From the NCBI RefSeq assembly GCF_028735875.1, contig NZ_CP117834.1, positions 1,414,001 through 1,478,000 on the forward strand: a DNA stretch of 64,000 nucleotides, read 5' to 3'. Source of the stretch: Shouchella hunanensis (lineage in GTDB: Bacteria > Bacillota > Bacilli > Bacillales > Bacillaceae_D). Within the stretch, counting starts at the first letter, position 1. Each line of letters begins with the position of its first letter. Under the pieces are notes generated by a model. The model was given only the letters and a program-made list of their open reading frames with translations, searched no databases and was not told the DNA's origin. Below, in pieces: positions 1 to 64,000 of this stretch. Both the position numbers and the translations under genes were made by a program.

Positions 1-623
1 CTTTGTGTTTGCCTCTTGAAAATGGAGCAGATACCATTATGGATCCATCTTCTCCTGATTTAACTGGCCGAACGCTGGAATGCCTTGGAAACTACGGTCA
101 TTTATCAGCTAAACATCCTTCTGTTGAAAGGGCTATTATGTGGCTTGAGAAAAATCAGCAAAAGGAAGGAAATTGGCAAGGAAGATGGGGTGTCTCCTAT
201 ATTTATGGAACGTGGGCTGCCGTTACAGGGATGCGTGCTGTCGGTGTACCGATTGATCATGAAAGCTTACAGCATGCTCGACGTTGGTTGGAGTCCGTTC
301 AACTACTAGATGGTGGTTGGGGCGAGTCATGCAAAAGTGATGTGGAGCAGCGCTTTATCCCGCTACAGTTTTCCACAATCGTTCATACAGCTTGGGCGTT
401 AGATGCGTTAATTTCACTATACGATCGACCAACAAAACAAATGGACGATGCGCTTACACTCTTAATGGACTGGGTTATGACTTCTTCTATCCGCTCGACT
501 TACCCGACTGGAGGAGGGCTTCCTGGTCAATTTTATATTCATTACCATAGCTATCCGCTTCTCTGGCCTCTTGTCACACTTAACAACTACAAGCAAAAAT
601 ATATGAAAACAAAGGCGGAATAA
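1..623 (+). CDS. sqhC: Squalene-hopene / sporulenol cyclase, C-terminal part (5' end outside window)
   Basis: This is the last ~206 residues of a terpene cyclase of the squalene-hopene cyclase family, which cyclises squalene or related C30-C35 prenyl chains to hopanoid or sporulenol lipids at the membrane. The sequence shows QW-type repeats typical of the family's alpha-alpha barrel, for example the segment reading GNWQGRWGVSYIYGTW and the later LDGGWGES. It also has the C-terminal GQFYIHYHSYPLLWPL segment, which resembles the end of Bacillus SqhC. The catalytic DxDD motif would lie upstream, outside the window. The reading frame is open from the first bases, so the visible TTG at 3 is not the start. 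In spore formers the product is usually sporulenol or hopene, and which one cannot be decided here. The family call is secure. Confidence 0.9.
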   Translation, partial: LCLPLENGADTIMDPSSPDLTGRTLECLGNYGHLSAKHPSVERAIMWLEKNQQKEGNWQGRWGVSYIYGTWAAVTGMRAVGVPIDHESLQHARRWLESVQLLDGGWGESCKSDVEQRFIPLQFSTIVHTAWALDALISLYDRPTKQMDDALTLLMDWVMTSSIRSTYPTGGGLPGQFYIHYHSYPLLWPLVTLNNYKQKYMKTKAE

Positions 624-717
624 GCAAGAAATTAGCCCTGTCCAAAGACTCCTTTTAAACATAAAGTAAAGGAACACACACGTGTTAAACCGACTGATTG
701 ATATGAAAGGAGTTCCC

Positions 718-999
718 ATGAGCACAATTGATCCTCAATTAATGCATGCGTTTCGCTCTAAAATGAAAAACCCGCGACATTTCCACAATGTGTGCAAAAT
801 CTTATGTCGTCAACGGCGTGAAGATTTAAAACAGTACGGTCGTTGTTGTTCGATGATTGATGAGTTATCTCATTGCTTAGGTGTACCTATTTCGAGAGAG
901 CAACGAGACCGACATGCAAAATGGCTGATGAATTGTAATGTCGATCCTAAAAACCGTCAACATCGCCATGATATGTGGGGCCTAGTTACAGGTCGTTAA
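718..999 (+). CDS. Small Cys/His-rich protein of unknown function
   Basis: A 93-residue protein that I do not recognise. The ATG at 718 is preceded by AAAGGAG at 706-712, which decides the start over the upstream in-frame GTG at 682. The protein is basic and hydrophilic, with no signal peptide or membrane segment. It is rich in Cys and His: the cysteines fall in a central cluster (VCKILCRQRR, then GRCCSM, then SHCLG) with a further one in MNCNVDP, and histidines are frequent towards the C-terminus, so metal binding is possible but unproven. It lies about 95 bases after the cyclase gene on the same strand and is closed by a strong terminator, so co-transcription with the cyclase is plausible. 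Codon use and the clear ribosome binding site argue that it is a real gene. Confidence 0.7.
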   Translation: MSTIDPQLMHAFRSKMKNPRHFHNVCKILCRQRREDLKQYGRCCSMIDELSHCLGVPISREQRDRHAKWLMNCNVDPKNRQHRHDMWGLVTGR

Positions 1000-1008
1000 C
1001 CGCAAAAC

Positions 1009-1077
1009 AAAAAAGCGTTTAGGCAAAGAAAGCAATACATTCTTACGAATATTGCTATACTTCCTTAACGCTTTTTT
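1009..1077. terminator. Bidirectional terminator between the 93-residue gene and modB
   Basis: The left arm AAAAAAGCGTTTAGG and right arm CCTTAACGCTTTTTT flank a ~40-base loop that contains further inverted pieces. A-rich and T-rich flanks on both sides allow it to stop both the rightward gene (ends 999) and the leftward modB (ends 1081). Confidence 0.75.
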
Positions 1078-1080
1078 ATT

Positions 1081-1746
1081 CTAGTTAGACTGTTTTAACC
1101 GCTGCACAGTTGCTAAAAGAAGGAACGAGAATAAGACGATGGAGGCTACCCAATAGAGTGCCATTAACGTATTCCCGGTTTCAACTGCTAAATAAATACT
1201 AATTGGAATCGTCTGTGTCACCCCAACAATGCTTCCTGCGAACATAAGCGTAGCACCAAATTCACCAAGAGCGCGTGCAAACCCAAGGGTAAAACCTGAA
1301 ACAAGGGATCGCCATGCTAAAGGCAGGCTTACATAGCGGAAAACCGCCCATTCACTCGCACCCATTTGCCTCGCTGCATCTTCAAGTTCGTCGTCAACCG
1401 ATTCAAATCCATTCATTAATACTTGATAAATTAATGGAAACGCCACTACAGTCGCTGCAATAACCGCAGCAACTAGTGTAAACACAATTGGCTGATTAAA
1501 CAATTGTTCATACCACTGTCCGATAAGACTGCGTCGACCAAAGAGCACAAGCAAACCAAACCCAATAACAGTCGGAGGTAGGACAAGCGGTAACATGAGA
1601 GCCGTTTCAAGCATGATCTTTCCTTTGAAAGCTCGTTTCTTTAACAGCCAGCTAGCCAGGAGAGCCAATATGAACGCCAGTACACTCGCTATACCTACAA
1701 CCTGTAAAGAAACAAAAATAGGTGTCCAAAATCGAGAGTCCATCAT
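1081..1746 (-). CDS. modB: Molybdate ABC transporter permease ModB
   Basis: A 221-residue inner-membrane permease of the molybdate/sulfate ABC family, about the usual length for ModB. It has roughly five hydrophobic segments. The binding-protein-dependent transport signature sits around EDAARQMGASEWAVFRYVSLP, the EAA loop that contacts the ATPase, followed by SGFTLGFARALGEFGATLMFAG, which is characteristic of ModB/CysW permeases. It starts directly after the modA stop codon (TAA then ATGATG), so the two are translated from one message. No ATPase gene (modC) follows; a terminator lies immediately downstream. The pump must therefore borrow an ATPase encoded elsewhere. Bacillus subtilis yvgL-yvgM shows the same arrangement, to my knowledge. 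Confidence 0.92.
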   Translation of the reverse strand: MMDSRFWTPIFVSLQVVGIASVLAFILALLASWLLKKRAFKGKIMLETALMLPLVLPPTVIGFGLLVLFGRRSLIGQWYEQLFNQPIVFTLVAAVIAATVVAFPLIYQVLMNGFESVDDELEDAARQMGASEWAVFRYVSLPLAWRSLVSGFTLGFARALGEFGATLMFAGSIVGVTQTIPISIYLAVETGNTLMALYWVASIVLFSFLLLATVQRLKQSN

Positions 1747-2490
1747 TTATTCACCTTTCTGAAACCCATACGATTCAAACGTGGCCATCGCCTCGTCCTG
1801 TTGGAGCCACTCATAGAGATTAGCCGCACTGTTATTCGTCGTTAACAATCCAATTGGGTAATGGATAGAATCATGGCTATTTGCAGGTGCTTCCGCTACT
1901 ATGGTTACTGCATCTCCTGCCACACGTGCGTCGGTTTCATACACAATCCCTACATCGGCATTCCCTGTCTGAACATATGTAAGAACTTGGCGTACATCTT
2001 TTCCAACAATAAGCTTATCCTCTATATCAGCGAAAATCCCCATAGATTCAAGGGCTTGTTTCCCGTATCGACCAGCAGGAACGGTCTCTGTCTCGCCGAT
2101 CGCGAGCCCTTGATACGGAGCCGTAGTAAGGTCTGCCCAACTCGTCAATGTTGAGGCGATTTCTGGTGTTGCAATTAATACAAGCGTATTCTCTATTAAG
2201 TTAGTAGAGCTTTTTATCCCCTCTGCTTCTACCACTTCTTCCATATCCGCAATCGAAGCAGATAGAAACAAATCGGCTGGTGCGCCTTGGATAATTTGTT
2301 GACGTAGTTGACCAGAAGAGCCATAGTTCACGGTTATGTCTACATTATGATCTTGTTCATAAATTTCAATCAATTCATCTATAGCATCATTCAAGCTAGC
2401 TGCGGCCATGATCATCACTTCCTCTGTTTCATTAGATGAGCAACCCACTAAGCCAACTCCTATAAACGTGACAAGTAGCCTTTTCTTCAA
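1747..2490 (-). CDS. modA: Molybdate-binding lipoprotein ModA
   Basis: A 247-residue extracytoplasmic solute-binding lipoprotein for molybdate. The N-terminus MKKRLLVTFIGVGLVGCSSN is a lipoprotein signal with lipobox LVGC. It is followed by the ModA family opening MAAASLNDAIDELIEIYEQ and later GSSGQLRQQIIQGAPADLFLSAS, where the Ser residues normally ligand the oxyanion. The C-terminal half carries VLTYVQTGNADVGIVYETDA, also typical. It is the first gene of a modA-modB operon with abutting reading frames. The mature protein is markedly acidic, as are other exported proteins in this window, which fits a halo- or alkaliphilic host (inference). Molybdate rather than tungstate specificity is the family default. 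Confidence 0.93.
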   Translation of the reverse strand: MKKRLLVTFIGVGLVGCSSNETEEVMIMAAASLNDAIDELIEIYEQDHNVDITVNYGSSGQLRQQIIQGAPADLFLSASIADMEEVVEAEGIKSSTNLIENTLVLIATPEIASTLTSWADLTTAPYQGLAIGETETVPAGRYGKQALESMGIFADIEDKLIVGKDVRQVLTYVQTGNADVGIVYETDARVAGDAVTIVAEAPANSHDSIHYPIGLLTTNNSAANLYEWLQQDEAMATFESYGFQKGE

Positions 2491-2701
2491 AAAAACCCCT
2501 CACATCTGTCTCTTTTTCCGTAGTATAAGGTATATCTATTTCTATGTAAATCTATCAAGTCTCCACATACCAGCATTATCCGTGAATAAGTCTATAGAGC
2601 GAAAGAACAACTATCTTTACATCACATTCATTAAGAAGTAATCCACTTAAGTGTAGCTAGCCTCGTGAAGGAAAACCATGCCGATCTTTGAGTTGGCATT
2701 G

Positions 2702-2734
2702 AAAAAGCCGCACACCCAACCGGTACGACTTTTT
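2702..2734 (-). terminator. Terminator after galM
   Basis: On the minus strand AAAAAGTCGTAC pairs with GTGTGCGGCTTTTT, allowing three G-U pairs, and ends in a T run. It lies just past the galM stop codon at 2741. Confidence 0.7.
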
Positions 2735-2740
2735 ATCCCC

Positions 2741-3775
2741 TTATTCAGCCGAAAATCGGTAAACGGTTTCATGTTTATAAACATCTTCCGGTTTCAGCCA
2801 AATAGATGGTAATCCTTTATGTTGGAGAGCGGCCGGGTGTCCCTGCGTTTCTAAACATAAGCCAGCGTGCTTTTCTATCTTTTTGCCTTCTTTTAGAAGC
2901 AACTCGTCCTCCAAACTATTTCCTGTGTAAAACACAACACCTGGCTGTGTCGTTCTCATCACAAGCTTACGCCCAGACTCTTCATCATAAATAACAGCTT
3001 TGACCTCTTTGGTATGATCCAACAAAAAATAATGATCATATCCATTCTTTGCTACCTGCAGCTGATGGTGTGTTAAATGAATTCGTTCACCAAGTCTTTT
3101 TTCTGATCTAAAGTCAAACGGTGTATGAGTAGTTGAGCGAATAAATCCAGTTGGAGCAAGGGTTTCATCTAGTTCCAAGTAGCTATCACTTTCCAGCATA
3201 ATCACGTGATTTAATACCGACCTTTTCACCCCACCTGTAAGATTAAAATACGTATGATTCGTGAGTGTAACAGGCATCATTTCATCTACCGTTGCATGAT
3301 AATCAATAATCCATTCATTTTCATTTGTAACGATGTATGTAATCGTCGTTGTGAGCTTTCCAGGATAATGATCCATTTCCATTTCTTCCGCTGTTAGAAT
3401 GGCACCAACCCGATCTTCATGCTGAAAAAGAGTCACGCTAAACAGCTGTTGATGCAAGCCATTCCCTCCACCATGCAGATGATGATGACCATCATTTGCT
3501 GATAGCGTATGTTTTTTTCCGTTTTTTATAAAACAAGCATCCTTTATCCGACCTGCAACTGGCCCAATTAACGCGCCGAAATACGGCTTATTTTCTTTAT
3601 AATGAGAAAGATCTGCATAAGAAAGGACGACATTTTCATGTACACCTCTCTTATCTGGGACGATTAAATCCGTCACGATCCCTCCAAAGTTAAGAAATTT
3701 TAAACACATGCCGTGATCATTTTCAAGAATCGTTTCTGTCCATCCGTTACTTGTTTGCTGGTTTATTGCTTTCAT
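2741..3775 (-). CDS. galM: Aldose 1-epimerase (galactose mutarotase)
   Basis: A 344-residue cytoplasmic mutarotase that interconverts alpha- and beta-anomers of aldohexoses such as galactose and glucose. Family landmarks are visible: the N-terminal FGGIVTDLIVPD, the substrate-binding NDGHHHLHGG, the catalytic-His region LTNHTYFNLTGG, and the C-terminal LETQGHPAALQH with the general-base Glu. The start chosen is the ATG at 3775, because the upstream TTG at 3793 lies inside the AAGGAG ribosome binding site. It stands next to an SplB-like radical SAM gene that ends 21 bases before it. No other galactose genes are near, so a general mutarotase role is likely. Function is well supported by the motifs. 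Confidence 0.92.
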   Translation of the reverse strand: MKAINQQTSNGWTETILENDHGMCLKFLNFGGIVTDLIVPDKRGVHENVVLSYADLSHYKENKPYFGALIGPVAGRIKDACFIKNGKKHTLSANDGHHHLHGGGNGLHQQLFSVTLFQHEDRVGAILTAEEMEMDHYPGKLTTTITYIVTNENEWIIDYHATVDEMMPVTLTNHTYFNLTGGVKRSVLNHVIMLESDSYLELDETLAPTGFIRSTTHTPFDFRSEKRLGERIHLTHHQLQVAKNGYDHYFLLDHTKEVKAVIYDEESGRKLVMRTTQPGVVFYTGNSLEDELLLKEGKKIEKHAGLCLETQGHPAALQHKGLPSIWLKPEDVYKHETVYRFSAE

Positions 3776-3796
3776 GAAAAACCACTCCTTCAACCT

Positions 3797-4618
3797 TTAA
3801 GGTAGAAATCCCTCTTTACTGATGAAAAGTTGATTCTCTGAAAAATACTTAAGAAAACGACGTTTCACCTTCCATATGGCATCTCTCTCATACCATTTCT
3901 CTAGCCCTAGTTCAGTATAAAGTGAAGCCATTTTAAGCTTTTCTGTACGCTTGCCTCCTGAACCATCACCCATAAAAAAATCATCTATACAGACACGGTC
4001 CACTACATCTGCCAACATTTCAGGAAACGCTTTTGAACTCGGCAGTAGGGGCGCTACTGTCGCTTGAATTGGAATTCCGTTCTCTTTGAGACACTGTAAC
4101 GCTTTTACTCTTCCTTGGATCGGAGGTGCCTGAGGTGCAAACTGTTTTCGAATAGCATCTGAATCCGTTTCAATGGTCATACTTACACGCACGCGATTAC
4201 CTAGACGTTTCAATAGGTCCATGTCCCTTGTAACAAGGGCGCCTCTTGTTTGAATGAATAAAAAATCTGGTTGTTCCCTTACCATGGCTTCAAGCAAGGA
4301 TCGAGTGACCCGCTCTCGATGTTCAATTGGCTGATAAGGATCTGTGCTTGAAGACATAAAGATTGTCACTGGCCCATGGTTCTTTGCACGACGTATTTCT
4401 TTTTCTAGAAGCGAAGCTATGTCTCTTTTAATAGTAACCCAATTTCCCCATTCTTCCTCTTGAAACAGTTGAACGGGCATTTGCCTGACATAGCAATACG
4501 AACAAGCAAAGGAACATCCAACGTATGGATTTAAGGTGTGAGAATAGCCAGCCAAAAAACCACTCGCTTTAGTTAAAATTCGTTTCGGTTGCGATTCCCT
4601 CATAGAAAGACCTTTCAT
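3797..4618 (-). CDS. SplB-like radical SAM protein
   Basis: A 273-residue radical SAM enzyme of the SplB / Rv2578c-like group. The iron-sulfur motif CxxxCxxC is seen in NPYVGCSFACSYCYVRQMP, and downstream segments FMSSSTDPYQPIE and FIQTRGALVTRDMDLL match this family. Members are related to spore photoproduct lyase but are shorter, and for most the substrate is unknown, so DNA repair should not be assumed. The ATG at 4618 is favoured because GGGGTGA lies just upstream. A longer version from a TTG at 4717 would overlap the small membrane-protein gene at 4689-4850. It is followed closely by galM and may share its transcript. Confidence 0.82.
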   Translation of the reverse strand: MKGLSMRESQPKRILTKASGFLAGYSHTLNPYVGCSFACSYCYVRQMPVQLFQEEEWGNWVTIKRDIASLLEKEIRRAKNHGPVTIFMSSSTDPYQPIEHRERVTRSLLEAMVREQPDFLFIQTRGALVTRDMDLLKRLGNRVRVSMTIETDSDAIRKQFAPQAPPIQGRVKALQCLKENGIPIQATVAPLLPSSKAFPEMLADVVDRVCIDDFFMGDGSGGKRTEKLKMASLYTELGLEKWYERDAIWKVKRRFLKYFSENQLFISKEGFLP

Positions 4619-4688
4619 CTTACTCACCCCTAACCACTCGGTTCCCATAAAAAGAAAACGATTACATAATTCTCTTCTCTTACACTTT

Positions 4689-4850
4689 TCACATTCGCTT
4701 GCGATTCCAATCAACAAGTAGCCCTAGCACTAGTCCTAAACCAATATACAGAACATAGGAGTTTGTAAATAAGCCAAACGAAAACCCTACTGTAAGGCCG
4801 ATTATGGTCGCGCTACCTAACCTTAGCGACTTGCGTTTTCTGCCATTCAT
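4689..4850 (-). CDS. Small two-helix membrane protein, unknown
   Basis: A 53-residue protein that starts at an ATG preceded by AAGGGGAAG at good spacing. After a basic start (MNGRKRKSLRLG) it has one hydrophobic stretch (SATIIGLTVGFSFGLF), a short turn, and a second one (YVLYIGLGLVLGLLV), then ends in DWNRKRM. This is the layout of a small helical-hairpin membrane protein with both ends in the cytoplasm. It lies 70 bases ahead of the radical SAM gene in the same direction and may be co-transcribed. I do not recognise a family. The ribosome binding site and the clean hydrophobic pattern support it as a real gene. Confidence 0.65.
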   Translation of the reverse strand: MNGRKRKSLRLGSATIIGLTVGFSFGLFTNSYVLYIGLGLVLGLLVDWNRKRM

Positions 4851-4936
4851 TCGTTCTTCCCCTTACCGTTTTTGTTACAAGTAGTCTACCATGCGTCGTT
4901 TAAACAGAAAAGCGATCACACTCTTCTTCGAATTAG

Positions 4937-4981
4937 TTGAAAACAAATCATTATAATGCTAATATGAGCATATAATCATAT
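4937..4981 (+). promoter_or_regulatory. Promoter and CzrA-type operator of the zinc efflux operon
   Basis: A -35 TTGAAA (4937-4942) and a -10 TAATAT (4960-4965) are separated by 17 bases. An interrupted inverted repeat ATATGA-8-TCATAT (4962-4981) overlaps the -10 and the start of transcription. This agrees with the imperfect palindromes bound by zinc-responsive ArsR repressors, so the operator is assigned to the repressor encoded just downstream. Confidence 0.65.
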
Positions 4982-5000
4982 ATTGAAATGAGGGAATGCA

Positions 5001-5306
5001 ATGTCATCGTCCTATAATGATCTTGATCAAGAAACACTGTTCATTGTTTCTCAAAGCTTTAAAGCCTTAAGCGATCCAACCCGGATTCGAATTCTTCATT
5101 TACTGGCAAACAAAGAATGCTCAGTAGGAGAAATTGTTGAACACCTTGAACTAGGGCAGTCTACTGTTTCTCATCAACTACGATTTTTGAAAAATTTAAG
5201 ACTTGTTAAATCAAGACGTGCTGGAACAACGATTTATTATTCACCTCAAGATGAACACGTACTCGACATTTTAGAGAAAACCATTGAACACGCCACACAC
5301 GATTAA
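5001..5306 (+). CDS. czrA: Zinc-sensing ArsR-family repressor, CzrA type
   Basis: A 101-residue winged-helix repressor. The ArsR core is clear ([16 protein letters not shown], then [22 protein letters not shown]). Metal ligands in the C-terminal helix match the CzrA alpha5 site exactly in spacing: Asp84, His86, His97 and His100. This is the zinc/cobalt-sensing arrangement described for Staphylococcus aureus CzrA, where metal binding releases the operator. No Cys metal motif is present in the recognition helix, so it is not an arsenic or cadmium sensor of the CxC type. It lies 37 bases before the CDF exporter gene, and its own operator is upstream, which makes a self-regulated zinc efflux operon. 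Confidence 0.88.
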
Positions 5307-5343
5307 ACAAATTGAATCCTATTAAATGATAAGGAGGGATACA

Positions 5344-6231
5344 ATGGGTCACCATCACCATGGACATAGTCACCACCATTCTACTGGTCAAGCAAATAAA
5401 CGAAACTTACTCTTTGCCATGCTCATTATTGGTAGCTGGATGTTTATCCAGTTCATTGGCGGTTTGTGGACAGGGAGCCTCGCTCTTTTAGCTGACGCCG
5501 TTCACATGTTTAATGATTTTGCTAATCTATTTATTAGCTTTCTTGCTATTACACTTGCAGCAAAAGCGGCAACAAAGACAAGAACGTTTGGGAACCATCG
5601 CTATGAAGTACTTTCCTCGTTATTAAACAGTGTCATGTTGCTAGTCATTGCGTTTTTTATTGTTCGTGAAGCGATTGGACGATTCATTGAACCTGAAGAA
5701 GTCATGGGCAGTGGCATGATTGTATTAGCGTTTATTGGATTGCTTGCCAACCTTGGAGCCATGTATGTACTTATGCGTGGCGATGTAAAAAATAACTTGA
5801 ATATGCGCGGCGCTTATTTACATGTTTTGAGCGATACATTAGGTTCTGTTGCCGCTGTACTCGCAGGCGTCATTATTTTAACAACTGGTTGGTATCTAGC
5901 CGATCCTATTTTAAGCATCGTCATTGCCTTAATGATTGCTTTATCGGCAATACGGCTTCTTAAAGACACCTTGCACGTGCTTATGGAAGGTACCCCTAAG
6001 TATATTGATATTGACGAAGTAAACGCTAAAATACTTGCAATTGATGGCGTTAAACGTGTTCATGATCTCCACGTTTGGACCATTACTTCTGGGATGGATC
6101 GCTTAAGTGCTCATGTCGTCATTGACGCTGACAAGAAAATTGACGCACAAGACGTACTTATGCGCGCAAACGATTATTTTCAACATACACTTCATATCGA
6201 AAACACGACGATCCAAATTGAACGAGAATAA
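5344..6231 (+). CDS. czcD: CDF-family zinc/cation efflux transporter, CzcD type
   Basis: A 295-residue cation diffusion facilitator that exports Zn2+ and similar ions in exchange for protons. A His-rich N-terminus (MGHHHHGHSHHHSTGQ) precedes six predicted membrane helices. The metal-site motifs are visible in helix 2 (LLADAVHMFNDFANL) and helix 5 (LHVLSDTLGSVAAV). The cytoplasmic C-terminal domain has HDLHVWTITSGMDRLSAHV, typical of this family. The ATG at 5344 is chosen because AAGGAGG lies directly in front of it and inside the longer reading frame. Co-transcription with the CzrA-type repressor fits zinc detoxification; cobalt and cadmium are possible additional substrates. Confidence 0.92.
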   Translation: MGHHHHGHSHHHSTGQANKRNLLFAMLIIGSWMFIQFIGGLWTGSLALLADAVHMFNDFANLFISFLAITLAAKAATKTRTFGNHRYEVLSSLLNSVMLLVIAFFIVREAIGRFIEPEEVMGSGMIVLAFIGLLANLGAMYVLMRGDVKNNLNMRGAYLHVLSDTLGSVAAVLAGVIILTTGWYLADPILSIVIALMIALSAIRLLKDTLHVLMEGTPKYIDIDEVNAKILAIDGVKRVHDLHVWTITSGMDRLSAHVVIDADKKIDAQDVLMRANDYFQHTLHIENTTIQIERE

Positions 6232-6260
6232 GAAAGGAACAGCTAAACGCTGTTCCTTTC
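6232..6260. terminator. Terminator hairpin shared by converging genes
   Basis: A perfect 12-bp stem GAAAGGAACAGC / GCTGTTCCTTTC with a 5-base loop follows the CDF stop codon and contains the stop codon of the minus-strand gene at 6243. The T run is modest on both strands, so it may act as a bidirectional stop. Confidence 0.7.
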
Positions 6261-6848
6261 TGGCTGTACCTTTACATTGAGCAGAGGATTTGGTTCGTAC
6301 CTTGACGCAAGGGAATGAATGAAGAGTTGAATTTCATTAAATAGCTTCTCTTCAATTTGATTTCGTTTTTTCTTCGCTTCTTCATCAGGCAAGAAGTGAT
6401 GCGTGTTTGATGCTTGACACCATAAAGGCAGTAGCCGAAACACCGTAGCAGCTTCATGATAAAAATCAGCTTCGTAATGAGTAAATGGGATATCCATATT
6501 TATTCCGTCTGACCGTTTGACCATCCACTGTCCATTTACAAAAAGCAGCTCCTCATTCTCTAGCTCAAAGACGATTCGAATGGCTTTTTGTCCTAAATGA
6601 AAGGTCGTTTTCGTACCCATTAAATTATAAGTCTTTTTTATGTCATCGACTGCCTCGCCTGCTTGCCTTAACTCTTTTTCTATCGCTTTACACATCGCGA
6701 TTAGTAAATCTTTATATTCATCATTCTCTGTTAGCTTTTTTTCAATTTGTTTGATCTTTCTCATCTTCATAAGCCGGGGATGTATAAATGCATTGTAAAC
6801 AAGTAAGAGTGACAACACAATTCCACTAATCCATATAAGCTCCGTCAT
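6243..6848 (-). CDS. Membrane-anchored protein of unknown function
   Basis: A 201-residue protein with one N-terminal membrane helix (residues ~1-22, MTELIWISGIVLSLLLVYNAF) and a positively charged stretch after it. The rest is a cytoplasmic or external domain of mixed charge. The ATG at 6848 has CAGGAG upstream and is preferred to the earlier in-frame start. The first half after the helix is Lys/Glu-rich and may be helical. I do not recognise a family and see no catalytic motif. It converges on the zinc exporter gene and is separated from the downstream siderophore-binding gene by its own spacer, so context gives no clear role. Confidence 0.7.
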   Translation of the reverse strand: MTELIWISGIVLSLLLVYNAFIHPRLMKMRKIKQIEKKLTENDEYKDLLIAMCKAIEKELRQAGEAVDDIKKTYNLMGTKTTFHLGQKAIRIVFELENEELLFVNGQWMVKRSDGINMDIPFTHYEADFYHEAATVFRLLPLWCQASNTHHFLPDEEAKKKRNQIEEKLFNEIQLFIHSLASRYEPNPLLNVKVQPERNSV

Positions 6849-6944
6849 GTTTAAACAGCTCCTGAACAGCAAAGTCTATCTTTCTATTATAAGACATTTA
6901 ACGAAGTCATGAAAAGGGATAGGAGAAAGGGAATGGTTTACATA

Positions 6945-6968
6945 TAAAAGAGTAGGTGATCCACCTAC
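6945..6968 (-). terminator. Terminator after the siderophore-binding protein gene
   Basis: The stem GTAGGTG / CACCTAC (6952-6958 and 6962-6968) is followed on the minus strand by TCTTTTATAT. It lies about 10 bases past the stop codon at 6978. Confidence 0.7.
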
Positions 6969-6977
6969 CCTCCTTTT

Positions 6978-7928
6978 TTATTCCCCTTCAATAATGGCCT
7001 CATAAACAGAATCAATCGTTTGCATATTCGCTTGAAACCCATTGTATAACCAGCTACTAGTTCCTGAACGGTTGTAGATATTCCCTTGAGCTACTGCTGG
7101 AATATTGGTCCACACAGCTTCTGACTCTAACGTCTCAATCGTTTCCGGATCGCTATCAATTAAGAATAAGTAGTCAGCGTCAAGCTCAGCTACCGCTTCC
7201 AACGAAACAGGATTCCAGTGCGCTCCTACATCTTCGGGTAAATCTGCAATCATGTTTGCAGGCGTGAGCTCTAAATCTTCAAAAAGTACTGCCCCACTCG
7301 CTACATCAGGTGCTACAACATAATAGTTACCGCCAATAACCCATAAAGCTGCAACTTTGCTATCCCCAATTTCTGCTTGAAGCTGTGCCTTTACATCCTC
7401 TACATGGGCATCATACTCATCCACTGCAGCCTTTGCTTCACTCTCTTTTTGTAATACATCTCCTAAAAGAGTCAAAGTCGCTCGCCAATCATCTTTTGTT
7501 TCATTATCAATAACGTAGGTAGGTGCTATCTTATTATATTGATCATAGCTCCCTCCTGCTGCTGAGTCTTCCCCCCAAGCAAAAATTAAATCAGGCTCTG
7601 CCTCCATAACAGCTTCTAACGGTAGCGTCGAATCAATCGGTTCAACGCCTTCTAAATGCTCTTCTAAATAAACTTGCGTACTGGCTCTACTGGCAACTGA
7701 CCATTGACGCACCGGTGTCACGCCGAGTGTGACAAGTGGGTCTTCTACATAAGAACCTAGTATTCTTTCCGGATTAGCTGGGATGGTGACGTCATTTCCG
7801 ACTTTATCAGTAACCGTTCTAGGTTGCTGTTGTTCTTGCGACTCTCCGTCAATTGAATTATCGGAACCATCGGAACAAGCCACTAAAAAGGCCATTCCTA
7901 ATGCAGTAAAAAGCAATGATCGATTCAT
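6978..7928 (-). CDS. Iron(III)-siderophore binding lipoprotein (FecB/FhuD family)
   Basis: A 316-residue extracytoplasmic binding lipoprotein. The signal MNRSLLFTALGMAFLVACSD ends in lipobox LVAC, and an acidic Gln-rich linker follows. The binding domain opens with TVTDKVGNDVTIPANPERIL, typical of class III iron-siderophore/cobalamin binding proteins, and contains LEAVMEAEPDLIFAW and LEAVAELDADYLFLIDSD, the paired LE.V..L.PDL motifs that contact the two permease halves. The ATG at 7928 has AAGGAG upstream. A strong Fur-box palindrome precedes it, so iron limitation should induce it. No permease or ATPase gene is adjacent; such orphan binding proteins usually feed a transporter encoded elsewhere. 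The ligand cannot be inferred. Confidence 0.88.
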   Translation of the reverse strand: MNRSLLFTALGMAFLVACSDGSDNSIDGESQEQQQPRTVTDKVGNDVTIPANPERILGSYVEDPLVTLGVTPVRQWSVASRASTQVYLEEHLEGVEPIDSTLPLEAVMEAEPDLIFAWGEDSAAGGSYDQYNKIAPTYVIDNETKDDWRATLTLLGDVLQKESEAKAAVDEYDAHVEDVKAQLQAEIGDSKVAALWVIGGNYYVVAPDVASGAVLFEDLELTPANMIADLPEDVGAHWNPVSLEAVAELDADYLFLIDSDPETIETLESEAVWTNIPAVAQGNIYNRSGTSSWLYNGFQANMQTIDSVYEAIIEGE

Positions 7929-7962
7929 TCGTTTAACTCCTTCATAGATCTACTACTGTTAT

Positions 7963-7993
7963 AGTATTGATAATGATTTTCATTGTCAATACT
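7963..7993 (-). promoter_or_regulatory. Fur box (extended palindrome)
   Basis: The core GATAATGATTTTCATTGTC (7969-7987) matches the classical 19-base Fur consensus at 16 positions. It is embedded in a 31-base near-perfect palindrome whose ends are AGTATTGA and TCAATACT. It lies 35 bases upstream of the siderophore-binding protein start, and the divergent tRNA-like RNA begins about 115 bases to its right. Confidence 0.85.
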
Positions 7994-8110
7994 ATTTTGT
8001 TAAAGTCTACAAAAAAGCACTAAAACTTATAGAACCGAGCTTGTTTAATAAAAAGCACTTCTTTTTCTATTTTCTTCATTACTATCGTCCCTTATACTTA
8101 TCTGTATCAA

Positions 8111-8307
8111 GCCTCTGTAGCTCTAGAAGGGAAGAGCGCCGGAAAACAAATTGTATAAACCGGGTCGCAAGGCAAGGGTTTCAGAAGCACCGAAAAGCAA
8201 ATTAGCTGAGACAGGTGGAATTCCTGTCGGTGAAATTCCGTAGGGAAGCGTGTTCTCCCCTAGCCTATGCTTACGAAAGGAGTGCGGGTTCGAATCCCGT
8301 CAGAGGC
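8111..8307 (+). ncRNA. tRNA-like RNA with a ~120-nt insertion
   Basis: Both ends of a tRNA are present but far apart. The 5' part has acceptor strand GCCTCTG (8111-8117), TA, and a D-arm GCTC / GAGC (8120-8123 and 8134-8137) whose loop contains GGG. The 3' part has a T-arm GCGGG / CCCGT (8284-8288 and 8296-8300) with loop TTCGAAT, directly joined to CAGAGGC (8301-8307), which pairs perfectly over 7 bp with the 5' strand. Between them lie 146 bases instead of about 22, holding several short hairpins (GACAGG/CCTGTC at 8210-8228, TAGGG/CCCTA at 8241-8262). A -10-like TATACT at 8093-8098 would start transcription just before 8111. No normal anticodon arm is seen. It could be an interrupted tRNA gene, a remnant, or a structured sRNA. 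I cannot assign a known family. Confidence 0.5.
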
Positions 8308-8349
8308 TTCCCCCATCCACATCTGATGATAATTCTAAAACCATCGTTT

Positions 8350-8838
8350 TTATACCCAAATTCGATTTAACTGTTTTGAATACAAAGCCAGGGCATTACG
8401 ATACTGGAGAATATTTTGATCCTGTGTTGTTTCAAGTAGACACGTTAGTAACACTTCCATCGCTTTTTCATGTTCTCGAACGTTATAAAGGGTTAACGAA
8501 TAAAAGACTTTCAAGGCATTGTCTTCTGGAAATTTCGTTAAACCGAATTCTAGCGTTGATTTAGACTCTTCGTACATTCCAAGCGTTCTATATGTACTGC
8601 CAAGTCCTAAAAAGGCACCTTTTAACTCTTCTTCGTCTAACCCAAGCTCAATCGCTTTTTCATAGTGAGGATACGCTTTTTTCTCATTCCCTTTTGAATC
8701 ATAGGTTGATGCGAGGTAATAGTGAAGATCACCATCATGAGAGTTGCCTTCGAGCCATTTATGTAGGTGTTTAAAAGCATCGCTATCGTTCCCTTCACGT
8801 AAAAGCAAGTCGATAGTCTCTTTTTGCTGTTGGTTCAT
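8350..8838 (-). CDS. TPR-repeat protein
   Basis: A 162-residue soluble helical protein with tetratricopeptide repeats. The pattern of about 34 residues is seen in LHYYLASTYDSKGNEKKAYPHYEKAIEL, then AFLGLGSTYRTLGMYEESKSTLEFGL, then LKVFYSLTLYNVREHEKAMEVLL, giving about three to four repeats. The start at 8838 has AAGGAG upstream. Such short TPR proteins are common in Bacillaceae and usually act as protein-protein adaptors; no specific partner can be named from context. Its 3' end converges on the tRNA-like RNA at 8111-8307, with about 40 bases between. Confidence 0.85.
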   Translation of the reverse strand: MNQQQKETIDLLLREGNDSDAFKHLHKWLEGNSHDGDLHYYLASTYDSKGNEKKAYPHYEKAIELGLDEEELKGAFLGLGSTYRTLGMYEESKSTLEFGLTKFPEDNALKVFYSLTLYNVREHEKAMEVLLTCLLETTQDQNILQYRNALALYSKQLNRIWV

Positions 8839-8959
8839 AAGAATCTCCTTAACAAATCAATTTTACTATTGTCTCTACTATAACAGATAAAGATAAATAA
8901 TTATCTAAATAAAATGAATTAATACACTTTATGTTGCACGTGAAACAACTGAGTAAATG

Positions 8960-9010
8960 AAAAATAACCCCTTTGCACGTAAATCGACTTAACGACTTAC
9001 GGAAAGGGGT
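8960..9010 (-). terminator. Terminator after the GH81 glucanase gene
   Basis: A long interrupted stem (CCCCTTT...CGTAA.TCG with CGA.TTACG...AAAGGGG, 8968-9008) is followed on the minus strand by TTATTTTTC. It lies 25 bases past the glucanase stop codon. Confidence 0.75.
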
Positions 9011-9033
9011 TTACAATCATTCATGTTCTACGT

Positions 9034-12004
<2,971 letters not shown>

Positions 12005-12035
12005 ACAAAAAAACTACTCATTCGTTGAGTAGTTT
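12005..12035. terminator. Terminator after the cytochrome c gene
   Basis: The perfect 10-bp stem AAACTACTCA / TGAGTAGTTT (12011-12020 and 12026-12035) with a 5-base loop is followed on the minus strand by TTTTTTGTATTT. It ends the cytochrome c transcript. Confidence 0.85.
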
Positions 12036-12047
12036 CTTTAATAAAAA

Positions 12048-12392
12048 TTATTGATCAGCTAACCACATGGACAAATTATCCACTTCATCTTCCTCTAATT
12101 GGGATTGAGCCGGCATGCTTCCTCGCCCATTTACAATGATCTCTCTAATCTCGTTAGAAGATAAGTTGTTGTTAGCAAGAGCAGGACCCGTTCCACCTTC
12201 ATTTAAACCAGCATGGCATTGAATACAGCTTTGTTGATACGTCTGTTCAGCTAACGCCTCATCGTACTCTCCAACTTCACTCGTTCCATCATCGGTTCCG
12301 TTTTCCGGTTCTGGTGCTTCCGCTTCATCACCATTTCCACCACACGCCGTTAAAAATAACGTTAGTCCAGCTAATACCATCCATTTTTTCAT
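12048..12392 (-). CDS. cccB: Small membrane-bound cytochrome c (c-551/c-550 type lipoprotein)
   Basis: A 114-residue lipoprotein cytochrome. The signal ends in the lipobox LTACGG, then a Glu/Pro-rich acidic linker leads to a ~75-residue heme domain with CIQCH (covalent heme attachment), GTGPAL, and a Met ligand probably in GRGSMPAQ. This is the layout of Bacillus CccB, a lipid-anchored electron carrier between the cytochrome bc complex and terminal oxidase. The start is the ATG at 12392: AAAAGGAG lies 7 bases upstream, whereas the ATG at 12398 would overlap it. The strongly acidic linker is typical of alkaliphile cytochromes (general knowledge; inference here). Confidence 0.88.
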   Translation of the reverse strand: MKKWMVLAGLTLFLTACGGNGDEAEAPEPENGTDDGTSEVGEYDEALAEQTYQQSCIQCHAGLNEGGTGPALANNNLSSNEIREIIVNGRGSMPAQSQLEEDEVDNLSMWLADQ

Positions 12393-12516
12393 ACACATTC
12401 TCCTTTTATGGTTACGGTTTCACCTTTTTAAAAACATGCTTATAAAATATAAGCTAGTACCATTATTGTTAACCGATTTATGGAGAAACTAACCTTCTTT
12501 TTTAGAGTTTGATGGT

Positions 12517-12675
12517 TTATTTTTCTTTCTCGACCATGAAGCGAAGATAAGCATCCTCAACTTCTGCATACGTTAATTCGTACAAATGGGTATCTTTATA
12601 TTTATAAATACCTGCCTTCAGCAGTTTATCAATCATTTTTTCTTGTCTTTTCTTAATAAGCTCTTCTTCTGTCAT
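12517..12675 (-). CDS. FbpA-like small protein (Fur-regulated basic protein family)
   Basis: A 52-residue protein. The text IDKLLKAGIYKYKDTHLYELTYAEVEDAYLRF resembles the Fur-regulated basic protein A domain, which is built on a KLi..G.yk....LYELTL.ELE pattern. In Bacillus subtilis FbpA works with the sRNA FsrA in the iron-sparing response. The start ATG at 12675 has AGGTGAT upstream. I do not see a convincing Fur box in the ~150 bases before it, so regulation by Fur is not shown. It is less basic than its namesake because of Glu-rich ends. It lies between a cytochrome c gene and a lipoprotein gene, all on the same strand. Confidence 0.65.
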   Translation of the reverse strand: MTEEELIKKRQEKMIDKLLKAGIYKYKDTHLYELTYAEVEDAYLRFMVEKEK

Positions 12676-12838
12676 TCATGCATCACCTGTTCTAAACAAT
12701 TCTATCTCCATCATACCATATCTCTGTTTAAATTAAATTAATTTTACCCGATTAGTAGGATTAATAGATAAATAAAGTGACGTCATTTCCATCAACATCA
12801 CTTATCCTAAATCTATGTAGATAAAAATATAAAAAGCA

Positions 12839-13414
12839 TTATTTAGCATTGTCAGCCTCTTCGCCTACAACTGTAGAGTTTGATTCCTCAGGATCAACGT
12901 TATTAAAACCATTTATATCAATAAATTGCGCAATACTATTTTTATCTTTATCCGCAACAAGTAGGTTAAATTCGGAAATATTAATAAAAATAGCATCTAT
13001 TTCTTCTTTTGATAGTTTCTTCTCTACAACAAATTGAGTTTGGAATGTTGTATGATAATTTTTGGGAGTTTCTGCAGGAACAAATTCACTCTTTGAACCA
13101 TTCAATAGCTCATGCAAATCATTAGGGTATTCTAAAGAAAAGTACAGTTCTTGGTAACCATTAGTCAATAGATCGTATAGATCTGTATCTATTTCGTAGC
13201 CCATATTAAAAAATAGTTCCACTTCTTCATCAACATAGTCTACGTTAAATGAAGTAATGTTAAATTTTGGAGGTACTATTATATTTTCTAAAGAAATGGT
13301 TGGTTTTGTAGTCTCAGAATCTGTAACGTGATCTCCTTCGACTACACCTTCATTATTATGACAACTGATTAACAGAAATACAGTAACAAGTAATGGAATT
13401 GTCTTTAAAAGCAT
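12839..13414 (-). CDS. Lipoprotein of unknown function
   Basis: A 191-residue predicted lipoprotein. The signal MLLKTIPLLVTVFLLISCHN ends in lipobox LISC, and the mature part is acidic with no catalytic motif that I recognise. The ATG at 13414 has GGAGGGTG upstream; the ATG at 13429 would place this ribosome binding site inside the gene, so I reject it. Residues ~50-165 look like mixed alpha/beta with VDEEVELFFNMGYEI and EEIDAIFINISEFNLLVADKD. Base composition here (12.7-13.5 kb) is visibly more AT-rich than the neighbouring genes, which may indicate horizontal origin. Function is unknown. Confidence 0.7.
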   Translation of the reverse strand: MLLKTIPLLVTVFLLISCHNNEGVVEGDHVTDSETTKPTISLENIIVPPKFNITSFNVDYVDEEVELFFNMGYEIDTDLYDLLTNGYQELYFSLEYPNDLHELLNGSKSEFVPAETPKNYHTTFQTQFVVEKKLSKEEIDAIFINISEFNLLVADKDKNSIAQFIDINGFNNVDPEESNSTVVGEEADNAK

Positions 13415-13547
13415 GTGCACACCCTCCATACATTTAAGTTACATTTACTGTTTAACTTTATCACTCCAGGTGAAAAAACGTAAACAATCTAACGTTCTTT
13501 ACCCTCGTAGATTAATCCCCTCACGTGTCATCAACTTGTATAAATCG

Positions 13548-13841
13548 TCAACCTCTATAGAGAGGGACAACCTTTGTATACGTTTGAAAGTTGGCTTTTT
13601 CATCTTCGTCTTTAAAAAAAGTAAGAATCTCTAAATACGTTACCCTCGACAGTTTCTCTTCTAGAAGACTTGTCATTGCTTTATCGTTTACAGCTGCAAG
13701 TAACAGTATATTTCCATAAAACCATTCAAATGCTTTTGAGCGGAATCCCTTCTTTTCATTCCATTCGATATACTGGCAAGCACTTTCACTAAACCTGTAT
13801 TTTTGCGCTATTAATTGCTGGATGACTTCTGATTGTTCCAC
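13548..13841 (-). CDS. Hypothetical protein, 97 residues
   Basis: A 97-residue soluble protein that starts with GTG at 13841, with GGGG about 12 bases upstream. It is rich in charged and aromatic residues (QYIEWNEKKGFRSKAFEWFYG) and has one mildly hydrophobic stretch (NILLLAAVND). I do not recognise a family. It stands alone between the lipoprotein gene and ku, on the same strand. The reading frame is compact and the codon use ordinary, but the ribosome binding site is only fair, so confidence is moderate. Confidence 0.55.
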   Translation of the reverse strand: MEQSEVIQQLIAQKYRFSESACQYIEWNEKKGFRSKAFEWFYGNILLLAAVNDKAMTSLLEEKLSRVTYLEILTFFKDEDEKANFQTYTKVVPLYRG

Positions 13842-13948
13842 GAAAAACGTACCCCTTTGTTCATGCTGGTATCCTTAGTATAAAGGAGCAGACACATCCA
13901 TGTGAGTGGAGATTATAGGGAACAAAGGGAACGATTAACTATCTATAA

Positions 13949-13977
13949 AAAGCGGGAAATAAAAAGAAACCCGCTTT
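13949..13977 (-). terminator. Terminator after ku
   Basis: The stem AAAGCGGG / CCCGCTTT with a 13-base loop is followed on the minus strand by TTTATAG. It lies 40 bases past the ku stop codon at 14017. Confidence 0.7.
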
Positions 13978-14016
13978 GAATTTAAGCGAATTTCTATCGT
14001 TACAGTACAGCTTAGC

Positions 14017-14844
14017 CTATGCATTCTTCTTTGTTTTTGCTGTTTTTTTCTTTGCAGGGGCTTTCTTCTTTTTTGTTTTATCAATGGATGCTTGAAGAGC
14101 AGACATAATATCGGTTACATTTGAAGTGTCTTTCGCTTTTTCGGTTGTTGTAACAACTTCCTCACCAGACTTTTTCTTTTCAATTAAGTCCATAAGGGCG
14201 TGCCGATACTCATCTTGATAGTTATCAGGATCAAACGATACTGTAAGTTGATCAATGAGCATTAAAGCTGCATCCAATTCTTTTTTTACGATCTTTTGCT
14301 CTTGAGGTACATTTGGAACATCTTCCATTTTCCTTACTTCATCAGGAAAATGGATGGTTTCCATCATCAACCCATTTTCATATACGCGCACAATAGCAAG
14401 CTGTTCTTTTGAACGAATGATTATTTTGGCAACTCCAATCTTACCCGACTGAACCAGCCCTTCACGTAATAACCCATAGGCTTTGTTTCCACCGGAATCA
14501 GGTGCTAAGAAATAGCTTTTTTCAAAATAAATCGGATCAATCTCTTCTAATTTAACGAAATCAATAATTTCTACCGCTTTGTCCTCTTGTTCTTTCTTGA
14601 GCTGTTCTAAATCCTCTGCATCAAGGACAACAAACTTATTTTTTGCATACTCATATGCCTTCACAATATCTTCGTTCTTCACTTCTTCATCGCAATCGGG
14701 ACAAACTTTTTTATAGTTTATCGGGGTATGACATTTTTTATGAAGTTGTCTTAATTTAATGTCTTTGTTTTCCGTAGCGGTATGGAGCTTAACAGGAATC
14801 GTAACGAGGCCAAAACTAATGCTCCCTTTCCAAACTGTGTGCAT
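14017..14844 (-). CDS. ku: Ku protein for non-homologous end joining
   Basis: A 275-residue bacterial Ku homodimer subunit, which binds double-strand DNA ends and recruits LigD. The N-terminus MHTVWKGSISFGLVTIPVKLHTA is the Ku core opening. A CHTPINYKKVCPDC segment follows, and later FLAPDSGGNKAYGLLREGL and ARIIIRSKEQLA-like text match the family. The C-terminus is a Lys-rich tail (KKKKAPAKKKTAKTKKNA), common in bacterial Ku and thought to bind DNA or aid ligase contact. It is divergent from ligD, with 86 bases between the two start codons, so the promoters are back to back. In Bacillus such pairs act in spores and stationary phase under SigG control; I could not confirm a SigG promoter by eye. 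Confidence 0.95.
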   Translation of the reverse strand: MHTVWKGSISFGLVTIPVKLHTATENKDIKLRQLHKKCHTPINYKKVCPDCDEEVKNEDIVKAYEYAKNKFVVLDAEDLEQLKKEQEDKAVEIIDFVKLEEIDPIYFEKSYFLAPDSGGNKAYGLLREGLVQSGKIGVAKIIIRSKEQLAIVRVYENGLMMETIHFPDEVRKMEDVPNVPQEQKIVKKELDAALMLIDQLTVSFDPDNYQDEYRHALMDLIEKKKSGEEVVTTTEKAKDTSNVTDIMSALQASIDKTKKKKAPAKKKTAKTKKNA

Positions 14845-14930
14845 GCAGTCACATCCTTTTTATCCTTAATATGCAGGAAAAGCTAATAATTTATGTGTCG
14901 AGGGAAAAACTAACTCGTGAGGTGAGATGA

Positions 14931-16742
14931 TTGAAACCAATGTTAGCTACAAATGCATCTACTATTCCTAAAGGAGACCAATGGTCATATGAGGTAAAAT
15001 ACGATGGATTTCGTTGCTTGCTTCATTGGGACGAGGACGGACCAGCATTATACAGTCGGAATAAAAAAGAATTATCGAAAGCATTTCCAGAAATTATTCA
15101 TGCATGCTTACAGATTGAAGAGAAAGTAAAAAAGCATCTTCCACTTATTTTAGATGCAGAGATTGTATCATTAGTGAACCCTTATCAAAGTAGCTTCTCT
15201 ATTGTGCATCGACGCGCAAAACTTCGTACCAAAGAACAAGTTACGATCTATTCCCAACGCTTGCCTGTTTCCCTTATGATTTTTGATCTATTAATGGAAA
15301 AAGGCATTCCTTTAACAGACCTTCCGTTAAAGGATCGGAAACGAAAGTTGAATGTACTTCAAAGCCAGACACCAACGTTAGCCATTATTCAACCCTATAA
15401 AAACCCTAAAGAGATAGAGACGATTGTGAAGAAATACAATGGAGAAGGCATTATAGCGAAAAAAAATACAAGCACTTATGTGCCTAAACGATCCTCCCAG
15501 TGGGTCAAGATAAAGAACTATCGCTATGTTCATGTCATTTTAACAGAGTACGATAAACAAAATGGTTATTTTCAAGGCGGGGTGTATCAAGAAAATACAT
15601 ACGTTCCTATTGTTCAGTTTTCCCATGGTTTAAAGACTGAAGACCGAAAAGCGTTAGCCACTCTTTTTGAAAAAAACGGGGAACGTGTCGGCAAAGAACG
15701 GTGGTCTTTACCTCCTTCTATTTGCGTGAAAATTGGTTGCATTAGTTTTGATGGCGATCAACTTAGAGAACCGTTTTTTCAATCGTTTTTACTAGAAGAA
15801 AAGGTGGAGGATTGCACGTGGCAAAACCTTCTTTCTCAGCTACAGCCTTTGCCTGCCAACGTGGTGATTACGAGTGAGAATAAACCGATTTGGCCAGCTA
15901 TACAATATACAAAAATGGATTATTTGCAGTACTTACATGCGGTTGCATCAACTATGCTCCCTTTTTTAACAAATCGGCTACTTACAACTATTCGTTATCC
16001 TCACGGTGCCGAAAGCGAAGCCTTTTATCAAAAAAATTGCCCAGATTATGCACCCGAATTTATCCTTACACATAACCGTGACGGCATAAACTATATTGTT
16101 TGTAATTCACTTGAATCGCTACTGTGGTTAGGGAATCAGCTCGCACTAGAGTATCATCTTCCTTTCCAGAAAAAAGATCAATCATGCCCCTCAGAAATTG
16201 TGTTCGACTTGGATCCGCCTAGTGTGGAACAATTTTCTCTTGCTGTAAAAGCAGCTCTAGCGTTAAAGGAAGTAATTTCATCCTTTGGCTTAATGGTTTA
16301 CATCAAAACGTCGGGAAATAAAGGCTTGCAGCTATACCTGCCTTTACCAGAAGAAACCTTTACTTATCAAGAGACAAGGGTTTTCTGTCAGTTTATTAGT
16401 AGGTATGTGGTAGAACAGCATCCAGAACATTTTACACTTGAACGCTTGAAGAAAAATCGAGCAGGACGATTATACGTTGATTATTTGCAGCATGACGAAG
16501 GAAAAACCATCATTGCGCCTTATTCGCCTCGTGGACATAGCCGTGGTTTAGTTGCCACTCCTCTATATTGGGAAGAGGTAACAAATCAATTGAACCCCTC
16601 CCTTTTTACACTGACACATGTTGTAAGCCGTTTAAAATTAGAGGGAGACCCTTTTCGAACGTTTCGAGAAAATGTACATGAGCAAGGAAAGCGATTTTCA
16701 GATGTTCTTCTACATCTACAATCACTCCTTTCTAAAACGTAA
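14931..16742 (+). CDS. ligD: Multifunctional ATP-dependent DNA ligase/polymerase LigD
   Basis: A 603-residue end-joining enzyme. The N-terminal ligase domain (to about residue 310) has the nucleotidyl-transfer lysine K23 in EVKYDGFRC, the conserved LDAEIVS, EGIIAKK, and WVKIKNY. The C-terminal part (from about 325) is an archaeo-eukaryotic primase-type polymerase domain with EIVFDLDPPS (metal-binding aspartates) and IKTSGNKGLQLYLPL. There is no separate phosphoesterase domain, as in Bacillus LigD. The start is TTG at 14931, with GAGGTGAGA upstream; no ATG gives a better start. It repairs broken DNA together with Ku, encoded divergently next to it. Domain order is ligase then polymerase, as expected for Bacillaceae. 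Confidence 0.95.
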   Translation: MKPMLATNASTIPKGDQWSYEVKYDGFRCLLHWDEDGPALYSRNKKELSKAFPEIIHACLQIEEKVKKHLPLILDAEIVSLVNPYQSSFSIVHRRAKLRTKEQVTIYSQRLPVSLMIFDLLMEKGIPLTDLPLKDRKRKLNVLQSQTPTLAIIQPYKNPKEIETIVKKYNGEGIIAKKNTSTYVPKRSSQWVKIKNYRYVHVILTEYDKQNGYFQGGVYQENTYVPIVQFSHGLKTEDRKALATLFEKNGERVGKERWSLPPSICVKIGCISFDGDQLREPFFQSFLLEEKVEDCTWQNLLSQLQPLPANVVITSENKPIWPAIQYTKMDYLQYLHAVASTMLPFLTNRLLTTIRYPHGAESEAFYQKNCPDYAPEFILTHNRDGINYIVCNSLESLLWLGNQLALEYHLPFQKKDQSCPSEIVFDLDPPSVEQFSLAVKAALALKEVISSFGLMVYIKTSGNKGLQLYLPLPEETFTYQETRVFCQFISRYVVEQHPEHFTLERLKKNRAGRLYVDYLQHDEGKTIIAPYSPRGHSRGLVATPLYWEEVTNQLNPSLFTLTHVVSRLKLEGDPFRTFRENVHEQGKRFSDVLLHLQSLLSKT

Positions 16743-16756
16743 ACCTCTATAAAAAA

Positions 16757-16789
16757 GGAAGCCAACTCTACGTCGGCTTCCTTCCTTTT
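16757..16789. terminator. Bidirectional terminator after ligD
   Basis: The stem GGAAGCC / GGCTTCC (16757-16763 and 16775-16781), extended by an inner AC/GT pair, has T and A runs on its two flanks. It serves ligD and the converging 33-residue gene. Confidence 0.8.
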
Positions 16790-16791
16790 AC

Positions 16792-16893
16792 TTATTCTTT
16801 GTTTGACCCTTTTTTGTTACCTTTTGCATATTTACCTTGTCTACCGTATTCTTTGTTCTCTTCTTTTGAACGTTCATCTCCTCGCTTACCCAT
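16792..16893 (-). CDS. 33-residue basic hydrophilic protein
   Basis: A short gene with a textbook AAGGAGG 8 bases before the ATG at 16893 and a terminator right behind its stop. The product (MGKRGDERSKEENKEYGRQG, then 13 more residues) is all charged and polar, rich in Lys, Glu, Gly and Asn, and must be disordered. I do not recognise a family. Similar tiny Gly/Lys/Asn-rich proteins in Bacillaceae are often spore-associated, but no evidence here shows this. A Zur-like half site with a -10-like TATAAT lies about 125 bases upstream (17015-17038), so it may be transcribed apart from the S14 gene or by read-through from it. Confidence 0.6.
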   Translation of the reverse strand: MGKRGDERSKEENKEYGRQGKYAKGNKKGSNKE

Positions 16894-17014
16894 AACGATC
16901 GCCTCCTTAGTGATTTACATACTGAGTACCCGTCAGCGATTGAGCTAAACATCCTATTTGAACGTTTTTCACAAAGCATAATTGGGCTAGCGCAGTATTT
17001 GGATTGCTTAGTTA

Positions 17015-17038
17015 GGAATGATTACGATTTACATTATA
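17015..17038 (-). promoter_or_regulatory. Second Zur-like site with -10 element
   Basis: On the minus strand, TATAAT (17033-17038) is followed by AAATCGTAATCATTCC (17030-17015). The left half AAATCGTAAT is identical to the strong Zur box in front of the S14 gene, and the right half is degenerate. No good -35 is visible. It would control the 33-residue gene downstream. Confidence 0.4.
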
Positions 17039-17046
17039 AAAAAATT

Positions 17047-17316
17047 TTACCAACTTGCTTTTTTCACACCAGGAATTTGACCTTTATGCGCTAGTTCGCG
17101 GAAAGCAATACGTGATAATTCAAAATCCCGGAGTACACCTCTTGGTCTTCCAGTCACGCGACAGCGTCTCGTTAACCGTGCTGGAGAAGAATCTCTTGGT
17201 AATTTTGCTAGCGCAATATAGTCTCCTTTTTCCTTTAATTCTTTCCGTTTCTGAGCATATTGTTCAACAAGTGCTTGACGTTTCATTTCCTTTGCAACTT
17301 TTGATTTCTTAGCCAT
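17047..17316 (-). CDS. rpsN: Ribosomal protein S14, zinc-independent paralogue (RpsN2)
   Basis: An 89-residue S14 of the form that lacks the CxxC-CxxC zinc ribbon; the only Cys is in [12 protein letters not shown]. The C-terminal signature [22 protein letters not shown] is intact. In Bacillus subtilis such a zinc-free S14 replaces the zinc-containing form when zinc is scarce, so that ribosome assembly continues and zinc is spared. A perfect Zur-box palindrome lies 26 bases upstream of the start. The gene stands alone, away from the main ribosomal operons, which is also typical for this paralogue. Both family and regulation are well supported. Confidence 0.95.
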
Positions 17317-17341
17317 TTCTTTTACACCTCTTTCTTATAAA

Positions 17342-17356
17342 TCGTAATGATTACGA
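17342..17356 (-). promoter_or_regulatory. Zur box
   Basis: The perfect palindrome TCGTAATGATTACGA is flanked by AA and AT, agreeing with the Bacillus Zur consensus TCGTAATNATTACGA. It sits directly upstream of the zinc-independent S14 gene, so zinc-loaded Zur should repress it. Confidence 0.92.
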
Positions 17357-17390
17357 ATTATAGCAGTGTTTTTCTTTTTTGACAACCCTA

Positions 17391-17416
17391 AAGAGCCAGA
17401 TACAATGACCTGGCTT
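17391..17416 (-). terminator. Probable terminator after the TetR-family gene
   Basis: The stem AGCCAG / CTGGCT (17394-17399 and 17410-17415) is followed on the minus strand by CTTTAGGG. The T run is short. It lies just past the stop codon at 17424. Confidence 0.5.
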
Positions 17417-17423
17417 ATCGTAC

Positions 17424-18005
17424 TTATTTTTTTCGAAACCCTGACAAACCAAAGTTAATAAATTGATGAATTAGCCGCGCCATCTCTTGAGGCGATTCTT
17501 TCTTCCCATTCACTAGCCAACTTTCAATTGTATCGACTCCTCCGCTTACAACCAAAAGCGGTATGTATTCGGATAGATCATCACCTAATTGATGTTCTTC
17601 CATCCATTTTTTCATAATAAACTCTTGAATAATTCCTATCACTCGTTTTTTAAAGGACGTATCGCCGTTATCACTTAAAAGAATTTGGCATTGCTCACTC
17701 CGCTCTGCAACATATTCTAATATTTTGGTCGACATTTGCAAGACTTCATCCTGTTTTTTATAGTTATATTGATTGAGCGTGGCATACATATCATCAAAAA
17801 GCTCTTTTCCAATTTTATCGAGTAGATCATGGGCGTCAATATAGTGGCTATAAAATGTTGAACGGTTAATATTAGCCATTTCACATAATTCTTTTACGGT
17901 TACAGATGAAATCGGCTTCTCCTTAAGCAACTTCATTAAAGCCTCTTTTAATACCATTCTCGTAAACTGTTTTCTGCGGTCAATTTTTTCTGACAACGTA
18001 TTCAC
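17424..18005 (-). CDS. TetR/AcrR-family transcriptional regulator
   Basis: A 193-residue repressor. The N-terminal helix-turn-helix is clear: MVLKEALMKLLKEKPISSVTVKELCEMANINRSTFYSHYIDAHDLLDKI, with the recognition helix around INRSTFYSHY. The C-terminal ligand domain is of the TetR_C_8 type seen in YfiR-like Bacillus regulators (approximate). It starts with GTG at 18005, with AAAAGG just upstream; the TTG at residue 4 is an alternative. It is divergent from the MMPL transporter gene, with 148 bases between, and a palindrome that fits a TetR operator lies in this gap. It very likely represses itself and the transporter operon. Confidence 0.88.
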   Translation of the reverse strand: MNTLSEKIDRRKQFTRMVLKEALMKLLKEKPISSVTVKELCEMANINRSTFYSHYIDAHDLLDKIGKELFDDMYATLNQYNYKKQDEVLQMSTKILEYVAERSEQCQILLSDNGDTSFKKRVIGIIQEFIMKKWMEEHQLGDDLSEYIPLLVVSGGVDTIESWLVNGKKESPQEMARLIHQFINFGLSGFRKK

Positions 18006-18076
18006 AACCTTTTCACAAATTTATCCGACATTTTCTATTGATCTGTTGTTCTGCTAACACATTTTATCCAACTGTT

Positions 18077-18092
18077 TGTTGTATAGACAACA
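18077..18092. promoter_or_regulatory. Probable TetR-family operator
   Basis: The perfect inverted repeat TGTTGT-4-ACAACA lies in the divergent promoter region between the regulator and the MMPL gene. A second, weaker TGTT...AACA pair lies at 18044-18058. The size and place suit a dimeric TetR-family repressor. Confidence 0.55.
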
Positions 18093-18153
18093 CCGTGTAG
18101 ATATAATGTTAAAAGAATTTACGATATTGTCAACATAGGGTGGGGGAAATGGA

Positions 18154-20220
18154 TTGCTTGTTGAAAGAATTATAAAACATAAGAAATCTGTTGTGATGGT
18201 TTTTGCTGCGTTAACACTGTTAGCAATCATTGGACAATTTTTTGTTTCAACCAATTACAATATGGTTGATTATCTACCTGATGATGCTCCCTCTACGAAT
18301 GCGCTAGAGGTAATGGAAAATGAATTTACAGCATCTATTCCAAACACGAATGTACTAGTAAAAGACGTCAGTATACAGGAAGCACTGTCGTATAAACATG
18401 AGTTAGAAAACATGAATGGAGTCGAGGAAGTTCTTTGGCTTGATGACCTTGTTGATTTACAAATTCCACTTGAGATGGTTGACAGGACGACGCTTGAATC
18501 GTATTACAAAGACGGTAATGCCTTGTTTTCTTTAACCATTACAACCGGAGAAGAAGTGGAAGCAACAGATGCTATCTACGAACTTATTGGTGAGGATAAC
18601 GCGATTGCTGGTGAGGCTGTCAATAATGCCACGTCTCAAAACATGGCGGTATCAGAAACCATCTATGCAGCTGCATTACTTGTCCCGGTTATTATCATTA
18701 TTTTAGTTCTGTCGACTAATTCTTGGGCAGAACCCCTCTTTTTTCTTACTGCCATCGGAGTTTCTGTTTTAATTAACCTAGGTTCCAACATCTTTCTTGG
18801 AGAAGTTTCGTTTGTTACACAATCTGTTGCACCGATTTTGCAGCTTGCCGTTTCCCTTGATTATGCCATCTTTTTGCTACATAGCTTTAATGATGAATTA
18901 GCCAAAGGGAAGAAGCCTGAACAAGCAATGGCCGCTGCTATGAGAAATTCATTTCCTGTTATTTTCGTAAGTGCGGTTACGACGTTCTTTGGCTTTATGG
19001 CTCTAATGTTCATGAACTTTGAGATTGGCGCAGACTTGGGCTTAAACTTAGTTAAAGGAATTGTCTTTAGCTTCATCTCTGTTGTTGTCTTCCTACCTGC
19101 TCTTACGTTGTTTTTATACAAATGGATTGAAAAGACGCGCCACAAATCTCTTGTGCCTAGTTTTAAAGGGGTTGGAGCGAAATTACTGAAATTACGTTAT
19201 CCAGCGCTTATCCTTGTCTTTTTGTTAATTGTTCCAAGCTTTATTGCTCAAGGGAGTACCTCTTTTATTTATGGGCTAGGTGATTTACCTGACACAACTC
19301 GTGCAGGTGCAGATGCAGCATTGATTGAAGAGACATTTGGTGAATCAACACCACTTGTTGTTCTTGTGCCTAATGATGATATTGCAAAAGAAGCAGAATT
19401 GGTAAGTCAGCTTGAAGAGCTCGCTTATGTTGATTCTGTCATGTCTTATACGAACGTTGTCGGTACAGGGATCCCTGCTGAATTTCTGGATGATTCGATT
19501 ATCAGTGAATTTCAATCAGAACAGTTCAGTCGAATTATGGTTTTTACAGATGCAGGCGTTGAGGGCGATATTCCGTTTAGCTTAGTTGAAGACGTACGTG
19601 CATTAAGTGAATCGTATTACGGAGATACTGCCTACACCCTTGGGGAAAGCGTGACACTTTATGATATGAAAGAGACTGTCACCGTTGATAATCAAGTTGT
19701 TAATACCATAACGGTGGTAACGATCGCCCTTGTGTTAATGATCACATTTAGGTCGATCTCCATTCCTATTATTCTGCTTGTTACGATCCAATCAGCTGTA
19801 TGGATTAATTTAGCGATTCCCTATATGACAAATGATTCGCTCGTATTTGTTGGCTATTTAGTTGTTAGTACGGTGCAATTAGCCGCAACCATTGATTACG
19901 GTATTCTCCTTATGGAAACGTACAAACACCATCGTCAAAAAATGCCAGCATACCCTGCAATGAAAAAAGCCCTTGATGAGAAACTATTTTCCATCATTAT
20001 CTCAGCAGCGATTCTTTCAAGTGTTGGTCTTATTCTATGGATTACATCTACGAATCCAACGGTTTCTTCTATTGGATTATTGTTAGGTCGAGGTGCCATT
20101 TTAGCCTTTATCCTTGTTGTTGTCCTGTTACCGGCACTATTGCTTGTTGGTGATAAACTCGTGAAAAAGACGACGTATCGATCAAATTTCTATGAACAAG
20201 AGGAGGAGACGGAACGATGA
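18154..20220 (+). CDS. MMPL/RND-family membrane transporter (YdfJ type)
   Basis: A 688-residue RND-superfamily export protein. It has an N-terminal helix (residues ~10-30), an extracellular domain (~30-165), a block of five helices (~170-330) with AVSLDYAIFLLHSFND, a second extracellular domain (~360-500), and a second block (~520-675) with ATIDYGILLMETYKHHR. This is the duplicated MMPL layout; the Asp-Tyr pairs in the helix-4-type segments are the proton-relay region. Start is TTG at 18154 with GGGGG upstream. The stop overlaps the next gene by 4 bases, so the two products are made together. Substrates of such pumps are lipids, drugs or surface molecules; none can be named here. Confidence 0.87.
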   Translation: MLVERIIKHKKSVVMVFAALTLLAIIGQFFVSTNYNMVDYLPDDAPSTNALEVMENEFTASIPNTNVLVKDVSIQEALSYKHELENMNGVEEVLWLDDLVDLQIPLEMVDRTTLESYYKDGNALFSLTITTGEEVEATDAIYELIGEDNAIAGEAVNNATSQNMAVSETIYAAALLVPVIIIILVLSTNSWAEPLFFLTAIGVSVLINLGSNIFLGEVSFVTQSVAPILQLAVSLDYAIFLLHSFNDELAKGKKPEQAMAAAMRNSFPVIFVSAVTTFFGFMALMFMNFEIGADLGLNLVKGIVFSFISVVVFLPALTLFLYKWIEKTRHKSLVPSFKGVGAKLLKLRYPALILVFLLIVPSFIAQGSTSFIYGLGDLPDTTRAGADAALIEETFGESTPLVVLVPNDDIAKEAELVSQLEELAYVDSVMSYTNVVGTGIPAEFLDDSIISEFQSEQFSRIMVFTDAGVEGDIPFSLVEDVRALSESYYGDTAYTLGESVTLYDMKETVTVDNQVVNTITVVTIALVLMITFRSISIPIILLVTIQSAVWINLAIPYMTNDSLVFVGYLVVSTVQLAATIDYGILLMETYKHHRQKMPAYPAMKKALDEKLFSIIISAAILSSVGLILWITSTNPTVSSIGLLLGRGAILAFILVVVLLPALLLVGDKLVKKTTYRSNFYEQEEETER

Positions 20221-22016
20221 GAAAAAGATGGACGATTGCCACTGCTGTATGTGTTCTTGTGTTTACATCCCATTCTTACGTTTCAGCAAATACAGAAGCA
20301 GAAACAGGGACGATTGAAAGCAAAGATGAAGTTGTCTATGCGAATCTATTTGCTAATGGTGGGATCCAGGAACTCTACATCGTCAATGCGCTAACAGTTA
20401 CTGAAGAGGGGCTGATTTCTGATTATGGCCAGTACGATACCATCACGAATTTGACGGATTTGTCAGCAATTGAACAAAAGGATGAAGAAATTACATTAAA
20501 CGCGCCTGTCGGGACCTTTCACTACCAAGGCAATATTCAAAAGGATCCCCAGCTACCCTGGGATATAGAGATTCGCTATCTATTGGATGGCGACCAACTA
20601 GACGCTGAGGACATCGTTGGGGAAAGCGGAACATTTGAGCTTGAAATAGACATTTCGCAAAACGATACGATGGATGAAGCATTTTTTGACCATTACCTCC
20701 TACAGGTATCGGTTCCACTCAATAGCGATCTTTTTACAGCGATTGATGCACCAGACGCAACTATTGCCAATGCAGGTAAGAATAAGCAGCTTGCGTTCAC
20801 CGTAATGCCAGAAGAAGGAGCCGAACTCCGTCTTTCTGCTGAAGCATCTGCTATTGAACTTGAAAGTATTGAGATTTCAGCATTACCTTCTTCATTTGCC
20901 ATTGATATGCCGGATACGGAAGAGCTAACAGGTGAATTTGATTCCTTAACTGGAGCGATTGGTGAGCTTGCTAACGGTGTCGGTGGCCTTAAAAACGGCA
21001 TTCAAGAATTATCCTCCGGTTTAACGGAGCTGGGAAAAGGTTCTGCACAGTTTCAAACTGGTCTTACCGACCTGTCTTCAAGTGGGAGTGACCTCGTTAC
21101 GGCTTCCAGTCAGCTACAAGCTGGTTTAAATGAAGTGAATACCGCATTAAACGGAGCAGAAGATGACCTTAGCTTTGATATGGGTACAGAATTAACAAGC
21201 GGCCTAGATGAACTTGTTGCAGGCTTACGCGAGCTGGCAGGAGGGCTAGATACACTCGGTGCCCATCATCAACAAGGCTATCAGGCACTTGAAGAAGCCA
21301 TGAATCAACTTCCAGCAGCTACACTATCAGAAGAAGCAATCGGCAAGCTATATGAAACAACAGAAGATCGTGAAACCCTTGATGTTTTAGTGGATTCTTA
21401 CACTGCTGCGCAAACGGTTAAAGGTACGTTTGATGCAGTTAAAGAAGCGTTTACCTCTGTCCAACCGGCGTTACAAGAAATGAGTACTTCCGTCACAGAC
21501 ATGGCTGATGGGTTACATACAATGTCCCAATCCTTGTCTGCAGTCGCCGACTCGTTTGATGCAGATGCTGGCTTAGGTGAATTGACGAACGGCATTTCCC
21601 AGCTCGCCAGTCAATATAGCCAGTTTCATGAAGGTCTCGCTTCTTATACTGGCGGCGTATCTAAAGTAGCAAATGAATACAACCAAATCCATCAAGGGAT
21701 TCAAGAGTCTGCTACTGGTTCAGCACAGTTAGTAGATGGCGGCGCGTCCCTACAGGCAGGAATGAATGAACTGCATGATGCTACTGCAGAAATACCGGAA
21801 CAGATGCAGCAAGAAATCGATGACATGATCGCCCAATATGACAAATCAGATTTTGAACCTCGATCGTTTGTTCACGAGAACAACGACGACCAAGTCGAGA
21901 ATGTCCAATTTGTTATTCACACCGAGCCTTTAACAAAAGAGGAACCCTCTCCTGAAGTGGAGGAGGAAGAAGAGCCTAACATCTGGCAACGTTTTTTAAA
22001 CCTTTTCCGCTTTTAA
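20217..22016 (+). CDS. Exported X-X-X/YhgE-repeat protein, partner of the MMPL pump
   Basis: A 599-residue exported protein with a signal peptide (residues ~1-24, ending SANTEA). After an N-terminal beta-rich domain it has long helical stretches with heptad-like Gly/Leu/Ser repeats (GGLKNGIQELSSGLTELGKG and QLVDGGASLQAGMNELHDA), which are the repeats known from YhgE/Pip-type proteins. The tail is acidic (EVEEEEEPNIWQRFLNLFRF) and lacks the membrane helices of full YhgE, ending instead in a short amphipathic segment. It overlaps the MMPL gene by ATGA. I infer that it acts as an extracytoplasmic coiled-coil partner of that pump, perhaps bridging it to the wall. This role is inference. Confidence 0.75.
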   Translation: MRKRWTIATAVCVLVFTSHSYVSANTEAETGTIESKDEVVYANLFANGGIQELYIVNALTVTEEGLISDYGQYDTITNLTDLSAIEQKDEEITLNAPVGTFHYQGNIQKDPQLPWDIEIRYLLDGDQLDAEDIVGESGTFELEIDISQNDTMDEAFFDHYLLQVSVPLNSDLFTAIDAPDATIANAGKNKQLAFTVMPEEGAELRLSAEASAIELESIEISALPSSFAIDMPDTEELTGEFDSLTGAIGELANGVGGLKNGIQELSSGLTELGKGSAQFQTGLTDLSSSGSDLVTASSQLQAGLNEVNTALNGAEDDLSFDMGTELTSGLDELVAGLRELAGGLDTLGAHHQQGYQALEEAMNQLPAATLSEEAIGKLYETTEDRETLDVLVDSYTAAQTVKGTFDAVKEAFTSVQPALQEMSTSVTDMADGLHTMSQSLSAVADSFDADAGLGELTNGISQLASQYSQFHEGLASYTGGVSKVANEYNQIHQGIQESATGSAQLVDGGASLQAGMNELHDATAEIPEQMQQEIDDMIAQYDKSDFEPRSFVHENNDDQVENVQFVIHTEPLTKEEPSPEVEEEEEPNIWQRFLNLFRF

Positions 22017-22031
22017 AAGGTACACAAAAAG

Positions 22032-22067
22032 AATCCTTACACCTTGAACAGTGTAAGGATTGTTTTT
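22032..22067. terminator. Bidirectional terminator
   Basis: The perfect 11-bp stem AATCCTTACAC / GTGTAAGGATT with an 8-base loop is followed by GTTTTTATT on the plus strand and preceded by an A run. It separates the MMPL operon from the converging mqo. Confidence 0.9.
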
Positions 22068-22069
22068 AT

Positions 22070-23587
22070 TTAAGCTAAATGTTCCTGAGAAGGTACGTAC
22101 GACTCTTCAAGCTGTAAATCTCGTGCAGTCGATGCCTGAATTTCTTTAAATAAACTTGGATGGCTCATTAATAATTTTCCATAAGAAGGAACCATCTCTT
22201 TGATTTTCGCCTTCCATCCATCTATTTCTGATGGAAAACATTTTTCTAAGATTTCAAGCATCACATGGACTGCTGTCGATGCACCTGGTGAAGCACCAAG
22301 TAATGCGGCAACGGAACCATCATCTGCCGTGACCACTTCTGTTCCAAACTGAAGGGTTCCTCTTCCGCCTGCTTCCGTATCTTTTATAACCTGCACACGC
22401 TGACCAGCAACGATGATCTCCCAGTCTTCACTTTTCGCATTCGGAATAAATTCCTTTAATTCTTCCATTCGCTTCTCATTTGATAACATGACTTGTTGAA
22501 TTAAATAGCGGGTTAACCCTAATTCTTTAAACCCTGCTCCCAGCATGGTAAAGAGATTATTAGGCTTAACAGAACCAATCAAATCAAAGTATGATCCGGT
22601 CTTAAGAAATTTAGGAGAAAATCCAGCAAACGGACCAAATAATAACGATTTCTTATTATCAATATACCGTGTATCTAAATGCGGAACCGACATTGGTGGA
22701 GCTCCTACTTTTGCTTTTCCATATACTTTCGCATGATGCTGCTCTACGATTTCAGGGTTGTTACAGACGAGAAATAATCCGCTTACAGGAAATCCACCAA
22801 TTCGACGTGATTCAGGTATTCCTGTCTTCTGTAATAACGGCAAACTACCTCCACCAGCACCAATAAAGACGAACTTAGCTGAATGATTTTCCGTTTCTCC
22901 AGTATTGATATTTTGAACTTTCACTTTCCAAGAGCCATCGCCTGCTTTCTTCAAATCTTTTACACTATGCTCATAATGAACAGCGACGTTCTCATTTTCT
23001 AAATGGGTAAATAACTTACGTGTTAGCGAGCCAAAATTCACATCTGTACCTGTGTCGATTTTTGTTGCGGCAATAGGTCCATCCGTTTCTTCACGGCCTT
23101 CCATTACAAGAGGCATCCATTCTTTTAACACTTCAGGGTCATCACTAAACGCCATTCCTTCGAAAAGAGGGTTGTCTGATAACGCTTCCATACGTTTTTT
23201 TAAAAATAAGCCATTCTTTTCACCTTGAACCATACTAATATGTGGAATGGGCATAATAAACTCTTTAGGATTTTCAATTAGCTTTTTTCTTACAAGATAA
23301 GACCAAAATTGTCGTGAGAGTTGAAAATGCTCGTTCACCTTTACAGCCTTGCTTATATCAAGTGATCCGTCCGGCTTTTCCGACGTATAGTTTAATTCGC
23401 ACAGTGCTGCATGACCTGTACCAGCGTTATTCCATTCATTCGAGCTTTCTTCCCCTGCACTTTTTAACTTTTCGAAAACCGTTACTTTCCAGTCTGGTGC
23501 TAACTCTTTTAATAACGTACCTAGCGTCGCGCTCATCACTCCAGCGCCAATTAAAATAACGTCTGACTTAGTTTCTCTATAGCTCAT
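22070..23587 (-). CDS. mqo: Malate:quinone oxidoreductase
   Basis: A 505-residue peripheral membrane flavoenzyme that oxidises malate to oxaloacetate and reduces quinone. The N-terminal FAD-binding motif is [18 protein letters not shown]. Further family segments are [35 protein letters not shown] and near the end [20 protein letters not shown]. The start at 23587 ([12 protein letters not shown]) is chosen because it matches the usual length of Bacillus Mqo and has AAGGATGAG upstream; the ATG at 23608 is less likely. It provides an NAD-independent route for the citric acid cycle. The gene stands alone with a terminator behind it. Confidence 0.93.
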
Positions 23588-23903
23588 TTCGCTCATCCTT
23601 ATGTCCATTAGTCATTAGAAAAACCTCTATTATCTAATAATAAACTATTTCTGACAGATAAAAAAGGTGTGAACTACCCAAAGATTGTTTTTTCTCAGAA
23701 AAACCCGAAATAACGGCGATTTTCTCTGTTTTCTTAGTATTCCACATCTTATTTGAATATACACATCATAGTGCTTTTCACTACCATTTGGCAAGTGAAA
23801 GTTAAACACTGCCTTTTTTCTGTAAAGGTCCTACAATGATGCTTCCCTTCTAGTTTATGTCTCTTTGCTTATCCATATTAAAGTGAATTATGAGAATAAC
23901 CCT
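23588..23903. other. Intergenic region between mqo and the 26-residue peptide gene
   Basis: This 316-base gap must hold the mqo promoter on the minus strand. It contains several AT-rich stretches and a short inverted pattern near 23773-23795 (TTTTCACT and AGTGAAAG), which may be an operator. I see no gene in it. Confidence 0.35.
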
Positions 23904-23933
23904 TTGACGACTTTGAAGAAAAACCCATATAAT
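23904..23933 (+). promoter_or_regulatory. SigA-type promoter of the 26-residue peptide gene
   Basis: TTGACG (23904-23909) and TATAAT (23928-23933) are separated by 18 bases, one of the best vegetative promoter matches in the window. Transcription would start near 23940, 31 bases before the small ATG. Confidence 0.75.
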
Positions 23934-23970
23934 GAAATCATTCCAAATTTGTACACGAAGGGTTGAATCA

Positions 23971-24051
23971 ATGAAGAAATTACTTTTTTCTTTTTCTGCC
24001 GGGTTGCTTACTTCTATTACTGTTTTTTCTCTAATCCGCTATTTTTTCTAA
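23971..24051 (+). CDS. 26-residue hydrophobic membrane peptide
   Basis: A tiny gene with its own strong promoter (23904-23933), AAGGG 8 bases before the ATG, and a strong terminator at 24156-24192. The product has a basic start (MKKLLF), one hydrophobic segment (SFSAGLLTSITVFSLI) and ends in RYFF, so it should insert as a single helix. The ~100 bases between its stop and the terminator hold no gene. Tiny hydrophobic peptides in this setting include type I toxins and small membrane regulators. No family is recognised, and an antisense antitoxin promoter was not found by eye. Confidence 0.5.
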   Translation: MKKLLFSFSAGLLTSITVFSLIRYFF

Positions 24052-24155
24052 AGTCGATTAAAGAGAATAGGAAGCTGCGAATGAATACTGGTTGTCTTGT
24101 TTTAACGTACTAAGAGAAAAAAGACCCAGACTTTCGTAACTGAATAAACGTTGAT

Positions 24156-24192
24156 AAAAAAACTTGTACTTTTTTTCTGTACAAGTTTTTTT
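24156..24192 (+). terminator. Strong terminator of the small-peptide transcript
   Basis: The stem AAAAAACTTGTAC / GTACAAGTTTTTT has a T-rich loop and ends in a T run. It lies upstream of the methyltransferase gene, so that gene needs its own promoter or read-through. Confidence 0.88.
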
Positions 24193-24254
24193 ATATGTGG
24201 TTTTATTTTGTGCCGTTTGTACATACGTATAACGTAGGACAGGGAGGTGAGGCA

Positions 24255-24815
24255 TTGTCAGTGGTTGACGGTCTTTTCTTTTTTTTGACGGTAATGTGGG
24301 TGTCTGAATTTCTTTTTTTTCGAGGAAAATCAAAGCAAGAGCCTGGTGATTTGAAGGAAAACAAAAGCTTTCATTCGATCTTGGCGTGCACGGTTCTTAG
24401 TATTACGAGCTGTGTTCTTTTACATCAAATCGGTTGGACCCTGTTCGATCTTTCGATTCTTTCAAGCTTAGGCGTCGTTCTATATAGCCTTGGTATCGGC
24501 TTGCGGTATTGGTCCATGTTTGTCTTAAGGGATCACTTTTCAAGACATGTTCATGTAACAGCAACAATGGAATTAGTTAGCCATGGTCCTTACCGTCTTA
24601 TGCGCCATCCGCTATACACAGGCTTATTTCTTTGCGTTCTAGGCATCTCCATTTATCTTGGGACTATCATTGGGATCCTCCTTTCCGTTGTCATTATGGC
24701 ACATGTACTCAAGAAACGAATGGTAATAGAAGAAAAAATGCTTACAGCAACACTGCCCAAACAGTATGAGGAATGGAAACAAAAACGCTGGATTTTGCTT
24801 CCTTGGGTCTATTAA
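24255..24815 (+). CDS. ICMT/PEMT-family membrane methyltransferase
   Basis: A 186-residue integral membrane protein with about five hydrophobic segments. The C-terminal signature VSHGPYRLMRHPLYTGLFL followed by KRMVIEEKMLTATLPKQYEEWKQ is that of the isoprenylcysteine carboxyl methyltransferase and phospholipid methyltransferase superfamily, which bind S-adenosylmethionine at this region. TTG at 24255 is chosen because AGGGAGGTGA (24241-24250) lies in front; an earlier ATG at 24195 overlaps the terminator. It is 20 bases before the carotenoid desaturase gene, in the same direction, and so probably forms an operon with it. I infer that the methyl acceptor is a prenyl-derived or carotenoid carboxylate. 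The exact substrate is unknown. Confidence 0.75.
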   Translation: MSVVDGLFFFLTVMWVSEFLFFRGKSKQEPGDLKENKSFHSILACTVLSITSCVLLHQIGWTLFDLSILSSLGVVLYSLGIGLRYWSMFVLRDHFSRHVHVTATMELVSHGPYRLMRHPLYTGLFLCVLGISIYLGTIIGILLSVVIMAHVLKKRMVIEEKMLTATLPKQYEEWKQKRWILLPWVY

Positions 24816-24835
24816 TAGAAAAAGGTGTGTGAGAT

Positions 24836-26347
24836 ATGACGAAAAAACGAATTGTGATCGTAGGCGGTGGCTTAGGAGGGTTATCGGCGGCAATTAGTTT
24901 AGCTTCACAAGGACACGATGTAACAGTGCTTGAAAAAAACGAACGTATAGGCGGCAAATGTAATATTCGCAGCGGTGAGGGCTATCAGTTTGACACTGGT
25001 CCATCAATCTTAACGATGCCTTGGGTGTTAGAAGCATTATTTAACCGAGCGGGACGTGACGTTCATGACTATATGGAGATTGAACGAGTTGAACCTCAAT
25101 GGCGCACCTTTTTTGAAGACGGTGTATCGATTGATTTAAAAGGCGACTTACCTGACATGCTTGATGAAATAAAAAAAGTTGCACCTGATGATGCCGCCCC
25201 TTTTATGAATTACTTAAACTACAGTGCACAAATGTATGAGCTGTGCATGAAAAGCTTTTACAACAAAAGCATATCGGGTCTAAGTGAACTTCGTAAGCTT
25301 CATTCATTACGAGAGCTTATGGCATTTGATCCGATGAAGACACTAAACGAAGGTACAGAACGGTACATTAAAGACCCGCATATTAAACAGTTTATTAATT
25401 TTCTCGTCATGTACGTTGGTTCGTCTCCTTATCAAGCACCAGCTGTCTTGTCTCAGCTTGCATATGTTCAGTTCGGTCTTGGTAATTTCTATGTAAAAGG
25501 TGGCATGTACAACATTGTACGGGGAATGGAGCAATTGCTAACAGAACTAAACGTAACAATTCGTACAGAAACGCCGGTAAAAGGAATTATTCAAGTCGAT
25601 TCCGTTGCAAAAGGGGTGCGCTTAGAGTGTGGGGAAGAAGTACATGCCGACATCGTCGTGTCAAATCTCGAAGCGATTCCAACCTATCGTCAATTGTTAA
25701 AGGAGCATCCACAACATAAGACACAGGCAAAGAAGCTAGAAAAGTTCGAACCTAGTGTGTCTGGACTTGTTCTCTTGCTCGGGCTAAGACGAGAATACCC
25801 ACAACTCGCCCATCATAATTTTTTCTTTTCAAAAGATCCAGAAGAAGAATTCAAACAAATTTTTGAAGAAAAACGCCCAGCTGACGATCCCACTGTTTAT
25901 ATTGGCATTTCGTCTAAATCAGATCCTAGTCAAGCGCCAGAAGGGAAAGAGAATCATTTTGTTCTGACTCATGTGCCACCACTTAAAGAAGGCGAGACAT
26001 GGGAAAAATATAAAACGAGCTATCGAGAAACGGTTATTAGCAAATTAGAGCGGAATGGATTAACAACAATAAGAGATGATATTGAGTTTGAAATGACCTT
26101 TACACCAGATGATCTACAGTCTCTGTACGGGGCTAATGGAGGATCCATTTACGGTGTCGTTGCAGATAAAAAGAAAAATGGCGGGTTTAAAATTCCTAGC
26201 AAAAGTGAGCTCATTTCTCAACTCTATTTTGTCGGTGGTTCCACCCATCCAGGTGGAGGTGTCCCAATGGTTACCCTCTCAGGTCAGCTTACGGCAGACT
26301 TAATTGCAGAAGAGCTAACCATTCAGCAAAAACCAGCTGTGCGATGA
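24836..26347 (+). CDS. Phytoene/diapophytoene desaturase-family flavoprotein
   Basis: A 503-residue FAD enzyme of the carotenoid desaturase/oxygenase family. The N-terminal motif KRIVIVGGGLGGLSAAISLASQG and VLEKNERIGGKCN bind FAD; FDTGPSILTMPWVLEALF and the C-terminal YFVGGSTHPGGGVPMVTLSG are family hallmarks. The family includes CrtI, CrtN (C30 desaturase) and CrtP/CrtNb (diapolycopene oxygenase) and these cannot be separated safely by eye. It follows the ICMT-type methyltransferase gene by 20 bases. No phytoene or dehydrosqualene synthase gene lies in the window, so the rest of the pathway must be elsewhere. The product is probably a pigment that protects the membrane from oxidation (inference). 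Confidence 0.88.
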   Translation: MTKKRIVIVGGGLGGLSAAISLASQGHDVTVLEKNERIGGKCNIRSGEGYQFDTGPSILTMPWVLEALFNRAGRDVHDYMEIERVEPQWRTFFEDGVSIDLKGDLPDMLDEIKKVAPDDAAPFMNYLNYSAQMYELCMKSFYNKSISGLSELRKLHSLRELMAFDPMKTLNEGTERYIKDPHIKQFINFLVMYVGSSPYQAPAVLSQLAYVQFGLGNFYVKGGMYNIVRGMEQLLTELNVTIRTETPVKGIIQVDSVAKGVRLECGEEVHADIVVSNLEAIPTYRQLLKEHPQHKTQAKKLEKFEPSVSGLVLLLGLRREYPQLAHHNFFFSKDPEEEFKQIFEEKRPADDPTVYIGISSKSDPSQAPEGKENHFVLTHVPPLKEGETWEKYKTSYRETVISKLERNGLTTIRDDIEFEMTFTPDDLQSLYGANGGSIYGVVADKKKNGGFKIPSKSELISQLYFVGGSTHPGGGVPMVTLSGQLTADLIAEELTIQQKPAVR

Positions 26348-26385
26348 CAAAGTAAAAAGGCTATTTGCAAGTAAAAGCTGCAATG

Positions 26386-26549
26386 AGAGGCTGGGACAAA
26401 AGGTTCTTAGTCGATGAAAAAGCCGAACTATTGTCTGAAATGCCCTAAAGGCATGCAGTTATAGTTCGGCTTTATGTTTTAAGATAAGTTAATATACATA
26501 TCTTTATTCGGCAATAGATAGGCTTAAGTTAGTTATGTCCCAGCCTCTT
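26386..26549. repeat. GAGGCTGGGACA-ended repeat element, copy 1
   Basis: A 164-base element with terminal inverted repeats GAGGCTGGGACA (26387-26398) and TGTCCCAGCCTC (26536-26547). Inside is a second perfect inverted repeat, AAAGCCGAACTAT / ATAGTTCGGCTTT (26419-26431 and 26461-26473), that itself encloses ATGCC/GGCAT. Its left end continues AAAAG and its right end, read inwards, continues TAACTAA; copy 2 at 41072 has the same two ends swapped. No reading frame is apparent. It lies between the desaturase gene and a converging gene and could also serve as a terminator. Confidence 0.75.
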
Positions 26550-26556
26550 TCCTTTT

Positions 26557-27603
26557 TTATTGATAATCAATAAACAAATAACTAAAGACAGACAGACATA
26601 GAGATAGAAGGAGAATACTAGCAATAACGATCATATGTCGTTTTCGCTGGAGTGCTACAATCGCAATATATTCTCGCACCATCGCATTTGGCCAGTAATA
26701 AAGAGCTGTTTTACTACCAATTCCTTGACTCTTTAAGCCTGCTTTTCTCGCATACAGACCTGCTCGAAAGAGATGGAAGTTATTCGTGGTAAATATGCTT
26801 TCGTAGTTGCCGTCAGGTCGTAGCTGATCCATCAATGCTTTTGAAAATGCCATATTTTGATACGTATTCAGTGATTGCTTTTCTTGAAGCGTATCCTCGG
26901 CAGGAATACCATGTTGTATCGCATATTCTTCCATTGCTTCGGCTTCAGATCGATTCTCATCTGATCCTTGTCCACCTGAAAAAATAATCTTAGGCGGGGT
27001 CGTTACCTTCTTCTGTTTATAATAAAAGCCCATCGCTTTGTTGATTCTACTTGCCAATAGTGGTGGTACATCATCGTTTATTAATCCACTCCCCAATACG
27101 ATAATAAAATCTTGGTTATGTTTTGGTCGATTAAATTGATACAAAACGTAAGCCGTAAAAAAGTTCAAGAGATGAATAAAAAAATAAAAAGCTATGATAT
27201 AAACACTACTAAACAAAGGTCGAAAATGAACAGAAACGTATTGAGAAAGATCCAGTCCATTTAGAAGAAACAAAAGAATGAATCCAAGACCAGTGAGCAT
27301 TGTTAGTGAATTAGCAAGCTTCTTCCCCTCTCGCTGCATAAGTAGCTTAGCATTATATAAAAGACCTCCCACCAAAGCGACACTACCAAAAGGAATCAAA
27401 ATGACTAGCGCAACAACCGGGAATAAAATGAGATACTCTGAATACGGATAGTCCGTCCGCAATACTAGCACGAAGCAAAACAATAAAAAAGAAACAATAC
27501 ACGCATTAAACAAGAAACCATTGATCATTCTTCTAGGGTCTCTTCTATATGAAAACATAAACAGAAGAAACATAATGGCTGAAAACCCGCCTATCCAGAG
27601 CAT
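26557..27603 (-). CDS. YdcF/SanA-type DUF218 membrane protein
   Basis: A 348-residue membrane protein. The N-terminal half holds about five hydrophobic helices (residues ~1-165). The soluble DUF218 domain follows: FIIVLGSGLINDDVPPLLASRINKA, IIFSGGQGSDENRSEAEAM and NTYQNMAFSKAL, ending in a last helix near the C-terminus (MIVIASILLLSLCLSVFSYLF). The DUF218 family is implicated in cell-envelope functions in other bacteria, but its reaction is unsettled. The ATG at 27603 has GGAGGTG upstream. The gene stands alone on the minus strand, ending at the first repeat element. Family placement is firm, function is not. Confidence 0.82.
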   Translation of the reverse strand: MLWIGGFSAIMFLLFMFSYRRDPRRMINGFLFNACIVSFLLFCFVLVLRTDYPYSEYLILFPVVALVILIPFGSVALVGGLLYNAKLLMQREGKKLANSLTMLTGLGFILLFLLNGLDLSQYVSVHFRPLFSSVYIIAFYFFIHLLNFFTAYVLYQFNRPKHNQDFIIVLGSGLINDDVPPLLASRINKAMGFYYKQKKVTTPPKIIFSGGQGSDENRSEAEAMEEYAIQHGIPAEDTLQEKQSLNTYQNMAFSKALMDQLRPDGNYESIFTTNNFHLFRAGLYARKAGLKSQGIGSKTALYYWPNAMVREYIAIVALQRKRHMIVIASILLLSLCLSVFSYLFIDYQ

Positions 27604-27648
27604 ATAAGCACCTCCTACTCGGTTTAATACGTACCTTAGCGATCGTAC

Positions 27649-28587
27649 TTATTTATGACGCGCCCAATCGGCAATTGCCTCAATATCTTCAGGCTTTGTC
27701 CTACAACAACCACCTATTATCCTAGCTCCTGCTTCATACCAGCTTTTCGCACTAGTAGAAAATGGTTGACTAGAGAGGACTTCGTTCCATTGCTTACTCG
27801 ATGCATCATAGGCTTCACCTGAATTCGGATAAACGATGATTGGTTTAGCCGTTTTACTCTTTATTTCTTTAATCAGTGAATGAATAAAAGTCGGCGCAGA
27901 ACAGTTTATACCAATTGCTGCTACTTGCTCCTCCTTTGCTAGCCACCTTGCACAATCTGCCATTTTTTCTCCACTACTAATATGAACTCCGTCTTGTGCA
28001 CTAAAACTAACCCACGTATAAATGTGAGGAAATTCCTTTAATACCCTTATTAGAGCCTTCGCTTCTTTCAGACATGGAATCGTCTCACAAGCTAAAATTT
28101 CAGCACCAGCTTCAATGAACATACGAATCCGCTCTCTGTGAAACGAAACGAATTGATCTTCGCTTACTTGATAATCACCTCGATATTCAGAGCCATCTGC
28201 TAAAAACGCACCGTAAGGACCTACTGATGCAGCCACTATAGGTTTAGGTCTTCCATATCGATTCTCTTCATCGCTCCAAAAGTCATCACGGGCTTTAACC
28301 GCAATGTGAACAGATTCTTTAAGTAAACGAATTGCCTCAACTTCACTTAAGCCCCTATCCTTATATCCCTCTACTGTAGCTTGATAGCTAGCGGTAATGG
28401 CACAATCTGCACCCGCAGCAAAATAATTTGTATGTATTTGCTTAATTAAAGTAGGCTCCTCCATTAACACTTTTGCGGACCATAATGGATCGTTTAAATG
28501 ACACCCGTGGGTTTCAAGTTCCGTCGCCAAAGCACCATCTAAAATCATCATTGGAAAGTGAGTTAGAATTTTTTCGATTGGATTCAT
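27649..28587 (-). CDS. mmuM: Homocysteine S-methyltransferase
   Basis: A 312-residue cytoplasmic zinc enzyme that transfers a methyl group from S-methylmethionine (or S-adenosylmethionine) to homocysteine to give methionine. The fold opening ILDGALATELETHGCHL is typical, and the zinc-binding cysteines are seen in AIGINCSAPTF and the C-terminal GGCCRTKPEDI. The length matches Bacillus YbgG/MmuM. The ATG at 28587 has GAGAGGAAGG upstream. A permease for S-methylmethionine, often next to it, is not present here. No S-box or T-box leader was recognised in the 270 bases upstream. Confidence 0.93.
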   Translation of the reverse strand: MNPIEKILTHFPMMILDGALATELETHGCHLNDPLWSAKVLMEEPTLIKQIHTNYFAAGADCAITASYQATVEGYKDRGLSEVEAIRLLKESVHIAVKARDDFWSDEENRYGRPKPIVAASVGPYGAFLADGSEYRGDYQVSEDQFVSFHRERIRMFIEAGAEILACETIPCLKEAKALIRVLKEFPHIYTWVSFSAQDGVHISSGEKMADCARWLAKEEQVAAIGINCSAPTFIHSLIKEIKSKTAKPIIVYPNSGEAYDASSKQWNEVLSSQPFSTSAKSWYEAGARIIGGCCRTKPEDIEAIADWARHK

Positions 28588-28861
28588 GTGATATCCTTCC
28601 TCTCTAATTAGATTGTTCTTGGCACTACGTATGTTTCTTTAACTGGTTGTTGAACTATGTTATTCCGAGTGAACGTTTTACAATTTTTCTAACCGCTTAC
28701 TTCAAATCAGAAATTATGCTTGTATCGATCAAGAAGCGGTTTTCAGAAATGCCTTTTCTTATCTGTATTAGAATGTTAGGGACTAACATACTCAATTCTT
28801 ATTATAAATATTCCCATCAATAAAAGAGGTTTATCATTCTAATACATTTTTTAAATTGTTC

Positions 28862-29446
28862 TTATATTGGCTCAGCATAAATAAAATATCGTTCTTCAGG
28901 TCTTGTGAGTGAAAAAAACGGGTAACAAGTCATCAACACAAGTGTTTCTTTTTCTTTATCTCCTACACGCCAAGTCTCCGATTCATGACCAATTTCAGCA
29001 AAATCGACTTTATAATCGTATTGACCATATGGAGTACTAACCGTAATTAAATCACCTTTTAAGACATTACCAACATTTAAAAAAGCAGAGTCATTATGAC
29101 CCGCCAAAAAAACCTGTTCCCCGTCTCCAGGAAATCCAGTTGTAGGATCGTGTCCTACACCATGACGAAGGTGTTCTAGCTCCGAACCATGTACAATTGG
29201 CATCGATAAATCAATAGATGGGATTTCAATTTTTCCATATGGTTGCCCTAATTCAATTGAAAAATCAGTTCTTTTCATTAATAAATTTTCATTTAAAGTT
29301 GAACTGTAACCGAATTTAGCTAGGTAATCCTCGGTAGCCTCTATTTGATAATTACTTCCATAATAAAAATCCAGTAACAAATATCCGACATAGAGAAGGC
29401 AGCTTAACCCTAAAATTAAAAACCCATTTCCAACCCATCGAATCAT
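28862..29446 (-). CDS. srtD: Class D sortase
   Basis: A 194-residue membrane-anchored transpeptidase. An N-terminal helix (residues ~7-26) anchors it. The sortase beta-barrel follows with the catalytic residues in place: His117 in FLAGHNDS, Cys174 in LMTCYPF and Arg186 in EERYFIYAE. The sequence GKIEIPSIDLSMPIVHG is the usual class C/D entry strand, and the TCYPF context favours class D. The ATG at 29446 has TAGGAG upstream; the GTG at 29455 overlaps that site. It lies directly behind the giant adhesin gene, which has a wall-sorting tail, so that adhesin is the likely substrate. A hairpin between them may lower sortase expression. Confidence 0.88.
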   Translation of the reverse strand: MIRWVGNGFLILGLSCLLYVGYLLLDFYYGSNYQIEATEDYLAKFGYSSTLNENLLMKRTDFSIELGQPYGKIEIPSIDLSMPIVHGSELEHLRHGVGHDPTTGFPGDGEQVFLAGHNDSAFLNVGNVLKGDLITVSTPYGQYDYKVDFAEIGHESETWRVGDKEKETLVLMTCYPFFSLTRPEERYFIYAEPI

Positions 29447-29478
29447 ACAAAACACTCCTAAAAAGAGTATAAAAGAAT

Positions 29479-29502
29479 GCCACTTAGATAAGTCTAAGTG
29501 GC
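29479..29502 (-). terminator. Hairpin between adhesin and sortase genes
   Basis: A perfect 10-bp stem GCCACTTAGA / TCTAAGTGGC with a 4-base loop is followed on the minus strand by ATTCTTTTATAC. It lies 8 bases behind the adhesin stop. It is probably an attenuating terminator that leaves some read-through into the sortase. Confidence 0.75.
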
Positions 29503-29509
29503 CTGTTCA

Positions 29510-32500
29510 TTATACCGTATTCCTTTTTCTCTTTCTATTCATCCGATGAATAGAAATACCAATTGCAAGTAATACAAGTCCTGCTAGCGCAATAACATAT
29601 AGATTATTCGCTGTTTGTACTAACGTATCTTTTCCATATGGCTTGTCTCTTCCCGTATCTTGAGGAGGTGTCGGTCCGTTCGGGTATTCACTATCTTTTA
29701 TTCCTTCCTCTGGTGTTTTTGGGTCATCTGTTGAGCCATTATTTGGATCAGTTGGACTTGGTTTTTCATCTAATTGAATTAGAATCGAATCAACATCGTC
29801 GTCTTTTACTATCTTTCCGTCTGGAGTGTGTCCCAATACAAAAGCAATATTGTCTAGTGTTTTCTGATTTAAGTCAGCTTCTGTTACCACATAAATGACA
29901 GACCCAGTCGTTGTCTCTCCTGGTGCAAGCGTTGTTGTTTCAAGCTCAATCGCCTCACCAAGCATCGGATCATTCACGTTTACATCTTCTAACGTTACAT
30001 TCCCTGTGTTCTTAACAGTGAATGTATAAATGACTTCGTCACTTGCTTGACTAATCGTTTCCTTATCACTCGTTTTTGTTAATTTGATGCTTCCAGCTGC
30101 ATCTTCATAAACCGTCACATCGTCTTCGTCACTTACTTCTTCATTAGAAGGAGATAAGCCAATAACGGTTGCTTCATTGTACACTTCACCACGATTAACA
30201 TCGGCTTGAGTAATCATGTAGGTAGCCGTTGCGAGTAGAACATCTCCTGGCGCAAGTGTTAAGAATTCTACATGTTCAAGTAATTTTCCATTGATGGATA
30301 CATACTCAATATCACTCAGGTTTTCTAATTCATCTGTCAAAATGACATTAGTTAAGGTTACGTTGCCTGTATTTTCAACAGTGAACGTATACTCAATATC
30401 TTCTCCAACTATTAAATTGTGACGATTGGCTTCTTTTGTTAAATCAATTGACAGGTTCTTTTCGACTGGAACTTCATTATCATCGGTATCTTTAACAGTG
30501 GTTCCATCTGGTGCTCCCCCTGTTGTTGCTGCTACATTAGTCAAGATTCCATTGTCTAGATCGGCTTGGGTTACCACATAAACGATAGACACAGTTATTG
30601 TCTCTCCTGGTGCTAATATGGTTGTCTCAAGTTCAATCTCCCCACCAAGCATTGGATCATTCACATTTACATCTGTTAATGTCACATTGCCTGTGTTTTC
30701 AACAGTGAATGTATAAGTAACTTCGTCACCAGCTTGACTAATCGTTTCTTTATCACTCGTTTTTGTTAATACGATGCTTCCAGCTGCATCTTCATAAATC
30801 GTGACCTCATCTTTGTCTGTTACACGTTCGCCAAGGTTTGACTCACCCACAATCGTTGCTTCATTGTACACTTCACCACGATCGATGTCCGCTTGGGTAA
30901 TCGTGTAAATGGCTTCAGCAACTAGGACGCTTCCTGGTTCAAGGGTTATGGAATCTGTGTTCTCGATTACTTCACCATTGATAGTCATGTATTGAATATT
31001 GCTCAGGTTCTTCAGCTCATCCGTTAGCAATACATCAAACAACGTCACATTCCCTACGTTTTGTGCAGTGAATGTGTAAACGATGTCTTCACCTACCACT
31101 AAATGATCACGATCTGCCGCTTTGATTAAGCCAATCGCTGGCGTTTGTTTCGTCGGAACCGTGTCTTCGCCTTCATTTTCGACTGGAGATCCATCCGGAC
31201 CATTTCCTGTCACTGTTGCGATGTTTACGATGCTTTCATTATTCAAGTCTTCTTGCTTGACTGTATAGCTAGCTGTTCCAATTGTTTTTTCACCCGGTGC
31301 TAAAGTTGTTGCTTCGAGCTCAATCGCTCCACCAAGCATTGGATCGTCCACACTTACATTCGCTATCGTCACATTGCCCGTGTTTTCCACTTCAAATGTG
31401 TACATAACAACGTCACCAACCGCTTGTACTATTTCGAGATCACTTGTTTTAGTAAGTAAGAGATCTGGCGCCAACGCTTGTTCAATGGCCACGTCATCTT
31501 CGTCACTTACTTCTTCATTTGAAGGTGATAAGCCGATAACAGTTGCTTCATTGTACACTTCACCACGATCAACATCGACTTGGGTAATTGTGTAGGTGGC
31601 CGTTGCGAGTAGAACATCTCCTGGCGCAAGTGTTAAGAATTCTACATGTTCAAGTACTTCTCCATTAATGGAAACGTACTCAATATCACTCAGGTTTTTT
31701 AATTCGTCTGTCAAAACGACATTAGTCAAGGTTACATTTCCTGTATTTTCAACAGTAAATGTATACTCGATGTCTTCTCCAACCACTAAATTATCACGAT
31801 TTGCTTCTTTTGATAGATTAATGGAAGGGTTTTGTTCAACAGGAACAACGTCTTCGTCTTCATCTTCTACAGTATTACTTCCAGGTGTTGTACCAATGGT
31901 GCTAGCATTATTTACTACCTCACCATGATTTACATCGGCTTGGGTAACTTTATATACTGCGGTACCAAGTGTCTTCTCTCCTGGCGCAAGCTTCGTATTT
32001 TCAAGCACAATTGCCCCACCTAGCATTGGATCCATTACTTGTACATCTTCTAACGTTACATTACCAGTATTTTCAACTTCAAATGTATACATAATTTCAG
32101 TACCAGCTTCATTCACAAGATCAAGGTCACTTGATTTTATTAATTTAATTTCTGGTTCTGGATCCTGAGCAACAGTCACTTCATCTTCATCTGTCACTTC
32201 TTCATTCAAAGGGGATTTCCCTACGGCTTTTGCAGTATTCATTAGTTCCCCACGATCAACATCGGCTTGGGTAATTGTGTAAGTAGCTAATGCTTCTAAT
32301 ACGTCACCTGGCTGAAGCGTTATAGGAGCGTTTCCAATGATGATCGTGCCATTAATCAATGTATAGCGAATGTTACTTATGTTTTCAAGCTCATCTGTAA
32401 TTGACAGATCACTTAATGTCACATTCCCAACATTTTCTACAGTAAAAGAATAAACAATTCTTTCTCCAGCTACAAGATTATCGCGATCTGCTGTTTTTGT

Positions 32501-35500
32501 CAGCTCGATTGCTGGCGATTGCTCTGTTGGAATAGTGTCCCCGTCTTCATTTTCTACTGGAGTTCCATCTGGACTTTCTCCTGTCACTGTTGCGATGTTT
32601 ACAATGCTTTCACTATCTAAGTCTTCTTGAGTCACTATATAGCTAGCCATTCCAATTGTTTTTTCTCCTGGCGCTAGCGTTGTTGATTCAAGTTTAACCG
32701 TTTCACCAAGCATTGGATCATCAACGCTTACATTCGTTAACGTCACATTCCCCTCATTCTGCACTTCAAATGTGTACGTAATAACTTGACCAACCGCTTT
32801 TACCATGTCAAGATCACTTGTCTTTGTAAGTGAGAGACCTGGGGCTAATGCTTCTTCAACGGTTACGTCGTCTTTATCACTAATTTCTTCATTTAAAGGA
32901 GATAGGCCTATAACGATTGCTTCGTTGTGTACTTCACCACGATCGACATCTGCTTGAGTAATCGTATAGGTTGCCGTTGCCATAAGAACATCTCCTGGCG
33001 TAAGCGAAAGAGACTCTAAGTTTTCAAATGCTTCTCCATTAATGGATACATATTCAATGTCACTAAGGTTTTCTAGTTCATCCGTTAAAGCAACATCAGT
33101 CAACGTTACATTTCCTGTATTTTCAACAATGAATGTATACTCGATGTCTTCTCCAACCACTAAATTGTCTCGATTGGCTTCTTTTAATAAATGGATGGCT
33201 GGGTTCTGTTCAACTGGAGTATCATTATCATCAGTATCTTTTACAATAGTTCCATCAGGTGTTTCCCCTGTTGCAGCTGCTACATTTGTTAAAATCCCAT
33301 TATCTAAATTAGCTTGAGTTACCACATAAACGACCTTTCCTGTCGTTACTTCTCCTGGTGCGAGCGCCCTCGTCTCAAGTTCAATCACTCCACCAAGCAT
33401 TGGATCATCCACGCTCACATCTGTTAGCGTCACATTCCCTGTGTTTTCAACAGTAAAGGTATAAATAACTTCGTCTCCAGCTTGGCTAATGGTTTCCCTA
33501 TCACTTGTCTTAGTTAATGTGATGCTTCCATTTGGATCTTCATAAATCGTAACCTCATCCGTGTCTATTACGAGCTCACCAAGGTTTGACTCACCCTCAA
33601 CTGTTGCTTCATTGTACACTTCACCACGATCGACGTCCGCTTGCGTAATCGTGTAAGTCGCTTCCGCAACCAATACGCTTCCTGGTTCAAGGGTAATAGA
33701 ATCCGTATTCTCAATCACTTCTCCATTAATGGTTAAATATTGGATTTCACTCAGGTTTTTAAGCTCATCCGTAAATGACACATCAAACAGCGTCACATTC
33801 CCTGTGTTTTGTGCAGTTAAGGTATAAACGACCTCTTCGCCTGCTACTAAATCATTACGATCTGAAGCTTTGATTAAGCCAATCGACGGTGATTGTTCTG
33901 TTGAAACAATTTCTTCGTCTTCATTTTCAATTGGAGATCCATCTGGACTTTCTCCTGTCACTGTTGCAATGTTTACGACGCTTTCATTATTTAAATCTTC
34001 TTGCGTCACAATATAGCTAGACGTTCCAATTGTTTTTTCTCCTGGTGCTAGCGTTGTTGATTCAAGTTCAATGGCTCCACCAAGCATTGGATCGTCCACA
34101 CTAACATCGGTTATTGTCACATTTCCCGTGTTTTCCACTTCAAATGAGTAAATAATTTCGTCTCCGACTTGTTTCACCGATTCGACATCACTTGTTTTTA
34201 TAAGGGTTAATAACGGATTCATTCGTTCATTTTCTTTCGCCATTTTCGTAATAGTTGTTTGCTCTTCTTCTATTGAAAAGTAGAGAGGCTCATCGTCTAA
34301 TATATACGACTTAGGTGCTTCTATTTCAACAAACCGATAGTCACCTTCCTCCAGATCCTCAATCAATAAAGTCCCTGCATCATTCGTAACAAACCCACTA
34401 CCTACTTCTATCCACTGTCCGTCAACGTCACGCTCCAATATAAAGGTAGCACCGCTTAATACGTTCTTCGTATCAGTATCAAGTTTCGTCAGTTCAACAT
34501 GGCGTGTAATCTTTTCATTTGCTATTGTAACGGTATTCATTCCGTTAATATTTACGGGTTGAGTATCCGTAATTCCTACGACATAACCGTCTGGAGCATT
34601 GTCTTCACGAAGCTCATAATTACCGTATAATAAGCGATTGAATGTCACTTCTCCATCTTTATTAGTTTGCTGAGTACTAATAACTATCCCAGAATCCGCA
34701 TCCCTCAATGAGAACGTCGCACCCTCAAGCGTTTCATTGGTATTAGCGTCTACTTTAATGACAGTAAGTGCGCCCAACTCTCCTGAACCTTCTCCCACAC
34801 CTTGGGTTCGTGCTACTCTAACCGATTTAGTAGAAGTCCATTGATTCTCTTCAATCGATTCACCATTAAATGAGACGTCGTTTGATATCGTCTCCCCCAC
34901 CATTGCTTGTATAAATGACTGGTATTCTAGTACATATGGACGATCAATTTCATTGTTAAATGTTAGCTCAAATCCATTTTCTTTGAATTCAAGGTTATAA
35001 TCTTCTCCTAATACCAATAGATCGCCTTTAGTAATGTTGCCAGTGGCTTCTACCGTTGTTTCATAGAGAACAAACGAATCTTCTAATAACAACTGGTTTT
35101 CTGTTAACTGATCAATGACTCGCGCATTTTCTACCTTTGCTTGAGCGTAGTTAACCCCAACTTGCCAGTTGATAAACCGACCACTTTGTTGGCCTTGCTT
35201 GTTTGTATAACTTCCTCCGTGCGGAATAGAAACAGAAGCTTTTAATTCAAACGCATCTTGCCCATCATCAGAGAAAACCGCCTCATTAACATAATTTGCT
35301 TGAACAAAGCTTAATCCATTTAAGCTTGTTTTGTAAGTCACTAAGTATGCTGTATCAATCGGTTCATTAAAAGTGATTGTAAATTGATTTGACTCATCTT
35401 CATTTGAAACAAGTTCAATCCCATACTTATCCGAATCAACAAGCGTTCCTTTTTCAAACGCATTTTCTCCACTATTAAGAGTCATTTCATAGATTTGAAT

Positions 35501-38035
35501 TGTATCACTAAGTAACTGTTGATTTCCTAGAATCGTATCCTCAATAATTAGTTGATTAATAGGTTTAAGGTTGTAGTTAACCCCAATATTCCAAGTAATT
35601 TCTTTATCGATCGCGTTGTAAGAACCGCCTTTAAATCCATTTGCTCTCGTATAAGAACCAGGTGTAAATTGATCGGTGACGATTTGCTCCTGTTGGTTAT
35701 CAGCGTCACCTGGAGCCGTCCATAACAACTGCGCTTCATTTTTGAAATACGTCAGTTCTTTGCTTTCCCGCTGTTCATAATCAAATTCAGTCTTATACGT
35801 AATCAGCACTTCTTCTTCAATGGTACGCAAAAATTCTATATTAAATTGTTCTTGGTTCTCAAAATCATTTGGTTCATTTGTGTTAAAGCGATAATCTTCA
35901 TCAACTTGCCATGTTTGACCACCTGATGTTATTGATATTGATTCAAAATCCAGTTTTAATCCACTATTAGTAAACACATCTTTTAAAATAACATTTTCCA
36001 TTTCAAATCCGTCAGTATTAAAGCGGACCTGCCAGTTGACCGTTTTTTCTTTATAATTGACATTACCGTGTGATTTTGAAAGCACGTATTGGCCAATTCC
36101 TTGCCTATCACCAGCACTTCGATCTACTGTTGTTACCGTATTAGAAATCGTTTCTTCATTACGGACACGATCTTTCGCCTCTGTCTTATATGTTATTTTA
36201 TAAGCGGCGTCAATGTCCTGTAAAAACTCTAATCGAAATCCACTTTCATCTGATGATGGTTTCAAGTCAAAATAATCAACCTCATCTTCTCCTGTTTCAT
36301 TACCGTTTTCATCTATTGTGATGCGCTGCACTACTACCGATTCAGCAATAATTCGATGAGTTTCAGTAAATGAATCTTCGATAAACGCATTTTCTTGTGC
36401 AATACTTCGTTCGTCATAATTGTATTGAACTTCCCATTCAATTGTTTGACTTGGTCCATCGTATTGAACAACACGTTTATCTAGTGGCGTCCCTCGACCA
36501 ACAGCAACAGATGCTGATGCGTGTCCCACCTCTGTTCCACTCGACAGTAACATTGCTTTATTTTCAAACGTCGCTTTTTCATCGTCAGTTAACGTTGTCG
36601 TAAAAACAAGACGATAAGCTCTATTAATCTCTTCATTAAACTCGATTGAGAAACTTGGATCGCCAGAAAAAGTATACTCACTAGACGGTACTTCTTCCCC
36701 TAAAGAAGATGTTCCATTAAACTGCATATCTAGATAGTATAACTTGATTGAACCATCCACTAAGCTTTGGCCTTCTTGAATTGGATCGCTCAAAACTGCT
36801 TGTGCGACAGTGTCTAACGATTTATTAAAATCGACTGTCCAATCAATTGTTTCTGCATTATAAACTCTATTTGGTTCCCCTCGTTTTTCAATTGATTGTC
36901 CTGATGGCCTAAAATCTATTGGAATGGTCATTGAGTCTTTCCCCTCAATTGGTGTGACCGTAATGGTTTTTCCTTCCTCTATAATGAGGTCCTCACGAAA
37001 TTCAGTCCATAAACCAACCGTTCCGTTGATGTTTGAATACTCTTCAATGAAAGAAGTAAATTCAATCGTTGCTTCTCCTGCTTTGTTAACAGAAAAGTAA
37101 CCAATGATATCTCCCTCGAAACGCATTTCTAATCGATCAACTTCATCGTACACATGAAACTGTTCAGGGATCATAAACTCAAACATTGCGCCTTCTGTAT
37201 AGCCATGACCATTTGGCAATGCCCACGTATAGTTAATACGAATATCTGCGTTTAATCCAGGGGTATCTATTTTATTACCACCTTCGTCTTCAAACCAAAT
37301 ATCATAACCAGTAAGAATGTTTTCATTAATGGCTGTATTAACTGATGTACTAGATTTTGATTCTTCTGTTGCTTCTTCTTCTACATTATCTGCTTCTTCT
37401 GTTGCTTCTTCTTCTACACTATCTGTTTCTTCTGTTGCTTCTTTTTCTACACTATCTGTTTCTTCTGTTGCTTCTTCTTCTACACTATCTGTTTCTTCTG
37501 TTGCTTCTTTTTCTACACTATCTGTTTCTTCTGTTGCTTCTTCTACACTATCTGTTTCTTCTTCTAAATCTTCAAAAGCAATTTTCAAGTCCTGTGAACC
37601 GTGAGCATGCGCAAACACTAGATTAATAGAATTAGTATTTGCAAGTACTTCTTGGTTCCATCTTGCGGGGACACTAATGTCACCATTCAATTCTCTCAAA
37701 TCTTCAGTAAGCACTATCTTGAGTTGACTATCACTAATTTCATATGTTCCAATTTCTTCTTGTTTCTCATTCAGAAGAATTTCATTTAAATTGTCTGTTC
37801 TAACTTCTTCAGGAATCGAAATGTTAATTTCATCAACTTCACTATATTTAAACCCAATGTTCAAATAAAAATTATCTTCTTTACTGACTACACCCCCACC
37901 ATACGGATTTCCATTTTCATCTTGCAAGGAGATGCCAATTCGATTTTCATCTCCTTCAATTGCTAATGCGACATTTGTTCCAATTGGTTGGAAAATAAAA
38001 ACAAAAATAAGCAGCCACACAAGAAATTTTTTCAA
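29510..38035 (-). CDS. Giant wall-anchored adhesin with collagen-binding-type, SpaA/Cna_B and 13 DUF11 repeats
   Basis: A 2841-residue surface protein. Signal peptide residues ~1-26; N-terminal domain to ~155; an acidic stalk of (ATEETDSVEEE)-type repeats (~158-228); a ligand-binding-like region and several collagen-binding-type modules (~240-1090), each with a DWTVDFN/NWQVGVN strand; two SpaA/Cna_B-type modules (~1095-1270; LTVIKVDANTNETLEGATF and VELTKLDTDTKNVLSGATF); then 13 DUF11-like repeats of ~108-120 residues (~1272-2755) in A-B alternation. The tail has PPQDTG, then LVQTANNLYVIALAGLVLL and MNRKRKRNTV, a sorting signal without LPXTG. LVQTA resembles the LPxTA sites of class D sortases, and a class D sortase follows. 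No premature stop or frameshift is seen. It probably binds a host, plant or fungal surface or another cell; the ligand is unknown. Confidence 0.93.
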   Translation of the reverse strand: MKKFLVWLLIFVFIFQPIGTNVALAIEGDENRIGISLQDENGNPYGGGVVSKEDNFYLNIGFKYSEVDEINISIPEEVRTDNLNEILLNEKQEEIGTYEISDSQLKIVLTEDLRELNGDISVPARWNQEVLANTNSINLVFAHAHGSQDLKIAFEDLEEETDSVEEATEETDSVEKEATEETDSVEEEATEETDSVEKEATEETDSVEEEATEEADNVEEEATEESKSSTSVNTAINENILTGYDIWFEDEGGNKIDTPGLNADIRINYTWALPNGHGYTEGAMFEFMIPEQFHVYDEVDRLEMRFEGDIIGYFSVNKAGEATIEFTSFIEEYSNINGTVGLWTEFREDLIIEEGKTITVTPIEGKDSMTIPIDFRPSGQSIEKRGEPNRVYNAETIDWTVDFNKSLDTVAQAVLSDPIQEGQSLVDGSIKLYYLDMQFNGTSSLGEEVPSSEYTFSGDPSFSIEFNEEINRAYRLVFTTTLTDDEKATFENKAMLLSSGTEVGHASASVAVGRGTPLDKRVVQYDGPSQTIEWEVQYNYDERSIAQENAFIEDSFTETHRIIAESVVVQRITIDENGNETGEDEVDYFDLKPSSDESGFRLEFLQDIDAAYKITYKTEAKDRVRNEETISNTVTTVDRSAGDRQGIGQYVLSKSHGNVNYKEKTVNWQVRFNTDGFEMENVILKDVFTNSGLKLDFESISITSGGQTWQVDEDYRFNTNEPNDFENQEQFNIEFLRTIEEEVLITYKTEFDYEQRESKELTYFKNEAQLLWTAPGDADNQQEQIVTDQFTPGSYTRANGFKGGSYNAIDKEITWNIGVNYNLKPINQLIIEDTILGNQQLLSDTIQIYEMTLNSGENAFEKGTLVDSDKYGIELVSNEDESNQFTITFNEPIDTAYLVTYKTSLNGLSFVQANYVNEAVFSDDGQDAFELKASVSIPHGGSYTNKQGQQSGRFINWQVGVNYAQAKVENARVIDQLTENQLLLEDSFVLYETTVEATGNITKGDLLVLGEDYNLEFKENGFELTFNNEIDRPYVLEYQSFIQAMVGETISNDVSFNGESIEENQWTSTKSVRVARTQGVGEGSGELGALTVIKVDANTNETLEGATFSLRDADSGIVISTQQTNKDGEVTFNRLLYGNYELREDNAPDGYVVGITDTQPVNINGMNTVTIANEKITRHVELTKLDTDTKNVLSGATFILERDVDGQWIEVGSGFVTNDAGTLLIEDLEEGDYRFVEIEAPKSYILDDEPLYFSIEEEQTTITKMAKENERMNPLLTLIKTSDVESVKQVGDEIIYSFEVENTGNVTITDVSVDDPMLGGAIELESTTLAPGEKTIGTSSYIVTQEDLNNESVVNIATVTGESPDGSPIENEDEEIVSTEQSPSIGLIKASDRNDLVAGEEVVYTLTAQNTGNVTLFDVSFTDELKNLSEIQYLTINGEVIENTDSITLEPGSVLVAEATYTITQADVDRGEVYNEATVEGESNLGELVIDTDEVTIYEDPNGSITLTKTSDRETISQAGDEVIYTFTVENTGNVTLTDVSVDDPMLGGVIELETRALAPGEVTTGKVVYVVTQANLDNGILTNVAAATGETPDGTIVKDTDDNDTPVEQNPAIHLLKEANRDNLVVGEDIEYTFIVENTGNVTLTDVALTDELENLSDIEYVSINGEAFENLESLSLTPGDVLMATATYTITQADVDRGEVHNEAIVIGLSPLNEEISDKDDVTVEEALAPGLSLTKTSDLDMVKAVGQVITYTFEVQNEGNVTLTNVSVDDPMLGETVKLESTTLAPGEKTIGMASYIVTQEDLDSESIVNIATVTGESPDGTPVENEDGDTIPTEQSPAIELTKTADRDNLVAGERIVYSFTVENVGNVTLSDLSITDELENISNIRYTLINGTIIIGNAPITLQPGDVLEALATYTITQADVDRGELMNTAKAVGKSPLNEEVTDEDEVTVAQDPEPEIKLIKSSDLDLVNEAGTEIMYTFEVENTGNVTLEDVQVMDPMLGGAIVLENTKLAPGEKTLGTAVYKVTQADVNHGEVVNNASTIGTTPGSNTVEDEDEDVVPVEQNPSINLSKEANRDNLVVGEDIEYTFTVENTGNVTLTNVVLTDELKNLSDIEYVSINGEVLEHVEFLTLAPGDVLLATATYTITQVDVDRGEVYNEATVIGLSPSNEEVSDEDDVAIEQALAPDLLLTKTSDLEIVQAVGDVVMYTFEVENTGNVTIANVSVDDPMLGGAIELEATTLAPGEKTIGTASYTVKQEDLNNESIVNIATVTGNGPDGSPVENEGEDTVPTKQTPAIGLIKAADRDHLVVGEDIVYTFTAQNVGNVTLFDVLLTDELKNLSNIQYMTINGEVIENTDSITLEPGSVLVAEAIYTITQADIDRGEVYNEATIVGESNLGERVTDKDEVTIYEDAAGSIVLTKTSDKETISQAGDEVTYTFTVENTGNVTLTDVNVNDPMLGGEIELETTILAPGETITVSIVYVVTQADLDNGILTNVAATTGGAPDGTTVKDTDDNEVPVEKNLSIDLTKEANRHNLIVGEDIEYTFTVENTGNVTLTNVILTDELENLSDIEYVSINGKLLEHVEFLTLAPGDVLLATATYMITQADVNRGEVYNEATVIGLSPSNEEVSDEDDVTVYEDAAGSIKLTKTSDKETISQASDEVIYTFTVKNTGNVTLEDVNVNDPMLGEAIELETTTLAPGETTTGSVIYVVTEADLNQKTLDNIAFVLGHTPDGKIVKDDDVDSILIQLDEKPSPTDPNNGSTDDPKTPEEGIKDSEYPNGPTPPQDTGRDKPYGKDTLVQTANNLYVIALAGLVLLAIGISIHRMNRKRKRNTV
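29768..34222 (-). repeat. Thirteen DUF11-like coding repeats, alternating types A and B
   Basis: Type A repeats (7 copies, ~108-110 residues) carry a TSD...GDE..YTFEVENTGNVT core and DPMLGG. Type B repeats (6 copies, ~118-120 residues) carry a NRDNLVVGED core, TDEL.NLS and TITQADVDRGE. The order is A-B throughout and ends with A. Pair length is about 228 residues or 685 bases. B1 and B5, and A2 and A6, are closest to each other, so blocks of several repeats were duplicated. Confidence 0.85.
37361..37564 (-). repeat. Short tandem coding repeat, acidic stalk of the adhesin
   Basis: A 39-base unit (33 in one copy) encoding a 13-residue Glu/Thr-rich motif is repeated about five times with only a few changes. 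Its near identity makes copy-number change by recombination or slippage likely. Confidence 0.8.
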
Positions 38036-38040
38036 TTTTT

Positions 38041-38681
38041 TTCCTCCTTTTATATGATTATCGAATTGTCATTATTCAAATTATGTAAAAAAATAGAGAA
38101 TGATGACGCATTCACTTTCATCATATATTAGAAAGAAAAAAAGAGCTATATTTAACTATAGATAAGATGACTTATTTATATTCGTAGATAACTTTTAATA
38201 TTTAGTCTGGTGGTAAAATGATAGACAGCAAAAAAAATAAAATGTTATGATGATTCATTCATTTCAAGAAAAATGTATAAAGCTTATACAGCTGTTGGCT
38301 AAAGAATCATTTTTTGCTTTTCTTCGGGTAACGCTTGTCTTCACTATCACGATGGTCTATATGAAAAGGAATGCTTAAAATGATTGGTGTAAAGCAATGA
38401 AAAAAGTATTCTTTATTTGTTGAGCGTTCAAATCAACTTTATTTTTGTTGCGCTCGTCTATCGGAATGTCCAGTATGCCTTTTATGATGATGCATTCAGT
38501 GATCAGTATGAAAGATAAACAATTCTACGCAAACATTTGCTTCGAATGTGATAACATCATGCACAACAATTTTGACTATAACGGTCCTAATGACCTATTT
38601 ACGAACACAGTGTCCATAAGATATTAATAAATGAACAGCATATTTTCACCAATTTAAGGGCAATGCTTTTGGTTTTTTACA
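38041..38681. other. AT-rich intergenic region upstream of the adhesin and CGTase genes
   Basis: Here lie the adhesin ribosome binding site (AAAGGAGG just upstream of its start) and promoter. I see no well-supported gene. Short frames exist: 38247-38378 (43 residues, one hydrophobic segment, no ribosome binding site), and an ATG at 38397 that runs into a TGA after 8 codons, while the next frame continues with protein-like text. The second pair may be a broken small gene. A terminator for rightward transcription at 38682 suggests that something was transcribed here. Confidence 0.35.
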
Positions 38682-38720
38682 AACAACCCCGTCTTTTATC
38701 TTAAAAGGCGGGGTTGTTTT
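38682..38720. terminator. Terminator upstream of the CGTase gene
   Basis: The stem AACAACCCCG / CGGGGTTGTT (38682-38691 and 38709-38718) also pairs inner TTTT with AAAA and is followed by TTATTTTATAT. It precedes the CGTase gene and can act in both directions. Confidence 0.8.
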
Positions 38721-38764
38721 ATTTTATATACGTTTTATCACAATTTGTTGAAGGAGGAATAGAG

Positions 38765-40876
38765 TTGAACGATTTAAATGATTTTTTGAAAACGATTTCA
38801 TTAAGCTTTATCTTTTTCTTGCTTCTTTCTTTACCTACTGTTGCGGAGGCTGACGTAACAAACAAAGTCAATTACTCAAAAGATGTGATTTACCAGGTTG
38901 TTACCGATCGATTCTCTGACGGGAATCCTGGCAACAATCCTTCAGGCGCTATCTTTAGTCAAAACTGTATAGATCTCCATAAGTATTGTGGTGGGGACTG
39001 GCAAGGGATTATAGACAAAATCAATGACGGTTACTTAACTGATTTAGGCATTACGGCACTATGGATTTCTCAGCCGGTCGAAAATGTTTACGCCTTACAC
39101 CCAAGCGGCTATACCTCCTACCATGGATATTGGGCTCGAGATTACAAAAAGACAAACCCTTACTATGGGAATTTTGATGACTTTGATCGTTTAATGAGTA
39201 CCGCACATAGCAATGGGATAAAGGTAATCATGGATTTCACGCCAAATCATTCATCACCGGCACTTGAAACGAACCCTAACTATGTTGAAAATGGGGCGAT
39301 ATATGATAATGGCGCATTATTAGGCAACTATTCAAATGATCAACAGAACCTCTTTCACCACAATGGCGGAACAGATTTCTCTTCATATGAAGATAGCATT
39401 TACAGAAACTTATATGATCTGGCAGACTATGATTTAAACAACACAGTCATGGATCAATATTTAAAAGAGTCGATTAAGTTTTGGTTAGATAAAGGGATTG
39501 ATGGCATTCGAGTAGATGCCGTTAAGCATATGTCAGAAGGGTGGCAAACCTCTTTAATGAGCGAAATCTATTCGCATAAACCTGTTTTCACATTTGGAGA
39601 ATGGTTTTTAGGATCAGGAGAAGTTGATCCCCAAAACCATCACTTCGCTAATGAAAGTGGTATGAGTTTATTAGATTTCCAATTCGGTCAAACCATTCGA
39701 AACGTCTTAAAAGATCGCACAAGCAACTGGTATGATTTTCATGACATGATAAAAAGTACTGAAAAAGAGTATAACGAGGTCATTGATCAAGTAACCTTTA
39801 TTGATAATCACGACATGAGTCGTTTTTCGGTAGGATCATCTTCAAACCGTCAGACAGATATGGCACTAGCTGTCTTGCTTACTTCTCGTGGTGTACCGAC
39901 AATTTACTACGGGACAGAGCAGTATGTAACAGGTGGCAACGACCCTGAAAATCGCAAACCATTGAAAACATTTGATCGGTCTACCAACTCCTATCAAATC
40001 ATCAGTAAACTTGCTTCACTACGCCAAACAAATTCCGCCTTAGGCTATGGCACTACAACTGAACGTTGGCTGAACGAAGACATTTATATTTTTGAAAGAA
40101 AGTTTGGCACTAGTATTGTATTAACTGCTGTCAATAGCAGTAATAGTAACCAGACGATCACTAATTTAAACACCTCTTTACCTCAAGGGAACTATACAGA
40201 TGAACTACAGCAACGTTTAGATGGAAACACGATTACTGTTAACGCCAATGGCGCCATAAATTCCTTTCCATTACGAGCAAATAGCGTAGCGGTTTGGCAA
40301 GTAAGCAACCCCTCTACGTCTCCTCTAATCGGCCAAGTAGGTCCTATGATGGGTAAGGCCGGGAATACCATAACAGTAAGCGGTGAAGGATTTGGTGATG
40401 AGAGAGGGAGCGTACTCTTTGATTCAACCTCTTCTGAAATTATTTCTTGGTCAAATACAGAAATAAGCGTAAAGGTGCCTAATGTAGCAGGCGGTTATTA
40501 TGATTTATCCGTCGTAACTGCAGCAAACATAAAAAGCCCTGCTTACAAAGAGTTTGAAGTATTGTCAGGCAATCAAGTCAGTGTTCGCTTTGGTGTTAAC
40601 AATGCCACAACGAGCCCAGGAACCAATTTATATATCGTTGGGAATGTGAGCGAGCTGGGGAATTGGGATGCTGATAAAGCAATTGGACCTATGTTTAACC
40701 AAGTGATGTACCAATACCCAACGTGGTACTATGATATTAGCGTTCCTGCTGAAAAAAACCTTGAATACAAATACATTAAAAAAGATCAGAACGGTAACGT
40801 TGTCTGGCAAAGTGGCAATAATCGAACCTATACGTCACCTACTACCGGAACAGATACGGTTATGATTAATTGGTAA
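38765..40876 (+). CDS. cgt: Secreted cyclomaltodextrin glucanotransferase
   Basis: A 703-residue exported GH13 enzyme that converts starch to cyclodextrins. TTG at 38765 follows AAGGAGG by 7 bases. The signal peptide ends near VAEA. The (beta/alpha)8 domain has the three catalytic acids: Asp in [13 protein letters not shown] (~250), Glu in FTFGEWFLG (~279) and Asp in [10 protein letters not shown] (~350). [16 protein letters not shown] is typical of CGTases. After domain C come an IPT/TIG-like domain D ([20 protein letters not shown]) and a CBM20 starch-binding domain E ([16 protein letters not shown]). The A-B-C-D-E layout and length are those of a CGTase or the related maltogenic amylases, and overall text is nearer CGTase. 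It stands alone, with a hairpin behind. Confidence 0.88.
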
Positions 40877-40892
40877 CGAAAGAGTAGATCCC

Positions 40893-40921
40893 CCCCCATT
40901 TTCTACTATTGAAAATGGGGG
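40893..40921 (+). terminator. Hairpin after the CGTase gene
   Basis: The 11-bp perfect stem CCCCCATTTTC / GAAAATGGGGG with a 7-base loop lies 16 bases past the stop codon. No T run follows it, so it may protect the mRNA end rather than end transcription. Confidence 0.6.
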
Positions 40922-41071
40922 TGATTGATAGAGAAAATCCTATAAAACTTCCCCTTTCTAATCAACCATTTTATTGAGTTGCGTAGATGTTATAAAAAGT
41001 TCATTTTGCCAAAACCAATGAAGGAAAATAATAGTACGTTACAATAATAAGTAGCAATTAGAGACTCTCAT

Positions 41072-41250
41072 AAAAGAGGCTGGGACATAACTAAAAGTAG
41101 TATTTGAAAAGACGAATAGTCTAAAATATGCTGAGTAGCACCGCTACAGGAGAATCCTTCGCTCATTTTCATATAAAACAAACGACGAACGTTCCTATTT
41201 TCAGGAATGTTCGTCATTTTGGTCTATCTACTTTTGTCCCAGCCTCTTTT
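41072..41250. repeat. GAGGCTGGGACA-ended repeat element, copy 2 (inverted)
   Basis: A 179-base element with the same terminal inverted repeat (41076-41087 and 41235-41246). Its left end reads GAGGCTGGGACATAACTAA, identical over 19 bases to the reverse complement of the right end of copy 1. Its right end, reverse complemented, reads GAGGCTGGGACAAAAG, shared over 16 bases with the left end of copy 1. Inner arms ACGAACGTTCCT / AGGAATGTTCGT form a hairpin (one mismatch). The interiors of the two copies differ. It has no reading frame. Confidence 0.75.
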
Positions 41251-41385
41251 AAAGATTGTTATTAACTAATAATGGTTCAATTATGCGATAAAGATCGCAC
41301 GTTCATTTTTGTTCAATTTTATATGATTAAATGCAAATTATATAGTCAGCCGAATCAGATTGCTAATACTTCAGGGTATAGTTAC

Positions 41386-42255
41386 TTAGTTAAAAACACC
41401 TTTTGCTACCTGAAGAAATTCTTTTACAGCAGGAGAAGCATTCACTATAGATTGACAAGCAAGTGCCACTTCACGACTGTTTTCAATGTTCAACTTACTT
41501 ATTTTTATGTTTTGTTGCGTCTTCAAAAATAACTCTGGACCAATAGTCACTCCGAGTCCTTCTTGCACCATGTTGGCAATTGTTGTACAATCGTGCACTT
41601 CAAAACGAATAGAAGGTCTCAAATTCGCTTCATGGAATAACTCATTCACATGTGATTGATACATTCCAGTAGGCATAATAAACGGTTCATCAATTAAATC
41701 TTCCATACTAACTATTTCTTTAGAATGAAATCTGTGCTTTGTATTATAAGCCACTACCATATTATCCTTTATCAAAGGAATTAAATCAAAATTGGACTCA
41801 ACTGTTCTTTTCACAACAAAACCTATATCAACAATCCCCGACTTTAGCCACTCTGTAATTTCTTCATAGCTTCCTTCAAACAATTTAAATTCTATTTTGG
41901 GATGTCTCTTTTGAAATGTTGCTAGCAATTTGGGTAATAGACAAGACGAGGCGCTTGCAAATGTACCGATACGAATGACCCCAACTTCTAAATTTGTCGC
42001 TAACGCAATTTCTTGATTGATGCTTTCCATTCTTTTAAGTACTTCTCTAATGTGTGGTAAAACTTTTTGACCTATTTCTGTAAGTGATATTCCTTTTTTA
42101 CGATCTCGAATCAGTAAAGAAACTCCAAATTCAGCTTCTAAACTAGCCACAGCATGACTTACTGCCGATTGGGTCATATTTAATTTTTCAGCTGTTGCGG
42201 TAAAGCTTCCTAACTCCACTACATTTGTAATTATTTCAAAACGAACAATACTCAT
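41386..42255 (-). CDS. LysR-family transcriptional regulator
   Basis: A 289-residue LysR regulator. The N-terminal winged helix is clear: FEIITNVVELGSFTATAEKLNMTQSAVSHAVASLEAEFGVSLLIRDR. The effector domain follows (VGVIRIGTFASASSCLLPKLLATFQKRHPKIEFKLFEG) and continues to the end at usual length. It is divergent from an MFS transporter gene, with 102 bases between, so it probably controls that gene; the palindrome over its own start codon may be involved. The region is more AT-rich than average. The inducer is unknown. Confidence 0.9.
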   Translation of the reverse strand: MSIVRFEIITNVVELGSFTATAEKLNMTQSAVSHAVASLEAEFGVSLLIRDRKKGISLTEIGQKVLPHIREVLKRMESINQEIALATNLEVGVIRIGTFASASSCLLPKLLATFQKRHPKIEFKLFEGSYEEITEWLKSGIVDIGFVVKRTVESNFDLIPLIKDNMVVAYNTKHRFHSKEIVSMEDLIDEPFIMPTGMYQSHVNELFHEANLRPSIRFEVHDCTTIANMVQEGLGVTIGPELFLKTQQNIKISKLNIENSREVALACQSIVNASPAVKEFLQVAKGVFN

Positions 42256-42269
42256 GAGTGATTACTCAT
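42254..42269. promoter_or_regulatory. Palindrome at the LysR gene start
   Basis: The inverted repeat ATGAGT-4-ACTCAT overlaps the start codon of the LysR gene and faces the divergent MFS gene. It may be an autoregulatory operator, although a LysR site is expected to contain T-N11-A further upstream. Confidence 0.35.
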
Positions 42270-42357
42270 CTCCATTATTAAAAACATCAATTTTACTTAT
42301 GTTAACACAGCTCTTAAAATAAAAACAATGTTTGAAATTTGAAGGAGACAAAGAAAA

Positions 42358-43539
42358 ATGAACACTAAATTAAGTCAGCTTACTATTATTTTCTTGGCTT
42401 TAGGAGCTTTTGTAACAGGTACATCAGAGTTTGTTGTTTCTGGAATATTAGAATTAATCTCCCTTGAAATGGGTGTTTCAGTTTCTATTGCCGGTCAGCT
42501 AATTACAATTTATTCTCTATCCTATGCTTTTGGTGCATTATTTTTGGTCATGTTAACTTCTACATTTGATCGTAAGAAAATACTTTTATATGCCATCTTT
42601 ACTTTTATAGTTGGGAATTTTATCGCGTTTTTAAGCCATAATTTTATCATGCTACTGTTATCTAGGATTATTATGGGCATGAGTGGAGGACTTTATATTG
42701 TTGTCGCAACAAATTATGCTGCACAATTGGTATCCCCTAAAAGAAAGGGTAGCGCTATAGCAACAGTTATTACAGGCTTCACTGTTTCATTAGTTCTTGG
42801 AGTACCAATCGGAACATTTTTAGCCGGCTATTTTGATTGGCATTATATCTTTCTTATTATTGCATTTGCTACAATTCTCTTATTAATGGGGCTGTATAAA
42901 CTATTACCATCAATAAAAGGAAATCAAGCTTTATCATTAAAACAACAAGTAAAGATTATTAAAGATAGGCGAGTCCTAACTGGTTTAATGACAACTATAA
43001 CGTGGATTTTAGGCTATACACTAGTATTTGCATATGTTGCTCCTTTGTTAAGTAGCACCGCCAATCTTTCAATAGAAATGACAAGTATTGCATTGTTTGT
43101 ATTAGGGACATTTGCATTTATTGGCTCGCGCTTTGGAGGTTACGCTGTCGATAGATGGGGGCCAAATCACACAATAACGGTTAGTCTAATTGTTCATATC
43201 GTTGCTTTATTTATATTGACATTTACGCAGCACTCTACCATAGGCGTATTTATCACATTTGCAGTTTGGGGGATAGCAACCTGGACAACAACACCAGCAA
43301 ATCAATATTATTTAGTGTCACTAAAACCACAGTCCTCTGAGACAGTTTTGAGTTTTAATACAGCATTAATGAATATTGGAATGATGATGGGCTCTGCACT
43401 TGGTGGCGTTATTATTACGTATATAAACATTACTAATTTAAGTTGGATTGCAGGGCTATTTGTTTTTACTTCCCTTATTTTTATTAAGTACTCATTCTAT
43501 CTAGATAAAAACATAACAAATAAACCCACGACTAGTTAA
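42358..43539 (+). CDS. MFS transporter, DHA1-type drug/sugar efflux family
   Basis: A 393-residue 12-helix major facilitator. The N-terminus has AFVTGTSEFVVSGILELISLEMGVS, typical of the DHA1 family that includes AraJ and YbcL. The loop motif GGYAVDRWGPNH lies in the second half, and the helix 5 antiporter motif shows as AIATVITGFTVSLVLGVPIGTFLAG. Such proteins export drugs, sugars or other small molecules with proton exchange. GAAGGAGA precedes the ATG at 42358. It is divergent from the LysR regulator and probably under its control. The substrate is not evident. Confidence 0.88.
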   Translation: MNTKLSQLTIIFLALGAFVTGTSEFVVSGILELISLEMGVSVSIAGQLITIYSLSYAFGALFLVMLTSTFDRKKILLYAIFTFIVGNFIAFLSHNFIMLLLSRIIMGMSGGLYIVVATNYAAQLVSPKRKGSAIATVITGFTVSLVLGVPIGTFLAGYFDWHYIFLIIAFATILLLMGLYKLLPSIKGNQALSLKQQVKIIKDRRVLTGLMTTITWILGYTLVFAYVAPLLSSTANLSIEMTSIALFVLGTFAFIGSRFGGYAVDRWGPNHTITVSLIVHIVALFILTFTQHSTIGVFITFAVWGIATWTTTPANQYYLVSLKPQSSETVLSFNTALMNIGMMMGSALGGVIITYINITNLSWIAGLFVFTSLIFIKYSFYLDKNITNKPTTS

Positions 43540-43633
43540 AGGGAATCTAAGGAGGATTCAGTTTTAATATAAACACCTAAACATCCTGACGTTTCAAAAG
43601 AGAGACAGTATGATAATAATTGAGGTGATAAAA

Positions 43634-43933
43634 TTGGTTGAATGGAAAACCTGTCTTGTTTGTGGCTATAAAGGACTTGAAGAACCACCTTATGATGCGC
43701 TAGGAAATAGTAGCTTTGAAATTTGTAGTTGTTGTGGGTTTCAGTTCGGTCTAGATGATGAAGATAGGGATTATAGCAAAGAGGAATTATATAAAAGTTA
43801 TCGTGAGGACTGGATTAAAGATGGATCTAAACCTTTTTCCGAATCCTTCCCAAACCATTTAATTGATTTAAATGGTTCTTTAAAAGCCCCTGTCCTCCAT
43901 GAACAACTTAAAGCCCTCGAAATGATCCCATGA
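43634..43933 (+). CDS. Small zinc-ribbon (CPCC-like) protein
   Basis: A 99-residue protein with two CxxC pairs, CLVCGYKG and CSCCGFQFG, which should bind one zinc ion, followed by an acidic, Tyr-rich helical part (DDEDRDYSKEELYKSYRED). It resembles the CPCC-type Cys-rich domain seen in small Bacillaceae and toxin-neighbour proteins; no function is known. The start is TTG at 43634, with GAGGTGAT 4 bases ahead, in preference to the ATG at 43610, which lacks a site. A terminator closes the gene. It follows the MFS gene on the same strand by about 95 bases. Confidence 0.72.
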   Translation: MVEWKTCLVCGYKGLEEPPYDALGNSSFEICSCCGFQFGLDDEDRDYSKEELYKSYREDWIKDGSKPFSESFPNHLIDLNGSLKAPVLHEQLKALEMIP

Positions 43934-43956
43934 AATTAAGCGTTCGATTCCGTTAA

Positions 43957-43988
43957 AGCACAACACGATACACTAGTGTTGTGCTCTT
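43957..43988. terminator. Bidirectional terminator
   Basis: The perfect 10-bp stem AGCACAACAC / GTGTTGTGCT with a 9-base loop is followed by CTTTACC on the plus strand. It separates the zinc-ribbon gene from the converging rlmH. Confidence 0.8.
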
Positions 43989-44008
43989 TACCTTTCCTAC
44001 AACCTCAT

Positions 44009-44488
44009 TTACTTATGGTACGGTTCCCCTCTATTAATCCGGAAACTCCTATAAACCTGCTCCAGCAAAACGAGCTTCATCAACTGATGAGGGAACGTCA
44101 TTTTAGAAAAAGAAAGCAATTCATCCGCTCGCGCATAGACATCATCAGAAAGTCCGAGTGACCCGCCAATAACAAAAGCGATTTTACTTTTTCCGTATGT
44201 ACCGAGCTGCTCAATACTTTTAGCAAGCTGCTCGCTTGTCTTCATTTTTCCTTCAATGGCTAGGGCCATGACGTACGTATCTGCATCAATTTTTGCAAGG
44301 ATCCGTTCTCCTTCTTTCTTCTTGACGATACGCATGTCTTCTTCGCTTAAATGCTCTGGTGCTTTTTCATCTGCTACTTCAATCTCTTGGATTTTAGCGT
44401 AGGCGCTAAGTCTTTTTTTGTATTCGTCGATCCCTGAACGTAAATATTTTTCCTTCAGCTTCCCAACAGTAATGACACTAATATTCAC
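44009..44488 (-). CDS. rlmH: 23S rRNA (pseudouridine-1915-N3) methyltransferase RlmH
   Basis: A 159-residue SPOUT-fold enzyme that methylates pseudouridine 1915 in helix 69 of 23S rRNA on the assembled ribosome. The whole protein fits the family: [26 protein letters not shown] at the start, [13 protein letters not shown] (SAM-binding knot) and the C-terminal [19 protein letters not shown]. Translation starts at GTG 44488 with AAGGAAG upstream. Its place behind htrA and a small CxxH/CxxC gene matches Bacillus relatives. Confidence 0.97.
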
Positions 44489-44608
44489 TTGTGTATAACT
44501 TCCTTTCCCATTTCCTTTCTCCTGTTATCCTCTGTGTATAACACAAAAGTGAAGAGGATAACACTTATCCACATGATTTATCCACATATCAACAATGTGG
44601 GTATCTGA

Positions 44609-44755
44609 TTATTTTGTTAGTGTATAGACTGCTTTTTCTTCGCAAAATTGGCATGTTCGTGGTTCTTTTGCTTGTTCGACAATGGGTGCCGTTTCCCATT
44701 CATCCACAGCGACATCCAATGCTAGTTCAATATGCTCTTCACATGCTGCTATCAT
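44609..44755 (-). CDS. CxxH/CxxC small protein (BA_5709 family)
   Basis: A 48-residue protein with CEEH near the start and CQFC near the end, the four metal-ligand-like positions that define a family conserved next to rlmH in Bacillus (BA_5709 type). The Glu-rich segment between them (IELALDVAVDEWETAPIVEQA) is also typical. ATG at 44755 has AAGGA 8 bases ahead. Function is unknown; zinc binding is likely. It is transcribed between htrA and rlmH in the same direction. Confidence 0.8.
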   Translation of the reverse strand: MIAACEEHIELALDVAVDEWETAPIVEQAKEPRTCQFCEEKAVYTLTK

Positions 44756-44827
44756 CGTGCACGTCCTTCCATTTTTCATTCTTTCAGTATAGCATTTTGT
44801 TATCCACAGTCCAAAGCGTTCTTGCAA

Positions 44828-44860
44828 AAAAAAGAACCCCTTTCTTTATGAAAGAGGTTC
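44828..44860 (-). terminator. Terminator after htrA
   Basis: The stem GAACCTCTTTC / GAAAGGGGTTC (one G-U or mismatch) is followed on the minus strand by TTTTTTTT. It ends the walR-htrA transcript. Confidence 0.88.
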
Positions 44861-44870
44861 ACTTACCGTC

Positions 44871-46091
44871 TTATACATCTGGTTGCTCCGTTAGTGTCAC
44901 ATCAACGGTTTCTTCTGTACCGCCACGATAAAGGGTAACAGAGATCGTATCACCAATAGTATTTTCACGATAGAGCATATGTCTTAAATCTTGTGCATTT
45001 TCAATGGTTTCACCATCAATGCCAACAATGACATCTTGCTCTTGGATACCTGCGTTTGCAGCCGGGCTACCAGGGGAAACGTTCACTACCACAATTCCTT
45101 CGGTTATATCTTCAGGTAAGCCAAGGGATTCCTGCAGTGCAGCTGTTGGAAATTCATTTAAATTACGTAAGGTAATGCCTAGAGAAGGTCGTCTTACCTC
45201 TCCTGTTGTCTCTAATTCTTCAATAACAGGCTGGACAATTGCAGATGGAATGGCAAAGCCTAATCCTTCAGCAACACCGGAAATTTTCATTGAATTAATG
45301 CCAATCACTTCACCATTTATGTTAATTAATGCACCACCACTGTTACCAGGGTTAATGGCTGCATCTGTTTGCAGTACTTCGGCATTCCAATCAGCTTGAC
45401 CGTTTCCAGTCGTATCAATTGGAATACTTCTTTCTGTTGCGCTAATAATCCCTTGGGTGACGCTACCAGCAAATTCTAGGCCCAGTGGGTTTCCAATTGC
45501 AATCGCTGGCTCACCAACGCTTAATGAATCAGAGTCACCGAATGAAGCGACTGTATCAACATCATCGGAACTAATTCGTAGTACAGCTAGATCTGTCAAT
45601 TCGTCTTCACCAATCACTTCTGCTTCTACTCTCGTGCCATCGGTTAAGGCTACTTCTACTTCCGTAGCACCATCGATGACGTGTTGGTTTGTTACGATGT
45701 ATGCGTATTCCCCTTCTGCTTTATAAATCACACCTGATCCAGTACCACTCTCGCTTGCATCCCCTTCACCGAATAAATCGGATTGCTGAAGATTAATAAC
45801 ACCAACAACCGCATCGGAAACTTCATTCACAATATCCGTTACAGCGGAATTGACATCTAAATTAATAACATTTGAATCGACTTGTTCCGTTTGAGGTTCA
45901 GCAATCGTATCTGTATTTTCTTCAACATTGTCATCGAATGGAGCTAGGTTTGACAATAATGGTGAGGCAATCAATACAAGCGCTGCACCGATAATTGCCC
46001 CGCCAAAAGCAGAAAATCCTGCAACTTTACCATTACTCGTTCCTTGCTTCGGTTCCTTATAGCGAGAATCATTTCCATCGTAATAACCCAT
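44871..46091 (-). CDS. htrC: HtrA-type membrane serine protease (HtrC/YyxA)
   Basis: A 406-residue membrane-anchored protease of envelope quality control. It has a cytoplasmic N-tail, one membrane helix (residues ~27-47, AFGGAIIGAALVLIASPLL), a very acidic linker, then the trypsin-like domain with the triad His in VTNQHVIDGA, Asp in LTDLAVLRI and Ser in AINPGNSGGALIN. A PDZ domain follows (~315-400, GIVVVNVSPGSPAANAGIQEQDVIVGIDG). In Bacillus it is the last gene of the wal operon, as here. The acidic extracellular linker is in line with an alkaline habitat (inference). Confidence 0.95.
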   Translation of the reverse strand: MGYYDGNDSRYKEPKQGTSNGKVAGFSAFGGAIIGAALVLIASPLLSNLAPFDDNVEENTDTIAEPQTEQVDSNVINLDVNSAVTDIVNEVSDAVVGVINLQQSDLFGEGDASESGTGSGVIYKAEGEYAYIVTNQHVIDGATEVEVALTDGTRVEAEVIGEDELTDLAVLRISSDDVDTVASFGDSDSLSVGEPAIAIGNPLGLEFAGSVTQGIISATERSIPIDTTGNGQADWNAEVLQTDAAINPGNSGGALININGEVIGINSMKISGVAEGLGFAIPSAIVQPVIEELETTGEVRRPSLGITLRNLNEFPTAALQESLGLPEDITEGIVVVNVSPGSPAANAGIQEQDVIVGIDGETIENAQDLRHMLYRENTIGDTISVTLYRGGTEETVDVTLTEQPDV

Positions 46092-46290
46092 TGCCCTTTA
46101 CCCCTTCCATTTCAGCTCTCTAACCATTTTCCTACATTATACCCATTTAACCTAATTCTTCTAGGTTAAAACCGGGAATTAAATGATTTTTGTAGTTCTT
46201 TTAACATTTGTTTAGAAAGAGAGGCTAATCATGAGAAATAAACAAAATTTGTATGGTCTATTACGTAACTATTTACGTTTTTCGTTGCTT

Positions 46291-47085
46291 TTAAACCACG
46301 CACAATGCGGTTGGGCTATATGGGTCAGTGTCATGAAGATGAATGGTTTTCCCTACTTGATGACCTTCTTGTTCAAGCACTTGTTTAACGGTCATTCGTG
46401 CTAAATCTTTCATATTGTTATCTAAGCTTAAATGAGCAAGATACACATGAATCGGCGTGTCATCGACAATATCGTGTAATGCTAGAGCAGCATCTTCATT
46501 TGACACATGCCCCATATCGCTTATAATGCGTCTTTTTACATTCCATGGATATCTACCAACCCGTAGCATATTTAAATCGTGGTTGGATTCAAACACGTAT
46601 GAATTCGCACCAGCGATGGTTTTTTTTATCCGTTCGCTCACATAGCCCATGTCTGTTGCAATCACAAGCTTACGCCCTTCATGACGGAAACAGTAAAACA
46701 TCGGATCAGCAGCATCGTGGGACACACCGAATGATTCTACTTCAAGGTCGCCGAATTGTTTAACTGTTTCTTGATTAAAATGGAATTTTTGATCGGTGTT
46801 TAATTGACCGATTTGCTTTTCCATCGCTTTCCACGTTTTTTCGTTCGCGTAGATTGGCAAGTTGTGTTTACGGGCAAATATGCCTGCACCTTTTATATGG
46901 TCACTATGTTCATGGGTCACAAGTAAGGCATCTAGTTGCTTTGGATCACGATCAATCTTTTTAAAGAGCTCGTCCATTTTCTTTCCAGTTAACCCTGCAT
47001 CCACTAAAATTTTTTGCGATGGAGTCTCCACATACATCGCATTTCCTGTACTACCGCTTGCAAGCACACTGAAACGCATAGCCAT
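46291..47085 (-). CDS. walJ: WalJ (YycJ) metallo-beta-lactamase-fold hydrolase
   Basis: A 264-residue cytoplasmic MBL-fold protein with the metal motif [27 protein letters not shown] and LAHLSLDNN. It belongs to the YycJ/WalJ family linked to the WalRK system and to coordination of cell division with DNA replication; its substrate is probably nucleic acid, judged from relatives. The ATG at 47085 has AAGGAGG 7 bases ahead. It lies between walI and htrC in the same direction. Confidence 0.95.
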
Positions 47086-47127
47086 CTTACGTCCTCCTTA
47101 ATTCTATTACTCTCTCAAAAAAGAGGA

Positions 47128-47991
47128 TCACTCACTTAAATCATCTTCAATTTCTTCATTTGTTTGTGATTCGTCTGGATACCATTGGTGCTGTTCTGAA
47201 AGTATTGCATTTACAAGGTAAATTCTCATATCCTTTTCTTCTGCGTCAGCACCCGAACGATCGACTGTTACTGCCCACATAGGAGAGAAGAAGCGGGGTG
47301 TCTGATCGGATAAACTATAATAGCCAAATTCAATATGCTCAATCGTATTATTCATTGATAGGTAATGGTTATCTAATAGTACTCGTATCGCTGTCATATA
47401 CGGGGTCATATCCCGCTCGTCTCGATTTTCACTGAAGCTATAGCGTTGTTGTTCATAGCCAATCACTTCATCATCGTCATTTAGCTCTACTGTTAATGCT
47501 TCATCGTTATCGATGTACGTTTCAACTTGATTATACATTTGATTAAAATGAAGAAAGTTGCCTTCTCGTCTAGAGAATACGTATTCCTCACCATAAAGAA
47601 CATGCTCTGCTAGTAAGGGCGCAAACGCTTCTTCTGTATTCGCATTTAATACTTGGCTAATATTAACCGGATCTTCTAGTTCAACTCGAATCACGTTTGA
47701 AGATTGACCAATCGTTTCCACTGAATGGCCGCTATTTTCTAGCTGTTCGATTTCTTCATTTGTAAAGCTTACTCTCGAACCCTCAAGCACGACCCCTCTT
47801 GCATCAGATGTATTTACATCTTCATCGGGGAGAGTGATATTGTTATCATCAAGACGTTCGACAATTTCTGGCGCTTGTTCAATACTTTGCAATTGACCTT
47901 CCATCACACGATCGACAAACTGCCAGCCTAAGAAGATATTTAACAGCAAGAATACTACAATAAAAATAGATTTTGTTCGATTCCAATTCAT
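47128..47991 (-). CDS. walI: WalI (YycI), membrane regulator of WalK
   Basis: A 287-residue protein with a single N-terminal membrane helix (SIFIVVFLLLNIFLGWQF) and an external domain. With WalH it forms a complex that holds down WalK activity in Bacillus subtilis. The start overlaps the walH stop by 4 bases, so the two are translated together. The external part ends in a negative tail (DESQTNEEIEDDLSE). Family placement rests on gene order, topology and the YycI-type sequence. Confidence 0.93.
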   Translation of the reverse strand: MNWNRTKSIFIVVFLLLNIFLGWQFVDRVMEGQLQSIEQAPEIVERLDDNNITLPDEDVNTSDARGVVLEGSRVSFTNEEIEQLENSGHSVETIGQSSNVIRVELEDPVNISQVLNANTEEAFAPLLAEHVLYGEEYVFSRREGNFLHFNQMYNQVETYIDNDEALTVELNDDDEVIGYEQQRYSFSENRDERDMTPYMTAIRVLLDNHYLSMNNTIEHIEFGYYSLSDQTPRFFSPMWAVTVDRSGADAEEKDMRIYLVNAILSEQHQWYPDESQTNEEIEDDLSE

Positions 47992-49331
47992 TCTGTTAAC
48001 TCCTCGTCAGATCTAACAACAGCTTCCCATTCTCCATCTAGTTGATAAAACCAAGTTGGGGTTAAGTCGGCACGCTTACTACTTGTCATCGTGGCTTTAT
48101 AGCCTAAACGAATATCGGTTACATCTTCCCATAAAATGGTTGAGCTTTTTTTCATCTGATTGACAGCATCTAAACCAGACGAGACTTCTCTCTCTTGCTC
48201 TGTATACCGATCTTCAAGCTGGAACAGAGGGCGCCCCATACTCACGACTTGTGTACCAGCTCGAGTGACGTACATCTTCATTCGATCCTGGTCACTACTC
48301 GTTGTGGTTAAACGATGTTCAAACACTGGTAAATGATTCACATATAACCGAAATTCAGCTTGATCGGTTGCATCTTTTTTATTCACTTGATCAATGGCAT
48401 ATTGATCTGTCCATCCACCCGTTACATTAATAAACTCTTGAGCAACTTCTACAATGTGACGATTGCTTTCCTCTTGACTATCTGTAGAGTATGGATACGA
48501 GTAATTTAAATAAGAAATGGTACTATCATGGGTCACTGTTCGACTGCCATCTGTAAACAAATATTCCCCGTTTAATTGATTCGCCCTAGGCACATCCGTA
48601 TCGTTGAACAATCGCTGATTAATCAGCATAGGCATCTCTTCATCGTTTCTTAATCTGTAATCATAAATTCGCACAACTTGCTTTTCAGTTGGCACATAAA
48701 TGTCATTGCGTAACAACAGATAAGTTGAATCATTTTCTTTCACAACCTCTGTTGCTAGTTCAGACTCTGTATCTGTTGCATAAATTAAGTTTTTTAAATC
48801 GCTTGCGGGCATCGTTGTACGTAATGACATAAACTCTTCTTTTTCAGAAGAGGCAAAGGTGAAATTAACGGTGTCCTCTTCTGTCACATAAATAAGTAAT
48901 CGATTCACTTCTCGACTTGTATTCATTTGATCGTAATTCCCGTCAAAATAAGCCAAGAGCGACTGTAATGGTAGCTCATCTGGAAACCGTAATTCAATGC
49001 CCTCTGCACTTGTTGTCACTGGATCTGCTGATATCGCATGTTCAAACTGATACTGACGCAATGTCGTAAGCGTTTGATCATACCGACTATTCAACGGATT
49101 CATTAGCGCATACCCTTCCAAGTCTTTGTGCAAAATCACCGAGCTAGGCTGAATAAGATCCGTTATTAATCGCTCTTCCCCTATCATGGAATCTGCATAA
49201 TTCCCGCTCTCACCTGATTCACCCTCTAACGCTTGAAGATTTGGCTGATACGTCCATAGCTGGTAGGTAAAAAACAAACTTAAGCCAATTAACGCGACTA
49301 AAGTGGCTGTTTTAAACTGTTCGTATTTCAC
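47988..49331 (-). CDS. walH: WalH (YycH), membrane regulator of WalK
   Basis: A 447-residue protein with one N-terminal membrane helix (TATLVALIGLSLFFTYQLW) and a large extracytoplasmic region that includes a YycH-type fold. In Bacillus it acts with WalI to control the WalK kinase. It overlaps walK by 4 bases and walI by 4 bases, which shows tight translational coupling. The Gly/Ser/Glu-rich stretch after the helix is a linker. Confidence 0.93.
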   Translation of the reverse strand: MKYEQFKTATLVALIGLSLFFTYQLWTYQPNLQALEGESGESGNYADSMIGEERLITDLIQPSSVILHKDLEGYALMNPLNSRYDQTLTTLRQYQFEHAISADPVTTSAEGIELRFPDELPLQSLLAYFDGNYDQMNTSREVNRLLIYVTEEDTVNFTFASSEKEEFMSLRTTMPASDLKNLIYATDTESELATEVVKENDSTYLLLRNDIYVPTEKQVVRIYDYRLRNDEEMPMLINQRLFNDTDVPRANQLNGEYLFTDGSRTVTHDSTISYLNYSYPYSTDSQEESNRHIVEVAQEFINVTGGWTDQYAIDQVNKKDATDQAEFRLYVNHLPVFEHRLTTTSSDQDRMKMYVTRAGTQVVSMGRPLFQLEDRYTEQEREVSSGLDAVNQMKKSSTILWEDVTDIRLGYKATMTSSKRADLTPTWFYQLDGEWEAVVRSDEELTE

Positions 49332-51202
49332 ACTTTACCTCCTTTAAACGTGGAGTAAGGCAATGTTATATAAATGGTCGTTCCTTCATTGTATTCACTA
49401 TTCACCCAGATTTCTCCTTCGTGCGCCACAACATATTCCCGGGCAATCGCTAAGCCAAGACCTGTCCCACCTACATTTCTCGCTCTTGCTTTATCCACAC
49501 GGTAGAAACGTTCAAAGATCTTGTCCTGAGACTCAGTCGGGATTCCCATTCCTTCATCTGAAATACTGATTCTTGCTTTGTTTCCTTGATGAAGTAATGT
49601 AATGCTGACGTTTCCGCCTTCTGGTGAATACTTAATGGCATTCGATATAATGTTATCCAGCACTTGCGTTAATTTATCTTCATCAATTTTTGCAAATGTC
49701 GGCTGCTTGACAATATGACGATGAAAAACAATATCTTTGTCCTTTACAACCATCTCAAAACGCTCGATAATTTGATGCAAGAATGAACCTAATTCAACCC
49801 AGCGTAAATCCATCTCGTAATCATTGGAATCGATACGAGAAAGCTGGAGAAGATCATTTACTAATCGAATCATACGGTCTGTTTCTTTTTGTGTAACGTT
49901 AAGAAAGTGCGGCGCAATTTCCTTGTCCTCTATCGCACCATCTGCAAGTGCTTCAAGGTAACTTTTCATCGTTGTTAGCGGTGTCCTCAGTTCATGAGAT
50001 ACATTTGCCACAAACTCACGGCGTTCACTTTCTATTTTTTCTTTTTCCGTTACATCGTGAAGAACCGTAATTAACCCATTCATCGGTCCGTCATCTTCTT
50101 GGATAGCAGAGAAGTTTGCCTCTAATAAAACCAATTCCTCACCATGACTAAAATCAAGTAAAACCGATTCATTCTTCTCGTATAAATCATAAATGCTTTG
50201 CGTTTCATCCATATTCAATACGTCAATAATAGGTTTTCTTAATACATGCTTTAAGGAGATTCCTAATAATTCCTCTGCACGTCGGTTCATCAGTATAATT
50301 AAACCACTCTGGTCGGTAGCTACAACTCCGTCGGTCATATGAGCAAGAACCGAACGAAGGCGCTTCTGTTCTCGGTCCCTCATAAGTGTTGTATCATGGA
50401 GCTTATTCGTTAGCTCGTTAAATGACATTGCGAGCTGACCAAGCTCATCTGATCCGTACACCTTTACCTGTCTTGAAAAATCTCCGTGCCCCATCCGTAA
50501 AGCTTGCCTACGCATGTCCAGAATGGGCGCTGTAATGGTTCGAGCCACCAATATAATCACAAAAAACGTAATTAATAATGCAATGGTTGAGGCAACTATA
50601 AAGATTTGGTTGATCGACTGGGCTTGATCTGTCACTTCTTCAATCGAAGCTTCTACGTAGACAGCGCCTTGAAGTTCGGTTGCTTCCGTATTTCCTCCAT
50701 CAAGAGAAGCGTTGGCAAAGTCTTCATTTGGTCGAATGGGCTGTGCTTTCACAAAATAACGTTCTTGGTTCTGCTCATTAATGCGCTGATCGCTCAATGA
50801 TGATCCACCTGTAATTGCTCTTCTAACAATTGTTTGCTCTGTTAGCTGACCAATACGTGTCTGATCATTTGGATCAGAACTTGCAAGCAATACAAAATCT
50901 TTCCCGATAATTTGCGCTTTCCCGAACCGAATGTTTTCATCTGTTTGTGGGAACGTCTCATTTAAAAGCGTGTTTAAATTTTCCTGCGTGTCTGAATCCT
51001 CGTCAATTAATTCACGTGCCGCACTGACTGTAAGCAAGTTAACCCGATCGCTAATGACAGTTTCGTAGTTATCCATTAAACTTCGCTCAAGTGAATTTGA
51101 GAAATAAAAACCAATAATCTGCATGGCAAGAACAATGAGCAACATGTAGATAATAATGAGCTTAAAGCGTATGGACTTAAAAAAGCCTACGTTTTGATCC
51201 AT
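49328..51202 (-). CDS. walK: WalK, essential sensor histidine kinase for cell-wall metabolism
   Basis: A 624-residue membrane sensor kinase. Two membrane helices (~10-30 and ~200-220) enclose an extracytoplasmic PAS-like domain; then HAMP (TITAPILDMRRQALRMGHGDFSRQV), a cytoplasmic PAS domain (RSVLAHMTDGVVATDQSGLIILMN), the phosphoacceptor in FVANVSHELRTPLTTM, and the ATPase domain (DNIISNAIKYSP and GTGLGLAIAREYV). It responds to peptidoglycan state and activates autolysin genes through WalR. It is essential in low-GC Gram positives. It follows walR by 5 bases. Confidence 0.97.
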   Translation of the reverse strand: MDQNVGFFKSIRFKLIIIYMLLIVLAMQIIGFYFSNSLERSLMDNYETVISDRVNLLTVSAARELIDEDSDTQENLNTLLNETFPQTDENIRFGKAQIIGKDFVLLASSDPNDQTRIGQLTEQTIVRRAITGGSSLSDQRINEQNQERYFVKAQPIRPNEDFANASLDGGNTEATELQGAVYVEASIEEVTDQAQSINQIFIVASTIALLITFFVIILVARTITAPILDMRRQALRMGHGDFSRQVKVYGSDELGQLAMSFNELTNKLHDTTLMRDREQKRLRSVLAHMTDGVVATDQSGLIILMNRRAEELLGISLKHVLRKPIIDVLNMDETQSIYDLYEKNESVLLDFSHGEELVLLEANFSAIQEDDGPMNGLITVLHDVTEKEKIESERREFVANVSHELRTPLTTMKSYLEALADGAIEDKEIAPHFLNVTQKETDRMIRLVNDLLQLSRIDSNDYEMDLRWVELGSFLHQIIERFEMVVKDKDIVFHRHIVKQPTFAKIDEDKLTQVLDNIISNAIKYSPEGGNVSITLLHQGNKARISISDEGMGIPTESQDKIFERFYRVDKARARNVGGTGLGLAIAREYVVAHEGEIWVNSEYNEGTTIYITLPYSTFKGGKV

Positions 51203-51207
51203 TTACT

Positions 51208-51915
51208 TTACTCCTGATTATCCTGTGGTGCTAAGAAATAGCCAACACCTCTACGCGTCATAATCCAAGTAGGATAGCTTGGGTTATCTTCAACTTTTTC
51301 ACGTAAGCGTCGCACGGTAACATCCACGGTTCGCACATCACCAAAATAATCGTAGCCCCATACAGCTTGTAAAAGGTGTTCTCGTGTCATCACTTGTCCA
51401 ATATGCTTTCCGAGATAATGAATTAATTCAAACTCTCGATGTGTTAAATCAACTGCTTCCCCACGTTTTCTTACTTGGTATGCATCAGGGTGAATGGACA
51501 ACTCACCAATATGCATTTCTTTTGATGAAGAGCCTGTTTCTTCGACTGCAACTTGCTGACGTCTTAGATTCGCCTTTACCCGTGCTAACAACTCCCGTGT
51601 ACTAAATGGTTTCGTCACATAGTCATCAGCACCTAATTCTAGACCTAATACTTTATCAATCTCTGAATCTTTAGCCGTTAGCATAATGATTGGTAAATCA
51701 GATTGTTTACGTACTTCTCGACAGACTTCCATTCCGTCCTTATATGGAAGCATAATATCAAGTAACATAAGATCCGGCTTACGCTCATTCACTTTTTCTA
51801 GTGCTTCGTTTCCATCATAAGCACACTCTACGCTAAACCCTTCTTTTTCTAAATTAAATTTCAATATATCTGCAATTGGTTTTTCATCATCAACAACTAA
51901 AATATATTTATCCAT
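51208..51915 (-). CDS. walR: WalR, OmpR-family response regulator
   Basis: A 235-residue regulator: receiver domain (residues 1-115) with phosphoacceptor Asp in [15 protein letters not shown] and the switch TAKDSE; C-terminal winged helix (~135-230) with [55 protein letters not shown]. The sequence is close to Bacillus WalR. It is the first gene of the wal operon walR-walK-walH-walI-walJ-htrC. The tRNA cluster lies upstream and ends in its own terminator. Confidence 0.98.
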
Positions 51916-52066
51916 TCTTTTTACCTCCTGGATCAGTAGTATCTATTTATTTATTCCATTAAAATTTATGTCACTTAAACAAAACACCAGCCACTGCTGA
52001 TGTTTTCACTACAAAAAAATTGCCCGGGGAATAACGACATCCCTCGTACTAGTTTAACATATCTAC

Positions 52067-52107
52067 CAAAAACAAAAAGAACTTTATGCATTCACATAAA
52101 GTTCTTT
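52067..52107 (-). terminator. Terminator of the tRNA cluster
   Basis: The perfect 13-bp stem AAAGAACTTTATG / CATAAAGTTCTTT with a 6-base loop is followed on the minus strand by TTGTTTTTGG. It lies just behind the tRNA-Thr gene and ahead of walR. Confidence 0.88.
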
Positions 52108-52110
52108 CGA

Positions 52111-52183
<73 letters not shown>

Positions 52184-52186
52184 AAG

Positions 52187-52262
<76 letters not shown>

Positions 52263-52308
52263 TTACTTATTATACATCATGATTATTTCAACAATGACGA
52301 AGAAAAAA

Positions 52309-52385
52309 TGGCGGTCCGGACGGGACTCGAACCCGCGACCTCCTGCGTGACAGGCAGGCATTCTAACCAACTGAACTACCGGACC
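52309..52385 (-). tRNA. tRNA-Asp (anticodon GTC)
   Basis: The minus strand begins GGTCCGGTAGTTCAGTTGGT; the anticodon loop is CTGTCAC, with discriminator G and an encoded CCA. Confidence 0.96.
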
Positions 52386-52410
52386 ATTTGTGTATGTATT
52401 TATATAAAAG

Positions 52411-52482
52411 TGACCCGTACGGGATTCGAACCCGTGTTACCGCCGTGAAAGGGCGGTGTCTTAACCGCTTGACCAACGGGCC
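52411..52482 (-). tRNA. tRNA-Glu (anticodon TTC)
   Basis: The minus strand begins GGCCCGTTGGTCAAGCGGTT; the anticodon loop is CTTTCAC. CCA is not encoded. The acceptor contains one G-U pair. Confidence 0.96.
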
Positions 52483-52492
52483 ACTGTAAAAA

Positions 52493-52568
52493 TGGTGAGC
52501 CATGAAGGATTCGAACCTTCGACCCTCTGATTAAAAGTCAGATGCTCTACCAACTGAGCTAATGGCTC
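52493..52568 (-). tRNA. tRNA-Lys (anticodon TTT)
   Basis: The minus strand begins GAGCCATTAGCTCAGTTGGT; the anticodon loop is CTTTTAA and CCA is encoded. It is the first tRNA of the cluster, following purA. Confidence 0.96.
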
Positions 52569-52730
52569 AAATACCAAACTGAGCAGACGGTGCAATAAGC
52601 AAGCCGTGTTTCGTCATATCCTCTCGACGACAAGATTTATAATATCACATATAAATCATCTGCGCAATACTTTTTTTAAAACTTTTTTCTATAACGTGCT
52701 TGGCTCATAAATTCAGTCTTAAGCATACTG

Positions 52731-52760
52731 AAAAAAAAGGGAAAACGCAAGCTTTTCCTT
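52731..52760 (-). terminator. Probable terminator after purA
   Basis: The stem AAGGAAAA / TTTTCCCTT, with one bulge, is followed on the minus strand by TTTTTT. It lies 20 bases past the purA stop codon. Confidence 0.7.
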
Positions 52761-52779
52761 ACGCTTTCCACATAATTCA

Positions 52780-54111
<1,332 letters not shown>

Positions 54112-54183
54112 TCAATTCCAGAGCGTCAATGAAATCCGAACATTGATCTCTCTAATGACCTTTTCATTCGTTTAAAATCTATT

Positions 54184-55545
54184 TTACATTGGTGGCATGT
54201 CGTTTTCGTCATGCCTACGGTCCAAATTAACGAATTTATTGTATTCTTTTACAAATGCTAGTTCAACTGTCCCTACTGGACCATTACGTTGCTTAGCAAT
54301 AATAATTTCAATTGTATTTTTGTTTTCTGTTTCTTTATCATAGTAATCATCACGATAAAGGAAAGCAACAATATCTGCATCTTGCTCGATACTTCCTGAT
54401 TCACGAATATCAGACATCATTGGCCGCTTATCTTGTCTTGATTCTACTCCACGAGAGAGCTGAGATAATGCTATAACTGGCACTTCAAGCTCACGAGCAA
54501 TTGCTTTTAACGTTCTTGAAATTTCCGATACTTCCTGCTGACGATTTTCACCACTTCGACCATTTCCTTGAATGAGTTGCAAATAGTCAATAAGAATCAT
54601 GCCTAATCCACTTTCTTGCTTCAATCGCCGACATTTTGCTCGTATCTCACCAACTTTTACACCTGGAGTATCGTCAATATAAATTCCTGCTTTTGATAAA
54701 GACCCCATTGCCATGGATAGCTTGTGCCAATCTTCTTCATCTAATGCGCCTGTTCGCATTCGCTGCGCGTCTATATTTCCTTCTGCACAAAGCATTCGTT
54801 GTACAAGCTGACTTGCGCCCATCTCTAAAGAAAAGATTGCGACGTTTTCATCGGTTTTCGTTGCGACGTTTTGAGCAATATTTAATGCAAACGCCGTCTT
54901 CCCTACAGAAGGTCGTGCCGCAACAATAATAAGATCGTTTCGTTGGAAACCTGCCGTCATCGTATCGAGCTCAGAAAATCCTGTTGCAATGCCCGTTATG
55001 TCACCCCGAGATTGTTGTAGCACTTCAATCTGATCATACGTTTCTAGTAAAACATCTTTAATTTGAACGAAATTTGATGAGTTTTTTTGCTGCGCTACTT
55101 CTAGAATCGTCTTTTCTGCATGATCGAGAATGGCACCTACCTCATCCTCGCTTGCATAGCCGTCTTTCACGATATCTGATGCTGCACGAATTAAGCGTCT
55201 TAATAATGATTTTTCTTCTACAATACGGCTGTAGTAATCCACATTCGTTGCTGTTGGAACCGTTTCAGCAATATCTGTTAAATAAGCGACACCACCAACA
55301 TCGTCGAGCCATTGCCTGCCCTGAAGATCTGCCGTCAACGTGACTAAATCGACAGGCTCACCTTTTTCACTAATATCAAGCATCGCTTCATATATTCGTT
55401 GATGACTAGCACGGTAAAAATCCTGCGGAAGCAGTCGTTCACTTGCCGTTGTGAGCGCCTGTTCTTCAAGTAAAATGGAGCCAAGGACGGCTTGCTCTGC
55501 TTCAATATTTTGTGGGGGCGTCCGGTCATTTAGAAGATCACTCAT
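54184..55545 (-). CDS. dnaC: Replicative DNA helicase (DnaB-type, Bacillus DnaC)
   Basis: A 453-residue hexameric helicase of the replication fork. The N-terminal primase-contact domain (QNIEAEQAVLGSILLEEQAL) is followed by the RecA-like motor with Walker A ARPSVGKTAFALNIA, Walker B GMILIDYLQLI, and SQLSRGVESRQDKRPMMSDIRESGSIEQDADIVAFLYRDDYY. No intein is present. It follows rplI and precedes purA in the same direction. A hairpin lies between rplI and dnaC. Confidence 0.97.
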   Translation of the reverse strand: MSDLLNDRTPPQNIEAEQAVLGSILLEEQALTTASERLLPQDFYRASHQRIYEAMLDISEKGEPVDLVTLTADLQGRQWLDDVGGVAYLTDIAETVPTATNVDYYSRIVEEKSLLRRLIRAASDIVKDGYASEDEVGAILDHAEKTILEVAQQKNSSNFVQIKDVLLETYDQIEVLQQSRGDITGIATGFSELDTMTAGFQRNDLIIVAARPSVGKTAFALNIAQNVATKTDENVAIFSLEMGASQLVQRMLCAEGNIDAQRMRTGALDEEDWHKLSMAMGSLSKAGIYIDDTPGVKVGEIRAKCRRLKQESGLGMILIDYLQLIQGNGRSGENRQQEVSEISRTLKAIARELEVPVIALSQLSRGVESRQDKRPMMSDIRESGSIEQDADIVAFLYRDDYYDKETENKNTIEIIIAKQRNGPVGTVELAFVKEYNKFVNLDRRHDENDMPPM

Positions 55546-55579
55546 AAGGTTTACTCCTTTTGTAATAGTTAACGGAAAT

Positions 55580-55606
55580 GAAGCTGACTCGTTTTGAGTC
55601 AGCTTC
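55580..55606 (-). terminator. Hairpin between rplI and dnaC
   Basis: The perfect 11-bp stem GAAGCTGACTC / GAGTCAGCTTC with a 5-base loop lies 3 bases past the rplI stop. The downstream minus strand reads ATTTCC, so it is a weak or attenuating terminator. Confidence 0.65.
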
Positions 55607-55608
55607 TC

Positions 55609-56052
55609 TTATACTTCCTTCACATGAACATTTAATACAGCTGTTACCTCTGGATGAATCTTAATCGGCACTTTTGTATAGCCAAGTGAACGGATTGGTT
55701 CATCTAATTGAATTTTGCGCTTATCAATTTTCTTGACTTCTTTTTGTAAAGCTTCTGCAATTTGCTTGGTTGATACAGCTCCGAATAAGCGTCCACCCTC
55801 GCCTGCTTTTGCAGGAATGGTAATCGTTAATTCTTCTAATTTCTGTTTAAATGCTTGTGCGTCTTCAAGCTCTGCTTGTGCTTTTTTATCTTGACTCTTT
55901 TTTTGTGCTTCAAGATCTTTAATGTTTCCGGAAGTCGCTTCCTTCGCTAACTGGTTTGGAAGCAAGTAGTTTCTTGCATACCCTTCCGCAACGTCTTTTG
56001 TTTCCCCTTTTTTACCTTTGCCTTTTACATCTTTCAAAAAAATAACTTTCAT
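55609..56052 (-). CDS. rplI: Ribosomal protein L9
   Basis: A 147-residue L9. The N-terminal RNA-binding lobe ([33 protein letters not shown]) is highly typical, then the long linker helix and the C-terminal lobe ([17 protein letters not shown]). It binds helix 76 of 23S rRNA. The gene starts 2 bases before the gdpP stop region and shares its transcript. Confidence 0.98.
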
Positions 56053-56054
56053 CG

Positions 56055-58019
56055 TTACGAACCTCCTTCAAATCCATCGTCTATCGCTTGTTCTAATCGA
56101 TCTTTTACTTCTTCTCTCTCGGCATCTTCTAGTTGTGTTGCTGCGTTTGACAAATGTCCTCCACCGCCAAGACGTTCCATAATGACTTGCACATTGATAT
56201 CGCCGAGGGATCGAGCACTAACTCCGACTCGGCCATCGCCTCTTTTACAAATAACAAATGAGGCACGAACACCACTCATTGTTAAAAGCGTATCGGCTGC
56301 TTGGGCAATAATGATCTGATCGTATGGCTCATCATCATTTGCCATTGCAATCGCATACCCGTCTCGGTAGACATAGGCATTTTCCATCAGCTTAGAGCGG
56401 CGGACATAACTCGCTAAGTCTTCTTTTAAAAGCTTCTGTACAAGGGCTGTATCTGCTCCATTTGCTCTTAGGAACGATGCAGCATCAAAGGTACGTGCAC
56501 CAGTACGAACCGCAAAGCTCTTTGTATCAACGGTAATACCCGCAAGTAACGCTGTCGCTTCTAGCCGGTCCATTTTAAATTGCATTGGTTGATACTCTAA
56601 TAGCTCAGTGACTAGCTCTGCTGTAGAAGAAGCATAAGGTTCCATATAGACAAGTACCGGGTCATGTACGAAGTCTTCACTTCTGCGATGGTGGTCAAGT
56701 ACGATAATGCGGTCAACCATTTGCAATAATTTAGGTTCAATGACCATGGACGGTTTATGCGTATCCACAATTACAAGAAGGGTTTCTTTATCAGCAATTT
56801 GTACCGCCTCTTCAGGTGTAACAAATTGATTCCATAAATGTTCTTGCTGTTTCACTTCGTCTAGTAACCGTTGAACATCAGCATTGGTATCTTCTTCATC
56901 AAGTACAATAAACCCTTCGCGATCATTCAAGTCTGCCAGTTTCAAGACACCCAGAGAGGCACCAATTGCATCCATATCTGGTCTATTATGACCCATGACG
57001 ATCACTTTTTCGCTTTCTTTAACGAAATCACGCAAAGCATGGGAAATCACTCGCGCTCTGACTCGAGTTCGCTTTTCTACAGCATTTGTCTTTCCTCCAT
57101 AGAATCGAACACGTCCATTTTTCTTCTTTATTGCTACTTGGTCTCCACCACGTCCTAAAGCCAGATCGAGACTAGATTGAGCTAACACACCAAGCTGCTT
57201 TAACGAAGCTTCTTCTGTACCTACACCAATACTAAGGGTAATGGGTGCTTTTTCCTTCGCAGTGATGTCACGTATTTCATCAAGAAGTTCAAAACGATTC
57301 TCTTCTAACAGTAGTAATGTCTTGTGATTCATTACTGCTAAAAACCGATCTGATGATGTTCTGCGTAAGTAAATGTCATAATCATTTGCCCAGTTATTTA
57401 GTGCCGTAGTGACTTGGGCTAGCAAGCGACTACGAATTTGGTCGTCCATGCTTTGGGTTACTTCATCGTAATTGTCTAAATAAATATGCGCAATTAACGG
57501 TAGCATATGGTCATACCGCTTCTGCGTTGTTTCTTTTTCTGTAACATCTACCACGTAAATCAGTCGTTCGTTTTGTTCAAACGTAAAGTGATAATAGCCA
57601 GATTCAAACTGTATGGTTTCTTCTGCGGTATCATCTTGGATATACTGCTGTAAATCTTTATGAATAACAGTTACATCCATTCCATTTAACCCTGTTCCAA
57701 AGCGCTCTTGTATAAATGGATTTGTCCATTGAATGGTTCCACTTTCATTATAAAGAACAATTCCAACAGGAAGCTTTGTTATCGCTTCATCACTTGCTTT
57801 ATTCACTCGGTACGAAAGCGTTGAAATATACGTATCAAGATAGTGGTCGTCCTTTTTCTTTGCTCTAAAGTAAAAAAACACCCAGATAAGTAAAAGTACT
57901 GTTACACCAACACCAGCTTCCCACTGATTAAACGTAAGCCAAGCCGTTAAAGCTAAAACGAGGGTAAATAGAGTGATGACATACGTATGCTGCCACCACG
58001 GCTTGTTCCAATTAGGCAT
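56055..58019 (-). CDS. gdpP: c-di-AMP phosphodiesterase GdpP
   Basis: A 654-residue membrane enzyme that hydrolyses c-di-AMP to pApA. Two membrane helices (residues ~12-50), a PAS domain (~75-150), a degenerate GGDEF domain (~170-300), and the DHH/DHHA1 domains with [32 protein letters not shown] and [13 protein letters not shown]. The metal-binding residues are all there. The ATG at 58019 is preferred, since AGGAG lies 9 bases ahead; the ATG at 58028 touches that site. c-di-AMP controls potassium and osmolyte uptake, cell-wall stress and sporulation. Confidence 0.96.
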
Positions 58020-58050
58020 GAATGTCATCTCCTACTCATTGCGGCCAAAT

Positions 58051-58986
58051 TTATTCCTTCAATCGATCTCTTAAGCGCAACATCAAATCCATCAATCCGA
58101 TAATCTTTATGAATAGTATCGTTAACTGCATAACCAACATCAACAGTACAAGACCAATCGTGACAATCACAATTGCTGCTTTCGATGCCTTTTTATCATA
58201 CATATAGGTTTGGATAAACGATAGACCTTGTATAAGAAGAAAAATACTAAAGATGTTAAACCCTATTAACGAAATGCTCGCCATAAGAGAACCCTGCTCA
58301 AACGAAATGAACCCTAAAAGCATAAACAAAAAGTAGAAAGCAATGATATATTTCGGAAACTGCCAGTTACGAAAGGCAGGAAGTTTATCATATTGTATTC
58401 CTACACGTTTATACATAAGCGTAGACAGTCCATAAAGGATAAACCCATACATTGTACCGAATACGAGGAGTAAAAACGGCATCATATTTTGTAGCATTTG
58501 CATATATTCTCGAATAAACGCGTCATCGTATACATCAACAGCAAACGACTCAGCTAGCCTTTGGGTTTCTACTAACGTTTCTCTAACTGCACCTAAAATT
58601 GACACATCATATAAACCTTCAATGACCACATAGATCATCGCTAAAGATAAGAACGGCGCAATGATAAACACGGCTATTCGTTCAACCGCCGACTTCCTCA
58701 TATATTGATAGTAACCAACGAGTACACCGATTAATGCGAAACAAACTGGAACCAGTATTATACTTGAAAAAACAAGCGATAACCCAACAGTGGCCACTGT
58801 CGCCAAACTGGCGACCATCGTTCCTGTTTTCAATCCATATACTGCCGTTATATAAAGAAGCGGTAATGGAAGTGCGATAAATGCAAGTGTATTGATTAAA
58901 GGAATACCAGTAACAAGCAGAGTATACAATAGAACAAACAGTAACCCGTTTATGATCCCTCTTGTTACAACTTTCTTGTCTTCCAA
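58051..58986 (-). CDS. yybS: YybS family DUF2232 membrane protein
   Basis: A 311-residue integral membrane protein with about eight helices, of the DUF2232/YybS family that is conserved next to gdpP in Bacillales. Its function is unknown; the fold resembles that of S-component or energy-coupling-type proteins, which is only a suggestion. It starts with TTG at 58986 with AGAGGTGA ahead. It lies 31 bases ahead of gdpP on the same strand, so is co-transcribed. Confidence 0.9.
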   Translation of the reverse strand: MEDKKVVTRGIINGLLFVLLYTLLVTGIPLINTLAFIALPLPLLYITAVYGLKTGTMVASLATVATVGLSLVFSSIILVPVCFALIGVLVGYYQYMRKSAVERIAVFIIAPFLSLAMIYVVIEGLYDVSILGAVRETLVETQRLAESFAVDVYDDAFIREYMQMLQNMMPFLLLVFGTMYGFILYGLSTLMYKRVGIQYDKLPAFRNWQFPKYIIAFYFLFMLLGFISFEQGSLMASISLIGFNIFSIFLLIQGLSFIQTYMYDKKASKAAIVIVTIGLVLLMLVMQLTILFIKIIGLMDLMLRLRDRLKE

Positions 58987-59084
58987 TTCGTCACCTCTTT
59001 TAAGCGTGCAAGCTGTTTCTTCCCACAGCCTTTATCTATTTTATCGCAATTACTCTGAAAGTAAAAGCGAGTTCAATTGAAATT

Positions 59085-59142
59085 AAAAAAAGAGAGCAAT
59101 CAAACTGGCTTTTCGAAAGCCGGCTTAATCCACCCTCTTTTA
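59085..59142 (-). terminator. Terminator of the rpsF-ssb-rpsR operon
   Basis: Nested inverted repeats (AAAGAGGG...CTCTCTTT outside, AAGCCGGCTT-type inside) are followed on the minus strand by TTTTTTTAATTT. It lies 8 bases past the rpsR stop. Confidence 0.8.
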
Positions 59143-59150
59143 TCGCAACA

Positions 59151-59384
59151 TTAATTTACTTCGTTTACGTAAGGAAGTAAAGCAATTTGACGGCTGCGCT
59201 TAATTGCAACAGTCAATTTACGTTGATATTTTGCAGATGTTCCAGTTACGCGACGTGGAAGAATTTTACCACGCTCAGAGATGAAACGCTTAAGCAAATC
59301 AACATCTTTATAGTCAATGTGCGTAATTTTGTTTGCTGTAAAGAAACAAACTTTTCTACGCTTTGGACGACCGCGACGTGCCAT
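59151..59384 (-). CDS. rpsR: Ribosomal protein S18
   Basis: A 77-residue S18 ([47 protein letters not shown]). It binds S6 and 16S rRNA in the platform of the small subunit. It is the last gene of the rpsF-ssb-rpsR operon, with a terminator behind. Confidence 0.98.
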
Positions 59385-59409
59385 AAGACATTCTCCTTTC
59401 TATTTGTTA

Positions 59410-59892
59410 TTAGAATGGTAAGTCATCATCAGAAATATCAATTGAACCATCATTTGAAAACGGATCATTGTCGTAACCGTTTGAGCGATTACCACTTGAA
59501 CCTGCGTTCCCTGAACCTGATCCATAATTTCCTTGAGAACCACCGAAGTTTTGGTTTTGATTGTTTTGGCTATTACGAGGTTCAAGGAATTGAACACTCT
59601 CAGCCACAACTTCAGTTATAAATACTCGTTTTCCTTCATTGTTATCATAACTGCGGGTTTGAACTCGTCCATCAACGCCTGCTAAACTTCCTTTTTTCAA
59701 GAAATTCGCTACGTTTTCTGCTGGCTTTCTCCAAACAACACAATTGATGAAATCCGCTTCTCTTTCCCCTTGTTGATTAGAGAATGGACGATTCACTGCT
59801 AGCGTAAAGTTCGCTACAGCAACGCCATTCGGGGTAAAACGAAGCTCAGGGTCACGGGTTAATCGGCCAACAAGAACAACACGGTTTAACAA
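59410..59892 (-). CDS. ssb: Single-stranded DNA-binding protein
   Basis: A 160-residue essential SSB. The OB-fold starts [35 protein letters not shown]; the flexible tail is rich in Gly, Ser and Asn; the acidic tip DISDDDLPF recruits repair and replication proteins. It starts with TTG at 59892, preceded by GGAGGG. It lies between rpsF and rpsR as in all Bacillales, and binds single-stranded DNA at the fork and in recombination. Confidence 0.98.
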
Positions 59893-59930
59893 TGCGATCC
59901 CTCCAGCCTAGCTCGTTTATTTTATCGTTA

Positions 59931-60218
59931 TTATTGTTCGTCTTTTGTAACAAGGACACGAATAACATTATCATTGATTTTAATCAGACGATTAAATTCA
60001 TTGATTGCTTCAGTGTTCGCTTGTACGCTAATAAGAACGTAGTAGCCATCTTTGAAATCATTGATTTCATAAGCTAAACGTTTTTTACCGATCTCTTCTA
60101 CCTTTAAGATTTCAGCACCGTTATCAGTGAGCACTTTGCTGTAGCGCTCAACGATTTCTTTGTTTGCTGCCTCTTCTAGGTTTGGAGCGATAATGTACAT
60201 AATTTCGTACTTACGCAT
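59931..60218 (-). CDS. rpsF: Ribosomal protein S6
   Basis: A 95-residue S6 ([52 protein letters not shown]). It pairs with S18. The ATG at 60218 is used because AGGAGGTG lies just ahead; an earlier in-frame start at 60275 lies before that site. It is the first gene of the rpsF-ssb-rpsR operon, and a leader hairpin lies upstream. Confidence 0.97.
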
Positions 60219-60243
60219 TCCATTCACCTCCTCTTGGTCTAAA

Positions 60244-60266
60244 CGGCTCTGTTTGTAAAGCAGAGC
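60244..60266 (-). promoter_or_regulatory. Possible S6:S18 leader hairpin
   Basis: On the minus strand the stem GCTCTG / CAGAGC is directly followed by CCG, as in the leader RNA motif that the S6:S18 complex binds to control its own operon. It lies about 30 bases ahead of the rpsF start. Only position and this short pattern support it. Confidence 0.45.
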
Positions 60267-60502
60267 AAGGAGCAAAAACTAATTCACTCACATTCAATGA
60301 TTATATCATTTTAGAAATTAATGAGCAAGCTTCAAATTAAAATCACCTGCCTTTATATAAAAAGTAGAAAACAGTTTGGGAAGAATACATGAGGGTCTTG
60401 CGAAGATTTCTAGGAGCTTACTTAATTATTACGCTCTCTTTTTCTAAATTCCTTCTACCTTGTAAACGATATTTTTCGACAACGTCTTTTTTACCTCCTA
60501 TC
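60267..60502. other. Intergenic region between rpsF and ychF
   Basis: It holds the promoter of the rpsF operon on the minus strand. A 56-residue plus-strand frame near 60390 has only a weak ribosome binding site and runs through the ychF terminator, so I do not call it. Confidence 0.4.
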
Positions 60503-60534
60503 AAAAAAGAGCTGTACAAAACGTACAGTCTCTT
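60503..60534 (-). terminator. Terminator after ychF
   Basis: On the minus strand AGAGACTGTAC pairs with GTACAGCTCT (one bulge) around the loop GTTTT and is followed by TTTTTGATAGG. It is about 80 bases past the ychF stop. Confidence 0.7.
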
Positions 60535-60612
60535 GTTCTTTCGCTATTTTCATTCGTAAACATGGAACCTGTCTCTACGCAGTGCCAAAGACGGATTCAA
60601 CTAACGTACTTC

Positions 60613-61713
60613 TTATACATTAAAACGGAAATGGATCACGTCGCCATCTTTAACGACATAGTCTTTTCCTTCAAGCCGGACTTTGCCTCGTTCTTTTGCA
60701 ACCGCCATCGTTCCAGCATCAACTAAATCAGAATACGACACGGTTTCTGCACGAATAAAGCCACGTTCAAAGTCTGTATGAATGATTCCTGCAGCCTGAG
60801 GTGCTTTTGTTCCATTGCGGAACGTCCATGCTCTCACTTCTTGTTCACCAGCAGTAAAATACGTTTCTAGTCCAAGTAAAGAATAGGCAGCACGAATTAA
60901 CTGATCAAGACCGGATTCTTCAATCCCTAATTCTTCCAAGAACATTTCTTTTTCTTCACCTTCAAGTTCAGCAATCTCCGATTCAATCTTGGCACATACC
61001 ACAATGACATTGCTATTTTCCTGGTTGGCAAACTCTTTCACTTGCTTCACATAATCATTATCTTCTTCAGCAACAAGATCATCTTCAGAAACGTTTGCAA
61101 CATATAAAACAGGCTTACTGGTTAATAAGTGAAGCTGTTTTACAATTTTAAGCTGATCGTCATCAAAATCAATGCTACGTGCAGGCTTTTCGTTTTCAAA
61201 CGCATCCTTTAGAAGCTCAAGTACAGCAAGCTCTGCAACGGCTTCTTTATCTTTCGTCTTTGCTAGTTTTGCTACTCGTGTGAACCGCTTATCAACTGAT
61301 TCTAAATCAGCCAAAATCAATTCTAAATTAATGACTTCAATATCTCTTAACGGGTTCACGCCACCAGACACATGGGTAATGTTATCGTCCGCGAAACAAC
61401 GAACAACATGGGAAATCGCATCCACTTGACGGATATGAGATAAGAATTTATTTCCTAACCCCTCACCCTTACTCGCGCCTTCCACAATTCCAGCAATATC
61501 TGTAAATTCAAAAGCTGTTGGTACCGTTTTTTTCGGTTTCACAAGTTCTGTTAGTTTATTTAAACGTGAATCTGGTACTTCAACAATCCCTACATTCGGG
61601 TCAATCGTACAAAAGGGATAGTTTGCAGATTCAGCACCAGCTTGTGTGATTGCATTAAATAAGGTCGATTTTCCAACGTTTGGTAAACCAACAATTCCTG
61701 TCGTTAAAGCCAC
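60613..61713 (-). CDS. ychF: YchF-type translation-associated P-loop ATPase
   Basis: A 366-residue Obg-family ATPase. The P-loop is in TTGIVGLPNVGKSTLFNAIT, and the NxxE-type specificity motif replaces NKxD, which explains ATP preference (family knowledge); here YVANVSEDD is present. C-terminal TGS domain (~280-366) ends in KDGDVIHFRFNV. GTG at 61713 gives the usual Bacillus length; a longer version from GTG at 61722 is less likely because the site AAAGGAC would be too close. It binds ribosomes and acts in stress control. It lies between yyzM and rpsF. Confidence 0.96.
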   Translation of the reverse strand: MALTTGIVGLPNVGKSTLFNAITQAGAESANYPFCTIDPNVGIVEVPDSRLNKLTELVKPKKTVPTAFEFTDIAGIVEGASKGEGLGNKFLSHIRQVDAISHVVRCFADDNITHVSGGVNPLRDIEVINLELILADLESVDKRFTRVAKLAKTKDKEAVAELAVLELLKDAFENEKPARSIDFDDDQLKIVKQLHLLTSKPVLYVANVSEDDLVAEEDNDYVKQVKEFANQENSNVIVVCAKIESEIAELEGEEKEMFLEELGIEESGLDQLIRAAYSLLGLETYFTAGEQEVRAWTFRNGTKAPQAAGIIHTDFERGFIRAETVSYSDLVDAGTMAVAKERGKVRLEGKDYVVKDGDVIHFRFNV

Positions 61714-61762
61714 TTCCGTCACGTCCTTTTATTTATCGATTCTCAAATCCGAACATTATTGT

Positions 61763-61960
61763 TTACTCGTTCTCAGACTCGATTACTTTTTTTAGCTTCT
61801 TTGAGAAATCCCGACGTGGTAGCATAACACTATGTTGACAACCTAAGCATTTTATACGTACATCCATTCCCATGCGGATAATCTTCCAACGATTTTCCCC
61901 ACAAGGGTGCGGCTTTTTCATTTCTACGACATCATGTAGCGCAAATTCCTTGTTTGCCAA
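61763..61960 (-). CDS. yyzM: DUF951 protein YyzM
   Basis: A 65-residue conserved protein with MKKPHPCGENRWKIIRMGMDVRIKCLGCQHSVMLPR, the DUF951 family pattern. Three Cys residues, one in HPCG and two in CLGC, could bind metal. It starts with TTG at 61960 with GGAGGAAAG ahead. It is almost always beside ychF in Bacillales. Its job is unknown, although nucleic acid or ribosome contact is likely. Confidence 0.92.
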   Translation of the reverse strand: MANKEFALHDVVEMKKPHPCGENRWKIIRMGMDVRIKCLGCQHSVMLPRRDFSKKLKKVIESENE

Positions 61961-62024
61961 TGTTCTTTCCTCCTTCGGGTATTTCTGCTTGTATTATACA
62001 CGAAGGAGTGCTGCCTTTGTAGTG

Positions 62025-63053
62025 TCAGCGCTTCTTTTTTGTAGCAGGATGTCTTAAAATGGGGTACAACAGTAGCGCAGCAAGGATATATAAATTTAAA
62101 ATGCCGTATAAAGGATACAGAATTGAAATTAATGTGGAGAAGCCGAATAGTGTCAATGGTGCCATTAGTGCAACGAGCAACAACGCTATTACCCACGGCT
62201 CACCAGTTACTTTCACTCGAATACGAGATAGTAACCCTAATACACCTGAAGCAGCTGTTGTATAAATGGCTAGCCATAATACCAGTGAGATTGCTAATAC
62301 CATTACTGATGGATAATGCTTTAAAATAACGAATAATGGTATCTCATAGAAGATGATCTCTTGAGCAACAGTAAGCAAGGACTCGTTGTAAATATACGAA
62401 ACCGTTCCTAAAATAGCGCCACTTCCGATACTCGCAATGTAGATTTCCCCGCGATGGTTAATTTGGTTTCCAACAGCGCCTAATACAGCGATGATAGGCA
62501 AAATATTTAAGGATGTAAACGTTAACGATGATGGCCAATTTTTCTGTTCCTGTAAATTAAATGAAAATGTAAATCCAATAGAGTGTTGATAAACAAGTAA
62601 AACCGCCAATAAGCAAACAATTAGAATAGGAATAAGAAGCGCATTTATTTTTGTCATACCGCTTGTACCTTTTATAAAAATAATGACAACAAGAAACCCG
62701 TTGACGATAATACCAAGCCAAGTTGGAATATGATAGACTTCGAGAGTGGCTCCAGCCCCCGCAAGCATGATGACAGTTACTGAAAATAAATAGAGGATAA
62801 TCATTACGTCATAAGCCTTAGCTAATCGCTTTCCTAATACTTTTTCTAACACAGGTAGATAATGAGTGGTTTGTTCTTTTTTAGATACCGTTAAAATAAC
62901 AGCACAGCTAATGGAGAAAAGGACAGCAAACAATACGATAGCTAGTCCGCTTTCAGCACCAAAAAATTCCCATAACTCTCTCCCTGAAGCATAACCTGCC
63001 CCAATAATTGTTCCTACTATTAAAAACATCCACTTTAATCCATTTCCCCACAA
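62025..63053 (-). CDS. YkvI-family membrane protein
   Basis: A 342-residue protein with about ten helices. The opening WMFLIVGTIIGAGYASGRELWEFFG is the hallmark of the YkvI family of LeuT-fold, amino-acid-transporter-like proteins, and GAVGNQINHRGEIYIASIGSG and the late Gly/Ala-rich helices agree. Substrate unknown. The start is not clear: the reading frame opens at GTG 63062, but GAGGGTGAGG lies only before TTG 63053, which I prefer. It is divergent from yyaC, with 84 bases between the start codons. It takes the place often filled by mscS-type and yyaD genes in Bacillus. Confidence 0.82.
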   Translation of the reverse strand: MWGNGLKWMFLIVGTIIGAGYASGRELWEFFGAESGLAIVLFAVLFSISCAVILTVSKKEQTTHYLPVLEKVLGKRLAKAYDVMIILYLFSVTVIMLAGAGATLEVYHIPTWLGIIVNGFLVVIIFIKGTSGMTKINALLIPILIVCLLAVLLVYQHSIGFTFSFNLQEQKNWPSSLTFTSLNILPIIAVLGAVGNQINHRGEIYIASIGSGAILGTVSYIYNESLLTVAQEIIFYEIPLFVILKHYPSVMVLAISLVLWLAIYTTAASGVLGLLSRIRVKVTGEPWVIALLLVALMAPLTLFGFSTLISILYPLYGILNLYILAALLLYPILRHPATKKKR

Positions 63054-63137
63054 AATCCTCACCCTCGCTGTTTCAGCATGTATAGATTTTCTAGAAATCT
63101 ACTATACTGTTACTACTATGGTGAAGGAGTTAAAAAT

Positions 63138-63767
63138 ATGAGTACAAACCTTTGGCCTTTTAGAAAAAAAGTGTTTTCCAAACGTATGCATATTGATGAT
63201 GATTTATTTACACAAGAACTAGGAAAGTCCTTACTTTTATTTTGTCGTCAACACTCAGCAAAAGAACTTGTTGTCGCTTGTATTGGTACTGACCGTTCTA
63301 CTGGCGATGCGCTTGGTCCGCTTCTTGGAACAATGCTACAGAAGCGTCATCTAACTCAATTTACTGTTTATGGAACATTAGAAGCACCTCTTCATGCGGT
63401 AAACTTAGAAAATCGATTAAAGGATATTCACGAACTTCATCCTCATGCTTTTCTCATTGCGGTTGATGCCTGTTTAGGACGGCAAGGACATGTTGGATCG
63501 ATCACGCTTTCGAATCAATCATTAAAGCCAGGGGCAGCTATGGGGAAGTCTTTGCCTGAAGTTGGCGATTGTTCTCTTACTGGAGTAGTAAATGCTGCTG
63601 GTCTGATGGATTTCCATATACTTCAAAGCACTCGTCTTCACGAGGTCATGACAATGGCTGAAAAATTACAAACCCTCTTTACTTATGTGGATGCGCAACT
63701 GAAACAATCGACCCAAAAAAAACACCCTTCTCTTTTTCAAAAGAAAGGCATTTTCACTGAGCTTTAA
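63138..63767 (+). CDS. yyaC: YyaC-like sporulation protein (DUF1256)
   Basis: A 209-residue protein of the DUF1256/YyaC family, related to the germination protease (GPR-like) fold. Landmarks are LVVACIGTDRSTGDALGPLLGTMLQ, LHAVNLENRL, LIAVDACLGRQGHVGSITLS and GKSLPEVGDCSLTGVVNAAGLMD. It is made in sporulation in Bacillus subtilis. The ATG at 63138 has AAGGAG 8 bases ahead. Its stop codon overlaps, by three bases, that of a converging gene. Confidence 0.93.
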   Translation: MSTNLWPFRKKVFSKRMHIDDDLFTQELGKSLLLFCRQHSAKELVVACIGTDRSTGDALGPLLGTMLQKRHLTQFTVYGTLEAPLHAVNLENRLKDIHELHPHAFLIAVDACLGRQGHVGSITLSNQSLKPGAAMGKSLPEVGDCSLTGVVNAAGLMDFHILQSTRLHEVMTMAEKLQTLFTYVDAQLKQSTQKKHPSLFQKKGIFTEL

Positions 63768-64000
63768 AACGATGTTCCTATTTCCTTTAGTGCATTAATA
63801 AGGACACGAACATCTTCCTTTGTCGTATAAGGTCCAAAGCTCACACGTACCAACCCTTTGTCAATCGATCCAAACCACTCATGTAATTTTGGAGCGCAGT
63901 GTAAGCCAGCTCTAACAGCAATTTGATAATGTTGATCAAGAATAATGGCACACTCTTGACTGCTTAACTCAGCAAAGGCGAAGGAAACAACCGCTAGGCG
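63764..64000 (-). CDS. Class V aminotransferase / cysteine-desulfurase-family protein, C-terminal part
   Basis: The last 78 residues of a PLP-dependent enzyme; its start lies beyond the window. The text AVRAGLHCAPKLHEW, then DKGLVRVSFGPYTTKEDVRVLINAL is the C-terminus of the cysteine desulfurase family group near yyaC in Bacillus. It holds the active-site-loop-type Cys in HCAP and the RVSFG.YTT motif. The stop at 63764-63766 overlaps that of yyaC. Because it is cut off, whether it is a true desulfurase or a selenocysteine lyase relative cannot be said. Confidence 0.88.
   Translation of the reverse strand, partial: RLAVVSFAFAELSSQECAIILDQHYQIAVRAGLHCAPKLHEWFGSIDKGLVRVSFGPYTTKEDVRVLINALKEIGTSF

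Follow-up and report, generated by a model that had tools for sequence, protein, structure and literature searches.

A tRNA-like noncoding RNA family in Bacilli with a conserved domain in place of the anticodon arm

Overview

A gene for a tRNA-like noncoding RNA lies on the forward strand of Shouchella hunanensis contig NZ_CP117834.1, at nt 8111–8308 of the window (the whole 64,000 nt stretch that was analysed). It is about 198 nt long, from nt 1 to the discriminator, and it belongs to an RNA family that was not found in Rfam or in the open-access papers searched; the existence and overall architecture of this family are secure. The RNA is conserved and its acceptor and inner helices covary, and maturation by tRNA enzymes is likely, judging from the signals that adjoin its ends. 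We consider it probable that the RNA is an independently transcribed, trans-acting mimic of tRNA that does not decode. Very few bacterial RNAs are known that have a free tRNA-type acceptor end but are non-decoding, tmRNA being the classic example, and the RNA described here would be a second such family besides tmRNA, one without a match in Rfam 15.

Architecture of the RNA

The limits of the gene follow from homologue ends and covariation, the start at nt 8111 and an end at nt 8307–8310 being common to most homologues in sequence matches. All parts described here are on the forward strand. The acceptor stem pairs GCCTCTG (nt 8111–8117) with CAGAGGC (nt 8301–8307), and the 3' strand continues into discriminator T8308 and a trailer U at nt 8309 (the element as a whole spans nt 8301–8309, its last two positions being assigned from the N73 and U74 counts given below). 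A tRNA-type spacer, T8 A9, separates the acceptor 5' strand from the D-arm (nt 8120–8137), which has a loop of the tRNA type (A14 R15 .. G18 G19. A21); a possible fifth D-stem pair, T8124–A8133, would leave the tRNA-type loop AGAAGGGA. The T-arm (GCGGG/TTCGAAT/CCCGT, nt 8284–8300) is conserved and abuts the acceptor. Acceptor, D-arm and T-arm are all present with tRNA spacing and tRNA-type loop motifs, and each lies where the preliminary description of this DNA had placed it. Between nt 26 (G8138) and the T-stem there are 145 nt (146 had been counted earlier), where about 22 nt would be expected for an anticodon arm and variable loop.

Hairpin P3 (nt 8139–8163), in which two CCGG strands enclose a 17 nt loop, stands at the anticodon-arm position. 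It is followed by a central domain (nt 8170–8266) lying inside helix P4 (AGGC..GGG/CCC..GCCT) and containing inner hairpins. Hairpin P7 (ACAGG..CCTGTC, nt 8211–8228) is dispensable, being deleted in 7 of 80 copies. Two near-copies of GGTGAAATTCC flank it (nt 8211–8242), and recombination between them could explain the deletion. The best conserved element of the RNA is the motif CCGTAGGGAAGCGTGTT (nt 8238–8254), most of which is retained even in distant copies; GTAGGGAAGCGNGTT is present in all 16 sequences of alignment A3, the divergent copies L166, L167 and L168 among them. Directly 5' of the T-arm, at the position of a variable arm, is a small hairpin (nt 8269–8283; helix 9 of the covariation count) that hardly varies and shows a C/G-GNRA-C/G pattern in 68 of 80 copies.

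Distribution

A search for homologues, proposed in the preliminary description as a check, returned RNA matches in 9 of 41 genomes of the family; at the level of the order, 37 of 397 genomes, from 16 of 135 genera, were positive. Identities were 80–100%, and the matches mostly extended from nt 1 to the discriminator. These searches, like those with models R1 and R2 below, used a first-look filter in which few candidates were scored per genome, so that absence is no proof. Four of the 37 positive genomes (G065, G169, G223 and G270) carry partial or decayed copies only. A pattern scan of genome contigs gave 68 loci with organism names, the hosts including Shouchella, the Bacillus pumilus and B. 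licheniformis groups, Priestia, Metabacillus, Peribacillus, Neobacillus, Cytobacillus, Mesobacillus, Lysinibacillus, Kurthia, Domibacillus, Jeotgalibacillus and Alkalicoccobacillus; Priestia megaterium is among the carriers.

When 398 genomes of the class were searched with model R1, strong matches (70–245 bits) were found in ten, four of which are outside the order (G422, G423, G553 and G735), and the next-best match was a remnant in G272 at 34.7 bits. G422 is the sole genome of its family in the set, and in the family of G553 one of 23 genomes matched, G553 itself. The same model gave four strong matches among 299 genomes of a phylum sample, and a model of the inner domain (R2) matched 4 of 398 phylum genomes, all of them Bacilli. 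R1 also returns many weak matches of tRNA length (about 20–33 bits); one that was checked is a tRNA called by ARAGORN beside L167.

Copies also occur on plasmids. BLAST searches returned 19 plasmid records, 16 of which (Cytobacillus, Peribacillus, Listeria, Priestia and Bacillus arachidis) have copies spanning >80% of the query with 89–96% identity. The plasmid copies begin at query base 22, corresponding to nt 8111 of the window, and stop at query bases 218–221. A P. simplex plasmid copy (82%) lacks part of the T-arm and a B. methanolicus plasmid copy is partial. The 27 nt match to a Limosilactobacillus plasmid (1 of the 19 records) reads as chance. No phage record was found with most of the RNA; the 20 matches listed of 51 were of 27–31 nt and fell at the T-arm, and one short T-arm match of this kind was also found with L175. 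Scans of virus contigs with two patterns gave 10 loci, of which L150 and L153 are true copies and the other eight, having no BLAST match to the RNA, read as chance hits. A third pattern found no copies on viral contigs.

Truncated copies were seen in several places. Genomes G219 and G387 have second, decayed copies without the T-arm 5' strand (L045, nt 7954–8117; L046, nt 8020–8162) and additionally retain a near full-length copy. Isolated 3' fragments were observed at L126 (nt 2304–2375), L102 (nt 2647–2719), L148 (nt 5726–5819) and L117 (nt 893–981), in Cytobacillus, Domibacillus and other Bacillus records, and the T-stem of the L126 fragment is altered on both sides. The remnant in G272 (L179, about nt 8001–8062) is 62 nt long and has kept both acceptor strands and the -10 box, with the middle deleted; it is a case of loss in progress.

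Covariation and folding

The alignment comprised 80 distinct copies judged full-length by script, after exclusion of 10 loci with partial or decayed copies, copies truncated at locus ends, identical sequences and shorter duplicate loci. Mean column identity over the 80 aligned bodies is 90%, and the flanks diverge between genera. Three readings had been offered at the outset: an interrupted tRNA, a remnant or a new structured sRNA. The homologues and their covariation bear out the last of these, and they rule out a chance resemblance or a decayed tRNA. 'Remnant' does not fit the window copy, because the bodies are conserved while the flanks differ; the interrupted tRNA did not hold up either and is considered in the next section.

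RNAalifold predicted 45 pairs from the 80 copies. In these, 99.4% of the cells are paired, and there are 74 two-sided changes distributed over 11 pairs. Shuffled alignments gave 96.7% paired and 9.9 two-sided cells, and none of 500 reached the observed values. Related sequences may beat shuffles without any structure, and a second control, which preserves relatedness, consisted of sliding one strand by 1–3 columns; this reduced pairing to 32.6–50.9% and two-sided cells to 0–8. The acceptor has two-sided changes in four of its seven pairs, with the first three pairs being G-C, C-G and C-G in 79 of 80 copies. P3 and P4 covary clearly: P3 has 18 two-sided compensated cells over two pairs, and P4 has two-sided changes in four of seven pairs, one of which occurs as GC, AU, CG and UA. 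P7 shows two-sided changes at one pair. The D-stem and T-stem vary on single sides only, and their assignment therefore rests on geometry and conservation. Several inner pairs are invariant across the copies and many pairs never vary. The covariation sought in the acceptor, the insert and the T-arm is seen in the first two, the T-arm having single-side changes only.

The minimum-energy fold of the window RNA contains the acceptor, D-arm, P3 and T-arm, and its energy is mildly unusual (z −2.08, with 6 of 200 shuffles equally good). The corresponding values for L167 and L168 are −0.24 and −0.04, and the minimum-energy folds of these two do not reproduce the inner structure or the D-arm of the window RNA. 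Since energies barely beat those of shuffles and the distant folds differ, support for the fold comes from the covariation that close copies show, and the inner structure of L167 and L168 is uncertain. A candidate pseudoknot between AACA in the P3 loop and TGTT is invariant in alignment A1; it is compensated in L166 (AACG/CGTT), includes a G-U pair in L168 and is broken in L167.

Transcription and maturation signals

A TATAAT-like hexamer (≤1 mismatch) is located 5–16 nt upstream of G1 in 60 of 80 copies, compared to a mean of 24.4 and a maximum of 37 in 200 shuffles. In the window this is TATACT (nt 8093–8098), 12 nt upstream of G1, the -10-like box that had already been pointed out. At the other end, N73 is either A (54 of 80 copies) or T (26), and a T follows it in 77 of 80 copies; among non-redundant flanks the figure is 59 of 60 (local background 34%; p about 1e-26). 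A downstream U stimulates RNase Z. The conserved U74 is what would be expected if this enzyme processed the RNA as it does CCA-less tRNAs; in B. subtilis, RNase Z cleaves CCA-less tRNA precursors 3' of the discriminator and is inhibited by a C there, according to PMC7479834. CCA is encoded right after N73 in L166 and L167, both from outside the order.

These signals suggest a pathway in which the RNA would be transcribed from its own -10 box a few nucleotides upstream, its 5' leader would be trimmed by RNase P, RNase Z would cut after nt 73, before the conserved U, and the CCA-adding enzyme would finish the 3' end, the CCA being encoded in the two relatives just mentioned. What follows maturation is a guess: the elbow and CCA end might let the RNA dock with machinery that handles tRNAs, be it a synthetase, EF-Tu or the ribosome, while a role other than decoding might fall to the central domain, which lies where tmRNA has its extra domains. 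The near-fixed first three acceptor pairs and the restriction of nt 73 to A or U would fit recognition by a synthetase. The A/U mix at nt 73 and the near-fixed GCC/GGC do not amount to a clear synthetase identity set (identity sets and viral tRNA mimics are treated in PMC9976931).

The absence of a normal anticodon arm, noticed from the start, was borne out. A conserved 5 bp anticodon stem with a 7 nt loop and U33 was not seen, and ARAGORN in default mode made no call on the window RNA or on any of 83 copies. With the insert swapped for the anticodon arm of a tRNA-Thr, a tRNA was called at 8 of 10 junctions. When introns are allowed, the program reads the native stretch as tRNA-Glu(CTC) with a 110 nt intron, and none of 200 mononucleotide shuffles gives a tRNA call. 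This call, the tRNA ends, the CCA encoded in two relatives, a copy beside tRNA genes and the slightly better conservation of the ends (mean column identity 96.8%, against 93.6% for the insert) would suit a tRNA gene with a self-splicing or enzyme-spliced intron, the product of which would be an ordinary decoding tRNA. We regard such an interrupted gene as very unlikely. The intron-tolerant calls conflict across the 83 copies (Glu, Ile, Gly, Leu, His and Thr, with 27 giving no call), showing that neither an anticodon stem nor a splice site is conserved, and the insert is itself highly conserved, with none of the Rfam intron families matching it up to E=10. Known group I introns are longer than the insert of this RNA.

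Comparison with known RNAs

No Rfam 15 family matched the window RNA at gathering thresholds, in agreement with the earlier failure to place it in a catalogued family; within nt 8000–8420 there were only sub-threshold matches up to E=10. At the copies elsewhere, no family reached threshold at the loci searched, although at L175 the tRNA model aligns below threshold (18.9 bits; gathering 29) with the 3' portion of the copy.

The nearest parallel in layout is tmRNA (RF00023), which also has a free tRNA-like acceptor end and T-arm and a large domain replacing the anticodon arm; the tmRNA model matches the window at the T-arm only, with 8.5 bits (gathering 47). The shared layout and this weak match could suggest an RNA that, like tmRNA, rescues or binds ribosomes, carrying an amino acid on its CCA end into the A-site without codon reading. 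Several features speak against this and make it an unlikely explanation. Pair 3–70 is C3-G70 in 80 of 80 aligned copies, not the alanine identity pair G3-U70. The RNA has a D-stem, which tmRNA lacks, and is about 200 nt long. No conserved reading frame was seen, a tag frame of the tmRNA type included: on inspection of the alignment, many copies have indels and a stop, and in those with GCAAGGTAA the GCA..TAG frame found in the window is terminated at codon 3. Finally, tmRNA is near-universal, whereas the window RNA is patchy in its presence and accessory.

Compared to canonical tRNA (RF00005), and specifically the tRNA-Thr of the window (nt 52109–52184), the RNA shares the GCC..GGC first acceptor pairs, the TA spacer, a GCTC D-stem, the T-loop, the lack of an encoded CCA and the T after N73, but it differs in having 145 nt of other structure instead of an anticodon arm and variable loop. 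The window holds five ordinary tRNAs elsewhere, found by ARAGORN and by Rfam at curated thresholds. The YrlA Y RNAs are likewise bacterial noncoding RNAs that mimic the D- and T-arm. In YrlA the acceptor is closed and the RNA ends elsewhere, whereas the ends of the window RNA are the acceptor; no Y RNA family matched within nt 8000–8420 up to E=10. The yjdF riboswitch has an overall tRNA-like shape (PMC9142559) but is a cis-regulatory aptamer, and it too gave no match up to E=10. Some viruses, brome mosaic virus for example, also have tRNA-like structures that mimic tRNA and can be charged, some of them without an anticodon (PMC9976931); these structures are parts of viral genomes, in contrast to the free-standing bacterial gene described here. 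Some Listeria plasmid RNAs (NiCo riboswitch, rli28 and ratA) are described by Rfam matches in PMC9484302 and PMC6985202. They are different RNAs, since none of seven loci of the RNA, one of them on a Listeria plasmid, has an Rfam match at gathering thresholds. The open-access literature searched yielded no description of the RNA.

Neighbouring genes and mobility

Protein clustering at 122 loci revealed no general neighbour of the RNA, the widest clusters being an ABC ATPase (17 loci), a LigD-like protein (12), a sigma factor (11) and a short-chain dehydrogenase (10). In several genera, the RNA stays next to the same genes within the genus. The periplasmic-binding-protein gene is a direct neighbour at Shouchella loci only, and Shouchella genome G037 has the same two flanking genes and no RNA. 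A link to the Fur-type promoter of the neighbouring gene finds no support, and that neighbour looks coincidental. Genes for Ku and a LigD-like protein were observed at nt 14017–16742 of the window, 6 kb from the RNA; proximity of LigD-like genes to the RNA is seen in Shouchella, the B. pumilus group and one Alkalihalobacillus. Ku was discarded as a partner, there being no association: it is present in 32 of 37 RNA-positive genomes and in 325 of 397 overall (match list counted by eye).

A cis-acting element for a neighbouring gene (a riboswitch, T-box or Fur-linked leader) might be thought of at eight loci of the Bacillus pumilus group, where an ORF starts 16–34 nt downstream of the RNA, and the preliminary description had remarked on TPP- and cobalamin-like words. 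These words look coincidental: GCTGAGA and GGTGAAATTCC are kept in L166 and absent from L167 and L168, and no TPP or cobalamin riboswitch family of Rfam, nor any other riboswitch, matched up to E=10 within nt 8000–8420. With no general neighbour, both flanking genes of the window RNA on the opposite strand and conservation that ends at nt 73 or just beyond, a cis-acting role is barely credible.

One Listeria plasmid copy and two Kurthia copies have a similar upstream flank and a terminator-like inverted repeat downstream, and this common flank and hairpin make it seem that the gene and its flanks moved as a unit. In the virus record L150/L202, the RNA lies amid phage-type replication and recombination genes (named by eye), and the flanks match a Siminovitchia fordii locus (L108). 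In the virus record L153/L201 (G1169), the RNA shares its upstream flank with the Listeria plasmid copy, and where it meets prophage-type genes its final two bases have been replaced. In this plasmid-like Listeria region (L201 nt 3560–5435, and L153), the RNA gene is bordered directly on its 3' side by prophage-type lysis genes (by eye) and a DUF3800 gene.

Its sharp ends, scattered contexts and carriage on plasmids and in prophage-like records, together with the Listeria-like copy at a prophage junction and the truncated 3' copies, could also be those of a passive mobile repeat or an integrase landing site, the 'acceptor stem' then being no more than its inverted-repeat ends. This we judge quite unlikely. 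There is a single match in 35 of the 37 positive genomes (few candidates being scored in each) and one copy in the genome of the window (G000), the inner helices covary, conservation extends beyond the body to a promoter box and U74, and within several genera the adjoining genes are the same. The tRNA mimic is an accessory gene, gained and lost yet strongly constrained where it is kept, and found on chromosomes, plasmids and prophage-like records; its accessory status follows from plasmid and virus carriage, the truncated and decayed copies, and the G037 flanks without the RNA.

Possible roles

A more specific proposal can be offered tentatively, as a possibility that we do not favour over others: the RNA may belong to a new class of tRNAs dedicated to something other than decoding, processed like a tRNA and perhaps charged, in which the conserved domain replaces codon reading. 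It might then be an RNA-only analogue of tmRNA, or an aminoacyl carrier for a non-ribosomal or regulatory reaction, encoded by an accessory gene of Bacilli that is found on plasmids too. If the RNA is charged, it would represent another use of aminoacyl-RNA; if it is not, its mimicry of tRNA may be directed at a tRNA enzyme. Direct tests of processing, charging and ribosome binding are feasible, the RNA being present on plasmids and in organisms close to laboratory species (the B. pumilus and B. licheniformis groups and Priestia megaterium). The family adds a new covariance model to those used in annotation, and its gene is a possible landing site for integrating elements.

Distant copies

The most divergent copies vary in the acceptor, L166 having G1-U72 and L168 an acceptor that is partly broken. 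P3 of L167 can be read as a hairpin of 17 nt (5+7+5), the size of an anticodon arm, without U33, which hints at a possible descent from tRNA. The L167 copy comes after tRNA-Glu, a 96 nt tRNA called Ile(TAT) and tRNA-Trp. At L175 (nt 8011–8468; G422), where tRNA genes for Glu, Ile (TAT; 96 nt) and Trp precede the diverged copy of the RNA, the region includes a DUF5131 gene, a GMT-wHTH gene and a TnpB-like gene (by eye).
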